A stretch of 64,000 nucleotides of DNA from Prochlorococcus sp. AG-409-L14 (GTDB taxonomy: Bacteria > Cyanobacteriota > Cyanobacteriia > PCC-6307 > Cyanobiaceae), in NCBI GenBank assembly GCA_003215545.1, contig QCKF01000003.1, forward strand, positions 1-64,000, in the 5' to 3' direction. Shown here piece by piece: positions 1 to 64,000 of this stretch. Under the pieces are notes generated by a model. The model saw only the letters and a list, made by a program, of their open reading frames with translations, was not told where the DNA came from and did no database searches. A program made the translations under genes and the position numbers. Positions within the stretch are counted from its first letter, which is position 1, and the number at the start of each line of letters is the position of its first letter.

Positions 1-957
1 ATGGGTGGAGTAGACGGAGTTACCGGTAATGAAGCCGTTACTTTTAACTACGACACAAAAATCGATTTAGACAGCAGCTTCACTGGTGAAGATCTATTGA
101 AGACCAGAATTCGTTCTGGCAACTTTGGTAGTGCTCCGTTCTCTGCTACCGGAGCAACCGCTCTTGAGGTTTCATCTAGCACCTCTAATGCGCTTCAAAT
201 CGATCGCAGCTATTACCAATTCCCTGTTGGTGAATCACTAACTGCAACTGTTGGTGCAAAAGTTCGCCAAGACGACATGTTGGGTGTTTGGCCTAGCTCT
301 TATCCAAGCGATTCAGTACTCGACGTATTGACTTATGCAGGCGCTAATGACGCTTATAGCTTGGCCGAAGGTGCTGGCGCAGGTATTACCTACGCAAACG
401 ACAATCTCAGTGCAAGTCTTCTGTTCGTTTCTGACGAAGCGACAGATGCTTCTCAAGGAATCTTGACTGATGCAGGTTCTGACGACATCACTGCTCAGGT
501 TGCTTGGGTTGGTGACAACTTGACTGTTGCTGCTGCATATACCACTTCTGATGGTGGTAATACAACAAGCAATGCTGATGCTGCAGACTTTGATGCTTGG
601 GGTGTTAGTGCTCAGTACGACCTTGACAATGGCATTTCCCTAAATGCTGGTATGGGTTGGAAAACTCCTGACGAGGAAGACACAACTGTTTCTCCAAGGA
701 TCGAAGACGAGACCACATGGTCTATTGGAGTTGTATGGAGCGATTTCGGAGCTGAAGGCAACAACCTTGGCTTTGGAATTGGTACAGCCGAAGGTCATAG
801 AGATCAATCCGGATACGACGATCCACTTGCCTATGAGGTTTACTACTCAATGGCTGTTAGTGATTACATCACAGTCACACCAGCATTTTTCTCAGTTGAG
901 AAAGATGGTGCTGATGACGTAACAGGTGGACTAGTTAAAACAACCTTCCGTTTCTGA
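1..957 (+). CDS. Outer-membrane porin, SomA/SomB type (partial, 5' end outside window)
   Basis: The frame is open at the left edge and the first ATG is probably internal. What remains is the C-terminal beta-barrel part: alternating short polar and aromatic strands, many Gly/Asp/Asn/Thr turns, few charged-Lys clusters, and a terminal Phe (ending KTTFRF), the usual last residue of outer-membrane barrels. Picocyanobacterial porins of this family are about 500 residues, with an N-terminal SLH domain that would lie outside the window. The likely role is passive diffusion of small solutes across the outer membrane. A strong terminator follows at once. Codon use is richer in GC than in neighbouring small genes, as expected for a highly expressed gene. 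Confidence 0.85.
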   Translation: MGGVDGVTGNEAVTFNYDTKIDLDSSFTGEDLLKTRIRSGNFGSAPFSATGATALEVSSSTSNALQIDRSYYQFPVGESLTATVGAKVRQDDMLGVWPSSYPSDSVLDVLTYAGANDAYSLAEGAGAGITYANDNLSASLLFVSDEATDASQGILTDAGSDDITAQVAWVGDNLTVAAAYTTSDGGNTTSNADAADFDAWGVSAQYDLDNGISLNAGMGWKTPDEEDTTVSPRIEDETTWSIGVVWSDFGAEGNNLGFGIGTAEGHRDQSGYDDPLAYEVYYSMAVSDYITVTPAFFSVEKDGADDVTGGLVKTTFRF

Positions 958-994
958 TCTAACTAAAGGTTCTTAAAGCTAGCTCGCTTTACAC

Positions 995-1027
995 AAAAGC
1001 CTCTACCTTTTCGGTAGGGGCTTTTTT
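995..1027 (+). terminator. Rho-independent terminator of the porin gene
   Basis: The stem AAAAGCCTCTACC pairs with GGTAGGGGCTTTT around a TTTTC loop and runs into six T residues. It starts about 40 bases after the porin stop. Its T-tract overlaps the stop codon of the convergent selO gene. Confidence 0.9.
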
Positions 1028-2735
1028 ATGACGAACAACTGTAGTGTGATATACCCCCGGCGTTGAAGAACTTCTTAGGCTTTAGGTGGTCGTATTTCAT
1101 ATCCAACTCCAATGATTGTTCGTCGTAGGGATTGCTGAAAACAGCCTGTAATTCTTTAATGAGGTTGTAATCACCTTGTTCAGCTTTCTTATAGGCGGGT
1201 GCGATCAGCCATTCGCGCCAGGTGTATTTGGGGTTAATGCTTTTCATTGCGGCGGATTTCACTTTGATGTCATCGCAGCTTGTTACGTGATTGTGCCACT
1301 GTCTCAGCCAGCTACACCACTGAATATCAATTGTTTCTGAACTGGGCAAATAGAAGCTCTCTTTTAGAACTGCTAGCTGGTCTTGGCCTGGTATTTCAGA
1401 CAATTTTCTGAAAAAGATTGTGTAATCAACCTTTGAAATAACCATGAGTCGAAGCAGTTCATCCACAAGAGTTTCGTCATAACTGATTAAGCCAAGTTTC
1501 TTTGTCCACATGGTCTCGATCTTTTGAGTCATAACTTTGGTGAAGTCGTCTCGGATTTGATCCAGCCTCGCTAATGCCTTTCTATTCTCAGACAGTAGAG
1601 GTTGGATAGCTGTACAGAACATCTGATAATTAGCTTCAGCAGCAACCGGCTGGTTGAAGAATGAGAAATGTTGCCCGCCTCCTGTCCAGGGCTGAAATCT
1701 GGGATCAAAAAGTTCACAGAATCCGAAGGGGCCGTAGTCGAGTGTGAATCCACCGGCGGCGCAGTTGTCACTGTTGAAATTTCCCTGGCAGTAGCCAATG
1801 CGCATCCAGTTGGCTACTAGTGATGTAAGACGTTCGCGAAACAAATGAGCTAGCGTAACTACCTGATCTGTGAAGGCAAGATCAGGATCTATTTCTTGTT
1901 GGTAATTTCTCTCAATAAGGTGCTTCACGATCATATGTAGCTCTTTTAGGGCATCAGGATGGGCATTGCTACGTGCACGACGTGCAAACAGCTCAATCTG
2001 GCCGACACGTAGAAAGGACGGTGCGACGCGTGTTGTTATTGCCGTAGGATTTTCTTCCAGTATTTCGGGATCAATAGATCTAGAGTCCTTGGTGTACCAG
2101 GGTCTTCGCACTGTCTCGGATTGGGAGACATATAGAGTTAGAGAGCGAGAGGTGGGAACGCCTAGGGCATGCATGTATTCCTGTGCTAGAAATTCGCGTA
2201 CGCTCGAACGGAGTACGGCACGTCCATCGCCACCACGGCAGTAAGGTGTAGTGCCTCCGCCTTTAAGTTGCATCTCCCAACGTTTGCCATTGAAAATACC
2301 TTCGAAAACTGAAATTGCCCGGCCATCGCCGTAGCCGTTGCCGGTTCCAAAGGGACACTGCTCTACGTATTCAGTTCCATAGATTGATAGTGCATACCCG
2401 GTTGCCCAACCAACCTTGCGCATAGGCTGCTGAGCCACAGAGATGTCGCCTGAAAATAGGCGACTGAATTGTTCGTCTAGGGCAAGCTCTTCGCTCAGAC
2501 CTAGCTCATTAAATAATGTTTTACTATGGGCGATATATTCAGGTTTTGGGATAGCAGTAGGAGTAACGGGTACGTAATGACCAGAGAACACTTGGCGAGA
2601 GGAATGATCATGTCCATTTCCGGTTGCTTGAGGATCCGCTTGGAGTGAATCCATTAGCGAATAATTAGCCCGTTTTGAAAACTCAGCGAAAGTTTTTGTT
2701 TTAGGCGAATCGAACGCGCTCGAGATGGCTGTCAT
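1026..2735 (-). CDS. selO: Protein adenylyltransferase SelO (YdiU/UPF0061 family)
   Basis: 569 residues, full length for SelO pseudokinases, which transfer AMP from ATP to protein Ser/Thr/Tyr side chains and are linked to redox stress. The family signature stretches are visible: [20 protein letters not shown] near residue 160-180 (nucleotide-binding Lys/Arg region) and GNFNSDN...LDYGPFGF near residue 320-340 (metal and catalytic Asn/Asp). The C-terminus ends YSCSS, the place where eukaryotic SelO carries selenocysteine. The ATG start is the first in frame, and the length fits. The stop codon lies in the T-tract of the porin terminator. Confidence 0.93.
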
Positions 2736-3030
2736 GGGGGAGATCGTTTCTAATCTCTAAGGTTTAGGGTTGCCTAGGTATGACTCTTTATTAGAGGTCA
2801 TTATCGGCATTTTTATTATCAATTAAACAAATACTACTCTTTGCACTCTTCTGCGAGGCTTTACAAGCATCCTTTGCTTTTAAATCTTCCTTTATCAGTG
2901 AAGCTAAAGAGATTTTGCTTTAGGAGCATTAGGCGACAGGTTTCAATTTATATGTATTGATTCCCATCTCACAGTTTGTGAGACTTATCGATGAAGGCCG
3001 CTTCATAATGAAATAACCTGCAACTGAGTA
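2736..3030. other. Intergenic, divergent promoter region
   Basis: Lies between selO (minus) and the DUF2839 gene (plus). The only structure I see is the short palindrome listed at 2967-2983. No convincing ORF was found on either strand. Confidence 0.5.
2967..2983. promoter_or_regulatory. Inverted repeat TCTCACA-N3-TGTGAGA
   Basis: A perfect 7-bp inverted repeat with a GTT spacer, 47 bases before the DUF2839 start codon. The placement suits an operator or a short 5' UTR hairpin. The TGTGA half resembles a CRP half-site, but the 3-base spacer does not match the usual 6. Confidence 0.4.
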
Positions 3031-3207
3031 ATGGGAGAAGCTAAACGACGAAGACAAGCGGGCTTGGCCCCTAGGACTCCTAAGAAAGAATCAGAATCAA
3101 ATTCTTTTAACTTTTTGGCTAGATATCCAAGATTGGGCCTTTATTTAGGAGCTTCTTTTGTGATTTATCTCATATATGACGTGATTCATTATTATACGCG
3201 AGGATGA
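3031..3207 (+). CDS. DUF2839 small protein
   Basis: 58 residues. It starts MGEAKRRRQAGLAPR, the typical basic opening of DUF2839, a small cyanobacterial family of unknown function. Residues about 36-52 form one membrane helix (LGLYLGASFVIYLIYDVI). It is most likely a single-pass thylakoid or plasma membrane protein with its basic end in the cytoplasm. Confidence 0.8.
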   Translation: MGEAKRRRQAGLAPRTPKKESESNSFNFLARYPRLGLYLGASFVIYLIYDVIHYYTRG

Positions 3208-3217
3208 AAGAAAAGCC

Positions 3218-3253
3218 ACGGCCTAGCATTCTGAGTGGTGGGTAGTAGGCCGT
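3218..3253. repeat. Hairpin-forming inverted repeat after DUF2839
   Basis: ACGGCCTA pairs with TAGGCCGT across a 20-base loop, starting 11 bases after the DUF2839 stop. It has no T-tract on the plus side, so it is at best a weak terminator or an mRNA 3' end structure. Confidence 0.4.
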
Positions 3254-3389
3254 AGGTTCGAATAAACTCACTTCGCTTGAGATTATGGGATAACCAAATT
3301 TATAAAGTCCATTTAATTGTTTATCAGTAGACGAAAATAAATTACTTTTGCTAGCTTATAATTTTGAAACTGAACTAGTAATTTTTCTT

Positions 3390-3830
3390 ATGCGCCGCTT
3401 TTTACTCTATGCATTAACAGTTGGAATTGCTTTCCCAGTAGTTGCATGTAGTTCAAACAAAAAAATATCTACAAAGCCAGAACCAGTAGTTGTCGAAACT
3501 CTTGTTAGCGCTACCGAATCTTGGAATGGAGATGATTTTTCTTATCCCAAAGGGAACGCACAGATGACACTTCAGCGTATAACTGCTCAACCTGGGTTTA
3601 AAACACCGCTCCATTTCCATTCACAGCCTGGGATTGCTTATCTAGTGAGTGGGAATCTTGCTTGCGGAACCATAGATGGTCAGGTACTGAAAGTTGCTCC
3701 TGGAGACAGTTTTGCAGCACCTCAAGACACAGTTCATTACTGTGAAAGTGTTGGTAATGAAGCTGCACTGGTTTTTGTCGCTTCTGCAGGAATTGAAGGT
3801 AACCCAGTAACTATTCCTATTAATAAGTAA
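3390..3830 (+). CDS. Cupin-domain lipoprotein
   Basis: 146 residues from the ATG at 3390. An in-frame TTG at 3348 would only add a non-signal extension. Residues 1-18 form a signal peptide ending in the lipobox VVACSS, so Cys is expected to be lipidated and the protein exported. The rest is a small single cupin: TPLHFHSQPGIAYLVSGNL gives motif 1 (HxH...G), and APGDSFAAP...VHYC gives motif 2 (PG...H). Cupins of this type bind a metal; the substrate is unknown. It stands alone and no operon partner is visible. Confidence 0.75.
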   Translation: MRRFLLYALTVGIAFPVVACSSNKKISTKPEPVVVETLVSATESWNGDDFSYPKGNAQMTLQRITAQPGFKTPLHFHSQPGIAYLVSGNLACGTIDGQVLKVAPGDSFAAPQDTVHYCESVGNEAALVFVASAGIEGNPVTIPINK

Positions 3831-3841
3831 TATCTATTCAT

Positions 3842-3878
3842 CGAGTGCCCCGCTTAATGTGTTACGGGGATCCACTCT
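3842..3878. repeat. Imperfect hairpin after the cupin gene
   Basis: GAGTG and CCCCG pair with CGGGG and CACTC around a short loop, 12 bases after the cupin stop. It lacks a T-tract. It probably marks or protects the mRNA 3' end. From here to 4122 nothing else stands out. Confidence 0.35.
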
Positions 3879-4122
3879 TGGCGACCTCGCTTTCTCCCAC
3901 GACAATTCACATCTAGGCCTTTTATAGATAAGTAATGATTAACTATAAAGTATATTTGAAACTTAGATTTCTTTAACTGGTAGATGTTTCACCATTTAAT
4001 AACTAAATTCTTGAGATAATCACAAGATCTGAGGATCTTCGTTTTCTCTAGTCTTGTGTCATTTCTTGTCAGCCTTTTTAGTACTTCATTTTATTATTGC
4101 TAGTGAGTTTAGCTAGACCTTC

Positions 4123-4230
4123 TTAATTTCTTTGTTCTGTATTGAACCGCTCCAAATCATCTAATGATTTCAGGCGTATTCCATCCTCCTCAGTAGCATG
4201 AAGAGTGGGTGTTCTTTTGTACCTACGCAT
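4123..4230 (-). CDS. Small hypothetical protein (35 aa)
   Basis: ATG-started ORF of 35 codons with protein-like composition: a basic N-terminus (MRRYKRTPTLH) and an acidic, Leu-containing amphipathic second half (EEDGIRLKSLDDLERF). No family is recognised. It lies about 70 bases downstream of two other tiny minus-strand genes (4300-4547) and could share their transcript. The composition argues for a real gene, but only comparison with relatives can show it. Confidence 0.45.
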   Translation of the reverse strand: MRRYKRTPTLHATEEDGIRLKSLDDLERFNTEQRN

Positions 4231-4299
4231 AAGAGACTATAAGTTCAGAACACTATCAGGAAAAGGTTTATCGAGGGCGTTTTTTTGAATTCATTCTTT

Positions 4300-4443
4300 T
4301 TAGATTCTTGTTTCGTCAGCTGCGCCCTGCAAGCACTCAGTTGGATAGGAAACCACATTCTTTGTCGTAACTCCAGCGCCTAAAGCTAATAACGCGATTC
4401 CTAATAACCATCTGTTTCTTTTAATAGAAAAGAACCTGAGCAC
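4300..4443 (-). CDS. Small exported or membrane protein (47 aa, GTG start)
   Basis: A GTG start is preceded by a strong GAGGAGG ribosome-binding site 7 bases upstream, unusually good for this genome. Residues 1-25 are a basic segment followed by a hydrophobic helix (WLLGIALLALGAGV). The remainder, including one Cys, would face the lumen or periplasm. The ribosome-binding site lies inside the last codons of the ORF at 4446-4547, and the two ORFs are 2 bases apart, which suggests translational coupling. No family is recognised. Confidence 0.55.
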   Translation of the reverse strand: MLRFFSIKRNRWLLGIALLALGAGVTTKNVVSYPTECLQGAADETRI

Positions 4444-4445
4444 GG

Positions 4446-4547
4446 TTAATCCTCCTCAATTTGAGTAGTTCGGACTGTTAATCCAATATAAAGAAGAATT
4501 CCTCCAATAAGAGGTGTCCAAAGTTGCCAATGGTCAGAATTATTCAT
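4446..4547 (-). CDS. Small membrane protein (33 aa)
   Basis: MNNSDHWQLW opens the protein. A hydrophobic stretch at residues 11-25 (TPLIGGILLYIGLTV) and a polar tail TTQIEED follow: one membrane helix. Its last codons form the ribosome-binding site of the next gene, 2 bases downstream, which supports both as a two-gene unit. The size recalls small photosystem or cytochrome subunits, but no specific match is recognised. Confidence 0.5.
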   Translation of the reverse strand: MNNSDHWQLWTPLIGGILLYIGLTVRTTQIEED

Positions 4548-4817
4548 GATGCATCTTGCGAAGAATTAATTACATTTCTAGCTAATGAAACTAAGGAAGC
4601 ATTGATCCTTTGAAATACTAACTCAATTGTCGTTTTCTTTCTTACAAAATTGTTATGCTAATTTCAACTTCCAAAAGACCTCTTTTGGCTTCATTCTTGA
4701 TTTGGGCATCGGGCATGTATTTGCCTATTATTTAATCTTCTATTTGTTTCACTTAAACTAAGCTTGCTGAAAAATGGATTGGTTAAAAGCAAAAATACTC
4801 TCTGACAAGATACAAAT

Positions 4818-4973
4818 TTGTCTTATATTCAAAGCACTAAAGGTTGGCTGGATAAGAATCAAGGATTAACATACCCTGTCAAGGATATTAACGATGTCGC
4901 TCTTATGGGTTTAGTTAGCCCAGAGCTTCAAAGCCAATTAATTCGAGAAAGTATCAAGATAAAAGAATATTGA
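4818..4973 (+). CDS. Possible small protein or gene remnant (51 aa, TTG start)
   Basis: From TTG at 4818 the frame reads 51 codons of soluble, protein-like sequence (TKGWLDKNQGLTYP, then DVALMGLVSPELQSQLI). A second frame starting at ATG 4773 (MDWLKAKILSDK) runs into the same region before stopping, so this may be an old frameshifted gene rather than a TTG-started one. No family is recognised. Upstream, 4655-4735 holds another possible 26-codon ORF, which is too weak to call. Confidence 0.3.
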   Translation: MSYIQSTKGWLDKNQGLTYPVKDINDVALMGLVSPELQSQLIRESIKIKEY

Positions 4974-4983
4974 TCTATTTCAA

Positions 4984-5118
4984 TCACAATAAATATTGAA
5001 TTAAAATACCTACCAAGACTCCTTTAAAGAATATAAGCCAAAGTAATTGATAATCGCTTAAGCCTAATTTCTTTTGATACCAGGAAATAAACTTTTTGTG
5101 CGGTTTGATCAGATTCAT
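4984..5118 (-). CDS. Small conserved-type membrane protein (44 aa)
   Basis: MNLIKPHKKFISWYQKKLGL is a basic amphipathic N-terminus. It is followed by a membrane helix at about residues 24-44 (QLLWLIFFKGVLVGILIQYL). The layout and composition are those of a genuine small picocyanobacterial membrane protein. Function unknown. It converges with the 4818-4973 ORF at a distance of 10 bases. Confidence 0.6.
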   Translation of the reverse strand: MNLIKPHKKFISWYQKKLGLSDYQLLWLIFFKGVLVGILIQYLL

Positions 5119-5448
5119 ACTTTTCAGATTAGAGAGCTCAAGTACCAAAGCAGGTGTAATTACCCTAACTTTTGAGTGATAAAAATCGAATGGATGATTA
5201 AAAAATAATACCCTTACGTCATGAGTCAGAAAATAATTTTTAGATATCCCGATCTGATCTATTTCTTCATATGAGTTGTGGCTAACGAACCCTGACTTAT
5301 ACCTGATATATCATTTGAGCCATGAGAATGTATCCAAATGCATATCCATTCATGCGTTGAATTACGTTCTTATTTCAGGAATAAAAAAAGGAGGTCTTTA
5401 TGAAGAAGCCCTCCTTTTTTATTAATTCTAAATTTTGGCTCCTGAGTT
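5119..5448. other. Intergenic region without a supported gene
   Basis: Apart from the terminator at 5383-5420, no ORF longer than 12 codons with a plausible start was found on either strand. Confidence 0.5.
5383..5420 (-). terminator. Terminator, A/T-flanked on both sides
   Basis: AAAAAAGGAGG pairs with CCTCCTTTTTT. The stem has a T-tract in both directions, so it can stop transcription either way. The gene it most clearly serves is the minus-strand gene at 5449-5592, whose stop is 29 bases away. Confidence 0.8.
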
Positions 5449-5592
5449 TTACCCCTTCCTTTCCATTTTGGAGAGATTAGGACCAGCTATGAAACCTACA
5501 ACACCGAAGAGGACCAGTGATAGAACACCCGCAATGGTTGCGGTGGGACTGCCTGCTCCAATAGTGATAGTTCCGATCATCAAAGAAGTCAT
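5449..5592 (-). CDS. Small membrane protein (47 aa)
   Basis: MTSLMIGTITIGAGSPTATIAG leads into a hydrophobic helix (VLSLVLFGVVGFIAG, residues about 22-37) and a short basic tail (NLSKMERKG). One or two membrane passes are expected. The strong terminator directly downstream supports transcription in this direction. The longer plus-strand frame over the same bases reads as a shadow. Function unknown. Confidence 0.6.
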   Translation of the reverse strand: MTSLMIGTITIGAGSPTATIAGVLSLVLFGVVGFIAGPNLSKMERKG

Positions 5593-5841
5593 GAAAAATT
5601 TAAAGAGAAAGTTTCAACGGTTTAGAAGTGTACAAAATGACCTGGTCATTGGTCAAAGGATTCATTTGAAAAAAGTTCCCCTTCACTAGGCAGTAGATGT
5701 TTCAAGGCTTTGGATTCGGTATTCGCCAGGTTTGTAAATGACTGCTTTATGGGGAATAGGTAAGAAATTCCTTAAACCGTTTCTTCATCAATTTTTTTAA
5801 TTCATTTTTCCTAAAGACTAGGAAGAATGAAGACTCTTTTT

Positions 5842-6183
5842 TTAAAAACTGTTGAATTTTCCTGTTCCACTATCTCGATGGTTGTCCGGTAGAAAAGGGA
5901 AATTAATTTCTGGCCCTAGGAGCTCATCGATATTTTCTTTTTTCTTAAGTCTCTCAGTTGTTCGTTGCTCATCTGATAGTTGACTCTTGCTAGAAGGTAG
6001 ATTAGGCAATAAAAGGTCATTTACCTTTGGGTCTTCTTTGGGACGACCAATATCAAGCTCTTGGCTGTCTTGACTAGGACTTGCCAATGAAACTGTCTTT
6101 TCCTGAAATGCATGTTTATTTGGCGAACTGACGAGGAATATGCATATCAGCAACGTCAAGAAGCTTTTCATAGCCTTATTCAT
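5842..6183 (-). CDS. Hypothetical exported protein (113 aa)
   Basis: A basic N-terminus and a hydrophobic stretch (residues about 6-20, FLTLLICIFLVSS) look like a Sec signal peptide. The mature part is polar, rich in Ser, Pro, Glu and Lys, probably disordered, and ends in a segment with NFPFLPDN. It is transcribed divergently from a second exported protein (6441-6734) of similar design, whose tail also holds an FPF motif. No family recognised. Confidence 0.6.
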   Translation of the reverse strand: MNKAMKSFLTLLICIFLVSSPNKHAFQEKTVSLASPSQDSQELDIGRPKEDPKVNDLLLPNLPSSKSQLSDEQRTTERLKKKENIDELLGPEINFPFLPDNHRDSGTGKFNSF

Positions 6184-6348
6184 GAAGTCTCTTGCAACTT
6201 GGCCAATGAATAGAAGATATCAATAAACGTTCGTTTTTAGTGAGCTTTTATTCAAAGTGAGAGAAGAAATTATTTGCACAAACTCCAAATATTACTTTCT
6301 TATATACTAATTTTTCAATTAATTAAAGCTTGCTTATAAGGCTATGAC

Positions 6349-6382
6349 TTGAGTCAGGACAATTTACGTTGTCCTAACTCAA
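6349..6382 (+). promoter_or_regulatory. Strong hairpin before the exported-protein gene
   Basis: TTGAGTCAGGACAA pairs with TTGTCCTAACTCAA around a 6-base loop (13 of 14 pairs). It ends 10 bases before the ATG at 6393 and 58 before the ATG at 6441. It would bury any ribosome-binding site for the upstream ATG, which favours the start at 6441. It has no T-tract and is likely a 5' UTR element or an operator. Confidence 0.5.
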
Positions 6383-6440
6383 CATTTCAGCCATGTATGC
6401 CACATCCCAAGTAGATTACAGATCACCAAATAGGACCCTT

Positions 6441-6734
6441 ATGCTAAGAAGAATACTTAGTCTCTTAATTTCACCGGTTTTTTTAATCTCGATTCTTCTT
6501 TTTGGATCGATTAGTACAGATGGTGCGGTACAAGGTTGGACTCCACCAGCAGAGGAGAAATTATTAAGCCCCGAATCAAATGGTAGTAACCCGCTTCGAA
6601 TTGTTATTGAGCCATCTCAAGAAATTCAACAAGAAAATGATCAAATAGCATTAGATGGAATGGAATTGTCTAAATCACCTGATTTAGGTAGCGATCAAGT
6701 ATTTCCATTCGTAGCAGGCTTAGACTCGTATTGA
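6441..6734 (+). CDS. Hypothetical exported protein (97 aa)
   Basis: The start at 6441 puts a clean signal sequence first (MLRRILSLLISPVFLISILLF) and has AGGA 7 bases upstream. The in-frame ATG at 6393 would add 16 polar residues in front of it. The mature chain is polar and Glu/Gln/Ser-rich, and ends DQVFPFVAGLDSY, like the FPF-containing tail of the divergent neighbour at 5842-6183. Role unknown; a periplasmic or surface location is inferred. Confidence 0.6.
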   Translation: MLRRILSLLISPVFLISILLFGSISTDGAVQGWTPPAEEKLLSPESNGSNPLRIVIEPSQEIQQENDQIALDGMELSKSPDLGSDQVFPFVAGLDSY

Positions 6735-6806
6735 TTAAATTATATTGTACGACCGCTAGTTAGAAATAATTACTAATTCGACTAAAATTCTACAAACTTT
6801 ATTGCT

Positions 6807-7697
6807 ATGGCTAGACAAAAAGATCGTCTAAGTCTCAATGCTACTGGCCCTTTTTTTGTTGACTCTAGCTGTATTGATTGTGGTAGCTGTTGGCAGATAG
6901 ATCCAGAACACTTTGCATCATCTTCCGACAGCTCTTATGTATATTCCCAACCAAAAGATCAAGTAGATTTATATAAGGCACAACTAGCTTTAATCGATTG
7001 TCCTGTATCAGCAATTGGAGCTCCTAAAGACGTTGTTAGAAATATCTCTAGTGATATTTTTCCGATTTTGATAACGAAACATATTTCTGGAGATGTCTAT
7101 TACTGCGGTTGGAGTTCTAAGCGAAGTTTTGGAGCGAGTAGTTGGCTTGTCCTAAGGCCAGAAGGCAACGTGCTTATTGATTCACCTCGATGGAGTGCTC
7201 CACTTGCTAGGCAAATAAAGAAAATGGGAGGACTATGTAAAATAGTACTAACTCATTGTGATAATGTCGCTGATCATGACCTTTGGGCTAAGGCTTTTGA
7301 TTGTCCTAGATTTATTCATAAAAGAGATGCTTTTGCGACCCACGGCATAGAAAATCAAGTCATAGGAGATGAGACAATTCTTTTAGAGGAAAATCTTAAT
7401 TTAATTCCTACGCCAGGACACACAGCCGGTTCAATAGTGATTCTCTTAGGTAACAAAGAGCAAATTCTCTTTAGTGGAGATCACCTCTGGTGGAATCCTG
7501 AATTGCAGGTTTTAGTTGCTTCAAAGAAATATTGTTGGAGTAATTGGACGGAACAACTTAGATCAGTGAAAAAACTTTCTGAACTTGATATCAGATGGTT
7601 ATTACCTGGTCACGGACATGCACATGAATTTAAGCGGGGTGAATGGAATCGATTTATAGAAAATACTCTTAGATATGTAGAAAAAATTAAAACTTAA
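6807..7697 (+). CDS. Ferredoxin-metallo-beta-lactamase fusion protein
   Basis: 296 residues. Residues about 15-71 are a single-cluster ferredoxin domain: C22-x2-C25-x2-C28 and a later CP at C65, the pattern of a 4Fe-4S site. Residues about 85-290 are an MBL-fold hydrolase with PGHTAGS, FSGDHLWW and LPGHGHAH, which supply the later metal ligands. The first metal motif reads THCDNVADHD instead of the classic HxHxDH, a variant I associate with this ferredoxin-MBL subfamily. The activity is not known; a redox-linked hydrolase or an FMN/thiol-related role is possible. It converges with the fibrillin-like gene across a tetranucleotide repeat. Confidence 0.8.
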   Translation: MARQKDRLSLNATGPFFVDSSCIDCGSCWQIDPEHFASSSDSSYVYSQPKDQVDLYKAQLALIDCPVSAIGAPKDVVRNISSDIFPILITKHISGDVYYCGWSSKRSFGASSWLVLRPEGNVLIDSPRWSAPLARQIKKMGGLCKIVLTHCDNVADHDLWAKAFDCPRFIHKRDAFATHGIENQVIGDETILLEENLNLIPTPGHTAGSIVILLGNKEQILFSGDHLWWNPELQVLVASKKYCWSNWTEQLRSVKKLSELDIRWLLPGHGHAHEFKRGEWNRFIENTLRYVEKIKT

Positions 7698-7702
7698 AAA
7701 GT

Positions 7703-7730
7703 CTAACTAACTAACTAACTAACTAACTAA
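7703..7730. repeat. Tandem repeat (CTAA)7
   Basis: Seven perfect CTAA copies lie right after the ferredoxin-MBL stop codon. Because the unit is 4 bases and contains TAA (TAG on the other strand), the array puts stop codons in all six frames between two convergent genes. Confidence 0.95.
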
Positions 7731-7792
7731 GAATTCATTTTAATAGATTTTGGCTATCTAGATATTCTTCATTGGCAATATATTCTTGTGAT

Positions 7793-8416
7793 TCAATCTT
7801 TCAGCCAAAGAGCAAGGCCTCCTCCTCGTCCTCTTGCAGAAAGCCATCCCATATCTTCATCTAAGGTTATTAGCGAAAAGAAGGGCCTATCTTTTTTGAT
7901 TGGTACTTCTAATGATCGACTGAATATAACACTTTCTTTCAGATTTAGTCCTATTTTTTCAAAGTAGAATATTAATAGGGGTTGAGAACCTTGAAGTTCT
8001 CCGTAACCTATAAATTCTATTCTTAATAGACCAAATCGAATAGAATTCTTGAGTTCAAATATTGGAATCTTTCCATTCAATTGATTTTTTCTTAGTTCCA
8101 GACTCGCTGAGAATATTCTTAGTAATGAACTCGCAATAGGATTTTGAGAGTTGCCTTCCTTGTTCCATACAGATACAAATCTCCATAGGCCTAATAAAGA
8201 TTCATATTTGATGCCACTACCATTTTTTTTAGCAAAATCTTCTAATTCTAAGAGCTGATTTAACTTAGGGAGGTCCTGTACAGCATCATTCAAAGCTTTC
8301 CTAGTATTCATATTTCCTATGTTAAATGAATTTAGATTACTACTTTTAAGTATTAAAAGGACTGGAAATGCTAAAAGAATCAAAAGGCCTTCAAATAAGA
8401 GCAATTTCACTGTCAT
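7793..8416 (-). CDS. Fibrillin/PAP-like (plastid lipid-associated) protein
   Basis: 207 residues. An N-terminal hydrophobic segment (residues 3-24) may anchor it to the membrane. The body carries fibrillin-like pieces: LLGLWRFVSVW near residue 73, a beta-rich middle (FGLLRIEFIGYG), and the C-terminal ending LSARGRGGGLALWLK near residue 192-206, typical of cyanobacterial PAP/fibrillin proteins. These bind lipids or quinones at thylakoids and matter under photo-oxidative stress. The assignment rests on pattern memory, mainly the C-terminal motif. Confidence 0.6.
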   Translation of the reverse strand: MTVKLLLFEGLLILLAFPVLLILKSSNLNSFNIGNMNTRKALNDAVQDLPKLNQLLELEDFAKKNGSGIKYESLLGLWRFVSVWNKEGNSQNPIASSLLRIFSASLELRKNQLNGKIPIFELKNSIRFGLLRIEFIGYGELQGSQPLLIFYFEKIGLNLKESVIFSRSLEVPIKKDRPFFSLITLDEDMGWLSARGRGGGLALWLKD

Positions 8417-8522
8417 TTTTCAATTTGTTTCTTCCAGTTAAACATTTTTCTTGTGCTTCTAGTTGAATTCTGTATTCAAGGCCACACTAAGCCTTTCAAT
8501 CACTTATGATTGAAGAACTTAC

Positions 8523-8687
8523 ATGAATTTAATGAAACACCTTCTAATTTCTATACTTGCCATTTCATTTAGTGCTGGCTCAGTAAATGCTTGGGGATCT
8601 GGCGACTGTAAATTTTCAAATAAGGGTGAACAAAAAGAGGTCTCCAAGGAAGAAGTAAAAAAGTCAGAACCTAGGAAGCAGAATTAA
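8523..8687 (+). CDS. Small exported protein with charged tail (54 aa)
   Basis: Residues 1-23 form a signal peptide (MKHLLISILAISFSAGSVNA from the second Met). The mature piece starts WGSGDCKFSNK and continues as a Lys/Glu-rich tail (EQKEVSKEEVKKSEPRK). The signal plus WGSGDC plus charged-tail design looks familiar from picocyanobacterial small proteins, but no function is known. It has a single Cys. Confidence 0.65.
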   Translation: MNLMKHLLISILAISFSAGSVNAWGSGDCKFSNKGEQKEVSKEEVKKSEPRKQN

Positions 8688-8768
8688 TTGTAGAATTAAA
8701 GATTGTTAAATATAAATATATAAAATATGTTTAAAGAGAAATTACTATAAAAAATTTGTCTCATAATT

Positions 8769-9125
8769 TTATTTATATGACCAGTTAGAGGTTCTTGTCG
8801 TCCTCATGATGTGACCACTTTTTTCGATATTCTCTCTATTTTCTGATAATAATTCTTCGACAGAACCTGGCTCTGATTGGTGAATCACAATGACTTGATT
8901 TGGATCATTGGTACTCTTACCTCTAAAGATTGGTTTGATTCCATTATCGTTATGCATCTTTCTAGCTTCCTTACTATCAAAAACAGATGCCCATTTATTG
9001 AATGGTACCTTGATTCTAAATGTAGTTACAGAAAGAGGTTTATAAACCACTCCTCTTGGAATATGCTTCCCTGCAAATAGGCCAAGGGCAGCAGCTAATA
9101 TAGCAACTATTGCAGTACTTTTCAT
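8769..9125 (-). CDS. DUF3764 family protein
   Basis: 118 residues. An N-terminal hydrophobic helix (residues 3-18) is followed by the DUF3764 core: a TTFRIKVPFNKWASVFDS stretch, then GIKPIFRGKSTNDPNQVIVIHQ, and a final helix-turn segment. The core resembles a ferredoxin-like (dimeric alpha-beta barrel) fold. This is a picocyanobacterial family, often with several copies per genome, of unknown function. The N-terminal membrane segment suggests an exported or anchored version. Confidence 0.75.
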   Translation of the reverse strand: MKSTAIVAILAAALGLFAGKHIPRGVVYKPLSVTTFRIKVPFNKWASVFDSKEARKMHNDNGIKPIFRGKSTNDPNQVIVIHQSEPGSVEELLSENRENIEKSGHIMRTTRTSNWSYK

Positions 9126-9285
9126 TTAGTAGTGTCTTGTAGTATTGCTACTAAATCATATCTAGTTTTTAGACCTCTGAGTATTTTATTTTGATTTGGA
9201 TACTTTCTATTGGCTTAGAAGTTTCACTTTAGTTCTCTTTCAGAAGCTTGGTTAAGTACATAAATAAAACTTAGACCTTTCAATA

Positions 9286-9399
9286 TTACTTCTGATTTGC
9301 ATGATCTTCTCTAAGGGCCTTCCTGGCAAAAAGGATTGTTGTTCCTAAAAGCAATATTATAAGCAGTGAAGTGCTATTGCTAACGAATTGGATCAGCAT
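9286..9399 (-). CDS. Small membrane protein (37 aa)
   Basis: MLIQFVSNS leads into one hydrophobic helix (TSLLIILLLGTTILFA, residues about 10-25) and a charged tail (RKALREDHANQK). The topology follows the positive-inside rule, with the tail in the cytoplasm. No family is recognised. It lies 25 bases from a GC-rich hairpin on its upstream side. Confidence 0.5.
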   Translation of the reverse strand: MLIQFVSNSTSLLIILLLGTTILFARKALREDHANQK

Positions 9400-9423
9400 G
9401 ATTTGATTATCTCGTCAAATTAA

Positions 9424-9452
9424 GAAGGGCGGGGTATTTCGATCCCGCCCTT
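9424..9452. terminator. GC-rich hairpin, probable terminator
   Basis: AAGGGCGGGG pairs with TCCCGCCCTT around an 8-9 base loop. It is the most GC-rich element in this stretch. The T-run is short in either direction (TTT on plus; TTCTT on minus), and no gene ends just before it, so it may close an unseen short transcript. Confidence 0.55.
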
Positions 9453-9710
9453 TGAGTCAAGCACTTAATATGTCGGAACCTCTGTGCTGTGACTCCTATT
9501 ACACTTTTAGCCCCCTAGAGAAAAAAATCAATGGTTATAAACACCTGTTGTTAGGATTTCGAAAATGTAGAACAGGTCACTTGTTCTCATAGTGGATTTA
9601 TTTAAGTCTCTGTAACGTTCGCAATTGAATTATTTTGAAATTCTATTTCTTTTTGTCGTTAGAGTTATTAATTACTTGCAAAAAGAATTTGCTATTTCAT
9701 TCAAGTGTCA
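9453..9710. other. Intergenic region
   Basis: Lies downstream of the DUF2130 gene. Holds short inverted ACCTGTT/AACAGGT words near 9581-9617 but no supported ORF. Confidence 0.4.
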
Positions 9711-11003
9711 TTAGGCAACCTTGTCAGAGTTTAAAACCTCAAACATCCTTGACATAGTAGGATTGTTTCTAGTTAACTTTTTCACAGTAACTTCTTGGGC
9801 CTTGTTGTTGGCAAGCCTTAGATTTCTATCTGCTCCTAGTAGTGAGTCCTTTGTTCTTTGCAAATATTCGATTGATTTATCAATCTCTTGTATAGCACTT
9901 TCAAATCGCCTAGAAGCAAGATTAAAATTTTTGCTAAAAGCATTTTTAAATTGCTCTAAGTTGGTCTCGAAATCTGTAATGTCAATATTTTGTGCTTTGA
10001 CAAGTGCTAATTCTGACTTATATTCAAGTGACTTGATTGCAGCATTCCTAAGGAGAGTAATAATAGTGAGGAAGCATTGTGGCCTTACAACATACATTTT
10101 GGGATAACGGTGTGATACATCTACTATCCCAGCATTGTAGTAGTCACTTTCAGCTTCTAAGGTAGAGATAAGTACGGCATATTCACAAGCCTTCTCATTA
10201 CGATCCTTGTTTAGTTCTTTTAGAAAATCTTCATTTTTCTTTTTTGTTGAGGTGTATTCACATTCGTGTTTCATTTCAAACATTATTGAGACTATCTCTG
10301 TACCTGAACCATCTACATCTCTGAAAATATAATCACCTTTACTTCCCATTCTTATGTCAGTGTCTTTTTCAAAATAGGCTTTAGGGAATGCTGTTGAACG
10401 AATACGATTAAATTCGACTTCACAGTGCTGCTCTAGTGACTCGCCTACCATCTTTGTAGATAGACGTGACTTCATATCTCTGAGCCTTTCGATTACATGA
10501 TCACGATCTTTAATTTGAAGCTCAAATTTTTCTTGCAGTGACTTCTCTATAAGTTGTTTCTCAAGCTCTGCTTTTTCGAGGCATTTTATTAATTCATCAC
10601 GTTCTTTCTCGAATTCACTTGTTACCTCTATGAGTTCAAGTTTTTTTTCTAGGTTATTACTCTCTTTGATTTTCTCTAATTTATTAGCAAGCGAGTCTCG
10701 CTCTTTTTCTGCTGTACTTTTTGCTTCGTTAATTGCAAGTTCTTTTTCTACCTTAGTGGCATCAAGCTTTGCACGTAACTTTTGTATTTCTGTTTCTTTA
10801 CTTATAGATGATTCTTGCATCTGTAGCTTGAGATCTTTTTCTGCGAGTTCAATTGATTTGATTTTATCTTTCTCCGCTAATGACATTCGCCTTTCTAGTT
10901 CATTCCTAAATTCTTCGTCCCTGACCTGTTTTTGAATATCTGCGTAACCGGTCTCATCAATTTTGAATACTTTCCCGCATTCCGGACAGTTAACTTGATT
11001 CAT
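9711..11003 (-). CDS. DUF2130 protein (coiled coil plus nuclease-like domain)
   Basis: 430 residues. It starts with a CPECGKVF zinc-ribbon half (C6, C9). Residues about 25-175 are almost pure Glu/Lys/Leu heptads, a long coiled coil. From about 175 (RLRDMKSRLSTKMVGESLEQ) the DUF2130 domain runs to about 330, with GDYIFRDVD and MFEMKHE, a D...E-x-K arrangement typical of PD-(D/E)XK nuclease-like folds. A helical tail follows. The architecture recalls RmuC-like DNA-acting proteins. DNA processing or defence is an inference; the family has no settled function. It stands alone in an accessory stretch. Confidence 0.8.
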   Translation of the reverse strand: MNQVNCPECGKVFKIDETGYADIQKQVRDEEFRNELERRMSLAEKDKIKSIELAEKDLKLQMQESSISKETEIQKLRAKLDATKVEKELAINEAKSTAEKERDSLANKLEKIKESNNLEKKLELIEVTSEFEKERDELIKCLEKAELEKQLIEKSLQEKFELQIKDRDHVIERLRDMKSRLSTKMVGESLEQHCEVEFNRIRSTAFPKAYFEKDTDIRMGSKGDYIFRDVDGSGTEIVSIMFEMKHECEYTSTKKKNEDFLKELNKDRNEKACEYAVLISTLEAESDYYNAGIVDVSHRYPKMYVVRPQCFLTIITLLRNAAIKSLEYKSELALVKAQNIDITDFETNLEQFKNAFSKNFNLASRRFESAIQEIDKSIEYLQRTKDSLLGADRNLRLANNKAQEVTVKKLTRNNPTMSRMFEVLNSDKVA

Positions 11004-11205
11004 TCTGATGGGATTCCTAGGGAAACAGATGCTGATAGCCCATTTGTATCTTCAATAGCAGTAGACAGCAAGGACTGTGTTAAGAGAGCGAGAGCTCCTT
11101 ATAGCCTGTAAAGGATTTTTTATGGAATTCGTTGTAGTTGGAATTAATAAATTTTACTTTGAGCGAGTCTTATGTTTTCAGGAGTCTTTATGAGTAGAGA
11201 TTTAG

Positions 11206-11352
11206 TTATTCCTCTTTTAGCTCTTGTGATTTTTGATTTTGAATACGGCTATTAAACCCAATTATAATAGAGAATAACCAAAGTAAAGTAGCTAGGATCA
11301 CTACTATTAGGCTTATTCCACCAGGAGTTATGAGAGGTCTTTCAAGAATCAA
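11206..11352 (-). CDS. Possible small membrane protein (48 aa, TTG start)
   Basis: From TTG at 11352 the frame reads MILERPLITPGG, one long hydrophobic helix (ISLIVVILATLLWLFSIIIGF, split here at about residues 13-33), then a polar Gln/Lys/Glu tail. An in-frame stop lies a few codons upstream and no ATG is available. The composition is convincing for a membrane protein, but the start is weak. Confidence 0.35.
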   Translation of the reverse strand: MILERPLITPGGISLIVVILATLLWLFSIIIGFNSRIQNQKSQELKEE

Positions 11353-11519
11353 GCTATTAGAGTCATTATTATTTTAGCGAAATGAATCATGAGGAGTAAA
11401 TTCATACTATTAGATGAACAAAGCTTTCGGTATCTCACTATTTAAATTTTTTGCACTCAGTTTTGCAGCTTCACCATCAATTCTTGATTAAGCTAGTTTT
11501 ATGAGTTCAATTTTTGCTA

Positions 11520-11663
11520 ATGCCTGCAGCTACAGCTAAAAAAACGAGTGATCTAGTCAGAATGGGCAAATTTGCAAGCAGTAAACTGATTCAAAACTTA
11601 GGGTCTAATACTGAGCAATACAAGTTTCAAGGAAACTTGAGAGAAGTCCATGGAAGGGACTAG
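11520..11663 (+). CDS. Small basic hypothetical protein (47 aa)
   Basis: MPAATAKKTSDLVRMGKFASS, followed by a soluble amphipathic remainder (KLIQNLGSNTEQYKFQGNL). No membrane segment. No family recognised. The next small gene starts 34 bases downstream in the same direction, so the two may be co-transcribed. Confidence 0.5.
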   Translation: MPAATAKKTSDLVRMGKFASSKLIQNLGSNTEQYKFQGNLREVHGRD

Positions 11664-11697
11664 CTGCATCCATAAAACAGACTTGGACGTAGTAAAA

Positions 11698-11826
11698 ATG
11701 AAGAATTACGGATTTAAAGACTTGTTTGTGGATGTCGCAATTACTTCAGTAGTCATAGGGGCTTTCTTACTTGTTATTGGTTCATTCCCAGAGTCCTTCT
11801 CTAAATTCCTACCTTCCCTGAAGTGA
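11698..11826 (+). CDS. Small membrane protein (42 aa)
   Basis: A basic, aromatic start (MKNYGFKDLFVD) leads to one helix (VAITSVVIGAFLLVIGSF, residues about 13-30) and a short amphipathic end. It is followed closely by the convergent gene at 11854. The longer minus-strand frame overlapping it has poor composition and is taken as a shadow. Confidence 0.55.
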   Translation: MKNYGFKDLFVDVAITSVVIGAFLLVIGSFPESFSKFLPSLK

Positions 11827-11853
11827 CAAACGTCCAATTCATACAGGCTTGAC

Positions 11854-12192
11854 TTAGCCAGCGGCAGACCTCCTACGTACAATTCTTCTTCCATCAGGCA
11901 TGTCTTCAATTTGAGAGGACTCTTTTGCAGAGGAATTCTGTTTTTCTTCTCCGCTGGTTTGACCGCCCTCCTCTTCCATCTCTAGGCAAACACCAACTAC
12001 CATTGCCGCTTCAATGGGGTTTGGGAGGTCGCCTATTGTGATAAGAGCTTTCAGGACAAGTTGCATACGTGGATCTTTGCCAAGTTCCGGACGTAATTTT
12101 TTGACTGATTGCCAAAGTTCTTTTGTGACTTCTTTGAGCAGGGTTTTGTCAGTAACCAAAGTAAAACTCTTTTGCTGATTGAATTTACTCAA
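11854..12192 (-). CDS. Conserved-type hypothetical protein (112 aa)
   Basis: A soluble helical protein: residues 1-75 hold Leu/Lys-rich amphipathic helices (TDKTLLKEVTKELWQSVKKL; PIEAAMVVGVCLEM). The C-terminal 35 residues are a disordered acidic then basic tail ending RRIVRRRSAAG. The tail could bind nucleic acid or membranes. No family is recognised; the regular composition supports a real gene. Confidence 0.65.
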   Translation of the reverse strand: MSKFNQQKSFTLVTDKTLLKEVTKELWQSVKKLRPELGKDPRMQLVLKALITIGDLPNPIEAAMVVGVCLEMEEEGGQTSGEEKQNSSAKESSQIEDMPDGRRIVRRRSAAG

Positions 12193-12322
12193 TAATATAT
12201 CAGCAGGGTAAACTCTACACGTAATATCAATGCTATATTAGCTTTAACTTATAAAGTTCCTAGTCTTTTGATAGTGCTTGTTATATAAAAATTGCTGTAT
12301 GAGAAATTTTCAGATGATTTAG

Positions 12323-12550
12323 TTACTCTATTTCGGAAAGTTCCTCTTCGAAAAACCAATGTTTCCTTCCATCAGATAATTTTAGAACTAAGCCAAAGCG
12401 ATTTCCATCAACCATCTTGTAGCCATCTAGGATGCCAATTGGATTATCCTCAAGTTGAGAACGGAGTGTTTTTGGTATGCGGTCTTTGACCACAGTCAAA
12501 TCAACTTTTAAAAGTTGATTTTTTGATAGTTTGCTGGAATCTTTTATCAT
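12323..12550 (-). CDS. DUF2862 protein
   Basis: 75 residues. The C-terminal half carries the DUF2862 pattern GYKMVDGNRFGLVLKLSDG followed by KHWFFEEEL, a small SH3-like beta barrel found in cyanobacteria and plastids. Function unknown. It sits 10 bases downstream of the carbamoyltransferase stop on the same strand, though the function need not be related. Confidence 0.75.
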   Translation of the reverse strand: MIKDSSKLSKNQLLKVDLTVVKDRIPKTLRSQLEDNPIGILDGYKMVDGNRFGLVLKLSDGRKHWFFEEELSEIE

Positions 12551-12560
12551 TTAAAATATT

Positions 12561-14708
12561 TTACAAAGACAAATTAGTAAAATCATGTTTAGTAAAGGGT
12601 CTCTTTTGGATATCTACTATTATGTCATTTTCTGATAGTTTTTCGATAATCGAAATGAGCTCATCGTTGTCATTTATATTTATTTGTTTTTTAAAGCTAG
12701 ACATCAGCTGACCTATTTTCATAGGTATTAGCTGAGAGTTGACTAATAGGATGTTTTTTGTATCATTGGAGATATTAAACTCTGAGGCATTATTTATAGT
12801 AATTTTTCTGTCTATAGATTCTCTTGTTATTGCTTCATGAAACCACTTTTGCTTATCAGACTTATAATTAGAATGAATTTTTATCGAGTATTGATCAATA
12901 CTGTATTTATTTTTAATGCAAGTAGATCCGAGGCAGGTCTTTAAAAGGTTTCCGTTGTCATCTTCTGAACTTATATATATTATACACACTTTATCTGTAT
13001 CATATATATAAGGCTGCAAAATTCTATCTATTGGAGCTATAGATGAAGGTGAAGCTACATAATTAATATCTTTTTTCTTTATTAGAACATCATTTATAAC
13101 AAGTTGGTCTATAGCAGTTGCTAGAAAAGTTACTATTGCATCATACGATGTTCTTACCATGGATTGACCATTTATATTGAATGAAGTGTTTAATATTACT
13201 GGAGATCTTGAGAATTTAGTCTCTAAATCCTCAAGGATCTGACTTAAGAATTCATCAGTACTTTTATTGGCTGTTTGAAGACGAGCGGTTGAATCAACAT
13301 GAACTATTCCTGATATATCTTGAGGATAATTATCTTTGACTGGATAAACTATTGTCATAAATGGTTCTTGCCTTGATGTGCTAAAAATTTTATTCATAAA
13401 GTCAGAATGAATTATCGGAGCAAAAGGTCTCCAATTCTCTCTATACTTTATATTTGAATTAACCTTATCTCTCATCTCAACAGATGGAAGTGATAGTATT
13501 GATCTAAGCCCTAATGCTCTTTCTCCGACTTCTTGATTTCCTCGACAAACTGCTACAATTTGATTTTTGTCAAGTGTTTCTGAGATGTAATTGGCTGGAT
13601 TATTTAATTTTTTAACTTCAATAGGGAAATTATACATATCTTTTAAATTAATAATCTCATTTATATCGCTTGTACATTCATATCCGAAATTTGCTCTGTT
13701 CCATTTTGATGAATTCCTCTCCACTCTCCCGGATTGTCTAGCACCATAATGTGCAGCCCCATAAGCCAATCCTGCATCTGTTGAGGCTGGTTGTACAAAA
13801 ATATCTTTATATAAGTCAGAAAAAAGTATTTTGCCATTAGCAACACTATTCATAGCTACACCACCAGCAAGGCACAAGTTATCTGACTTTGGTATTTCTG
13901 GATAGTAATCTCTCATTTCCTTAAGTAATCTGATCAGGTCTTCTTCTAGGAAGGCTTGTATTGATGCAGCTATATCGGCTTGTTCTTTAGTGAACCCATT
14001 TTTAAGTGAGAAAGCCGGGCCAAATTTCTCACCTAAGTAATCAATACATGCAAAATGATTATTAGGGAAAAGCTGATTTGGCTGATTAAATATATTCTTT
14101 AGTTCTTCTAAATATAATGGTGAGCCATAACTACTTAGGCCCATTATTTTTCCACAATGAGTATTTGACGCACCTTTATTGTAACCAAGATAGGATGTTA
14201 TAAACCCATATAGATGCCCATAAGAAAATTTAGCCCTTGGCAATCGAAAATATTCTTTCAAACTACCTTTTGTATTTGATTCCCCATAAAATAACGATAC
14301 TGACTGTTCTTCACCTGCACCATCAATTACTAGAACATGTGCGTTATCAAAACCGCTAGCAAAAAAACTAGACTCGGCATGTGCTTCGTGATGATATATG
14401 AAATGTGATTCTTTAAAATTAAAGCTAGTTCTTAGAGCTTGAGTAAAATCTTTCAGTGAAGACGAGCCAAGGCTTCCAAAATTAAAACCTTCTACATATC
14501 CCATATCGAACTCTTTTGGACCAGTTAGCGAATCAAACTCGGTGAAACCATCCCGTTTTAATTGTTCTAATGATTGAAACGGGTAAAGATATTCTTCTTT
14601 CCGTCCAGTAAACTTAGTCTCTTCATATATGACTTTTGGGCTCCCTTTTGAATTAACTACTGCGAAGCCAACATCATGGAATACGTTATAACCTAAGTGA
14701 TAGCCCAC
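12561..14708 (-). CDS. Carbamoyltransferase, NodU/CmcH/TobZ family, with C-terminal extension
   Basis: 715 residues. The N-terminal Kae1-like domain shows HHEAHAESSF at residues 106-115 (metal and carbamoyl-adenylate site), VIDGAGEEQ at 127-135, and GGVAMNSVANGKIL at 282-295 (ATP binding). The C-terminal YrdC-like domain carries GERALGLRSIL (395-405) and NTSFNINGQSMV (507-518), slightly off the usual GPRALG and GEPIV. Such enzymes put a carbamoyl group from carbamoyl phosphate onto a hydroxyl of a sugar or antibiotic. Residues about 560-715 are an extension I cannot assign. With the methyltransferase upstream it probably decorates a surface polysaccharide or a small metabolite. The high ATA/TAT codon use suggests transfer. 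Confidence 0.85.
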   Translation of the reverse strand: MGYHLGYNVFHDVGFAVVNSKGSPKVIYEETKFTGRKEEYLYPFQSLEQLKRDGFTEFDSLTGPKEFDMGYVEGFNFGSLGSSSLKDFTQALRTSFNFKESHFIYHHEAHAESSFFASGFDNAHVLVIDGAGEEQSVSLFYGESNTKGSLKEYFRLPRAKFSYGHLYGFITSYLGYNKGASNTHCGKIMGLSSYGSPLYLEELKNIFNQPNQLFPNNHFACIDYLGEKFGPAFSLKNGFTKEQADIAASIQAFLEEDLIRLLKEMRDYYPEIPKSDNLCLAGGVAMNSVANGKILFSDLYKDIFVQPASTDAGLAYGAAHYGARQSGRVERNSSKWNRANFGYECTSDINEIINLKDMYNFPIEVKKLNNPANYISETLDKNQIVAVCRGNQEVGERALGLRSILSLPSVEMRDKVNSNIKYRENWRPFAPIIHSDFMNKIFSTSRQEPFMTIVYPVKDNYPQDISGIVHVDSTARLQTANKSTDEFLSQILEDLETKFSRSPVILNTSFNINGQSMVRTSYDAIVTFLATAIDQLVINDVLIKKKDINYVASPSSIAPIDRILQPYIYDTDKVCIIYISSEDDNGNLLKTCLGSTCIKNKYSIDQYSIKIHSNYKSDKQKWFHEAITRESIDRKITINNASEFNISNDTKNILLVNSQLIPMKIGQLMSSFKKQININDNDELISIIEKLSENDIIVDIQKRPFTKHDFTNLSL

Positions 14709-14838
14709 AGTCCTCTTTGGATCTTTATTAAATTAATTTGACCCAGCATAGCATGTTGTCTTACTCAATTCTCTAATATGCCTCTTAGCATATAGCTTGC
14801 TTTTGCCTATATATATATTAATCTTTAGCTGGTTTGCT

Positions 14839-16029
14839 TTAGTTAATTGCAAGTTCTTGCCAGAATTTTGGGAGTCTTGGTGATGGTGGAAGGATTGAGC
14901 AAGATTTTATGTTTGGGTTGAGTTTTCTTAGGATTTTTAATTCTGCTTCTGTATTTACACCTAAAAGTACGAGAGAATTCTTGCCTAGATATTTTTCAGC
15001 TATTTCAAAGTTGTATATAGGCAGCTTTGATATGGGAGCATAATTATCGTATTTTATTGGATTATCATCGATGAAGAAATCAATATGTTGCCATAAATTA
15101 TTTAGATTAATAAAATTTGCTGATCTACAGCCATAACCATAAACGGCAATAGGACCACTAAAAGAATCTATATACTCTTTAAAACTCTTGATAAGATTTG
15201 GATGTTTTCTTATATAATTCTTTCTACTCAGTTGATCTTCGTCTTTGTAAGTTCTATCTTTTGCCTCTTCAGTAATTGTCGCATATATTACAATGCACCG
15301 CCCTGAGAATAGGCTTATATCATAATGTATTATTGTGAGAGAGTGAGCTTGCAGTAGTTGCTTTAGTGTAGACAATGTAAAATAGTTAACATGCTCCTCC
15401 CAGAAAGTATAATCAAGGCATTCGTAATTCATTGTGTGGTCAGGAACTTCAATAACAACAACTCCATCATTTTTTAGTGAAGTCTTGACACCAGCCATGA
15501 AATCATGAAGATCAACGATGTGCTCTAATACTTGTCTAAAGATAATGACATCATATTGCTCATACATACCTTGCTCTTCAACAAGTTTTTTAGAAAAAAA
15601 ATCATTGTGTACATTTAAATTTTCATTTTTGCAAATAGAGTATGTGTCCTTAGTAGGTTCTATGCCTAGATAACTTTTTAGCCCTTTGCTTTTTGCGCGT
15701 TTTATAAATGAACCATCATTACAGCCAATTTCAAGTAAATTTAAGTTCTCAAGACTGCCTTTAAATTCTTTTATTCTTGTGATAATTGTTTCAGCATGTG
15801 GTTGGGACTTGAAACTACTAAGAGTAATATAGTTTTCGTATATTTTATTTTGCTCTAAAAAATAGTCTTGCATTTGTAGTAATCCACATTGATTACATTC
15901 GAATAGTTGGAAGCTATTTGTTTCGTGACTCTCGTTTGGTGCTCTTAGTACAGAATTGACAACTGCTTGCTGTCCAAAATCAAAGCATTTATTGATCTTC
16001 TTGCTATGGCAAAGCCTACAGATGTCCAT
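14839..16029 (-). CDS. Sugar C-methyltransferase-like protein (NovU/TylCIII type)
   Basis: 396 residues in three parts. A zinc-binding N-terminus carries C4-x2-C7 and C45-x2-C48. The central class I SAM-dependent domain has LLEIGCNDGSF (residues 98-108), followed by an FRQVLEHI segment. The C-terminal Rossmann-like domain has AVYGYGCRSANFI. This three-part layout is that of C-methyltransferases acting on nucleotide-linked deoxy-ketosugars. It lies 130 bases upstream of the carbamoyltransferase on the same strand, so a two-step sugar modification is likely. The sugar itself is unknown. Confidence 0.8.
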   Translation of the reverse strand: MDICRLCHSKKINKCFDFGQQAVVNSVLRAPNESHETNSFQLFECNQCGLLQMQDYFLEQNKIYENYITLSSFKSQPHAETIITRIKEFKGSLENLNLLEIGCNDGSFIKRAKSKGLKSYLGIEPTKDTYSICKNENLNVHNDFFSKKLVEEQGMYEQYDVIIFRQVLEHIVDLHDFMAGVKTSLKNDGVVVIEVPDHTMNYECLDYTFWEEHVNYFTLSTLKQLLQAHSLTIIHYDISLFSGRCIVIYATITEEAKDRTYKDEDQLSRKNYIRKHPNLIKSFKEYIDSFSGPIAVYGYGCRSANFINLNNLWQHIDFFIDDNPIKYDNYAPISKLPIYNFEIAEKYLGKNSLVLLGVNTEAELKILRKLNPNIKSCSILPPSPRLPKFWQELAIN

Positions 16030-16083
16030 TTTTGTTTTGTTTTTGGTTTCTACAAGACCTTTTTAGATTATCTGTATTCATTG

Positions 16084-16110
16084 AAAAAGCCTGCCTAAGG
16101 CAGGCTTTTT
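16084..16110. terminator. Bidirectional terminator
   Basis: AAAAAGCCTGCC pairs perfectly with GGCAGGCTTTTT around a TAA loop. Being A/T-flanked on both sides it works in both directions. It insulates the methyltransferase and carbamoyltransferase pair from the small minus-strand genes upstream. Confidence 0.9.
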
Positions 16111-16422
16111 GAGATTTAGAGCATGTGTTTCCTTGTTTCCACAGCTCGGAGAATCTCTACTCCTCACATATATATGATCTCAAAAAACTCCATTATGAGC
16201 ACCTAGCGCGTTACTCTAATTCAACTGGCACATAACTGTCACATAGTGGTCGCTCGAGGAAGGGTTTGAAAATATCTCTTTGTTAATTTAGTTAGGTGAT
16301 ATAAATCATGATTTATTTTATGAAAACAATGGATGTCTGTTTTAATTAAATTAAAGCAATTTGCTTTTTTCTATTGTTCATTCAAGGATAACATCAATCT
16401 CACTCCAATTAGTAATATGATT
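16111..16422. other. Intergenic region without a supported gene
   Basis: AT-rich, with short stop-interrupted frames only. I see no clear repeat or ORF. Confidence 0.45.
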
Positions 16423-16614
16423 CTATTTGTGTTTAAGGTGCTTTGTTGCTTTGTCTGACCATTCTCTTTCAAGAATAGATCTAAATAGTTCAATGTCAGT
16501 TTGAACTTCTGCTAGCTTTAGTAATTGCTTTATAAACCTCCAGACTTTATATCCAGCTATGGGTACAACTATTACTAGTAAAATAAGATTTAGATGCATT
16601 TCAATCATTATCAT
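16423..16614 (-). CDS. Small membrane protein (63 aa)
   Basis: A hydrophobic helix at about residues 6-24 (MHLNLILLVIVVPIAGYKV) is followed by an amphipathic charged helix (RFIKQLLKLAEVQTDIELFR) and a basic end. The start may be the first Met or Met6. No family recognised. The gene at 16648 lies 33 bases upstream in the same direction. Confidence 0.6.
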   Translation of the reverse strand: MIMIEMHLNLILLVIVVPIAGYKVWRFIKQLLKLAEVQTDIELFRSILEREWSDKATKHLKHK

Positions 16615-16647
16615 CTAAGCGTAGTTTGATTTGGTGTTTCCATTGAA

Positions 16648-16875
16648 TCAGCTTTTGAGCTCCTCAATTGCTTGAAGCATAATCGAGTCGTCTTCTGCAT
16701 AGTCAGGATCATCACGCGACATATAAAACTCTGCAACGCTACCAAGCATTGATACGACCACCTCATTTGAACACTTTGTACGTTCCTGAAGTCTCATGCA
16801 GGCTTCTTTGACGTTTACAAAGGCATCTTCGCAAATTTCTGTTAGTTGCTCGTCGGTGTAATTGGGTGCTTCCAT
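16648..16875 (-). CDS. Small acidic hypothetical protein (75 aa)
   Basis: Soluble, helical and acidic (MEAPNYTDEQLTEICEDAF; MLGSVAEFYMSRDDPDYAED), with four Met and two Cys residues. The composition is clearly coding. No family recognised. It probably forms a transcript with the membrane protein at 16423. Confidence 0.65.
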   Translation of the reverse strand: MEAPNYTDEQLTEICEDAFVNVKEACMRLQERTKCSNEVVVSMLGSVAEFYMSRDDPDYAEDDSIMLQAIEELKS

Positions 16876-17158
16876 GTGTTTTTGTATTTATCTAATTATG
16901 GGATGTAATACGTTAATAGACCTGTCTAAAGGTGTTTTTTTAAAGAGTTGTTGGATATTTTCTTCAATAGGCTATACAATCACTTCTGGTATCTTCACAG
17001 GTTAGAAATAACTGTTAATCTCAATTACTATCTTTTTTCGGCTTTTATTTTAGGCATTTAACTAAACAAGGTACCTCGCAAATGTTAGGAATTGAAGATA
17101 AACCATTGCAATTGGGTGTAGCTATTAGCTGCACTATGTAAGCAATTAAATTTCAGCC

Positions 17159-17245
17159 ATGAGAAAGTTTTTGTATGTAGGATTTGCAATTTGCGCAAAT
17201 CTATCACTATTTTTCTGGGGTCTGCTAAATGCCCCTGCCATTTGA
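17159..17245 (+). CDS. Possible tiny membrane protein (28 aa)
   Basis: MRKFLYVGFAICANLSLFFW and a short end with NAPAI: one membrane helix with a positive start. It matches none of the small photosystem or cytochrome b6f subunits I can recall. A 19-codon ORF at about 17082-17141 precedes it. Low confidence because of size. Confidence 0.3.
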   Translation: MRKFLYVGFAICANLSLFFWGLLNAPAI

Positions 17246-17565
17246 CTCTAGTGATATCTCATTTTTAGAAGCATTAAATCAAATCTCTTTAAATATCTGT
17301 CTATTCTAAATAGCTTTAATTACTACTACTTTGTTATCAATCTCTCCAAGCTAGACATTATGATTTTCATGAATGATTAGGACTCCCCTTGATAACTCTT
17401 GACTACGCAGCCTTTGTAAAAAAAAAAGATTATTTTCACTAAATTTGTTTTTATTACTATCTTTTGGTAAAGCTAAGACGTATTATTAACATGTTTATTT
17501 TCAAAGTTTAATTAATGTAAAGTAAACCTCATGAGATGGTTTTATTTGAACCTTTTAATTCCTAA
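17246..17565. other. Intergenic region without a supported gene
   Basis: Very AT-rich, with an A-tract near 17418-17428. No ORF or clear hairpin seen. Confidence 0.45.
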
Positions 17566-17757
17566 TTAAGAAAGCCAGATTCCTCCATCTTTGACAGCAC
17601 GTAAAAACTGTTGACTTGATTGCATGGTTTTATTGTGCCTGGAAGTTGATCTTGATTGATCATTTTTAGCAGACAGGTTTTGTTCCTCTCTTCCAGAAAA
17701 CATTCTTGAAAGGAATGACCTACCCCTTGCCCAAGCAAAAGTAGCCATAAAAATCAC
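17566..17757 (-). CDS. Small basic hypothetical protein (63 aa)
   Basis: Likely starts at Met4 (MATFAWARGRSFLSRMFSG). It is rich in Arg, Ser, Lys and Gln, with no long hydrophobic run, and ends AVKDGGIWLS. Could be a small nucleic-acid-binding or membrane-surface protein; no family recognised. The composition is only moderately protein-like. Confidence 0.45.
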   Translation of the reverse strand: MIFMATFAWARGRSFLSRMFSGREEQNLSAKNDQSRSTSRHNKTMQSSQQFLRAVKDGGIWLS

Positions 17758-17772
17758 TACATATTTACTTTT

Positions 17773-17887
17773 TTAGCTAATCAGTTGAGAATTGCTCCTT
17801 TTTATAAGATTACCTTTGGGATCAGGCTTTATTTCATCCTCGAGGAGTTCACTCCATTCCTACCGAAAATCTGTATTTAGTCCTCAT
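17773..17887 (-). pseudogene. Small ORF apparently broken by a frameshift
   Basis: From ATG at 17887 one frame reads MRTKYRFSVGME and stops. The next frame, overlapping there, reads EWSELLEDEIKPDPKGNLIK and ends NSQLIS at 17773, with strongly protein-like composition but no start of its own. Joined, they give a plausible protein of about 39 residues. Either a recent frameshift, a programmed shift or a sequencing error would explain it. Confidence 0.35.
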
Positions 17888-17913
17888 AACCTTGTTCGCA
17901 GAGTACTTTTGGC

Positions 17914-17944
17914 AAAAAAAAGCCCGTGCAATCTGCACAGGGCT
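17914..17944 (-). terminator. Terminator, second of a tandem pair
   Basis: On the minus strand AGCCCTGTGCA pairs with TGCACGGGCT and is followed by eight T. It lies about 45 bases beyond the terminator at 17981-18014, as a backup for the same transcript. Confidence 0.8.
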
Positions 17945-17980
17945 GGGTGATGGGGAAATATATTAATAAGACTATTTACC

Positions 17981-18014
17981 AAAAAAATCAAGGACCCTAT
18001 AGATAGGGTCCTTG
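17981..18014 (-). terminator. Terminator, first of a tandem pair
   Basis: On the minus strand CAAGGACCCTA pairs perfectly with TAGGGTCCTTG around a 4-base loop, then ATTTTTTT. It starts 5 bases after the stop codon of the 32-codon ORF at 18019-18117, which argues that this ORF is transcribed. Confidence 0.88.
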
Positions 18015-18018
18015 GATC

Positions 18019-18117
18019 TTACGCGTCCTGCATCTGGTGTTTGATGTAAGTCTGGTGTCGTTTTGATTTTGCTTTAGTATTCGTTTGAATGAAATGTGTT
18101 TTAAAATTCGTAATCAT
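18019..18117 (-). CDS. Tiny basic protein (32 aa) with tandem terminators
   Basis: MITNFKTHFIQTNTKAKSKR followed by HQTYIKHQMQDA: highly basic, His/Gln/Lys-rich, with no membrane segment. The stop codon is 5 bases from a perfect terminator, and a second terminator follows. That arrangement is typical of a well-expressed short mRNA or of a dual-function small RNA. It may bind RNA or the ribosome; this is inference. Confidence 0.5.
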   Translation of the reverse strand: MITNFKTHFIQTNTKAKSKRHQTYIKHQMQDA

Positions 18118-18250
18118 ATTCATATCAGTTATTTTTAGATCTAATTCTTGTTTCTTTATAGACAACTAGAGCATATCAAGAATCCATTTACGCTTGAAAA
18201 AGAAGGTTTTACTATAAGGTCAATTAAGTCCATATAGAGGGCATCTCTTA

Positions 18251-18883
18251 ATGAAATTGATTGCTTGCTATCGCAATCAAGGCTTTGAGCAGGTTGCCGA
18301 TGAAGTGATGTCGTTTTTTGATAGAAGATCGGACCTCCATAGATCTGGCATAGCTTTTGAAGGTTTCTCAGAGTCGAATATCGAGCCTGCCAAAGTCTCA
18401 ACCGACATAAGTCTTGTAGAGATCGACCGTTCCGATCCAGAGGCTTTTGGCCTCTCCAAGCTAGTTCTCCGCGGCGTAAAAGGAGCCTTAGATGTCTATT
18501 TGAAGGAAAGGCCTCTTTTATTGGATTGCTCTCCAGAAAAAAGCCTGTTTATTAGTCCAATTTTTAATCTTCAACGTTATGCTCCAGGGGAAGGTTTTAA
18601 GCGTTGGCACTGCGATTGGACAATTAGTGATGAAGAAACAGAACCTGTTAATAGGGTTTTGGCTTGGATTCTTTATTGCAATGACGTTGATTCGGCTGGT
18701 ACAGAATTTTATTGGCAAGCACATCACGAGCCCGCTGAACGTGGGAAGTTAGTAATTTTTCCAGCAGGTATTTCACATATTCATAGAGGTCGCGTCAGTA
18801 ATTGTCAAACTAAAACGATTGCTACAGGATGGATAAATGCTGGCCTTAGAGATTCATATCTGTCTAGGTTGTCATCTTTTTGA
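18251..18883 (+). CDS. 2OG-Fe(II) oxygenase (prolyl 4-hydroxylase type)
   Basis: 210 residues. The double-stranded beta-helix core is visible from about residue 105: LQRYAPGEGFKRWHCDW gives the HxD iron ligands (HCD), and FPAGISHIHRG supplies the distal His. The following Arg/Lys would bind 2-oxoglutarate. It hydroxylates an unknown substrate, probably a protein or small molecule, using O2 and 2-oxoglutarate. The permease gene at 18917 follows 33 bases downstream in the same direction. Confidence 0.8.
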   Translation: MKLIACYRNQGFEQVADEVMSFFDRRSDLHRSGIAFEGFSESNIEPAKVSTDISLVEIDRSDPEAFGLSKLVLRGVKGALDVYLKERPLLLDCSPEKSLFISPIFNLQRYAPGEGFKRWHCDWTISDEETEPVNRVLAWILYCNDVDSAGTEFYWQAHHEPAERGKLVIFPAGISHIHRGRVSNCQTKTIATGWINAGLRDSYLSRLSSF

Positions 18884-18916
18884 ATACATTCCTATTAATA
18901 TCTCCATTGTAGAAAA

Positions 18917-19843
18917 ATGAAAATTATTATTCTATTATTTGAAATAGTACCTTTGCTGTTATTTGGATCTCTTTTAAGTAAGTCATGGCCAGGTCTTTCT
19001 AGGCTTTTGGCTTATCTTTTGATTATGCTAGGAATACCAATAAGTCTTATGGGTATTTTACTAAATTTAGAATTAGGTATCGATGTATTGTACTCAGCAA
19101 TTATGTCTATCATATTTATCATTTTAGCGATATTTGGTATAAGGTGTTTTTATAAAGAACTGAAACTTTCGCCTCATTTGATAATGCAGTTGGGAAGCTG
19201 TTTTGGAAATACAGGATATATAGGTCTCCCTGTATGTTTAGCTCTGCTCCCTAAAGAAGCATTGGTATTTAGTATTGGTTATGACATAGGAGCCACGCTT
19301 TTGATATGGAGCGTGGCTCCTATGTTTTTATTGACAGATAATAGTTTCATCTCGAATGATATGAGTAAGATAAACTTCTTCTATAGATCTATACTTAAAA
19401 GTCCAGTAATTAAAGCTATTGCTGGTAGTTTTTTAGTTTATTTATCTCCTTGGACTGAATTGATTGCAAAATCTCTTTGGCTACCTTCGAAAATATGTAT
19501 CTTTCTTGCACTAGTGGTAGTGGGAATGAATCTCTCAACCATTAGAGGCACTTATCTCACTTTAAGTACTGATATCAATAAACTGTTAAAGCAGTGTTTG
19601 ATAAATAAACTTGTACTTATGCCAGGGTTTGCTTTTGTATTTTGTTTAGTTCTTGGTTCTTCACCTCTAATGACTAAGGCCTTTGTGATACAGGCCGCAT
19701 GCCCAACAGCTGTTTCAGTATTACTTCTCTCTGAAGCTTTCCAAAAGGATATGAAATTGACTTCTGAATTACTTAATACTAGCACAATACTCTTTATATT
19801 TACTTGCCCTATATGGTATTCATTATTGAATAATTTCGTGTGA
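18917..19843 (+). CDS. AEC (auxin efflux carrier) family permease
   Basis: 308 residues, about ten membrane helices. The family pattern GNTGYIGLPV, the broken helix typical of AEC carriers, lies near residue 96-105, and the repeat-like second half has MNLSTIRGTY and QAACPTAVSVLLL. Bacterial members export organic acids such as malate. The upstream 2OG oxygenase may share the transcript; a metabolic link is speculation. A perfect 14-bp inverted repeat sits inside the gene. Confidence 0.8.
   Translation: MKIIILLFEIVPLLLFGSLLSKSWPGLSRLLAYLLIMLGIPISLMGILLNLELGIDVLYSAIMSIIFIILAIFGIRCFYKELKLSPHLIMQLGSCFGNTGYIGLPVCLALLPKEALVFSIGYDIGATLLIWSVAPMFLLTDNSFISNDMSKINFFYRSILKSPVIKAIAGSFLVYLSPWTELIAKSLWLPSKICIFLALVVVGMNLSTIRGTYLTLSTDINKLLKQCLINKLVLMPGFAFVFCLVLGSSPLMTKAFVIQAACPTAVSVLLLSEAFQKDMKLTSELLNTSTILFIFTCPIWYSLLNNFV
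19285..19324. repeat. 14-bp perfect inverted repeat inside the AEC permease gene
   Basis: CATAGGAGCCACGC and GCGTGGCTCCTATG flank a 12-base loop. The stem is unusually GC-rich for this region. In RNA it would be a very stable hairpin in the coding sequence, around residues 123-136. Confidence 0.9.
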
Positions 19844-20081
19844 TATCTACTTTTAATAGATTCTTTATGTATTTATTATTGATTCTAATTGATTCATTTC
19901 TTTCTTCCTTCTCATTGATTGCAAATAGCTAAAATTCAATTTTCCTCCCTCTATGCATTGAATGTATTTATGCTTTTAGATAGAGGCAGAGAGTGTGCAT
20001 ACCCTCACTAAAGGAAGCATTTAGTGGCATTACCTACCGATTATGAGCAAGTATTCAGTTGGTATTTGAGTGACTAAGCTA

Positions 20082-20249
20082 ATGAGCCGTCATGGTTACA
20101 TCATCAGCTATCGGGATAGCCAAAGGAATAGATGTGAAGTTTGCGCGTACGCTCATGATTCTTTTGAGGCAAGGCAAGTTGCTATGGAGACAATCAAATT
20201 TGTTCATGAGCATCCAAATTCCATTGATCATATTCTTCGTTCAAGTTGA
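20082..20249 (+). CDS. Small conserved-type protein (55 aa)
   Basis: MSRHGYIISYRDSQRNRCEV followed by CAYAHDSFEARQVAMETIKF: an alpha-beta composition with two close Cys and several His, possibly metal-binding. It is soluble and no family is recognised. The overlapping longer frame starting at 20092 has poorer composition and is taken as a shadow. Confidence 0.6.
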   Translation: MSRHGYIISYRDSQRNRCEVCAYAHDSFEARQVAMETIKFVHEHPNSIDHILRSS

Positions 20250-20418
20250 GCAATTTTTAAAACATCGTAATTGATTTGATTTCTAACTCTTTTGATAAAA
20301 AATGAATTGCCGCTCATATCTGATATCTGTACTCTTGAAAATCTAGAAGCCTGTAATCCCTTTGTCACTTGCATTACACACTAGGAGCCTCAATGCGCTA
20401 TAAAGGCACCCTTAGTAA

Positions 20419-20721
20419 ATGGAATCAATGCAATCTCAAACCTCATTGGCTGGGCTAACCCTGAAGGAACGATTAAAGACTTCATTTGATCAAAGGTGGA
20501 CAAGACTTGAGCCTCACCACCAAGAGCAGGCTAAAAAAATATGGGGAGTGATTACTTACAAGTGGAGATGGCAGTTAGCAATGAATATCCCTTACCTAGC
20601 AATATTTGCTCTAGATAGGACCATACCTTCAGTCCATAGATTTGATATGGCAATTTTGGCTTCTGTGACATCAAGGCTTCCCTTACCACAATTTATTTCT
20701 TCCTGGCTTGGTTTAGGATGA
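20419..20721 (+). CDS. Conserved-type hypothetical protein (100 aa)
   Basis: Mostly amphipathic helices (LKERLKTSFDQRWTRLEPHH; KIWGVITYKWRWQLAMNIPY). Residues about 57-66 and the end (PLPQFISSWLGLG) are mildly hydrophobic and may touch the membrane. No family recognised. A second Met (MQSQ) is an alternative start. Confidence 0.6.
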   Translation: MESMQSQTSLAGLTLKERLKTSFDQRWTRLEPHHQEQAKKIWGVITYKWRWQLAMNIPYLAIFALDRTIPSVHRFDMAILASVTSRLPLPQFISSWLGLG

Positions 20722-20789
20722 AACTCCTTTGGTTTCAAGCTAAGTAAGGTTAAAAATTATTCGATTACCCTTGCTTGCATTATTGACTA

Positions 20790-20966
20790 TTATTTTTCTT
20801 TTGGATAAAGCCTAGAGATAGCCTCTGCCTGAGCTTTTTCCTTGCTTTCTCTTAGTTTCTTGTCTCTTAATCTTCTTAAAATTATACCTGGTGTAAACCA
20901 TAGAATTGAAATAGCAATGAAGAATAGAATTGTGCTCAAGTTTCTTGTCAAGATTGCTATTTTCAA
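20790..20966 (-). CDS. Small membrane protein (58 aa, TTG start)
   Basis: From TTG: MKIAILTRNLSTILFFIAIS gives one membrane helix extending to WFTPGIIL, followed by a strongly basic and then Lys/Glu/Ala-rich charged helix. It is a single-pass protein with a cytoplasmic coiled tail. A stop codon lies just upstream, and TTG is the only sensible start. Function unknown. Confidence 0.5.
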   Translation of the reverse strand: MKIAILTRNLSTILFFIAISILWFTPGIILRRLRDKKLRESKEKAQAEAISRLYPKEK

Positions 20967-21030
20967 AATAAGCTATTAATGAGCTAAATCAACTCAAAGT
21001 ACTCATACTAATAACAAAGCTTTTGATTGG

Positions 21031-21177
21031 ATGAATTTGTTTTCTGAATTTACTGTTGGCGATGTGACTGGAGGTATAGAGCCTTCTTCTCCTATTGGGA
21101 TTCTAATTATTGCGATAGGAATTTTATTAACCGTTGGAATTCCAGTTTTAATGATTTTGAACGGGAAGAAAGATTAA
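21031..21177 (+). CDS. Small membrane protein (48 aa)
   Basis: An acidic, Gly-rich N-terminus (FTVGDVTGGIEPSSP) is followed by one helix (IGILIIAIGILLTVGIPVLMI) and a basic end (NGKKD). The topology would leave the acidic part in the lumen or periplasm. It converges with the gene at 21199. Function unknown. Confidence 0.6.
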   Translation: MNLFSEFTVGDVTGGIEPSSPIGILIIAIGILLTVGIPVLMILNGKKD

Positions 21178-21198
21178 GGGAATATTGCATTTCCTTTG

Positions 21199-21396
21199 TT
21201 AAAAGCCTTTCCCTGTTGAACCACTCTTGTTGTCACTCTCTCTTGATATTTGTTTTTTCTTCTGAAGCTCTTGTCTAAAAGCTGCTCCTATTACAAGAGT
21301 GAGGACTATCAAAAACACAATCATCATCCATACGACGAGATCCGTATTTGAGGAGAATTGGCTTAACTTAAGAGATTTTGAAAATGAGGGGTCCAT
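21199..21396 (-). CDS. Small membrane protein (65 aa)
   Basis: A polar N-terminus, one helix (VVWMMIVFLIVLTLVIGAAF, residues about 21-40), then a charged, disordered tail (RQELQKKKQISRESDNKSG). Clear single-pass topology. No family recognised. Confidence 0.6.
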   Translation of the reverse strand: MDPSFSKSLKLSQFSSNTDLVVWMMIVFLIVLTLVIGAAFRQELQKKKQISRESDNKSGSTGKGF

Positions 21397-21545
21397 GCTC
21401 CTATTGGAATCTTTAATGCATTTCTAAGCCTGAGTGGTTAGGAATGTTTTGATCAATTCAATCAGGGAGGTAAAAGCAAACGAGGCATGTGCTGTCAATC
21501 TTCATGAACAACATAAATAGCAACAGGCTCCGGGTAGCATTTAAA

Positions 21546-21575
21546 ATAAAACCCCCCTGTGCAGACTCAGGGGGG
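21546..21575 (-). terminator. Terminator on the minus strand
   Basis: CCCCCCTG pairs with CAGGGGGG. On the minus strand the hairpin runs into TTTTATTTTAAA. It overlaps the end of the 32-codon ORF at 21567-21665, whose stop codon is inside the stem. Confidence 0.85.
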
Positions 21576-21665
21576 AAAGCTGATTAATCGCTTCAAACCA
21601 TGTATAGCAATAGTGTCATATGATACGTAAGTGCAATAAATACTTACTTTCACTTGCTCAGCCAT
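21567..21665 (-). CDS. Tiny protein whose stop codon is in a terminator stem (32 aa)
   Basis: MAEQVKVSIYCTYVSYDTIA followed by IHGLKRLISFPP: beta-like and soluble. The last codons (Pro-Pro-stop) lie in the left arm of the terminator hairpin, so translation and termination are intertwined, as in leader-type or small-RNA genes. No family recognised. Confidence 0.4.
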   Translation of the reverse strand: MAEQVKVSIYCTYVSYDTIAIHGLKRLISFPP

Positions 21666-21809
21666 CTTTTACTAGGTTTTATAAATGTTATATACCTCAG
21701 GCAATTAATTAACATTGTTTTAGTTTAATAAAGGAAATCAAGATTTATTAATCTATTGTATATTCTTTTGAAGAATCCGTTTGTATTACTGATTAATTAT
21801 ATGGCCTTA

Positions 21810-22472
21810 TTAAAATCTGGAAATAGCTTCTCTCATTTTAATTCTTGGTGTATTTTCATTGCTTGTGATTTCAATAATCTTTCTTACTGATTCTTTTATG
21901 CTTAATGCATCAACGCAGCATCTCGCTACTAATCTTCTTGGAATCGAGCCTTCTTCTTGAGTTTTTTCACTGGAGTATAAAATAGCTTCTGAATCAAGAT
22001 TATCCTCTCTTTCAGTTAGCCCACCTGGTCTGATAATAGTCCATTCTAGGTTGCTTTTTTGTAGTTGATCTTCTCCACATCGCTTCCATATTAGGATTAA
22101 TCCGAAAAGATTTAGTGGATGAAATAGCTTCCCTGCACATAAAGAGCTTACAAGAATAATCCTATTAATACCAATACGTTTACAACTTTCTACTTGTCTA
22201 GTTACACCTAAGGCATCAACACGAGCTGGACCCGTTAGGTCTACAGATGGTCTGGCACCAGTCGCAATTATTAGAGCATCAGTACCTTTTAAGGTTCTGT
22301 CGAGATCTTCTTTATTAGCAAGGTCAACAGCAACTTTTTCACAGTTTTTCAGGCTTTCTGGAAGTATTGAACCTTTTCTTACAATGAGTTTGAGTTGATG
22401 CCCATTTTTTATCGCTTCTTCGGCAATACGGTATCCAGTCTTCCCTGAAGCTCCGCTGACAGCTATTTTCAT
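21810..22472 (-). CDS. NAD(P)-binding protein, atypical SDR (NmrA-like)
   Basis: 220 residues. It opens with the Rossmann motif MKIAVSGASGKTGYRIAEEA (GxxGxxG). DALIIATGA and RIILVSSLCAGK follow at beta-4 and beta-5. WTIIRPGGLTE near residue 150 is typical of atypical SDRs, which often lack the YxxxK catalytic pair. Such cyanobacterial proteins serve as reductases, epimerases or assembly factors (Ycf39-like); the exact role is unclear. Confidence 0.8.
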   Translation of the reverse strand: MKIAVSGASGKTGYRIAEEAIKNGHQLKLIVRKGSILPESLKNCEKVAVDLANKEDLDRTLKGTDALIIATGARPSVDLTGPARVDALGVTRQVESCKRIGINRIILVSSLCAGKLFHPLNLFGLILIWKRCGEDQLQKSNLEWTIIRPGGLTEREDNLDSEAILYSSEKTQEEGSIPRRLVARCCVDALSIKESVRKIIEITSNENTPRIKMREAISRF

Positions 22473-22768
22473 TGGTATAAGGAAAAAGATAATTATTTCT
22501 AGCTAAAAAACTGATTCACTGCGATAAATAACACGAATTTATATTTATATCTGGCTAAGCTGTTACTTTTCTGCTAATATGCAGAGAGATGTGGTAATAA
22601 TCTGATTTATATTTCTTTTGGGAATTATTTATAATTAAACAAGTATATTATACCTTTTTGGCAAGGATATATTGCAAGCTTTTATTTCATTTAGCCTAGC
22701 TTGGTTTGTGTCTGAATGCTATGGTTTCATTTGTTGATAAAGCAAGTATTTGATTGATGTTGAGGCTC
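22473..22768. other. Intergenic region without a supported gene
   Basis: AT-rich spacer between two minus-strand genes. No ORF longer than 10 codons with a good start was seen. Confidence 0.4.
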
Positions 22769-23425
22769 TTAAGGTCTTATATGAACAAATGGCTTCTTTC
22801 TATTAGGAAACAGTTTTTGACATAAGTGACATTTAGTTCCATCACAATTTTTTGATGAGCAATATTCTCTTCCATAAAAGATTATCTGAAGATGAAGTTT
22901 ATTCCAATTTTCTATTGGAAAAATCTTTTTCAGATCGTTCTCTGTTTGTTTTACATTCTTGCCATTTGTCAAACCCCATCTTTGAGCAAGTCTATGTATA
23001 TGAGTGTCAACAGGAAAGCTTGGTATGTCAAAAGCCTGTGCCATTAATACACTTGCAGTTTTGTGTCCTACTCCAGGTAATGATTCCAGTTCTAAGAATG
23101 TATTCGGAACTATTTGATTAAATTCTTGTATGAGAATTTGAGACATATTGTATATATTTTTAGCCTTTGTCTTAGCAAGACCGATTTTACTTATATGATC
23201 GTATATACAGGTTTGTCCTAGTAGAACCATTTCCTTAGGGCTCGATGCTTTTGCAAATAATCTAGGTGTTAGTTCGTTTACTTTCTTGTCAGTAGATTGA
23301 GCACTTAATATCACAGCTACAAGTAACGTATATATGTTTGTATGATCTAATGGAACTTTAGGGTTTGGGTATAGTTCTTCTAGCCTTTTTGCTATTATTT
23401 TAGACCTTTCCTCTTTTGTATACAT
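22769..23425 (-). CDS. nth: Endonuclease III (base-excision repair)
   Basis: 218 residues, full length. The HhH-GPD core is clear: ILSAQSTDKKVNELTPRLF, the helix-hairpin-helix LPGVGHKTASVLMAQAF (catalytic Lys in GHKT), and VDTHIHRLAQRWG (catalytic Asp). It is a DNA glycosylase/AP lyase acting on oxidised pyrimidines. The C-terminal iron-sulfur region holds four Cys, but spaced C-x4-C-x4-C-x2-C rather than the usual C-x6-C-x2-C-x5-C. The VTT-protein gene lies 17 bases upstream on the same strand. Confidence 0.92.
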   Translation of the reverse strand: MYTKEERSKIIAKRLEELYPNPKVPLDHTNIYTLLVAVILSAQSTDKKVNELTPRLFAKASSPKEMVLLGQTCIYDHISKIGLAKTKAKNIYNMSQILIQEFNQIVPNTFLELESLPGVGHKTASVLMAQAFDIPSFPVDTHIHRLAQRWGLTNGKNVKQTENDLKKIFPIENWNKLHLQIIFYGREYCSSKNCDGTKCHLCQKLFPNRKKPFVHIRP

Positions 23426-23442
23426 ATTTTTGGTGTATTAAA

Positions 23443-24096
23443 CTATGTATTTTTATTAGATAAGAAATTAACTTTTTGGCTAATAAGTGCAATGGCAAGG
23501 CAAGCAAGGCTCGCTATTACTAATACAACCTTACCACCTTCCAGTATTCCAGCACCTACTGCGACTATTGGGGGATTGGAAAGTGCAATGCTAATTATCA
23601 ATGCTGGGAAATATTTTCTCCAAGGTGTTTTTGTTAGACCTATTCCATAACTTACAAAGTCAAAAAGTCCAGTCATTAGAAAGCCAGTCATTAAAAAGAA
23701 ATTATTTTCTAAATGTTTTTTACTAATCTCTTCTATTTTGGACATAGTTTTATGGTTAAGGAATCCCTTCAATAACTTCCTCCCAAAGTACTTAGATATA
23801 AAGAAGCTAGCAGCACATGATGTTAAATCAGCTGAGCAGATAACCAATAATCCTTTTTTAAATCCTAGGAGCCCACCAGCAAGAATTGAATAGGCGGTAC
23901 TAGGAAGTGCAGGAAATAAGATACTTGTCGAACGAAGTACGAAAATACCGATTGGCGCTAATGCCCCCATATACTCAACTTGAATTCTCAGTCTCTCTAC
24001 TCCATGCTGATTTAGTAAATAGAGGCATATTGTGATTAGCAATAGCCAGGTTATAATTTTTAGAAAATTGCCTGCATTTTTTGAAATCAGATTCAC
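23443..24096 (-). CDS. VTT-domain (TVP38/TMEM64, DedA-related) membrane protein
   Basis: 217 residues, 5-6 membrane helices. The VTT domain is recognised from ALPSTAYSILAGGLLGFKKG (reentrant loop), SFFISKYFGRKLL, and the later segment LTKTPWRKYFPALI. Family members are linked to lipid scrambling or transport and membrane homeostasis. It lies directly upstream of nth. Confidence 0.85.
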   Translation of the reverse strand: MNLISKNAGNFLKIITWLLLITICLYLLNQHGVERLRIQVEYMGALAPIGIFVLRSTSILFPALPSTAYSILAGGLLGFKKGLLVICSADLTSCAASFFISKYFGRKLLKGFLNHKTMSKIEEISKKHLENNFFLMTGFLMTGLFDFVSYGIGLTKTPWRKYFPALIISIALSNPPIVAVGAGILEGGKVVLVIASLACLAIALISQKVNFLSNKNT

Positions 24097-24525
24097 TTCA
24101 TCACAAGCCAGCAGTATTAATATACAACATTATGCTTGAATTAATTTTACCACTTCTTATTTGCTGCCGATTCAATACTTTTAGTTTAATTATCTCTACA
24201 CATAATTGTATTTCAGATATTAACTAGGATTGATTCCAACCATTTATATAAGGCGAAAGATCTATTTATTTACAGGAAGTATTACTTTATCAGCCTTCCT
24301 AATTATTAAAGGCAAGCATTCTCAGCTTTAAAGTATTCCAGATTTTCTTAAATTTGCTGGAAATGCTGAAATACAGAGGCAATGACTTGTCTATGTAACG
24401 AAGAATACTTGAGGATGTAAAAAATAATACAAGAGTGGACTTCTCTAAATTCACTTGCCTGGGTGAGGATAAGCCGTATTAGGTAGCAATTAAAGCTTTC
24501 TGAAGTTCAGCACGTTTAGGGTGAT
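24097..24525. other. Divergent promoter region of the VTT and Crp-like genes
   Basis: 429 bases with no ORF longer than about 12 codons. I looked for the TTGAGA-N5-TCTCAA element found elsewhere in this block and did not find it here. Nothing else stands out. Confidence 0.45.
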
Positions 24526-25254
24526 TTGATGGATTGCAAAAAATCAAGTCATGTCAACGGATTTCTAGAGCCGAAGACATTGAATGATCACCTGAAATCT
24601 AGAAATTTTACGCCTTTCTCAATCCACCACTTTTTGCAAAATTACTTACAAAATGGTTTGAGTGTTCAGGAGGGAAAGAAAAGCCTGGAAACCTTAAATA
24701 CACACCATTTAAATAAAGGTCAGACCTTTCTGCTATCCCCACCAGGGTCAGGGGATAATTGTGCACATTTGATCTTTAACAAGGGTTTTGGTCGTCTTGC
24801 AGGATCATTTGGAGGCAACTTTTCTGATATCACTCTTGCCTTTTTTGGGTCTAAAGAGCGGCATTGGCTTAGATTTTCAATGTCAAGCAATTTTCTTTTA
24901 GAAGCTCTTTCTGACAGTTCTATACAAATCGAATATTTAGAACGTTGTCCCAAAAATAATGATTCGATTAAAAAATGGCTTTTCGATCTAAATCTTGTAC
25001 GTCACTCAGTTGGCGCAGAGGCTCGCTTGATCTCTCTAATTAATTTACTTGTATCACGTTTTGGTGTGACTACTAATAACGGATATTTATTGCCCTTTTC
25101 TTTAGAACATTCACGTATTGCAGAATTAATAGGTGTTACACGTTCAACAGTAACTAGAAAATTAGCTTTACTTAAGAGTCAAAATGATTTAGTTTTTGAT
25201 ACAATAAATGGCCAATTACTTATATCTGATAGATTAATTAAGGTTGAAGTTTGA
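24526..25254 (+). CDS. Crp/Fnr-family transcriptional regulator, upstream of the iron ABC ATPase
   Basis: 242 residues. The C-terminal Crp-type winged helix is clear: LEHSRIAELIGVTRSTVTRK at about residues 193-212, with TRSTVTRKL as recognition helix. The N-terminal effector domain is degenerate: the usual cNMP-binding beta roll signature is not visible. The stop TGA shares its last base with the ATG of the ABC ATPase gene, so the two are translationally coupled. It may control that operon and nearby iron genes. A second, different Crp-type gene is 2.3 kb away. Confidence 0.8.
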   Translation: MMDCKKSSHVNGFLEPKTLNDHLKSRNFTPFSIHHFLQNYLQNGLSVQEGKKSLETLNTHHLNKGQTFLLSPPGSGDNCAHLIFNKGFGRLAGSFGGNFSDITLAFFGSKERHWLRFSMSSNFLLEALSDSSIQIEYLERCPKNNDSIKKWLFDLNLVRHSVGAEARLISLINLLVSRFGVTTNNGYLLPFSLEHSRIAELIGVTRSTVTRKLALLKSQNDLVFDTINGQLLISDRLIKVEV

Positions 25255-26336
25255 TGGAACCTTTAATTCAAGACACTCATTTGGAAATAGAGAATCTATC
25301 CTACGCTTATGGGCGTAAAGATATGCAAGACTGGTCCTTAAAAGGTATTAATTTACATATAAATAAAGGAGAACTTCTTGGTTTATTAGGACCTTCAGGC
25401 TGTGGAAAAACAACTTTACTACGTCTAATAGCCGGTTTTGAAAATCCCATGACTGGTTCTATAGCTATTGGTGGAGCTCTAGTGGCTAACGAAAAATTTG
25501 TTCTACCTCCAGAAAGACGTGGCATTGGAATGGTTTTTCAGGATTATGCTCTTTTCCCTCATTTAGATGCCTGGAAAAATGTCTGTTTTGGTTTACGACG
25601 GGGTGACGACAAAACTAGAGCCTTGTGGATCCTTGATTTATTAGGTCTTAGTGATTTTCTTAAACGTTATCCACACGAGCTTTCAGGTGGGCAAAGACAA
25701 AGGCTTGCTTTGGCAAGGGCTTTGGCACCAGGTACTTCTTTAGTTCTTCTAGATGAACCTTTCTCCAATCTTGATGTTGAAGTTAGATTAAGACTTAGGA
25801 GTGAACTTTCTCAGGTCCTGAATTCATGTTCAGCCACTGGACTTCTTGTTACTCATGATCCTCAGGAAGCCTTGGCTATTTGTGATCGAGTAGCGGTCAT
25901 GGAAGCAGGCAAAATCCATCAATGTTCTTCTCCTTATGACCTAGTTAATAAACCTCAAACATCTTTTGTTGCAAGATTCTTGACGCATAGAAATGTTATA
26001 CCTGCTATCTCAGTTAATGGTAAATTATGGACACCTATTGGCCAGATACCTAAACCAGTAAATTCAAATATAAGTGATAAACTAGAACTCTTTATTCCTG
26101 AAGATGCATTACTTGCTAGTTACAATGTTGATGGTAATGCTGTTGTCATTGGTCGAGAATTCTGTGGGAGCTATTGGCTTTTACGGGTAAAAACAAGTAC
26201 ATATATTTTAAGAATATGGAACAGCCTTGAGTATCCATTAGAGGTAGATGATCATTGCGATATAAAATTTCGTGTTGGTAGTAATGGTCTACTTTTTCCT
26301 GGCTCTATATCTTGCAAGCTTTTAGAGAAAGAATAA
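25254..26336 (+). CDS. futC: Iron(III) ABC transporter ATP-binding protein (FutC/FbpC type)
   Basis: 360 residues from the ATG that overlaps the upstream stop by one base (TGATG). GPSGCGKTT (Walker A, near residue 46), LSGGQRQRLALARAL (signature), LVLLDEPFSNLD (Walker B) and VTHD (H-loop) are all present. The C-terminal beta-domain (about residues 240-360) is regulatory. FutC drives import of Fe(III) delivered by periplasmic FutA through FutB; those partners are not in the window. A putrescine or other importer is possible by ATPase alone, but the iron-gene surroundings favour FutC. Confidence 0.75.
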   Translation: MEPLIQDTHLEIENLSYAYGRKDMQDWSLKGINLHINKGELLGLLGPSGCGKTTLLRLIAGFENPMTGSIAIGGALVANEKFVLPPERRGIGMVFQDYALFPHLDAWKNVCFGLRRGDDKTRALWILDLLGLSDFLKRYPHELSGGQRQRLALARALAPGTSLVLLDEPFSNLDVEVRLRLRSELSQVLNSCSATGLLVTHDPQEALAICDRVAVMEAGKIHQCSSPYDLVNKPQTSFVARFLTHRNVIPAISVNGKLWTPIGQIPKPVNSNISDKLELFIPEDALLASYNVDGNAVVIGREFCGSYWLLRVKTSTYILRIWNSLEYPLEVDDHCDIKFRVGSNGLLFPGSISCKLLEKE

Positions 26337-26388
26337 AATCTATTTAACTAATTAAGTACAATTTACTGCTTTTTTGCCTATAAAAAGA

Positions 26389-26529
26389 CTAGTTTTTTCC
26401 GCACTGGCATTTACCACCTTTCCATTTTGAACACTTTTGTTTTTTGCAAGTCTTTTTCTTATAGGCCTTTAAAGGTCTCCGTTGATTATCTTGTTCGGAT
26501 GTGGCCCCAATATTTATACCCATGAACAT
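26389..26529 (-). CDS. Cys/Lys-rich mini-protein in the iron-stress block (46 aa)
   Basis: 46 codons from ATG at 26529 (44 from ATG at 26523). The N-terminal half is polar. The C-terminal half is extremely basic with four cysteines at 28, 33, 41 and 43 (TCKKQKCSKWKGGKCQCGKN). The C-x4-C-x7-C-x-C spacing suggests metal binding or disulfides. It converges with futC (52 bases apart) and starts 14 bases from a perfect palindrome shared with a Crp-type gene. No family recognised; a metal chaperone, a metallothionein-like or a DNA/RNA-binding role are all possible. Confidence 0.5.
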   Translation of the reverse strand: MFMGINIGATSEQDNQRRPLKAYKKKTCKKQKCSKWKGGKCQCGKN

Positions 26530-26542
26530 TTATATGAAGTTA

Positions 26543-26567
26543 GAAATTGAGAGTCAGTCTCAATTTC
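26543..26567. promoter_or_regulatory. Palindromic operator GAAATTGAGA-N5-TCTCAATTTC
   Basis: A perfect 10-bp inverted repeat with a GTCAG spacer. It lies 14 bases upstream of the Cys/Lys-rich mini-gene start and 130 bases before the ferritin gene on the other strand. Its core TTGAGA-N5-TCTCAA recurs exactly upstream of the Crp-type gene at 28159. The odd-length 7-1-7 form (TGA...TCA over 15 bases) resembles Fur boxes. Confidence 0.75.
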
Positions 26568-26696
26568 ATTTTAGTCGTTTTACTGTTGATTCTGCATCGA
26601 GTTTGATTTATTTAAAAGTGATGTATCATTTGGCACAACTGCTGCTCGCTCACTTTGTTCGATCCTTAAGGTCGCATAGAGCGTTTCTAAATCATC

Positions 26697-27254
26697 ATGG
26701 AACTACTAACTCGTCATTCTTCACTGAAAATTTCAACAGGTCCCTCTGGTAGAGCTATAGCAGAGCCTATCGAATCTGATTTGTTAGATGGACTTTATCA
26801 ACATCTGACAATGGAGAGGCAGGCAAGTGCTCATTACTTTGCAGTTTCTCTATGGTTCGCAGAACGAGAATTAAGAGGTTTTTCTAAGTTCTTTAGACAA
26901 GAATGCTTAAATGAGCATGAACATGCAGAGAAGTTTGCAGAGTATTTAATTGCTCGTGGACAAACTGTTGTTTTGCATGATCTTCCTGCACCAAATCAAA
27001 ATTGGACTTCAGTCGAAGACATAATGAAAGTATCTTTTCAGATGGAATCTGATGTAACTACATCTTTACAGCAATTATATTCAGTAGCAGAAAGATCTTC
27101 TGATGTCAGAACAACTGTATTTTTAGATCCAACAGTTGAAAGTCAATTGTCATCTGAGGATGAATTTGCTTATTTATTAGGTCGAGTAAAATTTGCAAAT
27201 AATGAACCATCAGCATTATTAATTATTGATGGTGAGTTGTCAAAACAAGTTTAG
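26697..27254 (+). CDS. Ferritin, divergent copy
   Basis: 185 residues with an N-terminal extension of about 24. The four-helix ferritin body is recognised: LTMERQASAHYFAVSLWF in helix A, NEHEHAEKFAEYL in helix B (E-x-x-H ligands kept), and QMESDVTTSL in helix C. In helix D the region VESQLSSEDEF replaces the usual WFVxEQxxEE, so one or two acidic ligands near the ferroxidase or third iron site seem lost. It stores iron. The gene pairs with a more standard ferritin at 29923-30450. It converges with 27283-27552. Confidence 0.85.
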   Translation: MELLTRHSSLKISTGPSGRAIAEPIESDLLDGLYQHLTMERQASAHYFAVSLWFAERELRGFSKFFRQECLNEHEHAEKFAEYLIARGQTVVLHDLPAPNQNWTSVEDIMKVSFQMESDVTTSLQQLYSVAERSSDVRTTVFLDPTVESQLSSEDEFAYLLGRVKFANNEPSALLIIDGELSKQV

Positions 27255-27282
27255 TATATAAAGTCAACTTTATTAGATTAAG

Positions 27283-27552
27283 TTAGTTTATTGGTCGCTT
27301 ACATATTTCAATTAGGAAATCTATTGAGAGTGGATCTATTGCTTTGGTAAGTTTTAATGAATGTGCATTTCTTAATAGTTCAAATCTTCTTATCTCTAGC
27401 ATTGATAATTCTTTCTTTAATCTATTGATAAGGGTATTATCCTTGGTATTTCTTATGGATGAGCAGATACTTATGCAACGCGCACGAATCATATAAGTTT
27501 CGCGAGTAAGTGAAGCAACAATTGAGTCAGAGAAATTAACTACTTTATTCAT
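27283..27552 (-). CDS. Hypothetical helical protein downstream of the Crp-type gene (89 aa)
   Basis: Soluble and helical. The middle (NRLKKELSMLEIRRFELLRN) is a likely coiled coil, and it has Cys at three places, including the pair in RCISIC. It follows the Crp-type regulator gene by 13 bases on the same strand, so both probably share one transcript and the palindromic control site. No family recognised. Confidence 0.6.
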   Translation of the reverse strand: MNKVVNFSDSIVASLTRETYMIRARCISICSSIRNTKDNTLINRLKKELSMLEIRRFELLRNAHSLKLTKAIDPLSIDFLIEICKRPIN

Positions 27553-27565
27553 TTACTTGACTAAA

Positions 27566-28159
27566 TTATGCTGCTAAAGGGGATGATTCAATCAAGGCAG
27601 GGGCAAGTCTTAAGATAGGCTCACCTGTTGGTACATTCAGCAAATCTGCTGATCTTAATCTAGAGATAAGACGTGTTGAAGTGACACGAGTAGAACCTAT
27701 TAGTTCACCAATTCTTTCGTGTGTAAGTCTGAAGGGTAGATGACACCAGTCACCACATCTTCTTCCGAGTCTGTTTACTAGAAGAGCAAGTAATGCTTGC
27801 AATCTTTGTTCTGCACTACCTAAATGTCGAATTCTAAGTAATTGAAGAGTCCATTCATTTACTGCGTCATAACCTTGAGAATCTGCCACTTCTGCGTCAC
27901 TTCTAAAACATAGAGGTGTTAATGCTTCAACGCATACACCCTCGCTACATAAACGATCAGTTCTAAGTTGATCACCAGCCTGCAAGAAGGCAAGTGTCAT
28001 TCCTTCGGTTTCTTCGCATGGGCAATAAACACGTGCTACGCCTTCTATTACTTCAAGGCAAGCATCACCTGATCTGGCAGATGGATCTATCAGCACTGAC
28101 TGTCCAGTAGGCATACGAACAGCCGACAATGGTTCATCTGGTAAAAAGCGAAAGCTCAT
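27566..28159 (-). CDS. Crp/Fnr-family transcriptional regulator
   Basis: 197 residues. The short N-terminal beta-roll domain has several Cys (VYCPCEETEG and LCSEGVC), which could sense metal or redox state. The C-terminal winged helix reads LTHERIGELIGSTRVTSTRL (recognition helix TRVTSTRLI, close to NtcA's). Its GC-richer codon use and many CGT/CGA codons differ from its neighbours. A perfect palindrome lies 19 bases before its start codon, which points to autoregulation or control by Fur. Marine Synechococcus PtrA is a relative by type; a direct equivalence is not shown. Confidence 0.82.
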   Translation of the reverse strand: MSFRFLPDEPLSAVRMPTGQSVLIDPSARSGDACLEVIEGVARVYCPCEETEGMTLAFLQAGDQLRTDRLCSEGVCVEALTPLCFRSDAEVADSQGYDAVNEWTLQLLRIRHLGSAEQRLQALLALLVNRLGRRCGDWCHLPFRLTHERIGELIGSTRVTSTRLISRLRSADLLNVPTGEPILRLAPALIESSPLAA

Positions 28160-28177
28160 TATGTGATTTTTTCTGCT

Positions 28178-28198
28178 TGTTGAGAAGTCATCTCAACA
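28178..28198. promoter_or_regulatory. Palindromic operator TGTTGAGA-N5-TCTCAACA
   Basis: A perfect 8-bp inverted repeat with an AGTCA spacer, 19 bases upstream of the Crp-type gene. Same core (TTGAGA-N5-TCTCAA) as at 26543-26567. About 30 bases further upstream the half-sites recur in everted order, TCTCAA (28230-28235) and TTGAGA (28250-28255). Confidence 0.75.
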
Positions 28199-28311
28199 TA
28201 TACCCATTGAATGCCTTTTTGCAAGCGATTCTCAATAGCAAGTGCACTGTTGAGACCTCTTTGACCAATTTGACCTATTTATGTTTGATTGATCACACTT
28301 AGGAGTAGTTA

Positions 28312-28419
28312 ATGACAGCATTAGGCCGACTTTCTTTGAAAAATGTTGATTTAAGGATTTCATTTTCTTATATGAAATGCTTAGGCAAGTTTTTTAATTG
28401 CCAGTTTTTGATGCACTGA
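28312..28419 (+). CDS. Possible tiny protein (35 aa)
   Basis: ATG-started ORF with AGGAG 7 bases upstream. It reads MTALGRLSLKNVDLRISFSY and ends FNCQFLMH. The TTGACC-rich sequence before it could be a promoter. Amino acid composition is only average, so this may be a chance ORF or a small-RNA gene. Confidence 0.3.
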   Translation: MTALGRLSLKNVDLRISFSYMKCLGKFFNCQFLMH

Positions 28420-28458
28420 TAAGATTTTTCGTTCATTTATCTGGTTATTCAGCAATAG

Positions 28459-28486
28459 AAAAGCCTCGTCTATGACGAGGCTTTTT
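28459..28486. terminator. Terminator downstream of pcb
   Basis: AAAAGCCTCGTC pairs with GACGAGGCTTTTT around TAT. It has T-runs on both sides and sits 59 bases past the pcb stop on the minus strand, so it ends the pcb mRNA. It could also end the tiny plus-strand ORF at 28312. Confidence 0.88.
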
Positions 28487-28544
28487 GTTGCTGAAAGTTA
28501 GTTTTTAGAGTTTTGTCCTTTTAGGAGAAATCTCTAAGTCAGCT

Positions 28545-29606
28545 TTAGTTACCGGCGGTAATTTTTACGTTCTCCATGTTTTCGAACGCTTTGCCCACGC
28601 GACGGAAGTCAAATCCCATGGCTCTAAGTGCATGCCATAGATGGCCTTGCAAGAAGAAGAAACCAAGATAAAAGTGGACATTGGAAAGCCAGGCTCTAGC
28701 TGTATGGGTATCCCCTACTAATGATGAATCAGTATCAATAAAGTAAGGAGCGAAATCGAATTGAAGTTTCAATACATCACCATAAAGCTCTGTTGGATAA
28801 ATGGTGGTGTTAGTAGAGCACCAGAAAGCAGCGACGAATGCCATATATGCAACTCCAGCTAGGGAGTAAGAAAGTACGGCTTCAGCTGAAAGCAATCCTT
28901 TACCTTTGAATTCGGTGTATTCACCAAATTGCTTTGTGGCAATGTGAAAAGCTCCTCCAATGATGGTGAAGAACGCCAAGAAAGCGTGTCCACCCATTAC
29001 ATCTTCCAAGCTATTAATAGATAGGAAATCACCTTGATGATTCCAAATCATGCCGAAGTCAAGGTTGTATTGAACCTGACGGGTTACACCCGCTGCACTA
29101 TCCCAAATGCCGTGGATTCTTGCCCATTCAACAAACTGAATGTTGCCTAGTCCTAGGAAGATTAGGTGGTGGCCAAGAATAAAAGTGAGCCTATTGGGAT
29201 CATCCCATTCGAAGTCAAATTTTCTTGGTCTGCTGCCTTCTGGATAGTCTCCAAGGTCTCCTTCGTATTTCATGGAGTGGAGTAAGCCACCGGCTCCTAA
29301 AACTCCAGAGAAAATCAGATGAAGGACAGCTATTACGGTGCAACCATAAGGCTCAGTAATAACACCGTTCTCAATTCCACCAATTCCAAGGCCTGCTAAG
29401 TGAGGCAGGCAAATGAGTCCTTGGTTGCCCATAGGCAATGAGGAGTCGTAGCGAGCTAGTTCAAAAAGGGTGAACGCACCTGCCCAAAACATCATCAAGC
29501 CAGCGTGAGCAGCATGGGCAGCGATGAATTTTCCTGAGCGGTTTGTTGTCCCTGAATTACCCGCGTACCAGTCATAGGTAACGTTAGGGTTCCCGTAGGT
29601 CTGCAC
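28545..29606 (-). CDS. pcb: Chlorophyll a/b-binding light-harvesting protein Pcb (IsiA/CP43 family)
   Basis: 353 residues with six membrane helices, as in Pcb and IsiA. Clear family pieces: the N-terminal MQTYGNPNVTYDWYAGN, FIAAHAAHAGLMMFWAGAFT with chlorophyll-ligating His residues, ILGHHLIFLGLGN, MGGHAFLAFF and the final HFYLGFFFLQGHLWHALRAM. The large lumenal loop of CP43 is missing. The protein forms antennae with divinyl chlorophyll around photosystem I or II. Its place beside flavodoxin and ferritins suggests an iron-stress-induced Pcb. It ends at a strong terminator. Confidence 0.95.
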   Translation of the reverse strand: MQTYGNPNVTYDWYAGNSGTTNRSGKFIAAHAAHAGLMMFWAGAFTLFELARYDSSLPMGNQGLICLPHLAGLGIGGIENGVITEPYGCTVIAVLHLIFSGVLGAGGLLHSMKYEGDLGDYPEGSRPRKFDFEWDDPNRLTFILGHHLIFLGLGNIQFVEWARIHGIWDSAAGVTRQVQYNLDFGMIWNHQGDFLSINSLEDVMGGHAFLAFFTIIGGAFHIATKQFGEYTEFKGKGLLSAEAVLSYSLAGVAYMAFVAAFWCSTNTTIYPTELYGDVLKLQFDFAPYFIDTDSSLVGDTHTARAWLSNVHFYLGFFFLQGHLWHALRAMGFDFRRVGKAFENMENVKITAGN

Positions 29607-29922
29607 GAGACAAAAAGATTAAGGGGCGAAACAACAGTATTTTCACCTGGTTCGATCTGCCTGAACTCTTCACATGGCTTATTAAATATGTTCTATATGC
29701 ACATATATACAGTCTCATTAGTTACCTAAAAAGCTCAATTGTGAGGAATTTAAGTAATTAGAGTGCTTTTCCTCGAACCCAGTGAGGTTTGATGAACGAA
29801 ATATTCGTTGATTGCTAATACCAAATAAACTTGTGCAACTTTTTTTAAACAAATTGCTTGACAATATCTTGCTGAAGTATCTACTCGAACTCGTTATAGG
29901 ATTTTTTATCTTGCGACAATCT
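29607..29922. other. Promoter region of pcb
   Basis: 316 bases with no ORF of note. A short CTCA-ATTG-TGAG repeat at 29734-29745 partly resembles the TGAGA/TCTCA half-sites nearby but is not the same element. Downstream of the ferritin at 29923 I saw no clear terminator. Confidence 0.4.
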
Positions 29923-30450
29923 TTACTCTTCGCTTAAGCCTCTTGGGTTGCCTTTTACGGTCTTTAAGGCATTCCCATCTAGAAACTGTTGATCAAGTAA
30001 AAGTAAAGCAGCACTGTTATCACTTGCTAAACGAAGTCTTTTTCTAACAAATCTTGCTTCTGCTTCTTCTTGCAATTGCTCTGCAACAAACCAATCAAGC
30101 ATTGCTGTGGCACTTCTCTCGCCAGCTTTCTCAGCAATTGAATAAATACGGTTTATGGAAGCTGTAACAGCTTGCTCCATTTCATAAACCTGATCAAAAA
30201 GGCTTTGTGTTGATGTCCAGCTTCTTTGTGGCGCATCTACGCTTGGGAGTTCTACTTGTTCATCACAATCAACTAAATAGCCAATCAGCCTGTCGGCATG
30301 AGTCCTTTCTTCTTGGCTTTTTTTCTGCATATAGAGAGAAAACCCTGCTAAATCCTTTTCTCTAAGCCAGATAGCCATGGCAAGATAGGTATGACTTGCC
30401 TGGAATTCACAAGAAAGATGGTTATTGATTGCTTTTGCTAGATCTTGCAT
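29923..30450 (-). CDS. ftn: Ferritin
   Basis: 175 residues with a standard ferritin body. Ferroxidase ligands can be followed: Glu in LSCEFQASHTYLAM (helix A), E-x-x-H in KSQEERTHADRL (helix B), Glu in YEMEQAVTASI (helix C), and DWFVAEQLQEEAEARF (helix D). It oxidises Fe(II) and stores Fe(III) in 24-mers. The second ferritin nearby is more divergent. It is transcribed toward pcb but separated from it by about 300 bases. Confidence 0.93.
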   Translation of the reverse strand: MQDLAKAINNHLSCEFQASHTYLAMAIWLREKDLAGFSLYMQKKSQEERTHADRLIGYLVDCDEQVELPSVDAPQRSWTSTQSLFDQVYEMEQAVTASINRIYSIAEKAGERSATAMLDWFVAEQLQEEAEARFVRKRLRLASDNSAALLLLDQQFLDGNALKTVKGNPRGLSEE

Positions 30451-30599
30451 CTTAGATAGTGGATATAATTAAACTATAAAATATTAGCTTACTTACGCTT
30501 AAATATTTTGAAATTAGTAACTTATTTTTGTTTCTGAGACTAATTCTTTAATAATCAAAAAATAATTTTTGTTATGATCTCTAAAGTTGAACATGTGAT

Positions 30600-31346
30600 G
30601 TGACTTCAAGGATTTCTATTCAACGTGAGCAAATTTTGATTGAGATATTGTCAGACATTGCACCATTTAGTTCTAATAGAGTTCGATTGATATTGTTTTT
30701 GGGATGTTTTGGTGATTTTGATAGTATAGAGTATTGCCAGTTATTAAAAAAACAATTATCTAAAATTAACTCTACAAATTTAGAAATTATTGTAATAGGC
30801 ATAGGAAATAACTCATCAAAGTTACGTTTTAGTAAATACACAGGAATACCTCCCGAATATATATATGTGCAGCTTGATTCAACTCTTCACAAAAAACTTC
30901 AACTATCTACAGGAATTGATACCGGATTAGGTAATTGCGTCAATTTTCTATTGATGTGTATGGGTGTTAATTCAGCCTCTACTTTGTTTGAAGTTTTGCG
31001 TGGTTATACAGGTGATAGATCTGCAAAGCCTACTTTCACGAACAATGAAATAATAAGCATAGGACAATTTAAGTTTGATATCTCGGAGCTATTCAATAAA
31101 TTTAAGAAACCAGAATTTCAGAGGCCTTTTGAATTGGCAACATTGAGATTGATTAATATGATAGAGATTCTGTCGAATTGGAGTATTTATTTCCCTTTTA
31201 ATGAATATATAACTCAAAGAGGTGCAACCTTTATTTTAGACGAGGATGATAAGCTCGTTTACCATCATTGTCCTGATGGCTTGCTAAGTTTCTCTCCTGA
31301 TATGTCTAGGCCACTTGATTTTCTAAATCCTTATCTAGAGGTTTAG
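30600..31346 (+). CDS. AhpC/TSA-like (peroxiredoxin-fold) protein
   Basis: 248 residues from GTG; no ATG fits. Residues about 28-190 have a thioredoxin-like fold of the AhpC-TSA_2 type, with LILFLGCFGDFDSIEYCQLL. The two Cys near the first strand (LGCFGDFDSIEYC) are not in a CxxC. LEIIVIGIGNNSSKLRF and RGATFILDEDDKLVYHHCPD mark the fold. The likely role is peroxide or redox handling, but the catalytic residue is not certain. The divergent ferritin shares its promoter region. Confidence 0.7.
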   Translation: MTSRISIQREQILIEILSDIAPFSSNRVRLILFLGCFGDFDSIEYCQLLKKQLSKINSTNLEIIVIGIGNNSSKLRFSKYTGIPPEYIYVQLDSTLHKKLQLSTGIDTGLGNCVNFLLMCMGVNSASTLFEVLRGYTGDRSAKPTFTNNEIISIGQFKFDISELFNKFKKPEFQRPFELATLRLINMIEILSNWSIYFPFNEYITQRGATFILDEDDKLVYHHCPDGLLSFSPDMSRPLDFLNPYLEV

Positions 31347-31369
31347 AGTCTCTAGAATTTCTAGATAAG
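31330..31369. repeat. Inverted repeat at the end of the AhpC-like gene
   Basis: CTTATCTAGA (in the last codons) pairs with TCTAGATAAG over a 20-base loop that holds a smaller palindrome, TAGAGTCTCTA. A T-rich stretch follows downstream (TTTTTAATC), so it may work as a weak terminator before the next gene. Confidence 0.5.
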
Positions 31370-31403
31370 ATCTTTATCTCAATTTTTAATCTATTTTTAA
31401 ACA

Positions 31404-31613
31404 ATGACTAAATTTATATGCAATATCTGTGGTAGCAGAGATTCAAGAGCTGATCGAGCTCTTGCTGGAAGGATGGTTTGTAATGCATGCGGAGCTCCAT
31501 ATGGCGCCACAAGAAGTATTAAGAGAAGAATAAACTCCTATTCAATATTAAATAAGAAAAATATTTTTGTATTGCTACTTGGAGCAGTTTTTATAATTAT
31601 TATATTAAATTGA
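31404..31613 (+). CDS. Zinc-ribbon membrane protein (69 aa)
   Basis: CNICG and CNACGAPYG form a zinc ribbon (two CxxC, residues 6-9 and 26-29). A basic linker (TRSIKRRINSY) leads to one C-terminal membrane helix (NIFVLLLGAVFIIIIL, residues about 53-68). It is tail-anchored, with the zinc domain in the cytoplasm. It overlaps the convergent ABC gene by 9 bases. No family recognised. Confidence 0.65.
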   Translation: MTKFICNICGSRDSRADRALAGRMVCNACGAPYGATRSIKRRINSYSILNKKNIFVLLLGAVFIIIILN

Positions 31614-32399
31614 AATCATATGTATATAGCCTTCTGATTTTACGACTTTAATATTTGTCTCGAATAGCAGACTTAATTTCTCGCTATTAAGTTCCCCCCC
31701 TAATGATCCGTCTCCTAGTATTTTACCATTTTTCAGGAGGATTACGCGTTTCATATTCTCTGTAATAGTTTCAGATCTATGTGTTACTTGAATAATAGTT
31801 GTTTGCTCTTCATTGCATATTGTTTTTATTAATTTAAGAAGATTTAGTCTAGCTTTTATATCTAAATTTGATGTTGGTTCATCTAGAATTAGTATCTTTG
31901 GCTTATTAACGATAGACCTAGCTATGATTGCCCTTCTTTTTTGACCATCTGATAATTCTCCATATCTCTGATGAGCTAATTCCTGAATCTCGAGTTTTTC
32001 AAGAGCTATATTCGTTAATTCAATGTCTTTTCTAGAAACATGATCTTTACTTTTTATATAAAAACGACCATATATTCCAGATAATACTATGTCTATTATT
32101 TTTATGTTATTTGGTATGTGAGATTCGATATCAGATGATAGAAAGCCAATCTTCTCTCTTATTTCTTTTAGTTTTATATTTTCCTTGCCAAAAATAATTA
32201 GCTTAGAGTCTTTCCTTACAATTGGATATATGCTTCTATTTATAAGCTTGATAAGAGCACTCTTTCCTGAACCATTTGGACCAAGTATTGCAGTGTGTTC
32301 TCCATGACTTAATTGTAAATTAATCCCGTTAAAAACCTTTTTATTGCCAATATAAGCGTGTATGTTCTTTAATTTTAACCAGCTATTATTTTCTCTCAT
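31605..32399 (-). CDS. ABC transporter ATP-binding protein (ModF/YlmA-like)
   Basis: 264 residues: GPNGSGKS (Walker A), LSDGQKRRAIIARS (variant signature with LSDGQ), ILILDEPTSNLD (Walker B) and VTHR (H-loop). No membrane domain or partner gene is adjacent, so the substrate is open; a metal or iron-complex uptake role is only inferred from the iron-stress neighbours. High content of ATA/AAA codons. Confidence 0.8.
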   Translation of the reverse strand: MRENNSWLKLKNIHAYIGNKKVFNGINLQLSHGEHTAILGPNGSGKSALIKLINRSIYPIVRKDSKLIIFGKENIKLKEIREKIGFLSSDIESHIPNNIKIIDIVLSGIYGRFYIKSKDHVSRKDIELTNIALEKLEIQELAHQRYGELSDGQKRRAIIARSIVNKPKILILDEPTSNLDIKARLNLLKLIKTICNEEQTTIIQVTHRSETITENMKRVILLKNGKILGDGSLGGELNSEKLSLLFETNIKVVKSEGYIHMISI

Positions 32400-32419
32400 T
32401 TTTAAGATTAAATTTTTAC

Positions 32420-32454
32420 ATAAATAGCATCTTATTAAATAAAATGCTATTTAT
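32420..32454 (-). terminator. Hairpin between flavodoxin and the ABC gene
   Basis: ATAAATAGCAT pairs with ATGCTATTTAT over a 13-base loop, between the flavodoxin stop and the ABC start on the minus strand. It is A/T-only apart from two GC pairs, so it is weak, and may instead sit in the ABC gene's 5' UTR. Confidence 0.4.
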
Positions 32455-32506
32455 TTTAATAATTGACAGATTATCTTGCTAAGCTTTGGCCTTTTGTATT
32501 AAAAAC

Positions 32507-33028
32507 CTATAAACCTCCTATCTCATTCTTTAGTTGACTTGACCAGTTAGAAAGCCTCTCGTCAGTCATGTCTGACTCGCTATCCTCATCAAGAGGCAAG
32601 CCACAGAAAGAGTTTCCTATACAGCTTTTTGACTCCTCAAATGTGTAATTGTCTTTGCTTACGTAACCAACCATCGTGGCCCCAGCCTTTTTGAAATAGG
32701 AGTGAAGCTCTTCCATTGCATCACAGAAGTTTTCTGTGTAGGTAGAAGAATCCCCAAGGCCAAAGATTGCGACCTTTTTACCACTTAGGTTCAATGCTCC
32801 GATATCTTCTAGCATCGAGTCCCATGCCGTACCGGACCTTTCGCTGTCTGCGCCAGTGTTCCAAGTAGGAATTCCACAGATAATCCCGTCTAGAGAAGTG
32901 AATTCACTTACATCTGAAATGTCAGCCAAGTCTTTTGGCGCATCAGCTCCACTAAGCATTCCATGGAGTCTTTCAGCAATATCTTCGGTTTTACCTGTTG
33001 TTGTGGCGAAGTAGATTCCTACAGACAT
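32507..33028 (-). CDS. isiB: Flavodoxin
   Basis: 173 residues, long-chain type. The FMN phosphate loop ATTTGKTEDIA is at residues 8-18. IPTWNTG and FGLGDSSTYTENFCDAMEEL mark the two isoalloxazine-side loops. It replaces ferredoxin as electron carrier between photosystem I and FNR when iron is short. It lies at the end of the iron-stress block (pcb, ferritins). A hairpin follows. Confidence 0.95.
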   Translation of the reverse strand: MSVGIYFATTTGKTEDIAERLHGMLSGADAPKDLADISDVSEFTSLDGIICGIPTWNTGADSERSGTAWDSMLEDIGALNLSGKKVAIFGLGDSSTYTENFCDAMEELHSYFKKAGATMVGYVSKDNYTFEESKSCIGNSFCGLPLDEDSESDMTDERLSNWSSQLKNEIGGL

Positions 33029-33248
33029 AGAGGTTTTTATAGCTTTACAGTCTTAGTGCATGAAGGCTTTTATGTGATTAGCAACAATTACTCTTTCTGG
33101 TATCTATTTATACAGTCTCTAGAGTCTTTGGTCCCGTTATTTGGTTTTTTTGGGCTGTGAAATGATTTTTTCTAAGGAATTTTTGCCAATTTAATAGTAA
33201 TTGTATTGAGTAGGTTTAGTTGAGTGCATGACTCCAAAACTCGTATAG

Positions 33249-33359
33249 TTGCCAGCTACTAAAAATGAAGATGAGCAAGAATGCCCAGTTCATCCAAATT
33301 GGCCTGTCAGTGTTTTGAGACATGAGAATCTTATCCTTATAATTTTAAAGTTAAATTAG
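33249..33359 (+). CDS. Possible small protein (36 aa, TTG start)
   Basis: From TTG after an in-frame stop: MPATKNEDEQECPVHPNWPV and a hydrophobic end (LILIILKL). The acidic-Cys-Pro start looks protein-like. It overlaps the end of the convergent Rieske gene by 9 bases. Weak start; low confidence. Confidence 0.3.
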   Translation: MPATKNEDEQECPVHPNWPVSVLRHENLILIILKLN

Positions 33360-34688
33360 TAAGAGTATTAACCCAAAAGGAACAAGAGCTCTAAGTATTA
33401 CTTGTATTACTATCTGATTATTATTTTGTTTAGCCAACTTAGGGTTCTCAGGAGGGTAGAGCATCGGGGTCTCAAGATGAACAGGGTTCGTATTCTCATT
33501 CGTTGGGTGGAGTAGCCAAGGCTTATCTTTCGAGATGGAACTTTGAAGCCAATCCCAGTAATATTGAACCATCTTATCTTCACCAAGAAGTTTTACATTG
33601 TCTTTTTCTATGTAGCCCATTTGGTGATTAAATGTTTGTGTCCTAAGTATTAGATAGTCTTCTGAAAAAACTTTGTAGAAGATACGTTGCTGTAGATTTT
33701 TGAAAATAATTAATTTTGTGAGCAGATTATTAGTTAGGAATTTTCTGTAATGTCTTACAATTACTCTAGCTCTATTCATTGCAAGTGGTATGTGGTCTAA
33801 TACTTGTACATATCTAGCTGTTTCAAGTTCTCCCTTGTAAATAAGAATCCTTCCGGGAGGTATGAACTTTATCGTTATAAACTCACCTTTGGATTTGTCT
33901 TTATGATTGTATTTACTTTCTATTTGCCTCTTGTCTCTAGTTATTTTCTGATTAAAGCTTGTAATTACATTTCTACTTACATCTTTATCTGGTATGGTGT
34001 CTCCATGCACCCAAAAAATATGAAGTATATCAAGGTGATTTTCGATAATTCTTGCCCAATCACATTTAAAATCAACAATGACCTCCTCGTATTTATATTC
34101 TGTTATTTGGCAACCATATGACTCTGCTTCTAGGTCTGATAAATTTGTTTTTATCTCAAATTCCTCAATATTTGTTTGGGCTTTACCTGAATAATATATG
34201 TATATATAGCCATCTTTTTCAACACATGGGTATTGATATAGGTGAATTTTTTTTGCATAATTCTTATAGTTTGAATCTACTATATGTTGACAAGTAATCC
34301 TATCAAGGTTTGTGCATTCACCTTTGGTTGAGAATCTTGCTCCGTGATATGGACATACTAATTCCCCTTGCACTATTTCCCCACCTCTAAAGGAGGCGCC
34401 TCTATGTGGACATAAATCTTTTATGCACTTTGTCCTTGAGTCTTTATCTCTATAAATAATAAGAGGCTCGTTATACATAGAGAAGAAATATGGTTCGCCT
34501 TGCTTTATTGAATTACTACTTGCAGCTGCATACCAGCCTAGTAAGCCTCCTGAAAGTTGATTTTCAGGTTGTACAGAATTTAATTCTTGTGTTTTTCTGG
34601 CTTTATTTTTATCCGAAGAGGTGCCTTCAGATGGCTGTTCCCCCAACTGTGGTGAATTATTTAACTGCTCTACCCATTTTTCGCTCAT
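33351..34688 (-). CDS. Rieske-type oxygenase (PAO/Tic55-like), membrane-anchored
   Basis: 445 residues. The Rieske 2Fe-2S cluster ligands are C93-x-H95 and C112-x2-H115 (CPH...CPYH). The mononuclear iron site follows at NHLDILHIFWVHG (D-x2-H-x4-H, near residue 220). A hydrophobic helix at the C-terminus anchors it. The N-terminal 45 residues are disordered. It is of the type that acts on chlorophyll breakdown products or carotenoids in plastids (PAO, Tic55, CAO); the substrate here is unknown. A 25-nt palindrome lies 123 bases upstream. Confidence 0.85.
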   Translation of the reverse strand: MSEKWVEQLNNSPQLGEQPSEGTSSDKNKARKTQELNSVQPENQLSGGLLGWYAAASSNSIKQGEPYFFSMYNEPLIIYRDKDSRTKCIKDLCPHRGASFRGGEIVQGELVCPYHGARFSTKGECTNLDRITCQHIVDSNYKNYAKKIHLYQYPCVEKDGYIYIYYSGKAQTNIEEFEIKTNLSDLEAESYGCQITEYKYEEVIVDFKCDWARIIENHLDILHIFWVHGDTIPDKDVSRNVITSFNQKITRDKRQIESKYNHKDKSKGEFITIKFIPPGRILIYKGELETARYVQVLDHIPLAMNRARVIVRHYRKFLTNNLLTKLIIFKNLQQRIFYKVFSEDYLILRTQTFNHQMGYIEKDNVKLLGEDKMVQYYWDWLQSSISKDKPWLLHPTNENTNPVHLETPMLYPPENPKLAKQNNNQIVIQVILRALVPFGLILLLI

Positions 34689-34787
34689 GGGAAAATTTTC
34701 AGTTTTTCAACAAAAATGAGCCTTTAACCAAGCAACATCCTATGTCATACCACTTTATAGGTTGCTCTCTTTCCAAAATTGGTAGGT

Positions 34788-34801
34788 TCTGTTGTAACAG
34801 A
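34788..34801. promoter_or_regulatory. Inverted repeat TCTGTT-GT-AACAGA
   Basis: A perfect 6-bp inverted repeat with a 2-base spacer, 10 bases from the larger palindrome at 34811-34835. Together they form a two-site control region before the Rieske gene. Confidence 0.45.
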
Positions 34802-34810
34802 GGCAGAGAT

Positions 34811-34835
34811 ATGTCAATTCATGATGAATTGACAT
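34811..34835. promoter_or_regulatory. 25-nt perfect palindrome upstream of the Rieske gene
   Basis: ATGTCAATTCAT, one central G, then ATGAATTGACAT. A 12-1-12 palindrome of this length is rare by chance and lies in non-coding DNA between the Rieske gene and the gene at 34898, both on the minus strand. It is most likely an operator of a dimeric repressor. Confidence 0.7.
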
Positions 34836-34897
34836 TTCAGTTTTTGAATACTCGCCACTACTGTATATAGACCATTTAATTTTTTGTTTTAGGCTTT

Positions 34898-35080
34898 TCA
34901 GCTCTTTGTTTCAATACTTTTGACATATTCATTTGCCTCGTCCAGGTCGTTACAAAATTTGCATGAACCTAGGTAGCAACCAAGAAAACGTAGAAACGAG
35001 CTTTTCCCTCCTGTGAGCTCATACTTATGGATAGTGCCACCACGTTCTGTCGAGTGCACTAGCTGAGGGAGGGTTGTCAT
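34898..35080 (-). CDS. Conserved-type small protein (60 aa)
   Basis: Soluble. MTTLPQLVHSTERGGTIHKY and SSFLRFLGCYLGSCKFCNDL hold three Cys (C-x4-C-x2-C), possibly a metal site, followed by an acidic helix. No family is recognised; regular composition supports a real gene. Confidence 0.6.
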   Translation of the reverse strand: MTTLPQLVHSTERGGTIHKYELTGGKSSFLRFLGCYLGSCKFCNDLDEANEYVKSIETKS

Positions 35081-35302
35081 TAGGAAATTTCTTTAATATT
35101 CAAAAGGTGCTCCATTGAGCTCGAAGTGGCAATAGGTGCAATTACATAGAAGTAAGAAATTTTTTGAGGATTTTGATTCCATTTCTCTTAGGTTGACTCC
35201 ATAAGCCTTTTAAAGCGCCTTTTTAGTCAAACTCCTCCCGAGAATGGTTTATATGACTATTTTTACTAAAAAAGCACCCACCTTTGAAGATGAGTGCTTA
35301 TT

Positions 35303-35379
<77 letters not shown>

Positions 35380-35424
35380 ATGGTCCTTAAGCATACATGT
35401 CAGTGTATCCACCCACATTTAGAG

Positions 35425-36399
35425 TTAGTTTTTATGAAATCTCAATTCGCCATTAACTACAAGTTGAACGCCTGGGGAAATGTGAAGTATTTTTGTTTCT
35501 AACTCTTGAAGCGCTGTTGGAGTTAACCATTCCAATTGTCTTAAGAGGTGTAGTGCAACAGCATGTTTTGCACGTTTAGACCCATCTTCTACTTTTATGG
35601 CGATACCCATGCCTTCCCCTATTCGACTTAGGCATAGGACTCCTTCTGCCCCACCTTTACTTATCAGTTGACCGTGCCCACGTTTAACTAACTCAGTGTC
35701 AAACTTCCCTTCTCCTGCAATCAGATCGGGATTTGAAAGAATTGAACGACTAATTTGCTCTAATTCTGCATGCTTTGAACTTCCAATATGCGCATATAAC
35801 AAAGCCATTTGAGCTATTTGAAGCTTGAGTGTTGGAGCTCCACAATCATCCCTTTCTGCAATTAGCTCTTCCATTGGAAGAGCAAGAAGCTCTGCAGTTC
35901 TTCTGAAAATTTCTTTTTGTAGGGGATGCTTCCCATTTAGATAACTTTCTAAAGGCCAATGCATCTTTTTGCAGGTAGATAAGAATGCTGCATGTTTACC
36001 TGAGCAATTATGTTCTAAACGACTCTGTGAATTAGCTGGAGTTGGACATTGGAGATAAGAGACATCTACTTCGGAGTTCCAGAGAATCTTGAATGATTCG
36101 CGTGCATGTAAGACAGAACCACTATGAGATGCACAAGCAATTGCTATACCTCTTTCACCAGAGTTAAATGTTGCAGATGCACCACTACTTATAAAAGGAA
36201 GAGCCTGAAATGGTTTTAATGCAGACCTAATGAAAGTTTCGTAATCAGCTCTTCCAGCACTCATAAGTACTCGACCTTTCCTATCACATACAACAGCATG
36301 AGCTTTATGTATTGATTCAACACTTGTACCACGGAAAAGTGAAACCTCAATAGGAGGTAAATTCATCTTGCTTGCTCTTAGTTTATTGATATCATTCAT
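35425..36399 (-). CDS. L-asparaginase (asparaginase II, thermolabile type)
   Basis: 324 residues. Conserved pieces of this asparaginase family are seen: VSLFRGTSVESIHKAHAVVC, RSALKPFQALPFI, ACASHSG, HNCSGKHAAFL, ERDDCGAPT and SKGGAEGVLC. It hydrolyses asparagine to aspartate and ammonia. It starts a minus-strand run with CGLD27, rsfS and DUF3318 upstream. Confidence 0.88.
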   Translation of the reverse strand: MNDINKLRASKMNLPPIEVSLFRGTSVESIHKAHAVVCDRKGRVLMSAGRADYETFIRSALKPFQALPFISSGASATFNSGERGIAIACASHSGSVLHARESFKILWNSEVDVSYLQCPTPANSQSRLEHNCSGKHAAFLSTCKKMHWPLESYLNGKHPLQKEIFRRTAELLALPMEELIAERDDCGAPTLKLQIAQMALLYAHIGSSKHAELEQISRSILSNPDLIAGEGKFDTELVKRGHGQLISKGGAEGVLCLSRIGEGMGIAIKVEDGSKRAKHAVALHLLRQLEWLTPTALQELETKILHISPGVQLVVNGELRFHKN

Positions 36400-36415
36400 A
36401 TGCTTTTTACTTAGG

Positions 36416-36910
36416 TTAGATAAGGCTACCTATGAATCCAAATGAAATTGTAGTTATTAATGTTAGCCAGAGAGTCTTCTCAATATATTTGATTATTGGC
36501 TTGACTTCATGCATTGCAATTAACAGATCTTTCTCTCTCCATTCGATGGGCTTCTCCCATGTTTGTCCGTCATACCATCCTGTCTCTTCATATTCTATAT
36601 TTTCGGAATAAAGCCTTTTAAAGAGATAGTTCCATCCCAACCATTGTCTTGATAAGAGTAGAAATATAATAAAAAAACTACTAGCATTTCCAGTTAAAAA
36701 AAGTTTTATGATATTAGTTTTAAGAATCAAGCTACCACTTAAGATTAATAAGCATATTGGCATAATAATTGCCCAGACTTTAAATAGTGTTGTTCTAAAA
36801 TCTTTGTCTTCATTTGTTGGCCATGAGAAGAAGCATGAATTATAAAGCTGTTTGTATTCTTCTTGAGGTCTTTGGTTTACTGGAACTGGACAATTAAAGT
36901 TAGAATCCAT
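36416..36910 (-). CDS. CGLD27/DUF1230 membrane protein
   Basis: 164 residues. NCPVPVNQRPQEEYKQL near the start is the DUF1230 signature, followed by two or three membrane helices, YLFKRLYSENIEYEETGWYD and a final helix. The green-lineage homologue CGLD27 is linked to iron deficiency in plants. It lies 17 bases after rsfS on the same strand. Confidence 0.85.
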   Translation of the reverse strand: MDSNFNCPVPVNQRPQEEYKQLYNSCFFSWPTNEDKDFRTTLFKVWAIIMPICLLILSGSLILKTNIIKLFLTGNASSFFIIFLLLSRQWLGWNYLFKRLYSENIEYEETGWYDGQTWEKPIEWREKDLLIAMHEVKPIIKYIEKTLWLTLITTISFGFIGSLI

Positions 36911-36927
36911 CTAAAGAAACCTCTGTA

Positions 36928-37296
36928 TTATTTTTTGCTTGAAATGAAACTTCTGGATTCACCATGACTCCAGAAAGCCTCCAAGCCATAGTATTCTCTC
37001 TGTTGAGGTTGAAGCACATTTACAATCAATTCCCCGTAGTCTAAAAGTGCCCACTTTGCATCAGATAATCCTTCCTTTCTAAGAGGTAGTCTGTTCGCCT
37101 TTTCTTTTAATTTATTCTCTATAGAGCTTATAATTGCCCTTACTTGTACATCAGATAATCCTTCTGTAACTATTATCCAATCTGCCAAAGTTGAAACTTC
37201 GCTTACCTTAATTAATTGGGTATCTCTCGCTTTTCTATCGTCTGCAGCCTCAGCAGCTAACTCTGCTAGAAATTCACTATCCATATACATTTTCAC
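36928..37296 (-). CDS. rsfS: Ribosome silencing factor RsfS (Iojap)
   Basis: 122 residues from the first ATG. MDSEFL four codons later is the more likely start. Iojap pieces: ADWIIVTEGLSDVQVRAI, GLSDAKWALLDYGELIVNVL and YYGLEAFW. It binds uL14 and blocks subunit joining in starvation. Overlaps DUF3318 by up to 20 bases, so the two are coupled. Confidence 0.92.
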   Translation of the reverse strand: MKMYMDSEFLAELAAEAADDRKARDTQLIKVSEVSTLADWIIVTEGLSDVQVRAIISSIENKLKEKANRLPLRKEGLSDAKWALLDYGELIVNVLQPQQREYYGLEAFWSHGESRSFISSKK

Positions 37297-37912
37297 TGGT
37301 TACTGATTGCCTAGACCCTTCTTGCTCAGACATCTCTGCTCTAGCTTTATTAGCACTTTTCCTAAGTGCTTCTAAGCGATCTTCGTAAAAACTTCTTTTC
37401 TTTTTCTTACGGGTTTTCTCTATGAGTTCTTTTAATGCACCACCAAGGCTTTTATAGGCATTTGGAACGCTGTAGCCAAATCGGCAGGCTAGATCTATTG
37501 CACGCTCGTCTGCTGCTATTGCATCAAGAAGTCGCTTTTCAGAATTGTTCTTTAGATAAAGTCTATATCCAGCAAATCCTGAAAGACCAAGAGCCATTAG
37601 CAATAAAAGACCATCTTGAACCCATAGTTCTCCTATAGCTCCTCCTAATCCAATTGCTAGTGCTGCCATCTCCCAGCCATCTCTAGGGATAGTGTCATTT
37701 TGAATTCTTCCTACTTCATGCCAAAAAAGCATGTTCCTATGATCTTGAGCCAGATCATCCCACTGATCTAGATCGACTTGGATTTCTACTTCGTCCCGTC
37801 CAATCTCTTCAAGGGTGATTAATGGTGGGTCTACTGCCGCAGCAGACTCCACGAACACCCAGCTTTGATTTTCTGGTGGCAGCAGCCCTTTAAGGCGCTG
37901 GAGTTCGCTCAT
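37277..37912 (-). CDS. DUF3318 membrane protein
   Basis: 211 residues. The N-terminal half is acidic and soluble, with LFWHEVGRIQNDTIPRDGWE, a match to DUF3318. The middle has two helices (MAALAIGLGGAI; LLLLMALGLSGFAGY), and the C-terminus a basic helix (IEKTRKKKKRSFYEDRL). A cyanobacterial family of unknown function, usually next to rsfS as here. Confidence 0.82.
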   Translation of the reverse strand: MSELQRLKGLLPPENQSWVFVESAAAVDPPLITLEEIGRDEVEIQVDLDQWDDLAQDHRNMLFWHEVGRIQNDTIPRDGWEMAALAIGLGGAIGELWVQDGLLLLMALGLSGFAGYRLYLKNNSEKRLLDAIAADERAIDLACRFGYSVPNAYKSLGGALKELIEKTRKKKKRSFYEDRLEALRKSANKARAEMSEQEGSRQSVTSENVYG

Positions 37913-38033
37913 GACTTAGATGTTCCCTAATAAACAAAGTTAGCGAGAATTAGGCACTAATTTGCAAATTGTGCTCTAGTTTTTAGTTGCATGTGTTTGA
38001 AGCTAGTTGTGATTAGCGTTAGAACTCAAGCCT

Positions 38034-41000
38034 ATGCCTAGACGCAACGATTTGCATCGTATTCTGCTACTTGGCTCTGGGCCAATAGTTATTGGCCAGG
38101 CTTGTGAGTTTGATTATTCAGGGACTCAGGCCTGCAAAGCCTTGAAAGCAGAGGGATTTGAAGTGGTTTTGGTCAATTCCAATCCTGCTTCAATCATGAC
38201 AGATCCTGAGATGGCAGACCGTACATATATTGAACCGCTTACGGCAGAAGTTGTTTCACAGGTAATAGAGGCTGAAAAACCTCAGGCCTTGCTGCCAACT
38301 ATGGGGGGACAAACTGCTCTTAACATTGCAGTTGAGTTGGCAGAAAAAGGAGTTCTAGAAAAATATGGAGTTGAACTTATAGGTGCCGATCTTGCTGCTA
38401 TTCGTAAAGCAGAAGATCGTAAATTATTTAAAGAGGCTATGGGTAAAATAGGAGTTAAAGTTTGTCCCTCAGGCATAGCCTCAAATATTGAACAAGCAAA
38501 TAAAGTTGGCAAGGAAATAAACTCTTTTCCAAGAATAATTCGACCAGCCTTCACACTTGGAGGAAGTGGAGGAGGAATTGCATATAACCAAGATGAATTT
38601 ACAGAAATATGTAAATCAGGTCTTGAAGCAAGTCCTGTTTCCCAGATCCTTATCGAGAAATCTTTATTGGGCTGGAAGGAATTTGAACTTGAAGTGATGC
38701 GAGATTTATCAGATAATGTAGTAATCGTTTGCAGTATTGAGAACTTTGACCCTATGGGGGTTCATACAGGTGACTCTATAACAGTTGCACCTGCACAAAC
38801 ACTCACAGATCGGGAATATCAGAGATTAAGAGATCAATCAATAGACATAATACGAGAGATTGGTGTAGAGACGGGAGGAAGCAATATACAATTTGCGGTT
38901 AATCCTGAGAATGGAGAAGTTGTTGTAATTGAAATGAATCCTCGCGTAAGTAGGTCATCTGCTTTGGCAAGTAAAGCCACAGGATTCCCTATTGCTAAAA
39001 TCGCTGCACTGCTTTCTATTGGATATAATTTAGATGAAATAACAAATGATATAACTAAAAAAACACCTGTATGTTTTGAACCTACAATTGATTATGTTGT
39101 TACAAAGATACCTAGATTTGCTTTTGAGAAATTTAGGGGAAGTAATTCTGAATTAACTACATCTATGAAGTCAGTTGGAGAGACTATGGCGATAGGTAGG
39201 TGTTTTGAAGAATCTTTCCAGAAAGCATTAAGATCTCTTGAAATCGGTCTTTCGGGTTGGGGTTGTGATCGGCCAGACCCAGAAATGAGTAGCGCAGAGA
39301 TAGAGCGATTACTTAGAACACCTTCTCCTGAAAGATTACTAGCTATAAGAACAGCAATGTTATTAGGAAAAACTAATGAGGAGATCTTTTCTCTTAGTAA
39401 AATAGATATTTGGTTTTTAGCTAAGCTTAGGAATATTCTTTATATAGAAACTAAGTATCTTAGAAATAAGGAATTAGGAGATATAGATTTGAATTCATTC
39501 TTAGTGCTAAAACAACATGGCTTCTCAGATAGCCAAATTGCTTGGGCGACTAATACGAATGAATTAGAGGTGAGGAATATAAGGAAATTACATGGAATTG
39601 AACCTGTTTATAAAACAGTAGATACATGTGCAGCAGAATTTGCATCTGACACTCCATATCATTTTTCAACATATGAGAGAGCTATAAGTAATGTTTTGAC
39701 GGATGAATTGGTTCAGCAGAGTGAAGTCACTAAGGATGAGCGAAAGAAAATTATGATTTTGGGGGGTGGTCCCAATAGGATTGGCCAGGGAATCGAATTT
39801 GATTATTGCTGTTGTCATGCTTCTTTTTCTTCTCAGGAAGATGGTTTTTCCACAGTAATGGTTAATAGTAATCCTGAGACTGTGTCTACTGATTATGATA
39901 CAAGTGATCGATTATATTTTGAACCATTAACCTTAGAGGATGTTCTAAATGTTATCGAGGCAGAAAATCCAGATGGAGTAATTGTACAATTTGGTGGTCA
40001 GACTCCTCTTAAGCTTTCAGTTCCACTTTTTAATTGGATAGAATCAAAAGAAGGACAAAATACTCAAACACAAATATTAGGAACTTCACCTATGTCTATA
40101 GATAAGGCTGAAGATAGAGAGCAATTCGAAGCTATCTTGAGAAAGTTGGATATTGATCAGCCAAAAAATGGTATTGCTAGGACTAAAGAAGAAGCTATAC
40201 AGATAGCTAAAAAGATCAATTACCCTGTTGTTGTAAGGCCTTCTTATGTTTTAGGAGGTAGGGCTATGGAAATTGTATTTGATGAAAATGAACTTAATCG
40301 ATATATGGCTGAGGCCGTGCAGGTAGAACCTGATCACCCAGTACTTATTGATGAATATCTTGAGAATGCTATTGAGGTAGATGTTGATGCTTTATGCGAT
40401 AAGGATGATGTTGTTGTTATAGGAGGGCTTATGGAACATATCGAACCTGCTGGTATACACTCTGGAGACTCAGCTTGTTGCCTACCTTCTGTTACTCTTA
40501 GTGAAAGATCTCTAAATATAATTAGAAAATGGACAAAATCACTAGCTAATTCTCTGAAGGTAAGAGGTCTAATTAATTTGCAATTTGCAGTACAAAAATC
40601 TAATTCAGGAGAAGAAAAGGTTTTTATTATTGAAGCTAATCCAAGGGCTTCAAGGACCGTTCCTTTTGTCTCCAAGGCGACAGGTGTTTCTTTGGCAAAA
40701 CTTGCAACCAAAATAATGTCAGGTAAAACCCTATCTGAATTAGGCCTAAATAATGAACCTATACCACCACTTCAATCAATAAAAGAAGCAGTTCTTCCAT
40801 TTAAGAGATTCCCTGGAGCAGATAGTGTTTTAGGCCCTGAGATGAGATCGACAGGTGAAGTTATGGGTTCTGCTTCAAGTTTTGGTATGGCTTACGCAAA
40901 GGCTGAGATTTCGGCAGGAGAAGCTCTTCCTGTTAAAGGAACAGTGTTTTTGTCTACCCATGACCGTGATAAGCCTGGATTAATTCCTGTCGCAAGAAGG

Positions 41001-41330
41001 TTGATTGAGCTTGGTTTTGGATTAATTGCGACAACAGGTACAGCTAAAGCGCTTTCCCTTGCTGAAATAAAGGTTTCAAATGTTTTGAAAGTCCATGAAG
41101 GCAGACCCAATATTGAGGATTTAATTCGTTCTGGCTCTATTCAACTAGTTATAAATACTCCCATTGGTCGACAAGCAGCTCATGATGATAAATATTTAAG
41201 AAGAGCAGCATTAGATTATTCTGTCCCTGCAGTTACAACTCTTGCAGGAGCAAGGGCTGCTGTAGAAGCAATTGCTGCTATGCAAAAGCAGCGTTTATCC
41301 ATTTCTGCATTACAGGACATTCACTCGTGA
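38034..41330 (+). CDS. carB: Carbamoyl phosphate synthase large subunit
   Basis: 1098 residues, full length. Two ATP-grasp halves: the first with [20 protein letters not shown] and [12 protein letters not shown], the second with [19 protein letters not shown] and the [13 protein letters not shown] segment. A C-terminal MGS allosteric domain (about 940-1080) is marked by [19 protein letters not shown]. It makes carbamoyl phosphate for pyrimidine and arginine synthesis. The last base of its stop is the first of the next ATG. Confidence 0.97.
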
Positions 41331-42001
41331 TGAGATTGACTAATAACACTCCAATTCCTTCTGGTAGTGATTGCAAACAATTATTTAAGGAGGCCTATGA
41401 AAATCGTTATACTTGGGATGAACGATTTTTAGGTTATAAGGGAAAATGTAGCTTTCAAAGTCAGGGGAATTCATATGAAGGATTTTTCAGTGTTGATAAG
41501 AATTTTAAAGTCGAAATTACTGATATAAGCGATGAGAATGCTAATAAGGCAATATCATCTCAGTTGTGGGAGGTTTCAATTCATAGAGTTAGGAGGTCTT
41601 TTGATCAAACTCATGGTCAAAATACATTTGTAGCTGGGGATACCAATGAAATAGGCACTGAAGTTATTGTAGGCGGTAAAAATAAAGGAGATAAATATAG
41701 AATAAGAGATAATGTAGTGACGATGGTAAGTCGTAATATTCACGGATCTTTGATTCAAATATTTACTGAGAGTATTACTGATACAGGTCAGGGTTATTTA
41801 AGTAAAAGCTATACGAGTCAATATTTTGATCCTGTATCATTAGAACCTACATCTGGGCTTAGCTATTTCAGAGATACATTTAGTCCATTATTTGAATCAG
41901 GACCTTGGGTTCTGTCCGAAAGGATTATAAATAAAAAGGACTTAACTTCTAACTCTATTAAGGAACTTTTTCAATTCAATTCTTTAGAAGCAATTGCTTA
42001 A
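41330..42001 (+). CDS. DUF3386 protein
   Basis: 223 residues from the ATG overlapping the carB stop by one base. DUF3386 features: LFKEAYENRYTWDERFLGY near residue 20-38, KCSFQSQGNSYEGFFSVD and EVIVGGKNKGDKYRIRDN. A beta-rich cyanobacterial family, possibly lipocalin-like. Its position under carB is a common arrangement in picocyanobacteria, likely coupled only by transcript. Confidence 0.85.
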   Translation: MRLTNNTPIPSGSDCKQLFKEAYENRYTWDERFLGYKGKCSFQSQGNSYEGFFSVDKNFKVEITDISDENANKAISSQLWEVSIHRVRRSFDQTHGQNTFVAGDTNEIGTEVIVGGKNKGDKYRIRDNVVTMVSRNIHGSLIQIFTESITDTGQGYLSKSYTSQYFDPVSLEPTSGLSYFRDTFSPLFESGPWVLSERIINKKDLTSNSIKELFQFNSLEAIA

Positions 42002-42059
42002 GCTGTTGCCACATTCAAAAACTTATGAGATTATCAATTGAAATTTAAATTATTTCTAG

Positions 42060-43451
42060 GTGTTAACAGTCTCCTCAAATTCTTTAAGCACTCCATTTCT
42101 TTTGTTTACTGAGTTAAATAGCTCTGACAATTTTCTAGAAACAATTAATGGTTCTATAAGTACCTTTGCTTGGGGTTGGCCAACTGTCTTTTTGATAGCG
42201 ATTACTGGGATCACCTTGATGCTTGGCTTGAATTTTATGCCCTTATTGCGACTTCCGTATGGGCTTCACATGATGCTTAATGGGAAGTCAACAGAATTAG
42301 ACGAGGGCGAAATAACTGCTTTTCAAGCATTGATGACGTCGCTCTCTGCAACAATTGGCACAGGAAATATTGCTGGAGTTGCAGCAGCTATTGCAATAGG
42401 TGGCCCTGGAGCTGTTTTTTGGATGTGGTTGATTGCGATTTTCGGAATTGCGACTAAGTATGCCGAGGCTGTATTAGCAGTTGAATATCGTGAAACTGAT
42501 TCTTTGGGGAATCATGTTGGTGGACCTATGTATTACATTAAAAATGGATTGGGACCTAGATGGCAGTGGTTAGGAGGTTTGTTTGCAATATTTGGAATGC
42601 TTGCTGGTTTCGGTATTGGGAACGGTGTTCAATGTTTTGAGGTATCTAGTGCTCTTGAAAGTGTTGGTATCCCAAGGTTAATTACAGGTATTTTTTTGGG
42701 AATTCTTGTTTTTATTGTGATCATTGGAGGTATTAAACGTATAGCGAAAGCTGCTTCAGCTATAGTTCCTACCATGGCAATTTTATATATAGTTGCATGC
42801 TTATTAGTGATCTTAAGTAATGTTTCTCAGGTTCCCTTAGCGTTCCAAGAAATATTTTCAAATGCATTTACAGGCAAAGCTGCGGCAAGTGGTACTTTTG
42901 CTCAGGTTGTACTTATGGGCTTTAAAAGAGGTATTTTTTCAAATGAAGCTGGGCTTGGTAGTGCACCAATCGCACATGCATCAGCGGCTGTTAAAGATTC
43001 AGTGACTCAAGGTACGGTTGCAATGCTAGGCACTTTTATTGACACCATTGTTATTTGTACAATGACAGCTTTGGTAATAATAACTACAGGTGCATATGAG
43101 TCTGGACAGTCAGGAGCAGATCTTTCAATAGCAGCTTTTAACTTAGGACTAGAGGGGACTGGTTGGATTGTAAGAGTAGGCCTTGTCATTTTTGCTTTTA
43201 CAACTGTTCTTGGCTGGAGTGTTTATGGTGAAAGATGTACAGAATATCTCTTTGGTATAAAGGCAATACTTCCATTTCGACTTGTCTGGGTTGCAGTAGT
43301 TGTAATAGGATCTATTGCTGGTGATAGAGGACTTGTCTGGTCAATCGCCGATACACTTAATGGTCTAATGGCTTTGCCCAATCTAATTGCTATTCTTCTC
43401 TTATCTAATACTGTCTTTAGGCTTACAAGTAACTATAGATTCCAGGACTAA
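42060..43451 (+). CDS. Sodium/alanine symporter (AGCS family)
   Basis: 463 residues from a GTG start, with 10-11 membrane helices. Family pieces: TSLSATIGTGNIAGVAAAI, the substrate-binding loop, and GFKRGIFSNEAGLGSAPIAH, an AGCS signature. It imports alanine or glycine with Na+. It converges with the ABC exporter gene at 11 bases. Confidence 0.92.
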   Translation: MLTVSSNSLSTPFLLFTELNSSDNFLETINGSISTFAWGWPTVFLIAITGITLMLGLNFMPLLRLPYGLHMMLNGKSTELDEGEITAFQALMTSLSATIGTGNIAGVAAAIAIGGPGAVFWMWLIAIFGIATKYAEAVLAVEYRETDSLGNHVGGPMYYIKNGLGPRWQWLGGLFAIFGMLAGFGIGNGVQCFEVSSALESVGIPRLITGIFLGILVFIVIIGGIKRIAKAASAIVPTMAILYIVACLLVILSNVSQVPLAFQEIFSNAFTGKAAASGTFAQVVLMGFKRGIFSNEAGLGSAPIAHASAAVKDSVTQGTVAMLGTFIDTIVICTMTALVIITTGAYESGQSGADLSIAAFNLGLEGTGWIVRVGLVIFAFTTVLGWSVYGERCTEYLFGIKAILPFRLVWVAVVVIGSIAGDRGLVWSIADTLNGLMALPNLIAILLLSNTVFRLTSNYRFQD

Positions 43452-43462
43452 ACATAATTTTC

Positions 43463-45202
43463 CTAAATCGTTCTCTTTATTATTTGCATATCACAAAAGT
43501 CCTGATATTTCCCTTTCCTATCTATAAGCTCCTGGTGATTACCTTGATCAATTATAGTGCCCTTATCAAGCACGATAATATGATCTGCCTTTTGGACAGT
43601 CGCAAGTCTATGGGCAATTATTATTACCGTTCTTCCATGCATTGCTTTTTGAAGCCCTTGTTTCACAGCTTCTTCTGATTTTGCATCTAAGGCACTTGTG
43701 GCTTCATCGAGCAAAAGGACAGAAGGATTTCCTAGGATTGCTCTGGCAATAGCAATCCTTTGTAATTGACCACCGGATAAGTTCTTTGCGCCTTCTTCAA
43801 TCTTACTTTCATAGTTATTTTTCATAAGCATTATGAAATCATGTGCATTAGATAGCTTCGCAGCTTGTATTATTCTTTCCTGAGAAATATCTCTGCCAAA
43901 AGCTATGGCATCAGAAATAGTTCCTGAAAATATGCTTGAACTCTGAGGTACTATAGCTATCTTTGTTCTTAATTCTTTCGCTTTCAAATTTGCAATATTT
44001 TGCCCATCTAAAAGTATTTCTCCTTTTTCTGGACTATTAAAGCGAAGTAATAATGAAAACAAGGTACTTTTACCAGCGCCCGATGGACCAACCAAAGCAA
44101 TTACACTTCCAGCATCTACTTTTAAATTGATATCCTTAAGAATCGGATTTTTTGTATCGTATGAGAATTGAATTTGTTGTAACACTATCTCGCCATTATT
44201 CTTTTTAATTGATTCTGGATTTGTGATATCTTTTCGTTCCATGGGTATCTTTTCTAGATCCATTAGACGTTTTAAAGAAGCTTGACCTTGCTTAAATTCA
44301 TTGAAATTTGTAGTTAGATGGCTTATTGGATCTATTAACATCAATAAGGCAGCAACATAACTACTAAAACCTTGTGCATCAAGTCCACCACTTTGTATAC
44401 GTGCTGCACCTATTGCTAATACTGTAAGTATTCCAAATGCTTCTATGAATCCAACGATGGGATGTTGTAGGGCTAATAATTTCAAGGTTTGATAACGAGC
44501 TTTTCTGTGATAGTTAACTTCTAAATCAAATCTTTCTTGAAGCCAATCCTCCGCGGCAAAAGCCCTGACTAAAGGTAAACCTAGGATGGCCTCGCTTAGT
44601 AGACCTGCTAAGTCGCTAACCTGTTTTTGGCTTTTTTCAGCTGCTTTCATTACCTTATTACCAAATACACTTATTAAAAGTGCAATAAGAGGTGCAAGTA
44701 ATAAAGTTGCGATTGTAAGCTGTAAATCTAAAAAAACCATATATCCAAATACAGCTATTAATTGCAATAAACTAGGAGATGTATCTTGAATTGTTTTATA
44801 TATAACTTCTCCTACTCTGTCTGCATCTTCTGTTAATCGGTAAGTTACATCTCCTGTCGAAAATTTCTCAATAGAATTTAATTTGCTTTTTTGTAATTTG
44901 GCAAAAAGTTTTTTGCGTAATTCCTGGCTTATATATAGAGCTGGTTTTGCTAATAGTATATCTTGGCCAAATTGACAGAGTTTTTGTAGAAGAAAGATAA
45001 ATAGTGCATTTATTATTATCTTAATCACTATAAAAAGATTACCATCTCCTATTGCTGGAATAAGCTCACCTGCGAGCTTCGCTAAAAGAGGCCAGCAAGC
45101 GACATATGTCACCATGCAGCTTGTACCAAGTATTAACTGCTTACGGTGGGGCTTTAATAAAGGAATAAGCTTGCTAAAGCTCGCTTCTGATTCTGAAAAC
45201 AT
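43463..45202 (-). CDS. ABC exporter, fused membrane and ATPase domains (MsbA-like)
   Basis: 579 residues. Six membrane helices (about residues 20-300), then an ATPase with GPSGAGKSTLFSLLL (Walker A), NLSGGQLQRIAIARAIL (signature), VLLLDEATSALD (Walker B) and AHRLATV (H-loop). A half-size exporter that dimerises; the substrate could be lipid, peptide or drug. Confidence 0.9.
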   Translation of the reverse strand: MFSESEASFSKLIPLLKPHRKQLILGTSCMVTYVACWPLLAKLAGELIPAIGDGNLFIVIKIIINALFIFLLQKLCQFGQDILLAKPALYISQELRKKLFAKLQKSKLNSIEKFSTGDVTYRLTEDADRVGEVIYKTIQDTSPSLLQLIAVFGYMVFLDLQLTIATLLLAPLIALLISVFGNKVMKAAEKSQKQVSDLAGLLSEAILGLPLVRAFAAEDWLQERFDLEVNYHRKARYQTLKLLALQHPIVGFIEAFGILTVLAIGAARIQSGGLDAQGFSSYVAALLMLIDPISHLTTNFNEFKQGQASLKRLMDLEKIPMERKDITNPESIKKNNGEIVLQQIQFSYDTKNPILKDINLKVDAGSVIALVGPSGAGKSTLFSLLLRFNSPEKGEILLDGQNIANLKAKELRTKIAIVPQSSSIFSGTISDAIAFGRDISQERIIQAAKLSNAHDFIMLMKNNYESKIEEGAKNLSGGQLQRIAIARAILGNPSVLLLDEATSALDAKSEEAVKQGLQKAMHGRTVIIIAHRLATVQKADHIIVLDKGTIIDQGNHQELIDRKGKYQDFCDMQIIKRTI

Positions 45203-45244
45203 TCATTCAAACTATCAAAGTTTTGGGACCTCACAAGAGTAATA

Positions 45245-45442
45245 ATGAAGCTTGATCAATTCTTGAAATGGAAAGGGGTTGTAGGCACAGGCGGTGAGGC
45301 AAAGTCCCTAATTACTTCTGGTCAAGTCAAATTGAATGGTTTGGTAGAGACTAGGCGAGGCAGGAAACTATGCTCAGGAGACCTGGTCTCTCTAAACGAT
45401 GAGGATTTTCTCGTTGAGAAGGATGAGACTAGGGACCCGTAG
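45245..45442 (+). CDS. S4-domain RNA-binding protein (YbcJ type)
   Basis: 65 residues: MKLDQFLKWKGVVGTGGEAK and ITSGQVKLNGLVETRRGRKL form a complete S4 fold with basic face. It binds structured RNA, possibly the ribosome. It precedes tpiA by 30 bases on the same strand. Confidence 0.88.
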   Translation: MKLDQFLKWKGVVGTGGEAKSLITSGQVKLNGLVETRRGRKLCSGDLVSLNDEDFLVEKDETRDP

Positions 45443-45472
45443 GTTGTTCTATTTAGATTATTTAAGAAAAAG

Positions 45473-46204
45473 ATGCGCAAACCAGTCATTGCCGGCAATT
45501 GGAAAATGCACATGACCTGTGCTGAGGCTAGGGAATATCTTTCAGTGTTTCTTCCACTTGTTGCGCATACCCCGCAAGATAGAAACCTTGTAATTGCGCC
45601 ACCTTTTACAGCTTTATCAACGGTTGCAGAATCAGCTCGAGATAGCCATTTGAGGCTTTCTAGTCAAAATGTGCATTGGGAAGATAAAGGGGCTTTTACT
45701 GCTGAGGTTTCCCCCTTAATGCTTCTGGAACACAAGGTTTGTTATTCAATTGTTGGACATAGCGAACCACGCAAGTATTACAGCGAAAGTGATGAGCAAA
45801 TTAATCGACGCGCAAGGTCTGCACAAACTCATGGATTGATACCAATAGTTTGCGTTGGGGAAAGTGACGAACAAAGGGAGCGTGGAGAAGCAGAGCGAGT
45901 TATTAGGCGACAAGTTGAGCAAGGCCTTGAAGGTATTGATTCAGCTAAGGTTGTTATTGCTTATGAACCTATTTGGGCTATAGGAACTGGAAAAACATGT
46001 GAATCTAAGGAGGCTAATAGAATATGTGGATTAATTCGGGATTGGGTCGGCTTTTCAGATTTGATTATTCAATATGGTGGCTCAGTTAAACCAGGAAATA
46101 TTGATGAGCTTATGTCAATGAGTGATATCGATGGGGTGTTAGTTGGCGGTGCTTCATTAGATCCTAAGGGTTTTGCAAGGATAGCCAATTTTGAATACTG
46201 CTAA
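45473..46204 (+). CDS. tpiA: Triosephosphate isomerase
   Basis: 243 residues. [10 protein letters not shown] (residues 6-15; Lys11), [10 protein letters not shown] (catalytic His), [12 protein letters not shown] (catalytic Glu) and the phosphate loops [10 protein letters not shown] and GVLVGGASL are all in place. It interconverts GAP and DHAP in the Calvin cycle and glycolysis. folP overlaps its end by 14 bases. Confidence 0.97.
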
Positions 46205-47024
46205 AAATATCTGGCCTCAAGGTTGGGGAAAAAGGACTACAGTCATGGGAGTATTAAATATTACTCCAGACTCTTTTAGTGATGGAGGTAAATTTTATGA
46301 ACCTAATAAAGCTTTTTTAAGAGCTATAGAGCTTATAAAACAAGGTTCAGACATTATTGATATAGGAGCTCAAAGTACAAGGCCAGGAGCCCTTGATGTA
46401 GGAGCAGACGAAGAAATTAGAAGAATTTTGCCTGTCTTGAAATTAATACGAGAAAACTTTCCAAATACATTGATTTCTATTGATACATTCCACTCTCGAG
46501 TTGCAGATGCAGCCCTTTGTTATGGAGCCAATTGGATTAATGATGTTACGGCTGGAAGAAAAGATTCACTAATGCTTCGAATTGTTGCGTCAGCTAAATG
46601 TCCTTATGTATTGACTCATAGCAGAGGTGATAGTCAGACTATGGATACATTGACTGATTACAATGATTTACTTGATGATATACACCATGGTTTACTTAGG
46701 CGTACTGAATTGGCTGTTAATGAAGGGATATTAGAAGAAAATATTATATGGGATCCAGGGATAGGTTTTGCAAAAACTCATCAACAAAATATCCTTTTGA
46801 TAAAGCAATTAAAGAGAATTTGCAAGGATAAATTTCCTGTCTTAGTAGGTCCATCTCGAAAAAGATTTATTGGTCATGTTTTAGGTAGGTCTAATCCAGA
46901 AGAACGAATTTGGGGAACAGCTGCAGTGGTTTGTAAATGTGTTGAGAACAAAGTCTCAATGGTTAGGGTTCATGACGTTCCCCCAATGATAGACGTGATT
47001 AAGATGGCAGAGAAACTTTGGTAA
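46191..47024 (+). CDS. folP: Dihydropteroate synthase
   Basis: 277 residues from TTG at 46191; overlap with tpiA suggests coupling. [37 protein letters not shown] and [10 protein letters not shown] are the standard blocks. It joins p-aminobenzoate to the pterin in folate synthesis. Confidence 0.95.
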
Positions 47025-47072
47025 TAAGTATAAAAGTAATCATCTTTTCTGTAAAACTCTGAATTACTATGA

Positions 47073-50000
47073 TTAACTTTCAATGCCTTCAATTTTATCT
47101 TCGACTTCTTGATAAAGCTCTTTAAGTCGTTCTATATTTTCTTCAGATGTTTCCCAGTAACCTCTACCATTGACCTCTAGAAGTGTTCCTACTATTCTTC
47201 TAAAGCTATGAGGGTTCATTTCCATAAGCCTTTTCCTCATTTCAGGATCATTTATAAATGTCTCGTTTGATTCTTCATACACAAAGTTATCTACTTGACC
47301 ACTTGTAGCACTCCAGCCCAATGTATAGTTAAGTCTATTTGAGACTTCTCTTACACCTTCGTAGCCTGATTTAAGCATTCCTTCATACCACTTAGGATTT
47401 AGTAATTTTGTTCTTGAATCCAATCTTATGGTTTCACTTAGGGATCTAACTTGTGCATTGGCAGTGGTTGTATCAGCAATAAAACTTGTTGGTGCTTTCC
47501 CATCTTCTCTTAAGTTCTTAATGAGATTTGTTGGATCTGAATCAAAGTAATGACTTACATCTGTTAGGGATATTTCGGATGAATCAAGATTTTGAAATGT
47601 AACATCAGCTGTTTTCATTACTGATTCAAAAACTTCTCTTTTTTGATTCATTTCTCCTGGATTGTCAGCATTAAATGCATATGTTTTCCTTGATAAGTAC
47701 ATTTCTTGTAATTCACCTTCCTCTTCCCATGTAGAGTTTTCAACGGCAAGATTCACATTAGAGCTGTAACTTCCACTAGCATTTGAAAATACTCTACATG
47801 CTGCTTCTCTTATGCTAGTACCTTGAGCTTTTGATTGTTCTAGAGCGTGTTTCCGAACAAAGTTTTGTTCTACAGGTTCTTCAGCTTCAGCTGCCATTTT
47901 CACAGCTTGGTCAATTAAAGCCATTTGATTTACAAATAGGTCTCTAAATACACCAGAACAGTTGACGACTACGTCTATTCTTGGTCTTTCTAGCTCTTCT
48001 AAAGGTATAAGTTCTAATTTATTTACTCTGCCTACCGAATCTGGCTTTGGTCTAACACCTACAAACCATAATATTTGTGCAAGTGACTCACCATAAGTTT
48101 TTATATTGTCAGTTCCCCAAAGGACACATGCGATTGTCTCAGGCCAATCACCCTGCTCTTCTTTTTGTCTTTCTATTAATTTCTCAGCAACGCCCTTTGC
48201 AGCAGCAACGGCAGCAGTTGTTGGTATAGATTGTGGATCTAGTGCATGTATATTCTTTCCGCTAGGAAGTACACCAGGATTTCTTATTGGGTCACCGCCA
48301 GGGCCTGGAAGTACATAATCTCCATCTAGAGCTTTAAGCAAACTTTCCATTTCTTTGTCAGCACAAATCTGGTCTAGACAGAAACGAAGATAACTAAAAA
48401 GTTTATCAAGCTCTATTTGGTTGATATTTTTAAAACCATTTTTCTTGCATACACTGAGCCAGGGACTTGGGAAGTTTATTCCAAGAAACTTTAGAAAATC
48501 TGTTATATAAGTTATAAAATTCTTCTTTAAATTAACTCTACCATCTCTCCCTGAAAGGGAGAGAACCATTTGCCCAATTGCATCTCTTGATGTTTCTGTT
48601 ATCTTCTTATTTATTTCTACATCACTAAGATTTCCATTGTTATTTCCCTTATATATATCCTCAATATTTCTACCAACTGCTTCAGCAAGAAGACCAGGTA
48701 GAGACCTAAGTCCATCTTCTTCTCTTTCAAGAGCAGAGATGCTAACAAGTGTTGCTATAGCTTCTTGTGCTGTGGGTGGTTTCCCAATTGTGTGTAAGCC
48801 ACAGGGCAGAAGTCGACTTTCTATTTCCATTAGCTGGCTATATACAGCCCCCACAACTTTGTCGCGAGCTTCTAGGTCTAAGTTTGAGGCCTCTTCAACA
48901 GGAAGGTTTACATCCTGATCTAGATTGCATTTTTTTGCAGTCTCAACAATTGCGTTAACTATCTGAGCACCTCGGCCTCCTTCTCTTAGTTGCTGATATG
49001 AACCAACTAGTTCTCCTAACTCTTTAAGGCCTTTGTATAAACCTGCATTCTCTGCTGGGGGGGTTAGATAGCTAATTGTTGATGCATATCCTCTTCTTTT
49101 TGCAATAGTTGCCTCTGATGGGTTGTTCGCGGCGTAATAGTAGAGATTTGGTAACCCGCCAATTAAAGAATCTGGATAACAAGTTTCGCTCATGCCCATC
49201 TGTTTACCAGGCATGAATTCAAGAGATCCATGTGTCCCGAAATGCAAAACAGCGTCTGCTTTCCATATCTTTTCGAGATATGTGTAATAAGCAGCAAAGC
49301 CATGATGAGGGCTTGCACTACGAGAATACAAAAGTCTCATTGGATCTCCTTCATATCCAAATGTTGGTTGAACCCCTACAAAAACATTCCCAAAATGATG
49401 GCCATAAATAAGTAGGTTTTGTCCATCACTATTTAAATTTCCTGGAGGTTTGCCCCAATTTTCTTCAAGTCTTTCTGAGTATGGAGTCATATTTTCATAT
49501 TCTTTGACGCTCATTTTGTGCGCTATAGCTAACTCAGGAGAACCCTCTATTGCTTCAGGGTCGCTAATTAACTTCTCCATAAGAGCTTTAGGGTTTTTAG
49601 GTAGATTTTCAATCAAATAGCCCTGGTTTTTCATTTCTTCCAGCACACGATGTATTGAGCCAAAAACGTCTAAGTAAGCTGCAGTGCCTACGTTTCCTTT
49701 ATCTGGTGGGAAACTAAAAACTGTTATTGCTAATTTCTTTTCAGATCTTGGTTTAATTCTTAGAGAGGACCATCTAATGGCTCTTTCGGCAATGGCATCA
49801 ACTCTGTCCTGCAGAGTATGCGCTTTGCCAGTGGCATCGTCACGACCTGAAAGGACAATAGGTTCAATTGCACCATCTAATTCAGGTATGGCAATTTGCA
49901 AAGCAACTTGAACAGGGTGAAGACCTAAGTCGCTACCTTCCCATTCCTGAGTAGTTTGGAAAACCAAAGGCAAAGCAACCATATAAGGACGATTTAATTT

Positions 50001-51083
50001 TTTAAGGGATTCGATAGCCTTTGGGTGATCTTGTCTTGCGGGGCCTCCAACTAGGGCGAAACCAGTTAATGAAACAACGCCATCCACATGAGGAGTGTCT
50101 TTATCTATTGGATCAAAGAAAAAGGCATTAACCGGTTTCGAAAAGTCAAGGCCGCCACAGAAGATAGGTATTACATTTGCACCCCTGTATTCAAGTTCTT
50201 GAATTACTGCTACGTAGTGAGCATCATCACCTGTAACTATATGACTCCTTTGCAAAACAAGTCCAATAACTGGACCTTGTTTGCTCTTTTCATTTAGATC
50301 CGTTCTACTAGAGTTCCAGTTTAAATACTCTTTGATATCTTCAAACATATTCGGTGCTAGAGGATGCCAAATACCTAGATCAGGAAATACCTCTGGATCT
50401 GATATTTTGATATTATTATTCTCTTCAATTGATAGTGAAGGGAAAACATATTTATCTGCCAACATTAATAGGAAATTTCTTAGATTATCTGGAGTTCCAC
50501 CTAGCCAATATTGAAAACTAAGCATAAAGCTTCTTGCGTCCTGTGCCTTGTCAACTGGGAGGTATTTGAGGATTGCAGGCAGTGTATTTAAAAGCTTTAG
50601 CATTGAATCTTGGAAACCTGCACCACCAGATTCCTTCCTTTTCTTCATAAAGTCGCCAATAATGCTCTTGGTTTGTCCAAGTTGAGACATTGAGAAGCTG
50701 CCTAGCTTGTTGAGCCTCATTACTTCTGGCATTGATGGGAAGACAACTGAAGCTTTTAAGTTGTCGCGGTATGGCTCTACTGCTTCAACGACCTTTTGTG
50801 CGAGGTCTTCGATAAAGATCAAAGACGCAATAAATACGTCAGCTTCAGCCAGATCAGCTTTGAAATCTGAGTAGTTTTGTGGATCCCTTAGCTCTTCTAT
50901 TAGGTATCCACTAAGGGCTATGCCAATTGGTCCATCTTGAGCATTTAGGGAGTTTGCAGCCTGAGTAAGAGAATTTTGATATTGAGGCTCTAGTACTACG
51001 TAAACTGCCTTGAATACTGATTTATGAGAATTATTGTCAGCAGGTGAAACTCTACGGCTGGTGGAGCGGACCTGCGTAAACAT
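47073..51083 (-). CDS. chlH: Magnesium chelatase subunit H
   Basis: 1336 residues, the usual length for cyanobacterial ChlH. Conserved stretches include [20 protein letters not shown] and [19 protein letters not shown], read in the C-terminal third. It binds protoporphyrin IX, and with ChlI and ChlD inserts Mg2+, the first committed chlorophyll step. It is transcribed divergently from dapB. Confidence 0.97.
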
Positions 51084-51116
51084 AATCTTAGTTAGGTATT
51101 TAATCTCAGCCTACGA

Positions 51117-51145
51117 GGCAAAGCGCATCATCGTGAAACTTTGCC
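51117..51145. promoter_or_regulatory. Short hairpin in the chlH-dapB divergent promoter region
   Basis: GGCAAAG and CTTTGCC pair over a 15-base loop in the 112-base spacer between the two divergent genes. It could be a regulatory site for either; nothing more is visible. Confidence 0.35.
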
Positions 51146-51195
51146 ACGCCGTGTTACATGGTTGTCTTAGAACATTCTAGATTAAGGAAATTAAA

Positions 51196-52044
51196 ATGAA
51201 TCAAGCACCATCAAATCAGATACCAGTAATAGTTGCAGGCGCTCTTGGAAAAATGGGCTCAGAGGTTATTAGGGCGGTCCGTGCTTCAAAAGATTGTGAA
51301 TTGGTTGGAGCTATAGAAAGTCTTTCTGACAAAGAAGGCAAAGATGTAGGGATAGAACTAGGACTTGGGCAATTTGACGTTGCTTTATCGTCAGATTTTG
51401 AAGGTTGCTTGTGCTCTATAAGTCAAACTTCAAATAAGGAGCCAGGCCAAACAGCTGTATTAGTCGACTTTACCCATCCACGCGTAGTTTTTGAACATAC
51501 GCGTACTGCTATTGCTTATGGGGTGAATCCAGTAATTGGAACTACGGGTCTTACACCCAAGCAGTTGAATGAATTGGCAGAATTTTCTGAAAAGGCTTCA
51601 ATAGGTACGGCAGTTATACCAAATTTTTCAGTTGGGATGGTTTTACTCCAACAGGCTGCCTCTGCTGCAGCACGCTTTTACGATCACGCGGAATTAACAG
51701 AATTGCATCACAATCAAAAAGCGGATGCACCTAGTGGAACATGTATTAAAACTGCTGAGTTAATGGAAGAACTAGGAAAAACTTTTAATGAACTGAAAGT
51801 AGATGAAAACGAGTCTTTGGATTGTTGTAGGGGTGGGAAGCGACCTAGTGGTCTAAGGCTTCATTCACTTAGACTTCCAGGCCTTGTAGCTCATCAAGAA
51901 GTTTTATTTGGAGCACCAGGAGAAACTTATAAGCTTCGCCATGACACTATTGATAGATCTGCATACATGCCAGGAGTATTACTAACTATTAGAAAGATTA
52001 GGAAATTAAATTGCTTAGTTTATGGTTTAGAAAGATTATTATGA
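51196..52044 (+). CDS. dapB: 4-hydroxy-tetrahydrodipicolinate reductase
   Basis: 282 residues. [17 protein letters not shown] is the dinucleotide-binding start, IGTTGL a core loop, and [14 protein letters not shown] carries the HH-x4-K active site. Makes tetrahydrodipicolinate for lysine and peptidoglycan. The next gene follows by 13 bases. Confidence 0.96.
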
Positions 52045-52057
52045 AAAGAAACTCATC

Positions 52058-52702
52058 ATGTTATTGCCTTTAAAACAAGGAGAGTTACAGAAGCTTATTC
52101 CTGCTGTAGCAACAGGTAATCAATTCTCGTCAGCATTAGGAACACCACCTAGGATCCTGCAAAGGTTAATGATTTCCTCAATTGGTGGAGTAATTACTTT
52201 ATTGATAAGTCAAAGTCAAGTTGCCAGTCAATTTTACTCACTTTGGTTAGTTTCGGGCGTCGTTTTTCTTTTGTATATTTTGTGGGGGCCCATTGTTGAA
52301 GCTGGTCGTCGCAACTCTCGTCTAAGAAGATATCCATATGCAGCCCTTTTTGATGGGAAAGTAGTAGATATATATATCCAGGAGAAAATAGAGAATAGGC
52401 ATGAACAAGCTAATCGTATGGGTGAGCTGGAACTTGTTGAGAATAGAAGGACTTGGATGTTTTTAGAGCTAGAAGATGAAGAAGGTTATTTAGGAAAGTT
52501 GAAGTTTCCAATGGAGAAAAAGTATAAATATATAAGAAATGGAACAAGAATAAGGTGCTTAGTTTTAAGTGAAACAAAAGATTTTATAAGAGTTTCTGCC
52601 TTAAGCGATGCATGGTTGCCTGACGAAAGATTTTGGGTGGGAGAGTATCCTTATCTCCTAAGACCAGCCTTTGAAGAGCTTTGTCAGTATAGATTAAATT
52701 AG
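52058..52702 (+). CDS. Conserved cyanobacterial membrane protein (214 aa)
   Basis: Two membrane helices at about residues 36-52 and 60-80 (FYSLWLVSGVVFLLYILWGP). The rest is a soluble, charged beta-rich domain (RRTWMFLELEDEEGYLGKLK; IRNGTRIRCLVLSE). I recognise the type from cyanobacterial genomes, where it is sometimes labelled a phosphate permease without good grounds. The role is unknown. It lies in a dapB-led operon. Confidence 0.65.
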   Translation: MLLPLKQGELQKLIPAVATGNQFSSALGTPPRILQRLMISSIGGVITLLISQSQVASQFYSLWLVSGVVFLLYILWGPIVEAGRRNSRLRRYPYAALFDGKVVDIYIQEKIENRHEQANRMGELELVENRRTWMFLELEDEEGYLGKLKFPMEKKYKYIRNGTRIRCLVLSETKDFIRVSALSDAWLPDERFWVGEYPYLLRPAFEELCQYRLN

Positions 52703-52757
52703 AGGAGCCTGATGTTTTTCGTTTTTCAAATAAAATTGGCTACATGTAAATAATCAT

Positions 52758-53960
52758 TTGTTCCATAAAATCTTGAATCGACTCCTCAATTTATTTCAAA
52801 GCACGAATCCAGTCCTTACTCCAGTGAAGGTTATAGGAGCTGGACCAACTGGATCATTGCTTGGATTGGGACTGGCTAGTGTTGGTTCAAAAGTTCATAT
52901 TATTGATATTAAGAGTGAACAAGAACTAATAAAAGATCCTAAAGCTTATGCAATTACACATTCGACTCGCAAATTACTAGAGAAGTTAGATTTATGGTCT
53001 GATCTAAGTTCTTTTTTATCTCCCTTTTCTGAGTTGCGACTAGAAGATCGTGAGATTATGCAATCTTTAACCTTTTCATGTAAGGACTTAACCACTTCAA
53101 ATAAAACAACTAAAGCTATAGGCTGGATTCTTGAACATGAAGACTTAATGAATGTTCTCTATAAAAAAATTAAGCAGCAAAAATCTATAACCTGTGAATT
53201 CAATAAAAGCTATTGTTTTGATTCGGATTCTAGCCAATTACTCTTTGGTGCTGATGGTTCAAATTCCAACTTTAGAAAAAGCCTGAAGATATTAAATTTT
53301 AAATATAATTATAATCAAGTATGTTTGGCCACCAAGGTAATTATAAGAAGCAGATCTAGTTTTACTGCCTATGAAGTTTTCAGAGAAGAAGGTCCTTTGG
53401 CAATTTTGCCATTAGGGAGTGATCTTTATCAAGTCATCTGGAGTGCTCCAAAGCCAGCTTGTATTAAAAGACTAAATCTCACAGAATCAATGTTTCTAAA
53501 TCAACTAGCGGCTGTACTTCCTGAAGGTTTAGAGCCTGATCAGTTAATTTCTCGACCTTCTATCTTCCCTGTCAAAATAGCTTTTGCATTATCACTTTAT
53601 AAAGGCCAGAAAATACTCGTTGGAGAATCGGCACACTGCTTACATCCAGTTGGGGGACAAGGCTTGAACCTTAGTCTTAGGGATGTTAATGATATCATCT
53701 ATCTAATGAAGAAAGTAAATAGAGGTCATTTAAGTAAGTATTTACTGCCATTTCTATATTTCAAGAATAGATTTATTGATATTATTTCAGTAGGTATATT
53801 TACACACTTATTGGTACTTTTATTTTCTAATAGAAACCCTATAAAGCTTTGGATTAGAAAACCTTTAATCTATTTGATATCTAATCTAAGTTTAGTCAGG
53901 AAAATTACTATATCATTTATGACTGATGGGCCTAGAATATTTATAAATGACAAGCCATAA
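52758..53960 (+). CDS. FAD-dependent hydroxylase (UbiH/COQ6 family)
   Basis: 400 residues from TTG. KVIGAGPTGSLLGLGLASVG is the FAD-binding Rossmann motif, LLFGADGSNSNFR a DG-type motif, and VGESAHCLHPVGGQGLNLSL the conserved GD-like motif, with Glu replacing the usual Asp. In cyanobacteria such enzymes may act in plastoquinone or carotenoid pathways; the substrate is not certain. Confidence 0.82.
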   Translation: MFHKILNRLLNLFQSTNPVLTPVKVIGAGPTGSLLGLGLASVGSKVHIIDIKSEQELIKDPKAYAITHSTRKLLEKLDLWSDLSSFLSPFSELRLEDREIMQSLTFSCKDLTTSNKTTKAIGWILEHEDLMNVLYKKIKQQKSITCEFNKSYCFDSDSSQLLFGADGSNSNFRKSLKILNFKYNYNQVCLATKVIIRSRSSFTAYEVFREEGPLAILPLGSDLYQVIWSAPKPACIKRLNLTESMFLNQLAAVLPEGLEPDQLISRPSIFPVKIAFALSLYKGQKILVGESAHCLHPVGGQGLNLSLRDVNDIIYLMKKVNRGHLSKYLLPFLYFKNRFIDIISVGIFTHLLVLLFSNRNPIKLWIRKPLIYLISNLSLVRKITISFMTDGPRIFINDKP

Positions 53961-53969
53961 TATATTGGA

Positions 53970-54197
53970 TTGGATTCTCCTTTGATCATCACTAGTCACC
54001 AGCAACCCAGGCCTTCTGAACAATTACTAACTTTTTTGCACGATAAGATGGGATTAAGTGAGAGCGCAATTAATTTAGGACTCAGGCAAGCCGAGATAGA
54101 ACAGGCACCTTTGCCAATTGTCCTCTGGTCTTTTGGATTACTTACCCTGAGCCAATTCCAAATAGTACTTGACTGGCAGGAAGAAATTAATACTTGA
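53970..54197 (+). CDS. DUF2949 protein
   Basis: 75 residues from TTG, 9 bases after the hydroxylase. The FLHDKMGLSESAINLGLRQA and LPIVLWSFGLLTLSQFQIVL stretches match DUF2949, a short helical cyanobacterial family. Function unknown. It overlaps the convergent apt gene by 11 bases. Confidence 0.82.
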   Translation: MDSPLIITSHQQPRPSEQLLTFLHDKMGLSESAINLGLRQAEIEQAPLPIVLWSFGLLTLSQFQIVLDWQEEINT

Positions 54198-54702
54198 CCA
54201 TTGAAAATATTTCGGAACTATCCTTTAGCCTATCTCTTCCATTTAGGCCAGTTAATTCAATTATAAAAAACGCACTGATTACTTTTGCATCAAGCTTCTT
54301 GACAAGATTTATAGCTGCATTTGCAGTACCTCCGGTAGCCAGAAGGTCATCCGTAATGATTATGCGTGATTCTTTAGATAGTGAATCACGTTTTATTTCT
54401 AATTCATCAGTCCCGTATTCAAGCTGATATTTAATTGAAACAATTTCTCCTGGTAATTTACCTTTTTTTCTAATAGGAACAAACCCTATACCTAATTCAT
54501 TTGCTAGTACAGACCCTATTATGAATCCTCTTGATTCGATGCCTACAATCTTATCTGGTTTTAACTCTTTGCTTATGTCTTTAAAATAAGTAATCACAAA
54601 ATTCCAGGCTTTCGGATTATTTAGTAGCGGTGTAAAATCTCTAAAAGTAATACCTTTTTTTGGAAAATTTTTATAGTCCTTGATTATTTCTTTTAGATCC
54701 AT
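54187..54702 (-). CDS. apt: Adenine phosphoribosyltransferase
   Basis: 171 residues. The PRPP loop IITDDLLATGGTANAAI (residues 112-128), GIESRGFIIG and FPKKGITFRDFTPLL are typical. It salvages adenine to AMP. Confidence 0.95.
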   Translation of the reverse strand: MDLKEIIKDYKNFPKKGITFRDFTPLLNNPKAWNFVITYFKDISKELKPDKIVGIESRGFIIGSVLANELGIGFVPIRKKGKLPGEIVSIKYQLEYGTDELEIKRDSLSKESRIIITDDLLATGGTANAAINLVKKLDAKVISAFFIIELTGLNGRDRLKDSSEIFSMVKY

Positions 54703-54770
54703 GCTAGGTAGATAGGTGATTGTTGTGTGCGCTTTAGGAAATCAAACACACCTTAGTGACTTAATGATGC

Positions 54771-55391
54771 TTGATCTGGCATCATCTAAGCATGATTGGA
54801 CATCTATCCTACTTCGCAAAAGGCTTTAAAACTAAGGCTATAGAAACATTTTCGTTAACCTCAGCGTTTCAAACTCCTTATAAAGTCCTTGGTAGACGAG
54901 GCTTAGAGAGACTTGACCTCCTTCTCCTCGTAATTGAATCATTAGACCTTAATGGTTCTCAAGCCATGATTTGGAATTCGCATCAATTGGGTTTTGACAA
55001 ATATTTCCCCAATTCTGTTGAACTATGGAAAGCTCGTTGTCATAACCCACTTAGGAAAAAATCACGGAGGGGTGCCCTCAAAATTCAGGAATCAGAGGCT
55101 TTAATTTCTCTTCTATCTTCAATGGCAACTCGCTTATATCCACAAATCCACCAACTTCTTTCTAAAAAAGAACCTCAAGATATAACTCAAGCAAGATGGA
55201 AACTTTTTCAAGAGCGTTTCTACGAGCTAGTACAAGAAAGGATGAATCATCGTAGAGGCGCTGTTCAACGAATATTGCATGATCACCAAACCGAGAGAAT
55301 TGGTCGTCATTTAGTCCTTACACTTGCTTTGATCGCAGGACCTGGAGGTTGTGATCGTCTTCGAGCAAGTTTGTTAGATCGTACTCCTTGA
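54771..55391 (+). CDS. DUF3038 protein
   Basis: 206 residues from TTG, or from ATG at 54792. LGRRGLERLDLLLLVIESLD and AVQRILHDHQTERIGRHLVL mark the family, a helical cyanobacterial protein of unknown function. It is followed 14 bases later by DUF4335; the two are a fixed pair, so a joint complex is likely. Confidence 0.85.
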   Translation: MIWHHLSMIGHLSYFAKGFKTKAIETFSLTSAFQTPYKVLGRRGLERLDLLLLVIESLDLNGSQAMIWNSHQLGFDKYFPNSVELWKARCHNPLRKKSRRGALKIQESEALISLLSSMATRLYPQIHQLLSKKEPQDITQARWKLFQERFYELVQERMNHRRGAVQRILHDHQTERIGRHLVLTLALIAGPGGCDRLRASLLDRTP

Positions 55392-55405
55392 GTGATTAAT
55401 AAATC

Positions 55406-56014
55406 ATGCAAGTTTCTTTTCGCTATGACCAAACTTCAGCACGTCTTCAAGTTGATGGCTTGCCAGATTTTTCAAGAGGTCAACATTCAGGAACTCTTGG
55501 CATTGTTTCTAGTTGGACTCTTAGCTTTGTTGGCTTAACTCAGCTTGAGGGAAAGAAGGAGCATCTCCAGGCATTGCTTAGAGTAGTCCTCCCCTATGCG
55601 CGGCATACTCTTTCAGGTATAGATAAAACATTTGGCGATGCATTAAGTCCGGTTTCTATTTCTAGTTTTAAGGATAGAGAAGGACACTTGATGAAACTTA
55701 AAAGCAGTCAGAAAGATGTAGAACCACTAGAGATCCTTCTTGATGATGCTGAATTAGCAGATTTGGTCCGATGTCTTGATGAAATGAGGTTGGATCCTAG
55801 AGTTCAAATAAAATGGGATGTACCTAATGATAGGCCTCTTTCAAAAAGGGAAACAGCTACCAAGTGGGGCTATACAAGTCGATTTGGGCAACCATTCTTA
55901 GCCACATTGGCATTCTTAGCATTTGCTTCAATTCTCATCTTGCTACCAATTCCACAAAATGATTACAGAACAACACCTGTACTATCCGATACAAAAGAAC
56001 TAGAAAACCAATAA
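55406..56014 (+). CDS. DUF4335 protein
   Basis: 202 residues. A beta-rich N-terminal domain (SFRYDQTSARLQVDGLPDFS; SSWTLSFVGLTQLEG) fits DUF4335, and one membrane helix near residue 173-192 (PFLATLAFLAFASILILLP) is followed by a short tail. Partner of DUF3038. Confidence 0.85.
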   Translation: MQVSFRYDQTSARLQVDGLPDFSRGQHSGTLGIVSSWTLSFVGLTQLEGKKEHLQALLRVVLPYARHTLSGIDKTFGDALSPVSISSFKDREGHLMKLKSSQKDVEPLEILLDDAELADLVRCLDEMRLDPRVQIKWDVPNDRPLSKRETATKWGYTSRFGQPFLATLAFLAFASILILLPIPQNDYRTTPVLSDTKELENQ

Positions 56015-56110
56015 GACAGTTTGCCTGTTTCACATGGTGCTTCTTAAGCAGTAAAAACAATAATATTAAAACAGGTAGACAAATCCAAAAACTTCTTTTA
56101 TTTTACTTTC

Positions 56111-56134
56111 ATTGAAAGCAAAGCCCCTTTCAAT
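56111..56134. repeat. Perfect 8-bp hairpin after DUF4335
   Basis: ATTGAAAG pairs with CTTTCAAT over an 8-base loop containing GCCC. No T-tract follows on plus. It probably forms a 3' end structure. Confidence 0.45.
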
Positions 56135-56218
56135 AAAATACCTTATACCACTTTTCAAGAAAGGTAAAAATAAAATGGAATATCACAAAAATATATTTAA
56201 AATTACAGATTCTCAACG

Positions 56219-56617
56219 ATGAATAACATAACTAAGTCTTTATCAAAGAGAGATTCTCTTAAGAGTGTCTTTAGAGGATCAAAGAAACGAAAACTAAAAT
56301 CTACACTTAGATTATCAATTGAGTCAATATTGATGCTTTTTGTAGGCTCGTATTTAATAGTATTTCTAAATTGGCTTCCCAAGAGACTTGATTGGAGCAA
56401 GATTGCTGTCGAATCCTGGTCTAATCTGATAAAAGGTTTTTCTCTTATAATAGAAGCATTCATTAGTTTTGGTGCAGTTTTTTTAGTTTTTATTTTAATA
56501 ATAATAAGTCTGACTTTATTGCTAGGATTTGCATCACGAATTATCAGGATATTAGGAAGAGTTATAAGCACATCTAAGAAACGCTCCAAACAACTATATC
56601 TTCGTAGAAATCGATGA
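56219..56617 (+). CDS. Basic membrane protein (132 aa)
   Basis: A strongly basic N-terminus (SKRDSLKSVFRGSKKRKLKS) leads to two helices (SILMLFVGSYLIVFLNWLP; FGAVFLVFILIIISLTLLLG) and a basic C-terminal end (STSKKRSKQLYLRRNR). Both ends are cytoplasmic. The minus-strand frame over the same bases is its shadow. No family recognised. Confidence 0.6.
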   Translation: MNNITKSLSKRDSLKSVFRGSKKRKLKSTLRLSIESILMLFVGSYLIVFLNWLPKRLDWSKIAVESWSNLIKGFSLIIEAFISFGAVFLVFILIIISLTLLLGFASRIIRILGRVISTSKKRSKQLYLRRNR

Positions 56618-56718
56618 TTAATATAATTAATTTTAAAATATTCTCTTACAACTAAAATGAAATTTTATTTTTCTATTCAGTTTTATATTGAGTACTTAAT
56701 AAATTAGGAGAAGATCAT

Positions 56719-57114
56719 TTGAAAAACAAACAGATATCTAGAATTAACTCCTATTCTAGATTAAGTGCTTGTATATCATGTTTTTTTTCTACTTGTTCGT
56801 TAACAGAATCTTATCTTCGATCTAATCCACTATGGGTCCTTATAGGATTAAGTTTACTATTGGCCTTCCTAAACATTAGCTCTAATAAAAATTATTTTGA
56901 TAGCTACTTCTCATCTAGAAAGTCACTGTCAGCTTTTAAATTCCTCTTAAAGTTAGTTGCAGTAATTACTCATTCATTATCTTCAATCTATGGCTTCATT
57001 TCTTTAATAATTAGTTTACCCTTGGTAGATCATAATATTGCACTTGTCCCAATAGTTTTTATGTCATTGATATTTATAGGAACTTCAATCGGCATCTTCA
57101 ATCTCAGAGCGTAA
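56719..57114 (+). CDS. Small polytopic membrane protein (131 aa)
   Basis: From TTG. Three or four hydrophobic segments (PLWVLIGLSLLLAFLNI; FLLKLVAVITHSLSSIYGFI; VPIVFMSLIFIGTSIGIF). An N-terminal SACISCFFSTCS has three Cys. No family recognised; probably the same accessory cassette as the gene before. Confidence 0.55.
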   Translation: MKNKQISRINSYSRLSACISCFFSTCSLTESYLRSNPLWVLIGLSLLLAFLNISSNKNYFDSYFSSRKSLSAFKFLLKLVAVITHSLSSIYGFISLIISLPLVDHNIALVPIVFMSLIFIGTSIGIFNLRA

Positions 57115-57190
57115 AAAATCTGGCTTTAATCTGACAAATTACATTTAATAAAAATTCTCACAATATTTTTAATTTGATATTATATTATGA

Positions 57191-57526
57191 TTGATTTTAA
57201 AATTTAATTTGGAAAAGCTAACTTTGCTTAAATTTAGCTCAGAGGATTGTGGTACCTGCCACAGGATGAGTTTCTATGATGAAAAAGTTACTGAGGAATT
57301 AGGATGCGAATTTGTAAGCATCAAGTTGCAGGACCCTGATCTTTATCGACGCTATAGAAAAATCTTATTAAAGCAATATCCCGGGAAGGAAGGTATGGGA
57401 TGGCCCACTTACCTCCTAGTAGAGAATCCAGACGCTGAATTTAAAATCATAGGAGAAATGAAAGGGGGGATGCCCAAAGGAGATTTTAGAGAGAAATTAA
57501 AGTCACTATTAGGAAGCATGTCCTAG
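57191..57526 (+). CDS. Thioredoxin-fold protein with CGTC
   Basis: 111 residues from TTG. LLKFSSEDCGTCHRMSFYDE holds a CxxC (residues 20-23), and GWPTYLLVENPDAEF the cis-Pro loop of the thioredoxin fold. A small disulfide or redox protein. The methyltransferase gene follows 27 bases later. Confidence 0.8.
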   Translation: MILKFNLEKLTLLKFSSEDCGTCHRMSFYDEKVTEELGCEFVSIKLQDPDLYRRYRKILLKQYPGKEGMGWPTYLLVENPDAEFKIIGEMKGGMPKGDFREKLKSLLGSMS

Positions 57527-57553
57527 TAACTATTTATTATCTGAAATTTTTAA

Positions 57554-58120
57554 ATGAAACTAAATTTAGGTTGTGGATTTGATATCCGTGAGGGCTATAT
57601 AAATTTGGATAATTTTAATAAGTGTAATCCTGATATATTACATGACCTGGAAGTATTTCCATATCCGTTTGCAACTAGTTCTTTTGATGAGATACTTATC
57701 AAACATGTTCTTGAACATGTTGGTGAGAAATTCACTGATTTCAAAAGAGTAATGCAAGAAATTTATAGAATTTCCATGCCAAATGCAAGAATTGAAATAC
57801 ACGTACCTAACTATAAGCATTTGACTTACTGGTCAGATCCAACTCATGTCAGGGCATTTGACGAATTGACATTTAAAATGATGTCTAGAAAGCAAAATGA
57901 CAAGTGGATAGCTGATAAAAAAAATTATACAATGCTTTCTTATTTACTTGAAGTTGACTTCGAACTAATAAATACAAAGTATGTCCCATGCAACAAAGCT
58001 GTAAATGAGGCAAAAGAGAAGGGGATTAAAGATCTTAATAAGTATGTTCTAGAGGCGAATCATAAGCAATGGAATGTCATTAGGGAGTTGTGGTTTGAAT
58101 TGAAGGTAATTAAGAACTAG
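57554..58120 (+). CDS. SAM-dependent methyltransferase-like protein
   Basis: 188 residues. MKLNLGCGFDIREGYINLDN is the SAM-binding start of the class I fold, IKHVLEHVG and MPNARIEIHVPNYKHL follow. Proteins of this shape often work on surface sugar modification. It converges on the TPR-SGNH gene at 21 bases, so the two may serve one pathway. The substrate is unknown. Confidence 0.75.
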   Translation: MKLNLGCGFDIREGYINLDNFNKCNPDILHDLEVFPYPFATSSFDEILIKHVLEHVGEKFTDFKRVMQEIYRISMPNARIEIHVPNYKHLTYWSDPTHVRAFDELTFKMMSRKQNDKWIADKKNYTMLSYLLEVDFELINTKYVPCNKAVNEAKEKGIKDLNKYVLEANHKQWNVIRELWFELKVIKN

Positions 58121-58141
58121 ACCTATATATTAGTTTTTAAA

Positions 58142-60388
58142 TTAGAACCTGTATCTATAAAATCTATAGCCTAGAAATTTAATTTTATATTTTGTTGATA
58201 TATTTATCATGACATACCTGGTTAAATTAAAATCATTGGATATATTGTTGAACTCATGTGTGAATTTAATTGTATTATTCCCCCTTTCAGTTTCGTTAGT
58301 GACTTTATTAATAATCGTTGATTCTTCTTTGGTCGAATTATTAGAGTTAAACAGAATACATTCTGTCTCTAAAACTACTTTGTCAATAGGATTGAAAATA
58401 AGTTCTATTCTTTTTATTTTTGAGAATATAGTTAATTCCACTAATATTCCATAGTATCTATCCGAATTAATTAATATGCCTCCTCTAAGTATCTGTAGTT
58501 GTTTGTCTGGCTCATCAGGCCTAATTCCTGGTATATTTGAAAGAAGTATTTTGTTTTCTGTAGATGATTTTTCTAAATTTTTATATTTACTATTTTCCAT
58601 ATCATTAAATTCTCCTTTAGCTTCTCCTGATGAATTTTCTTTATTATCTATCAGCCCAAATAGGATTTTATTTTGTATATATTTACCTTTAGGCGTGAAT
58701 GGGTAATGTAGGTGAATTGGATCTCTAAAGTATTCGTTATTTTTTGTTAATGAACTTTGGTTAATTGCATATTCAAAAAAGCTATAAAACCTAATATTAC
58801 GTACATTGCATTCGTACTTGAGGACTCTGTTGAAGTATTCACAATTGTCATTCCTTTGTTGCATAGTTGATGAGGATTGACCTTCTCCACCCCCGCAATG
58901 GGGACCATTTATAGCTACTTGATATCCCTTGGAAAGAAGTTCATCTATATACTCCATATATCTAAGAATAGTTTTTCTAATTATTACATCGCTAACTATA
59001 TTTTGTTTTAGTGACTGTTTGCTAATATGTGCTCTGATGTCTATTTCTCCAAATGTAAGTATTACGAGAGTGTCATTAGGTGTATAATTATTTAGTATAT
59101 TCTTTATTTGTTTATTAGATTCAGACGTTGAATTCTTTTTTATTAGATTATAAGCAGTCCCTGCACCAACTCTATAATGATCTATATATTCATTATGGCT
59201 TAATATCTCACCATGTGAGTCTCCTATAGATACTATATTTGACCTTATTTTCTTGTAAGCACTTATTGTTTGATCGATACCAATTTGATTAACATTACAA
59301 TCTTTAGTTTGACATTGTCTGTTGACTTTATTTATGAAATTATTTCTTAGATAATTCTTAGTAGCACTCAATGTCCATAGTAAATAATAACTTTCTTTGG
59401 TATCAAGTAATTCAACCAACTTTTTTAGGACTGAAGACTGAGCTAGAATGAATTCTTCTTTTAGAATTGTAGTTGCTGAAGTTTTAATATTTCTCATGAC
59501 AGCATTCCATGAAATTAGATAGTTAGAATTTGCTTTCGCCATTATTTCTTTAGTCTTAACGAGCAATTCTTTATTTATATTCATTAAATAAGCTAGTTTA
59601 TATGATGTAATTGCCTTCTCAAGTTCATCTATACTTTCATACGAACTTCCAAGTAATTCATAGGTTTTCCAGTCTTCAATAATTGTTAGAGAGGCCTCTA
59701 AGTTTTCAATTGCTTTCCTATATAAACACATCTCGTAGTATCCAATGCCAAGGTATTGCAATGTATGAGGTTCTATTTTAAGTCTTTTAGAAGCTTCAAG
59801 TGATTTAACTGACTTGTCATACAAAGTCATATAGAAATAACATAATCCCTCTCCTTGTAATGAATACCAATCTTCCTGTAAATCTATTGAATTTTTAAAA
59901 GCTTTAATAGAATTTGTGAAGTTCTTCTGGTTAAATAATGCCCAACCTATACCTTGATACTCTTTCCAGGTTTTCGTTATATTTAAAGCGTACTGGAAAT
60001 ATTCTTCTGCTTTGACATAGTCTTTAAGTTGGTACATGCTCCAGGCTATCCCTGAATAAAGTGTTGCATCCTTACTTTTTTTGAGAGTTATGGATTTTTT
60101 ATAAGCAACAACCGCTTCTTTATATCTAGTACTCCTATAAAGAGCATTTGCTAGTCCTTTATATGTATCCCAGTTTTCCTTAAGCTCAATAGATTTTCTT
60201 AGATGTCTTATTGCCAATGGGTATTGGTATAATTTAAAATAACAAGCACCTATGCATTGCAATACTTTCCAACTATTTGACTTGTTAAATGCCGCATTAA
60301 AAGCATTTATAGAATTAAAATAATCTCCTTTGTTAAAGTATTGAACACCTTTCTCATAATTTAAATTATTATCTATTTCTTTATTCAT
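58142..60388 (-). CDS. TPR-SGNH hydrolase fusion protein
   Basis: 748 residues. About 8 TPR-like repeats (residues 9-285) with a recurring Trp-Tyr-Gly/Leu-Gly pattern (NSWKVLQCIGACYFKLYQYP and similar units). A helical linker. Then an SGNH/GDSL-like domain (about 385-585): GDSH at 389-392 (nucleophile Ser391), TFGEIDIR at 445-452, NGPH near 494, and DPIH at 556-559 (catalytic D-x2-H). The C-terminal 130 residues are beta-rich and could be a carbohydrate-binding module. Such GEID-type SGNH proteins act as esterases or O-acetyl handling enzymes on glycans; the TPR array would bind partners. No signal peptide. Confidence 0.7.
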   Translation of the reverse strand: MNKEIDNNLNYEKGVQYFNKGDYFNSINAFNAAFNKSNSWKVLQCIGACYFKLYQYPLAIRHLRKSIELKENWDTYKGLANALYRSTRYKEAVVAYKKSITLKKSKDATLYSGIAWSMYQLKDYVKAEEYFQYALNITKTWKEYQGIGWALFNQKNFTNSIKAFKNSIDLQEDWYSLQGEGLCYFYMTLYDKSVKSLEASKRLKIEPHTLQYLGIGYYEMCLYRKAIENLEASLTIIEDWKTYELLGSSYESIDELEKAITSYKLAYLMNINKELLVKTKEIMAKANSNYLISWNAVMRNIKTSATTILKEEFILAQSSVLKKLVELLDTKESYYLLWTLSATKNYLRNNFINKVNRQCQTKDCNVNQIGIDQTISAYKKIRSNIVSIGDSHGEILSHNEYIDHYRVGAGTAYNLIKKNSTSESNKQIKNILNNYTPNDTLVILTFGEIDIRAHISKQSLKQNIVSDVIIRKTILRYMEYIDELLSKGYQVAINGPHCGGGEGQSSSTMQQRNDNCEYFNRVLKYECNVRNIRFYSFFEYAINQSSLTKNNEYFRDPIHLHYPFTPKGKYIQNKILFGLIDNKENSSGEAKGEFNDMENSKYKNLEKSSTENKILLSNIPGIRPDEPDKQLQILRGGILINSDRYYGILVELTIFSKIKRIELIFNPIDKVVLETECILFNSNNSTKEESTIINKVTNETERGNNTIKFTHEFNNISNDFNLTRYVMINISTKYKIKFLGYRFYRYRF

Positions 60389-60597
60389 ATTTGATTTTAA
60401 GCTAACTCAATTCCTCATTGATTAATCTCAATTAAGTGAAAGAGCCTTTATGTAGAATTTTTTTATCATACTAAGAACTATGGTTTTCAATACTCATTAT
60501 TTACATAAAGTAGTGGCCTTTAGTGAATATCATGGTATTTTGATAGTTTTATGAAATATAATATTATATTGATATAATAAGGGTAGTTTTAGATCAG
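60389..60597. other. Divergent promoter region
   Basis: Very AT-rich (ATATTATATTGATATAATAA near 60562), with no ORF of note. It separates the TPR-SGNH gene from a small membrane gene. Confidence 0.45.
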
Positions 60598-60774
60598 ATG
60601 GAAATGATAGAAAAACTTAGCCTTCAATCGATTTTCACGATCGCTTTTGGTGAATTAGATTTATCACCATTGACATATTATGGAGTCATAATAATTGCTA
60701 TAACCTTTATGATATGTTTTTTTCTAGCTTCCATTCCCTTGGCGCAAAACATTAAAGATAGAAGTGATAAATAA
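60598..60774 (+). CDS. Small membrane protein (58 aa)
   Basis: MEMIEKLSLQSIFTIAFGEL, acidic and polar, leads to one helix (YYGVIIIAITFMICFFLASI, about residues 27-46) and a basic end (QNIKDRSDK). Clear single-pass topology. No family recognised. Confidence 0.6.
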   Translation: MEMIEKLSLQSIFTIAFGELDLSPLTYYGVIIIAITFMICFFLASIPLAQNIKDRSDK

Positions 60775-60820
60775 GTTTACCTATAAATGCTATATTATAA
60801 ATCCATATTTTGTAATCTAC

Positions 60821-61021
60821 TTAATTATTTTCTAGTTTATTAAATTCTTCGATTAATTTTATTTTTATTTCTAAAGGCCAATTTAGAAGTAAATTTTTAA
60901 TTTCTTTCTTTTTAATTATGTATCTGATAAACGATATTTCCTCGCAAATTTCAGAATAGAGTATTTCCTCTATTTTTTCTCCAAACTGTATGATTTCCTT
61001 TCTATTTACGTCTTCTTCCAT
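60821..61021 (-). CDS. Small charged protein (66 aa)
   Basis: A helical protein rich in Glu, Lys and Ile (EEILYSEICEEISFIRYIIK). It follows the gene at 61024 by 2 bases, so they share a transcript and translation is probably coupled. No family recognised. Confidence 0.6.
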   Translation of the reverse strand: MEEDVNRKEIIQFGEKIEEILYSEICEEISFIRYIIKKKEIKNLLLNWPLEIKIKLIEEFNKLENN

Positions 61022-61023
61022 AA

Positions 61024-61470
61024 CTATAAAATATCATCGTTTATATCACCACCATTGCAGAATCTCTTAGCTAATAATAATGTAGCCTCTCTGCCAACAC
61101 TAATTTCTTTGACTAATTTCGATGAAATTAGCAACCTCTCGGCTCCTAATACGCATGTATTACTTATCCTTGCTTCTCTTATAATAGGATTGACATAGCA
61201 CAATCCTGCTATAGATATTAAGAGCCACTTAAATGCAACTGAGTTATCCTTTAATTTTTTCTTATATTTCTTTCTTGTTTTCAAGAAACCTCTAAGCCAG
61301 CTATCTGGAAGACCTATTTGAACAAATAGTAATTCTACCCACCAGGGTAGTATCTCATCAGTTTTTGATGAGACTCGTTTCTTTTGTTTTGTTTGGCGTT
61401 GCGGCGAGTCCTGAGTGCTTTCTGTAAGTCCTTTGCTATCCTCGTCCATAGTCAATGTGTGATCAACCAT
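61024..61470 (-). CDS. Hypothetical protein (148 aa)
   Basis: A disordered, charged N-terminal third ends at KKRVSSKT; then a mostly helical part with WWVELLFVQIGLPDSWLRGF and one hydrophobic stretch (FKWLLISIAGLCYVNPI) that may be membrane. The soluble end holds two Cys. No family recognised. Confidence 0.6.
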   Translation of the reverse strand: MVDHTLTMDEDSKGLTESTQDSPQRQTKQKKRVSSKTDEILPWWVELLFVQIGLPDSWLRGFLKTRKKYKKKLKDNSVAFKWLLISIAGLCYVNPIIREARISNTCVLGAERLLISSKLVKEISVGREATLLLAKRFCNGGDINDDIL

Positions 61471-61747
61471 ATATATGTATGATAATACTAGCTATTAATA
61501 AAAATTTCTTCTATCTACGTATTACATTTACACTTCTAATTGCACCTTCTAATCGCTTCTTGTAACTAACCCTTCAACTATATTATTAGACTAATGCTAG
61601 CAAGTGCTATACAGAGATAATTACTAATTTTAAATTATTTAGAATTTTTCTATAAATATTTTTATTACGATTATATCATATTAAATCCTACTTATATCTT
61701 ATTCAGTAAAAAGCTCTTAGTATAAGAAAATTATATTCGTTAACCCA

Positions 61748-62020
61748 ATGCCTAAAAAACGTAGAAGGAAACTTGATTCTCAGATGGAAAAGGACATTTC
61801 TTTAGCGAAAAAGCAAGTTGAACTTATCACGGCAATTATTAACGATATAGTAGATGATGAAATACGCGCTGAATATTCTCAAGCTTTTAACATTGTCAAA
61901 AATGCATATGTTTCAATAGCTGCTTTGTATGATTTGGAAGGCTACAATGATTCTTCAGTAAGTGCCTTAAGAGAATTTCAAATTTCTGTTGAGGATTTTA
62001 AAAACGAATACGAGACTTGA
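61748..62020 (+). CDS. Hypothetical helical protein (90 aa)
   Basis: Basic start MPKKRRRKLDSQ, then amphipathic helices (AKKQVELITAIINDIVDDEI; SQAFNIVKNAYVSIAALYDL). Soluble, acidic overall after the start. No family recognised. Confidence 0.6.
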   Translation: MPKKRRRKLDSQMEKDISLAKKQVELITAIINDIVDDEIRAEYSQAFNIVKNAYVSIAALYDLEGYNDSSVSALREFQISVEDFKNEYET

Positions 62021-62077
62021 CACTTTGGTAACTCATATATAACTTTTATTAGCAATATCTTCCGGTAAGTCAACAAA

Positions 62078-62389
62078 TTACCTAATCTCATCAGTTACTT
62101 CAGACTCAGGCGAGGTATTAATATCTGATGTGCATTTATCATTGTACTCTTTTACTACCTCTCCATGATCCACGCTCAATTTATTATTTACTTCATCATA
62201 TTCGGTTAATTCATCTAGAGGTATTTGTTTCTCTTCGTTTTTAACTTTTATCTTTTCAAAAGGCGCTTCTAAACCTACCTCGCAAAACCGACAGTAGCTT
62301 TCATCACGCCTAAATAAATTAAGTGACAGTATCTTTTGGCATGAGGTACATAACCTTGTAGTAATCTCCCCCATCTCATTTCCAGACAT
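62078..62389 (-). CDS. Zinc-binding hypothetical protein (103 aa)
   Basis: CTSCQK and CRFCEVG form a two-CxxC zinc site (residues 14-17 and 33-36), after which the chain is acidic and disordered. Resembles small zinc-finger adapters; partner unknown. Confidence 0.6.
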   Translation of the reverse strand: MSGNEMGEITTRLCTSCQKILSLNLFRRDESYCRFCEVGLEAPFEKIKVKNEEKQIPLDELTEYDEVNNKLSVDHGEVVKEYNDKCTSDINTSPESEVTDEIR

Positions 62390-62545
62390 TCAGATTGTTC
62401 CGCTGACTTTAGTTTAGTATTATCTTAAATTTCATACAGCCATAAAAACAATACTTATAGTTTGTATTATTCAATTACTATATGTATATTGAGCACATAC
62501 CTTCATACGTGCCTGACTTTAGTCAACAGATCTCAGGAGAATCTC

Positions 62546-62932
62546 ATGAGCCCTGCCTTTAGCATATTTATTTTACTAATAGCATGGCCGCTTGGTTTGC
62601 CTTCGCTTTCTCACGAGATCCCCGAATCTCATGAAACCTGTCTTTCTGCACTAGATTACCAAGCCTGTATTTTGGCCAATTCAAATTCCGAGTCAAAACA
62701 GACTAGTCCATGGACCAAATATGGCCCATTACATTTAAACTACTCTACTGCAATTACCAAAGGGAGTATAACTATTGTACCAGCTTATAATGATTCTTAT
62801 CAACCCCTTTTTATAGCTATTAGTTGCAATAAGAATAAGATTAATGTACGAGGAGCTGATGAAGAATGGAAGGGCTGGGACAGTCCAGAGTTTGATTTTG
62901 AAGATAAATTGATAACAGATGCCTGTCGTTAG
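62546..62932 (+). CDS. Hypothetical exported protein (128 aa)
   Basis: Start at 62546, where AGGAGA is 6 bases upstream; the longer frame from 62462 has no such site. MSPAFSIFILLIAWPLGLPS is a signal peptide. The mature part has four Cys (ETCLSALDYQACILAN, ISCNK, DACR), probably two disulfides, and beta-like segments. Function unknown. Confidence 0.65.
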   Translation: MSPAFSIFILLIAWPLGLPSLSHEIPESHETCLSALDYQACILANSNSESKQTSPWTKYGPLHLNYSTAITKGSITIVPAYNDSYQPLFIAISCNKNKINVRGADEEWKGWDSPEFDFEDKLITDACR

Positions 62933-63052
62933 TATATCTAGTCAAGAATCATAAATATGAGGCACTGAATTATATTTCAATTTAATAATTTAGCATCTAT
63001 TAATTAAGTACAGTCCTAAACTTAAATTAAACTTAATTTTTTTAATTTTTCT

Positions 63053-63394
63053 ATGCCTTTATTAGTTGTAAATACTACATCTCACGATAGTACTTTTAAT
63101 TCAAACAAGCTAAAAAAAGAATTAAGCAAAGCACTTTCATTACACACTAATAAGCCTGAGAACTATGTAATGATCATAATTAACACTGGGCAAGATATTT
63201 TATTTGGTGGAACTACATATCCATCTTGCTACGTTGAAGTTAAGTCCATTGGGTCATTAGAGCCGAAAACTCTCTCACCAATTCTCTCATCTATTCTAGA
63301 AGACAATTTTTCTATTCAAGAATCTAGAATTTACATATCTTTTGAAGATGTACCTCGTTCTAATTGGGCTCAGGGTTCTAATCCTTTTGGTTAG
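63053..63394 (+). CDS. MIF-like tautomerase-family protein
   Basis: 113 residues. MPLLVVNTTSHDS provides the catalytic Pro after Met removal. ENYVMIIINTGQDILFGGTT and the final RIYISFEDVPRSNW match macrophage migration inhibitory factor/tautomerase proteins. Small molecule tautomerase activity is likely; the substrate is unknown. Picocyanobacteria carry such genes. Confidence 0.85.
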   Translation: MPLLVVNTTSHDSTFNSNKLKKELSKALSLHTNKPENYVMIIINTGQDILFGGTTYPSCYVEVKSIGSLEPKTLSPILSSILEDNFSIQESRIYISFEDVPRSNWAQGSNPFG

Positions 63395-63415
63395 GATGAT
63401 CGAGATGCTGTAACT

Positions 63416-63724
63416 TTAGTCATAAATAAAATCTTCCCATATTTTTTCTTTATATTTATTTTTATAGCTTAGTTGCCTTTTGGATTTAGCTTGTTTTTTC
63501 CTTTTGTTGCTATTGTCAGCTTTAAATGGAATGACTTTGATCGATACAGGATTATTCTCTTTGAATTCTGGCGGTTTAGAAATTGGCGGAAGGTTTTCCA
63601 CTGATGCTATGAATACTTTGTTTTCGTTAAATAATAACTTTATTTGACTTTTTACTACTTCACTTCTTACCGAAAGCTGCAAACTCTGGATCAGTGCTGT
63701 CGCAATCAATATTAGAACAACCAT
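63416..63724 (-). CDS. Hypothetical membrane-anchored basic protein (102 aa)
   Basis: One N-terminal hydrophobic helix (VVLILIATALIQSLQLS), a beta-like middle (KVFIASVENLPPISKPPEFK), and a strongly basic end (SNKRKKQAKSKRQLSYKNKY). It converges with the MIF-like gene. No family recognised. Confidence 0.55.
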   Translation of the reverse strand: MVVLILIATALIQSLQLSVRSEVVKSQIKLLFNENKVFIASVENLPPISKPPEFKENNPVSIKVIPFKADNSNKRKKQAKSKRQLSYKNKYKEKIWEDFIYD

Positions 63725-63896
63725 AAGTTAAGCCTAATTATATTTACTCTACTAAGTATTCAAAGTAATTTCAATGATGCAAAATAAGAATCCGATTTAG
63801 TCCCTGCCTTATGTTTCCTACTGTTAAGCATTCATCAGAAACTTGAATGTTCAGCCATAATACTCAAAATTCTAATTAACTAATCTAACTACCTAA

Positions 63897-64000
63897 ATGA
63901 ACCTTGAAGAAACATCTAATTTAGATGAAGCTATGAATGCAATTAAGGAGGAAATGCTTAAAGACCTTTGCAGGTCTATAGAAGATACAATTGAGGTGCC
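63897..64000 (+). CDS. Partial gene at the right edge
   Basis: ATG at 63897 opens a frame with acidic, helical composition (MNLEETSNLDEAMNAIKEEM) that runs out of the window after 34 codons. Too short to classify. Confidence 0.45.
   Translation, partial: MNLEETSNLDEAMNAIKEEMLKDLCRSIEDTIEV

Follow-up and report, generated by a model that had tools for sequence, protein, structure and literature searches.

Putative Fur-type operators at a Crp-type regulator gene and a ferritin-adjacent microprotein gene in Prochlorococcus

Gene order and palindromes of the crp197-ferritin locus

The window analysed here, a 64,000-nucleotide stretch of Prochlorococcus sp. AG-409-L14 (contig C3 of the assembly), displays in order crp242-futC (+), a mini-gene (-), ferritin (+), an 89-aa ORF (-), crp197 (-) and pcb (-), and beyond pcb a second ferritin gene (-), an AhpC/TSA-family gene (+) and, farther away, isiB (-). 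Judged by the Crp-type protein, the closest named relatives comprise cultured strains and single-cell genomes of Prochlorococcus. The 89-aa ORF between ferritin and crp197 (27283-27552) has relatives of 31-38% identity at the equivalent place in other genomes, and no match to it was found in NCBIfam or Pfam.

Table 1. Coordinates of genes and of observed or predicted promoter features in the window
Feature	Position	Strand	Description
Crp-type box, weaker copy	24416..24431	-	2 mismatches; upstream of the crp242-futC operon
crp242	24526..25254	+	second Crp-type regulator; overlaps futC
Mini-gene	26389..26523	-	C4/Lys-rich microprotein of 44 aa; ATG 26523 is the probable start rather than 26529
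Operator 1	26543..26567	.	palindrome GAAATTGAGA-GTCAG-TCTCAATTTC, 10-bp arms; between the divergent mini-gene and ferritin
Candidate -10 of mini-gene	26568..26573	-	TAAAAT, 4 nt before operator 1; predicted from sequence
Crp/NtcA-type box	26622..26637	+	TGTATCATTTGGCACA, ferritin promoter; distinct from the palindrome
Ferritin	26697..27254	+	nearest solved relatives: 5OUW group of ferritins
crp197	27566..28159	-	197-aa Crp/Fnr-family regulator, NtcA-like recognition helix
Operator 2 (site B)	28178..28198	.	8-bp arms, spacer AGTCA; on the predicted crp197 transcription start
Predicted -10 of crp197	28195..28200	-	TATGTT, at the edge of site B
Predicted -35 of crp197	28219..28224	-	TTGCAA
Site A (operator 3)	28219..28235	-	TTGAGAATCGCTTGCAA, 17 bp
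Half-site	28250..28255	-	TCTCAA on the minus strand, upstream of site A; weakly conserved

A preliminary description of this DNA had reported two perfect palindromes sharing the core TTGAGA-N5-TCTCAA (operators 1 and 2), and we verified both in the sequence with the arms and positions of Table 1. Across the entire assembly (35 contigs, 1,145,608 bp, approximately 64% complete) the exact core occurs only at 26547 and 28180, both in the window, and the reversed pattern, used as control, does not occur. A base-composition estimate gives 0.13 matches per assembly and 0.007 per 64 kb, which bears out the claim that two exact matches are unlikely by chance. When up to two mismatches were allowed, the window count was at the chance level (8 versus 7.2 expected), so that the signal is confined to the exact core. 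Since the pattern was picked post hoc from the data, it is more fairly judged by its conservation in other genomes, and the case rests on relatives, in which the motif proved strongly conserved. Each palindrome had also been placed 14-19 bases upstream of a minus-strand start codon. We measured 18 nt for crp197 and, for the mini-gene, 13 nt to ATG 26529. The alignment with relatives favours the second ATG of the mini-gene, at 26523; from this start the 15-bp Fur core is 24 nt upstream, as it is in the relatives.

Conservation of the motif and architecture of the crp197 promoter

In order to follow the motif across genomes, we scanned the promoters of orthologous genes. Upstream of crp197 it is conserved in 94 of 98 promoters, and the ferritin/mini-gene intergenic region carries a Fur-consensus box in 52 of 76, when compared to 0-0.7% in shuffled sequences. 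No box was found in the promoters of isiB (0/35), idiA (0/43), futC (0/54) and pcb (0/42), nor in those of the second ferritin gene and the 248-aa AhpC/TSA-family gene (0% for both). The scan of relatives that the preliminary description had proposed was thus positive at crp197 and ferritin/mini-gene and negative at pcb, isiB and futC; its operator of an "iron-stress block" is correctly located, while control of the whole block is not borne out, the operator apparently serving two transcription units. A scan of the window's own genome for Fur-like sites with up to three mismatches led to the inspection of 30 places, mostly coding, and yielded no convincing further target. Elsewhere in relatives the perfect motif lies mostly within coding sequence and is rarely kept between genera, on which grounds we regard these matches as background. 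Perfect TGAGAATTATTCTCA boxes are present near a YggT-like gene in two genomes (G021 and G010; L230 and L239), with a psbX-like ORF adjoining in L230, and are possible further Fur targets in some strains.

The fur promoter displays a related arrangement: 22 of 29 genomes (L280-L309; 0 in shuffles) carry paired half-sites TTCKCAA-N12-TTGMGAA with the same A/C degeneracy as the arms of the palindrome. These half-sites face outward across N12, a geometry for which a single 7-1-7 dimer does not account.

We then aligned 90 distinct upstream regions of crp197 from relatives. Site A, a partner operator absent from the preliminary description (as is the half-site upstream of it), is found with 0-3 mismatches in all 90 promoters, and site B is kept in 70. 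The start-to-start spacing of the two sites is 38-40 bp in 70 of the 90, and exactly 39 in 57. Within site B the arms hold 1.0-2.0 bits of information per position, the spacer 0.2-0.6 and the flanks mostly less than 0.5; its fourth base is A or C, with complementary degeneracy in the opposite arm (TTGMGA/TCKCAA). A TANNNT -10 element stands at a constant distance from site A in 90/90 promoters, including the 20 that have no site B, so that the palindrome is separable from the promoter. The right half of site A, TTGCAA, probably doubles as the -35 hexamer, which would explain why this site departs from a palindrome. In A+T-rich relatives, canonical-type Fur boxes stand at the orthologous crp197 positions (TTGATATTAATTCTCAA, TTGATAATTATTCTCAT and TGAGAATTATTATCA). 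One strain group (L090-L109, L144 and L148) has lost site B and retained site A together with the -10, which suggests a changed tightness of crp197 control in these strains.

These data bear on the view that the palindromes are chance occurrences or transcript structures. The window does hold eight perfect palindromes with arms of at least 8 bp and a spacer of 5, at least one of which is terminator-like (28462-28482). Nevertheless, the low expectation for the exact core, the strong conservation with a drifting spacer and the promoter position leave such an origin a negligible probability. Another perfect palindrome, GTCAATTCATGATGAATTGAC (34813-34833, 10-bp arms), lies approximately 125 nt upstream of a minus-strand Rieske-type gene starting at 34688.

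The microprotein gene and a second motif at ferritin

Most Prochlorococcus and several Synechococcus/Cyanobium loci have, divergent from ferritin, an ORF of approximately 40-47 aa that ends in KKKxCKKxKCSxWKGGKCxC. Ten columns, four cysteines among them, are invariant in an alignment of 39 sequences, and the codons at the invariant residues differ synonymously; the mini-gene is a real gene. When 340 genomes of the class were searched with a profile, the microprotein turned up in 41, all of them of this family (picocyanobacteria), in which it is conserved. There was no match in Pfam, NCBIfam or the PDB and none was found in phage records and viral contigs, and the AlphaFold model (pLDDT 66, pTM 0.28) was too weak for a fold search. 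At three loci (L114, L117 and L124) the gene is situated approximately 50 nt downstream of crp197 and not beside ferritin.

In most Prochlorococcus the mini-gene start is preceded, at 16-28 nt, by a Fur-type box that usually has a -10-like sequence at its edge (TATAAT or TAGAAT in relatives), which is the arrangement of the crp197 promoter. In relatives, the place of operator 1 is taken by a Fur-consensus box, with sequences such as TGATATTCATTATCA, TGAGATTGATTCTCA and TGAGATTCATTATCA, of which TGATATTCATTATCA and TGAGATTCATTATCA have the canonical form. The score against the Fur consensus is at least 14/15 in 50 of 71 distinct ferritin promoters, when compared to 0.4% of shuffles; replacement of the A+T core brings operator 1 to 13/15. 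Variants of the right half at this place (TTCTCA, TTATCA, TTCGCA and TTTGCA) are near those at crp197, which argues for a single binding protein. The first palindrome had been assigned to the ferritin promoter region: it does lie in the intergenic region, while the nearest gene is the mini-gene and the ferritin promoter has another motif. The nearest customer of the box is thus the mini-gene.

The other motif, TGTATCATTTGNYACA, is of the GTA-N8-TAC kind and lies approximately 68-69 bp from the Fur-type box at ferritin in relatives and 74 bp in the window. It is present in 36% of ferritin, 27% of futC, 9% of idiA and 7% of pcb promoters (approximately 0-0.5% in shuffles), and in relatives exact copies are found close to futC, to a porin-like gene and to one crp197 gene. 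NtcA binds GTA-N8-TAC, and the recognition helix of Crp197 (STRVTSTR) is nearly identical to that of NtcA (STRVTVTR). From its sequence, TGTATCATTTGNYACA is likely to be a site of Crp197 or of the crp242 product, and NtcA is a possible binder. The motif in the ferritin promoter includes a -10-like TATCAT, so that repression at ferritin may be possible. Under low iron, ferritin transcripts are reported to go up or down depending on the lineage (PMC9723758), and the sign of ferritin control can therefore not be assumed.

The preliminary description had named a Crp-type protein as the other candidate binder of the palindromes. The 197-aa protein would then repress its own gene and act on the neighbouring promoter; autoregulation is common in the Crp family, and nearly all relatives do have the site in the promoter of the regulator gene itself. 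This candidate is weakened by the NtcA-like helix of Crp197, which the conserved TGTATCATTTGNYACA fits better than the palindrome does. The palindrome, with its TTGAGA arms, is odd-centred and has neither the even-centred form of GTA-N8-TAC or TGTGA-N6-TCACA nor a centre and spacing like those of TTGAT-N4-ATCAA. Moreover, G005 and G032 keep the half-sites of the fur promoter. The search for a crp197 orthologue found none in these two genomes (best E values 2e-13 and 8e-8), and a Crp197-bound site is not expected in them. Altogether, we consider binding by Crp197 improbable.

Fur as the probable binder, and comparison with known systems

The palindromes are, in our estimation, probably Fur operators in a picocyanobacterial form, TTGMGA-N5-TCKCAA, which would be a variant of the 7-1-7 Fur box TGATAATNATTATCA with more G+C. 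The comparative evidence favours the Fur-type reading of the preliminary description, which rests on arms that are conserved while the spacer is not and on the canonical Fur boxes at orthologous positions in A+T-rich relatives. It draws further on the paired half-sites upstream of fur and on gene context: the mini-gene follows crp197 at the three loci described above, and in Synechococcus/Cyanobium genomes the genes fur, crp197, ferritin, idiA and futB are clustered, which also supports an iron role of crp197. In the window both sites read TGAGA-N5-TCTCA, an odd-centred 7-1-7 repeat with TGA...TCA ends; they have a core-promoter position, recur in the same promoters of relatives and coexist with a cognate Fur encoded in the genome (contig C2, 57398-57760; ferric uptake regulators are its best matches in the PDB). 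When the Anabaena FurA consensus AAATAAATTCTCAATAAAT (PMC4005646) is read as its reverse complement, it includes the half-site TATTGAGAAT.

The Fur-family proteins fall by alignment into three classes, Fur, Zur (beside znu in G003) and PerR-like. We found two Fur-family genes, Fur and one of the Zur class, in the complete Prochlorococcus genomes that were inspected (G003, G010, G017, G031 and G038); PerR-like proteins were encountered in G009, G034 and G029 only. Use of the site by another metalloregulator of the family, Zur or a PerR-like protein, draws on the likeness of boxes within the family and on the overlap of the palindrome with Zur sites found by the pattern TGAKAWTNATTMTCA. A RegPrecise Zur box of marine cyanobacteria has been published (PMC9337993). 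Zur sites contain AATGATNATCATT, a core that is present at znu promoters and absent from the window sites and from the crp197 and ferritin sites generally, and the inspected complete Prochlorococcus genomes that retain the sites yielded no PerR-like protein; the chance that either protein is the binder appears slim. As these genomes have Fur and Zur only and Zur has a box of its own, Fur is the likely binder.

Several observations speak against Fur. The genes isiB, idiA, pcb and futC are usually expected under Fur and have no box here; such a box at classical iron genes is usual for Fur regulons and not strictly defining for a single site. Judging from their promoters, isiB and idiA appear not to be controlled by Fur directly in these genomes and may respond via a second regulator. 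In addition, the spacers of the window copies (GTCAG and AGTCA) depart from the canonical A+T core, site B is missing from many high-light strains, and most freshwater Cyanobium-type strains have no box at ferritin. The outward N12 pair upstream of fur, a non-standard Fur box, could instead point to an unrelated regulator binding the TTGMGA half-site inward (N5) as well as outward (N12). At equivalent positions in relatives, sequences of Fur consensus stand in for the palindrome, and we hold this alternative to be very unlikely.

If Fur is the binder, two operators at a distance of 39 bp would flank the core promoter of crp197, with site A covering the -35 and site B the start point, and a single operator would act at the -10 edge of the mini-gene. 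We infer that Fur-Fe would bind when iron is present and block RNA polymerase; when iron is scarce, Fur would let go and both the Crp-type regulator and the C4 microprotein would be made. The Crp-type protein would then probably act via TGTATCATTTGNYACA on a second tier, consisting of ferritin, crp242-futC and some idiA and porin promoters.

Iron limits Prochlorococcus over much of the ocean, and the operator with its fixed geometry, the predicted Fur-to-Crp cascade and the ferritin-adjacent microprotein are direct targets for experiments and allow iron-stress transcriptomes to be read anew. The open papers searched held nothing directly on point about Fur, Crp or IdiB sites in Prochlorococcus. 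The putative Fur-type operator would be new as a site and ordinary as a kind; the by-products, the partner operator site A and a conserved, unclassified microprotein, are more interesting.

When compared to known systems, the mini-gene recalls the Bfr-Bfd pair, a bacterioferritin and a small [2Fe-2S] ferredoxin (PMC12363616): here too, the gene of a small four-cysteine protein adjoins a ferritin gene, and the Fur-type box predicts expression at low iron. The gene position, the four cysteines and the box lead us to a tentative guess, which we regard as rather doubtful, that the microprotein would act like Bfd, being made at low iron under Fur control and aiding iron release from the adjacent ferritin, alongside Fur control of a Crp-type second-tier regulator. 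It differs from Bfd in its cysteine pattern (C-x4-C-x7-C-x-C) and in its partner, a non-haem ferritin; no sequence relation between the two was found, and Bfd serves as a functional comparison only. With the NtcA/Crp-type site (GTA-N8-TAC) the palindrome shares its palindromic nature, and a matching motif lies close by at ferritin, while half-site, centre and spacing differ. The marine cyanobacterial Zur box (PMC9337993) is likewise a Fur-family operator in the same genomes that overlaps -10 elements, and differs in its AATGATNATCATT core, its centre and its location at znuA/znuC. The Fur box TGATAATNATTATCA and the FurA consensus (PMC4005646) have in common with the palindrome the 15-bp odd-centred inverted repeat with TGAGA/TCTCA arms, the position over the core promoter, the association with iron genes and the canonical form in A+T-rich relatives. 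The palindrome departs from them by its TTG(A/C)GA arms and poorly conserved N5 spacer, by the fixed distance of 39 bp between the crp197 operators and by having few targets among the classical iron-stress genes.
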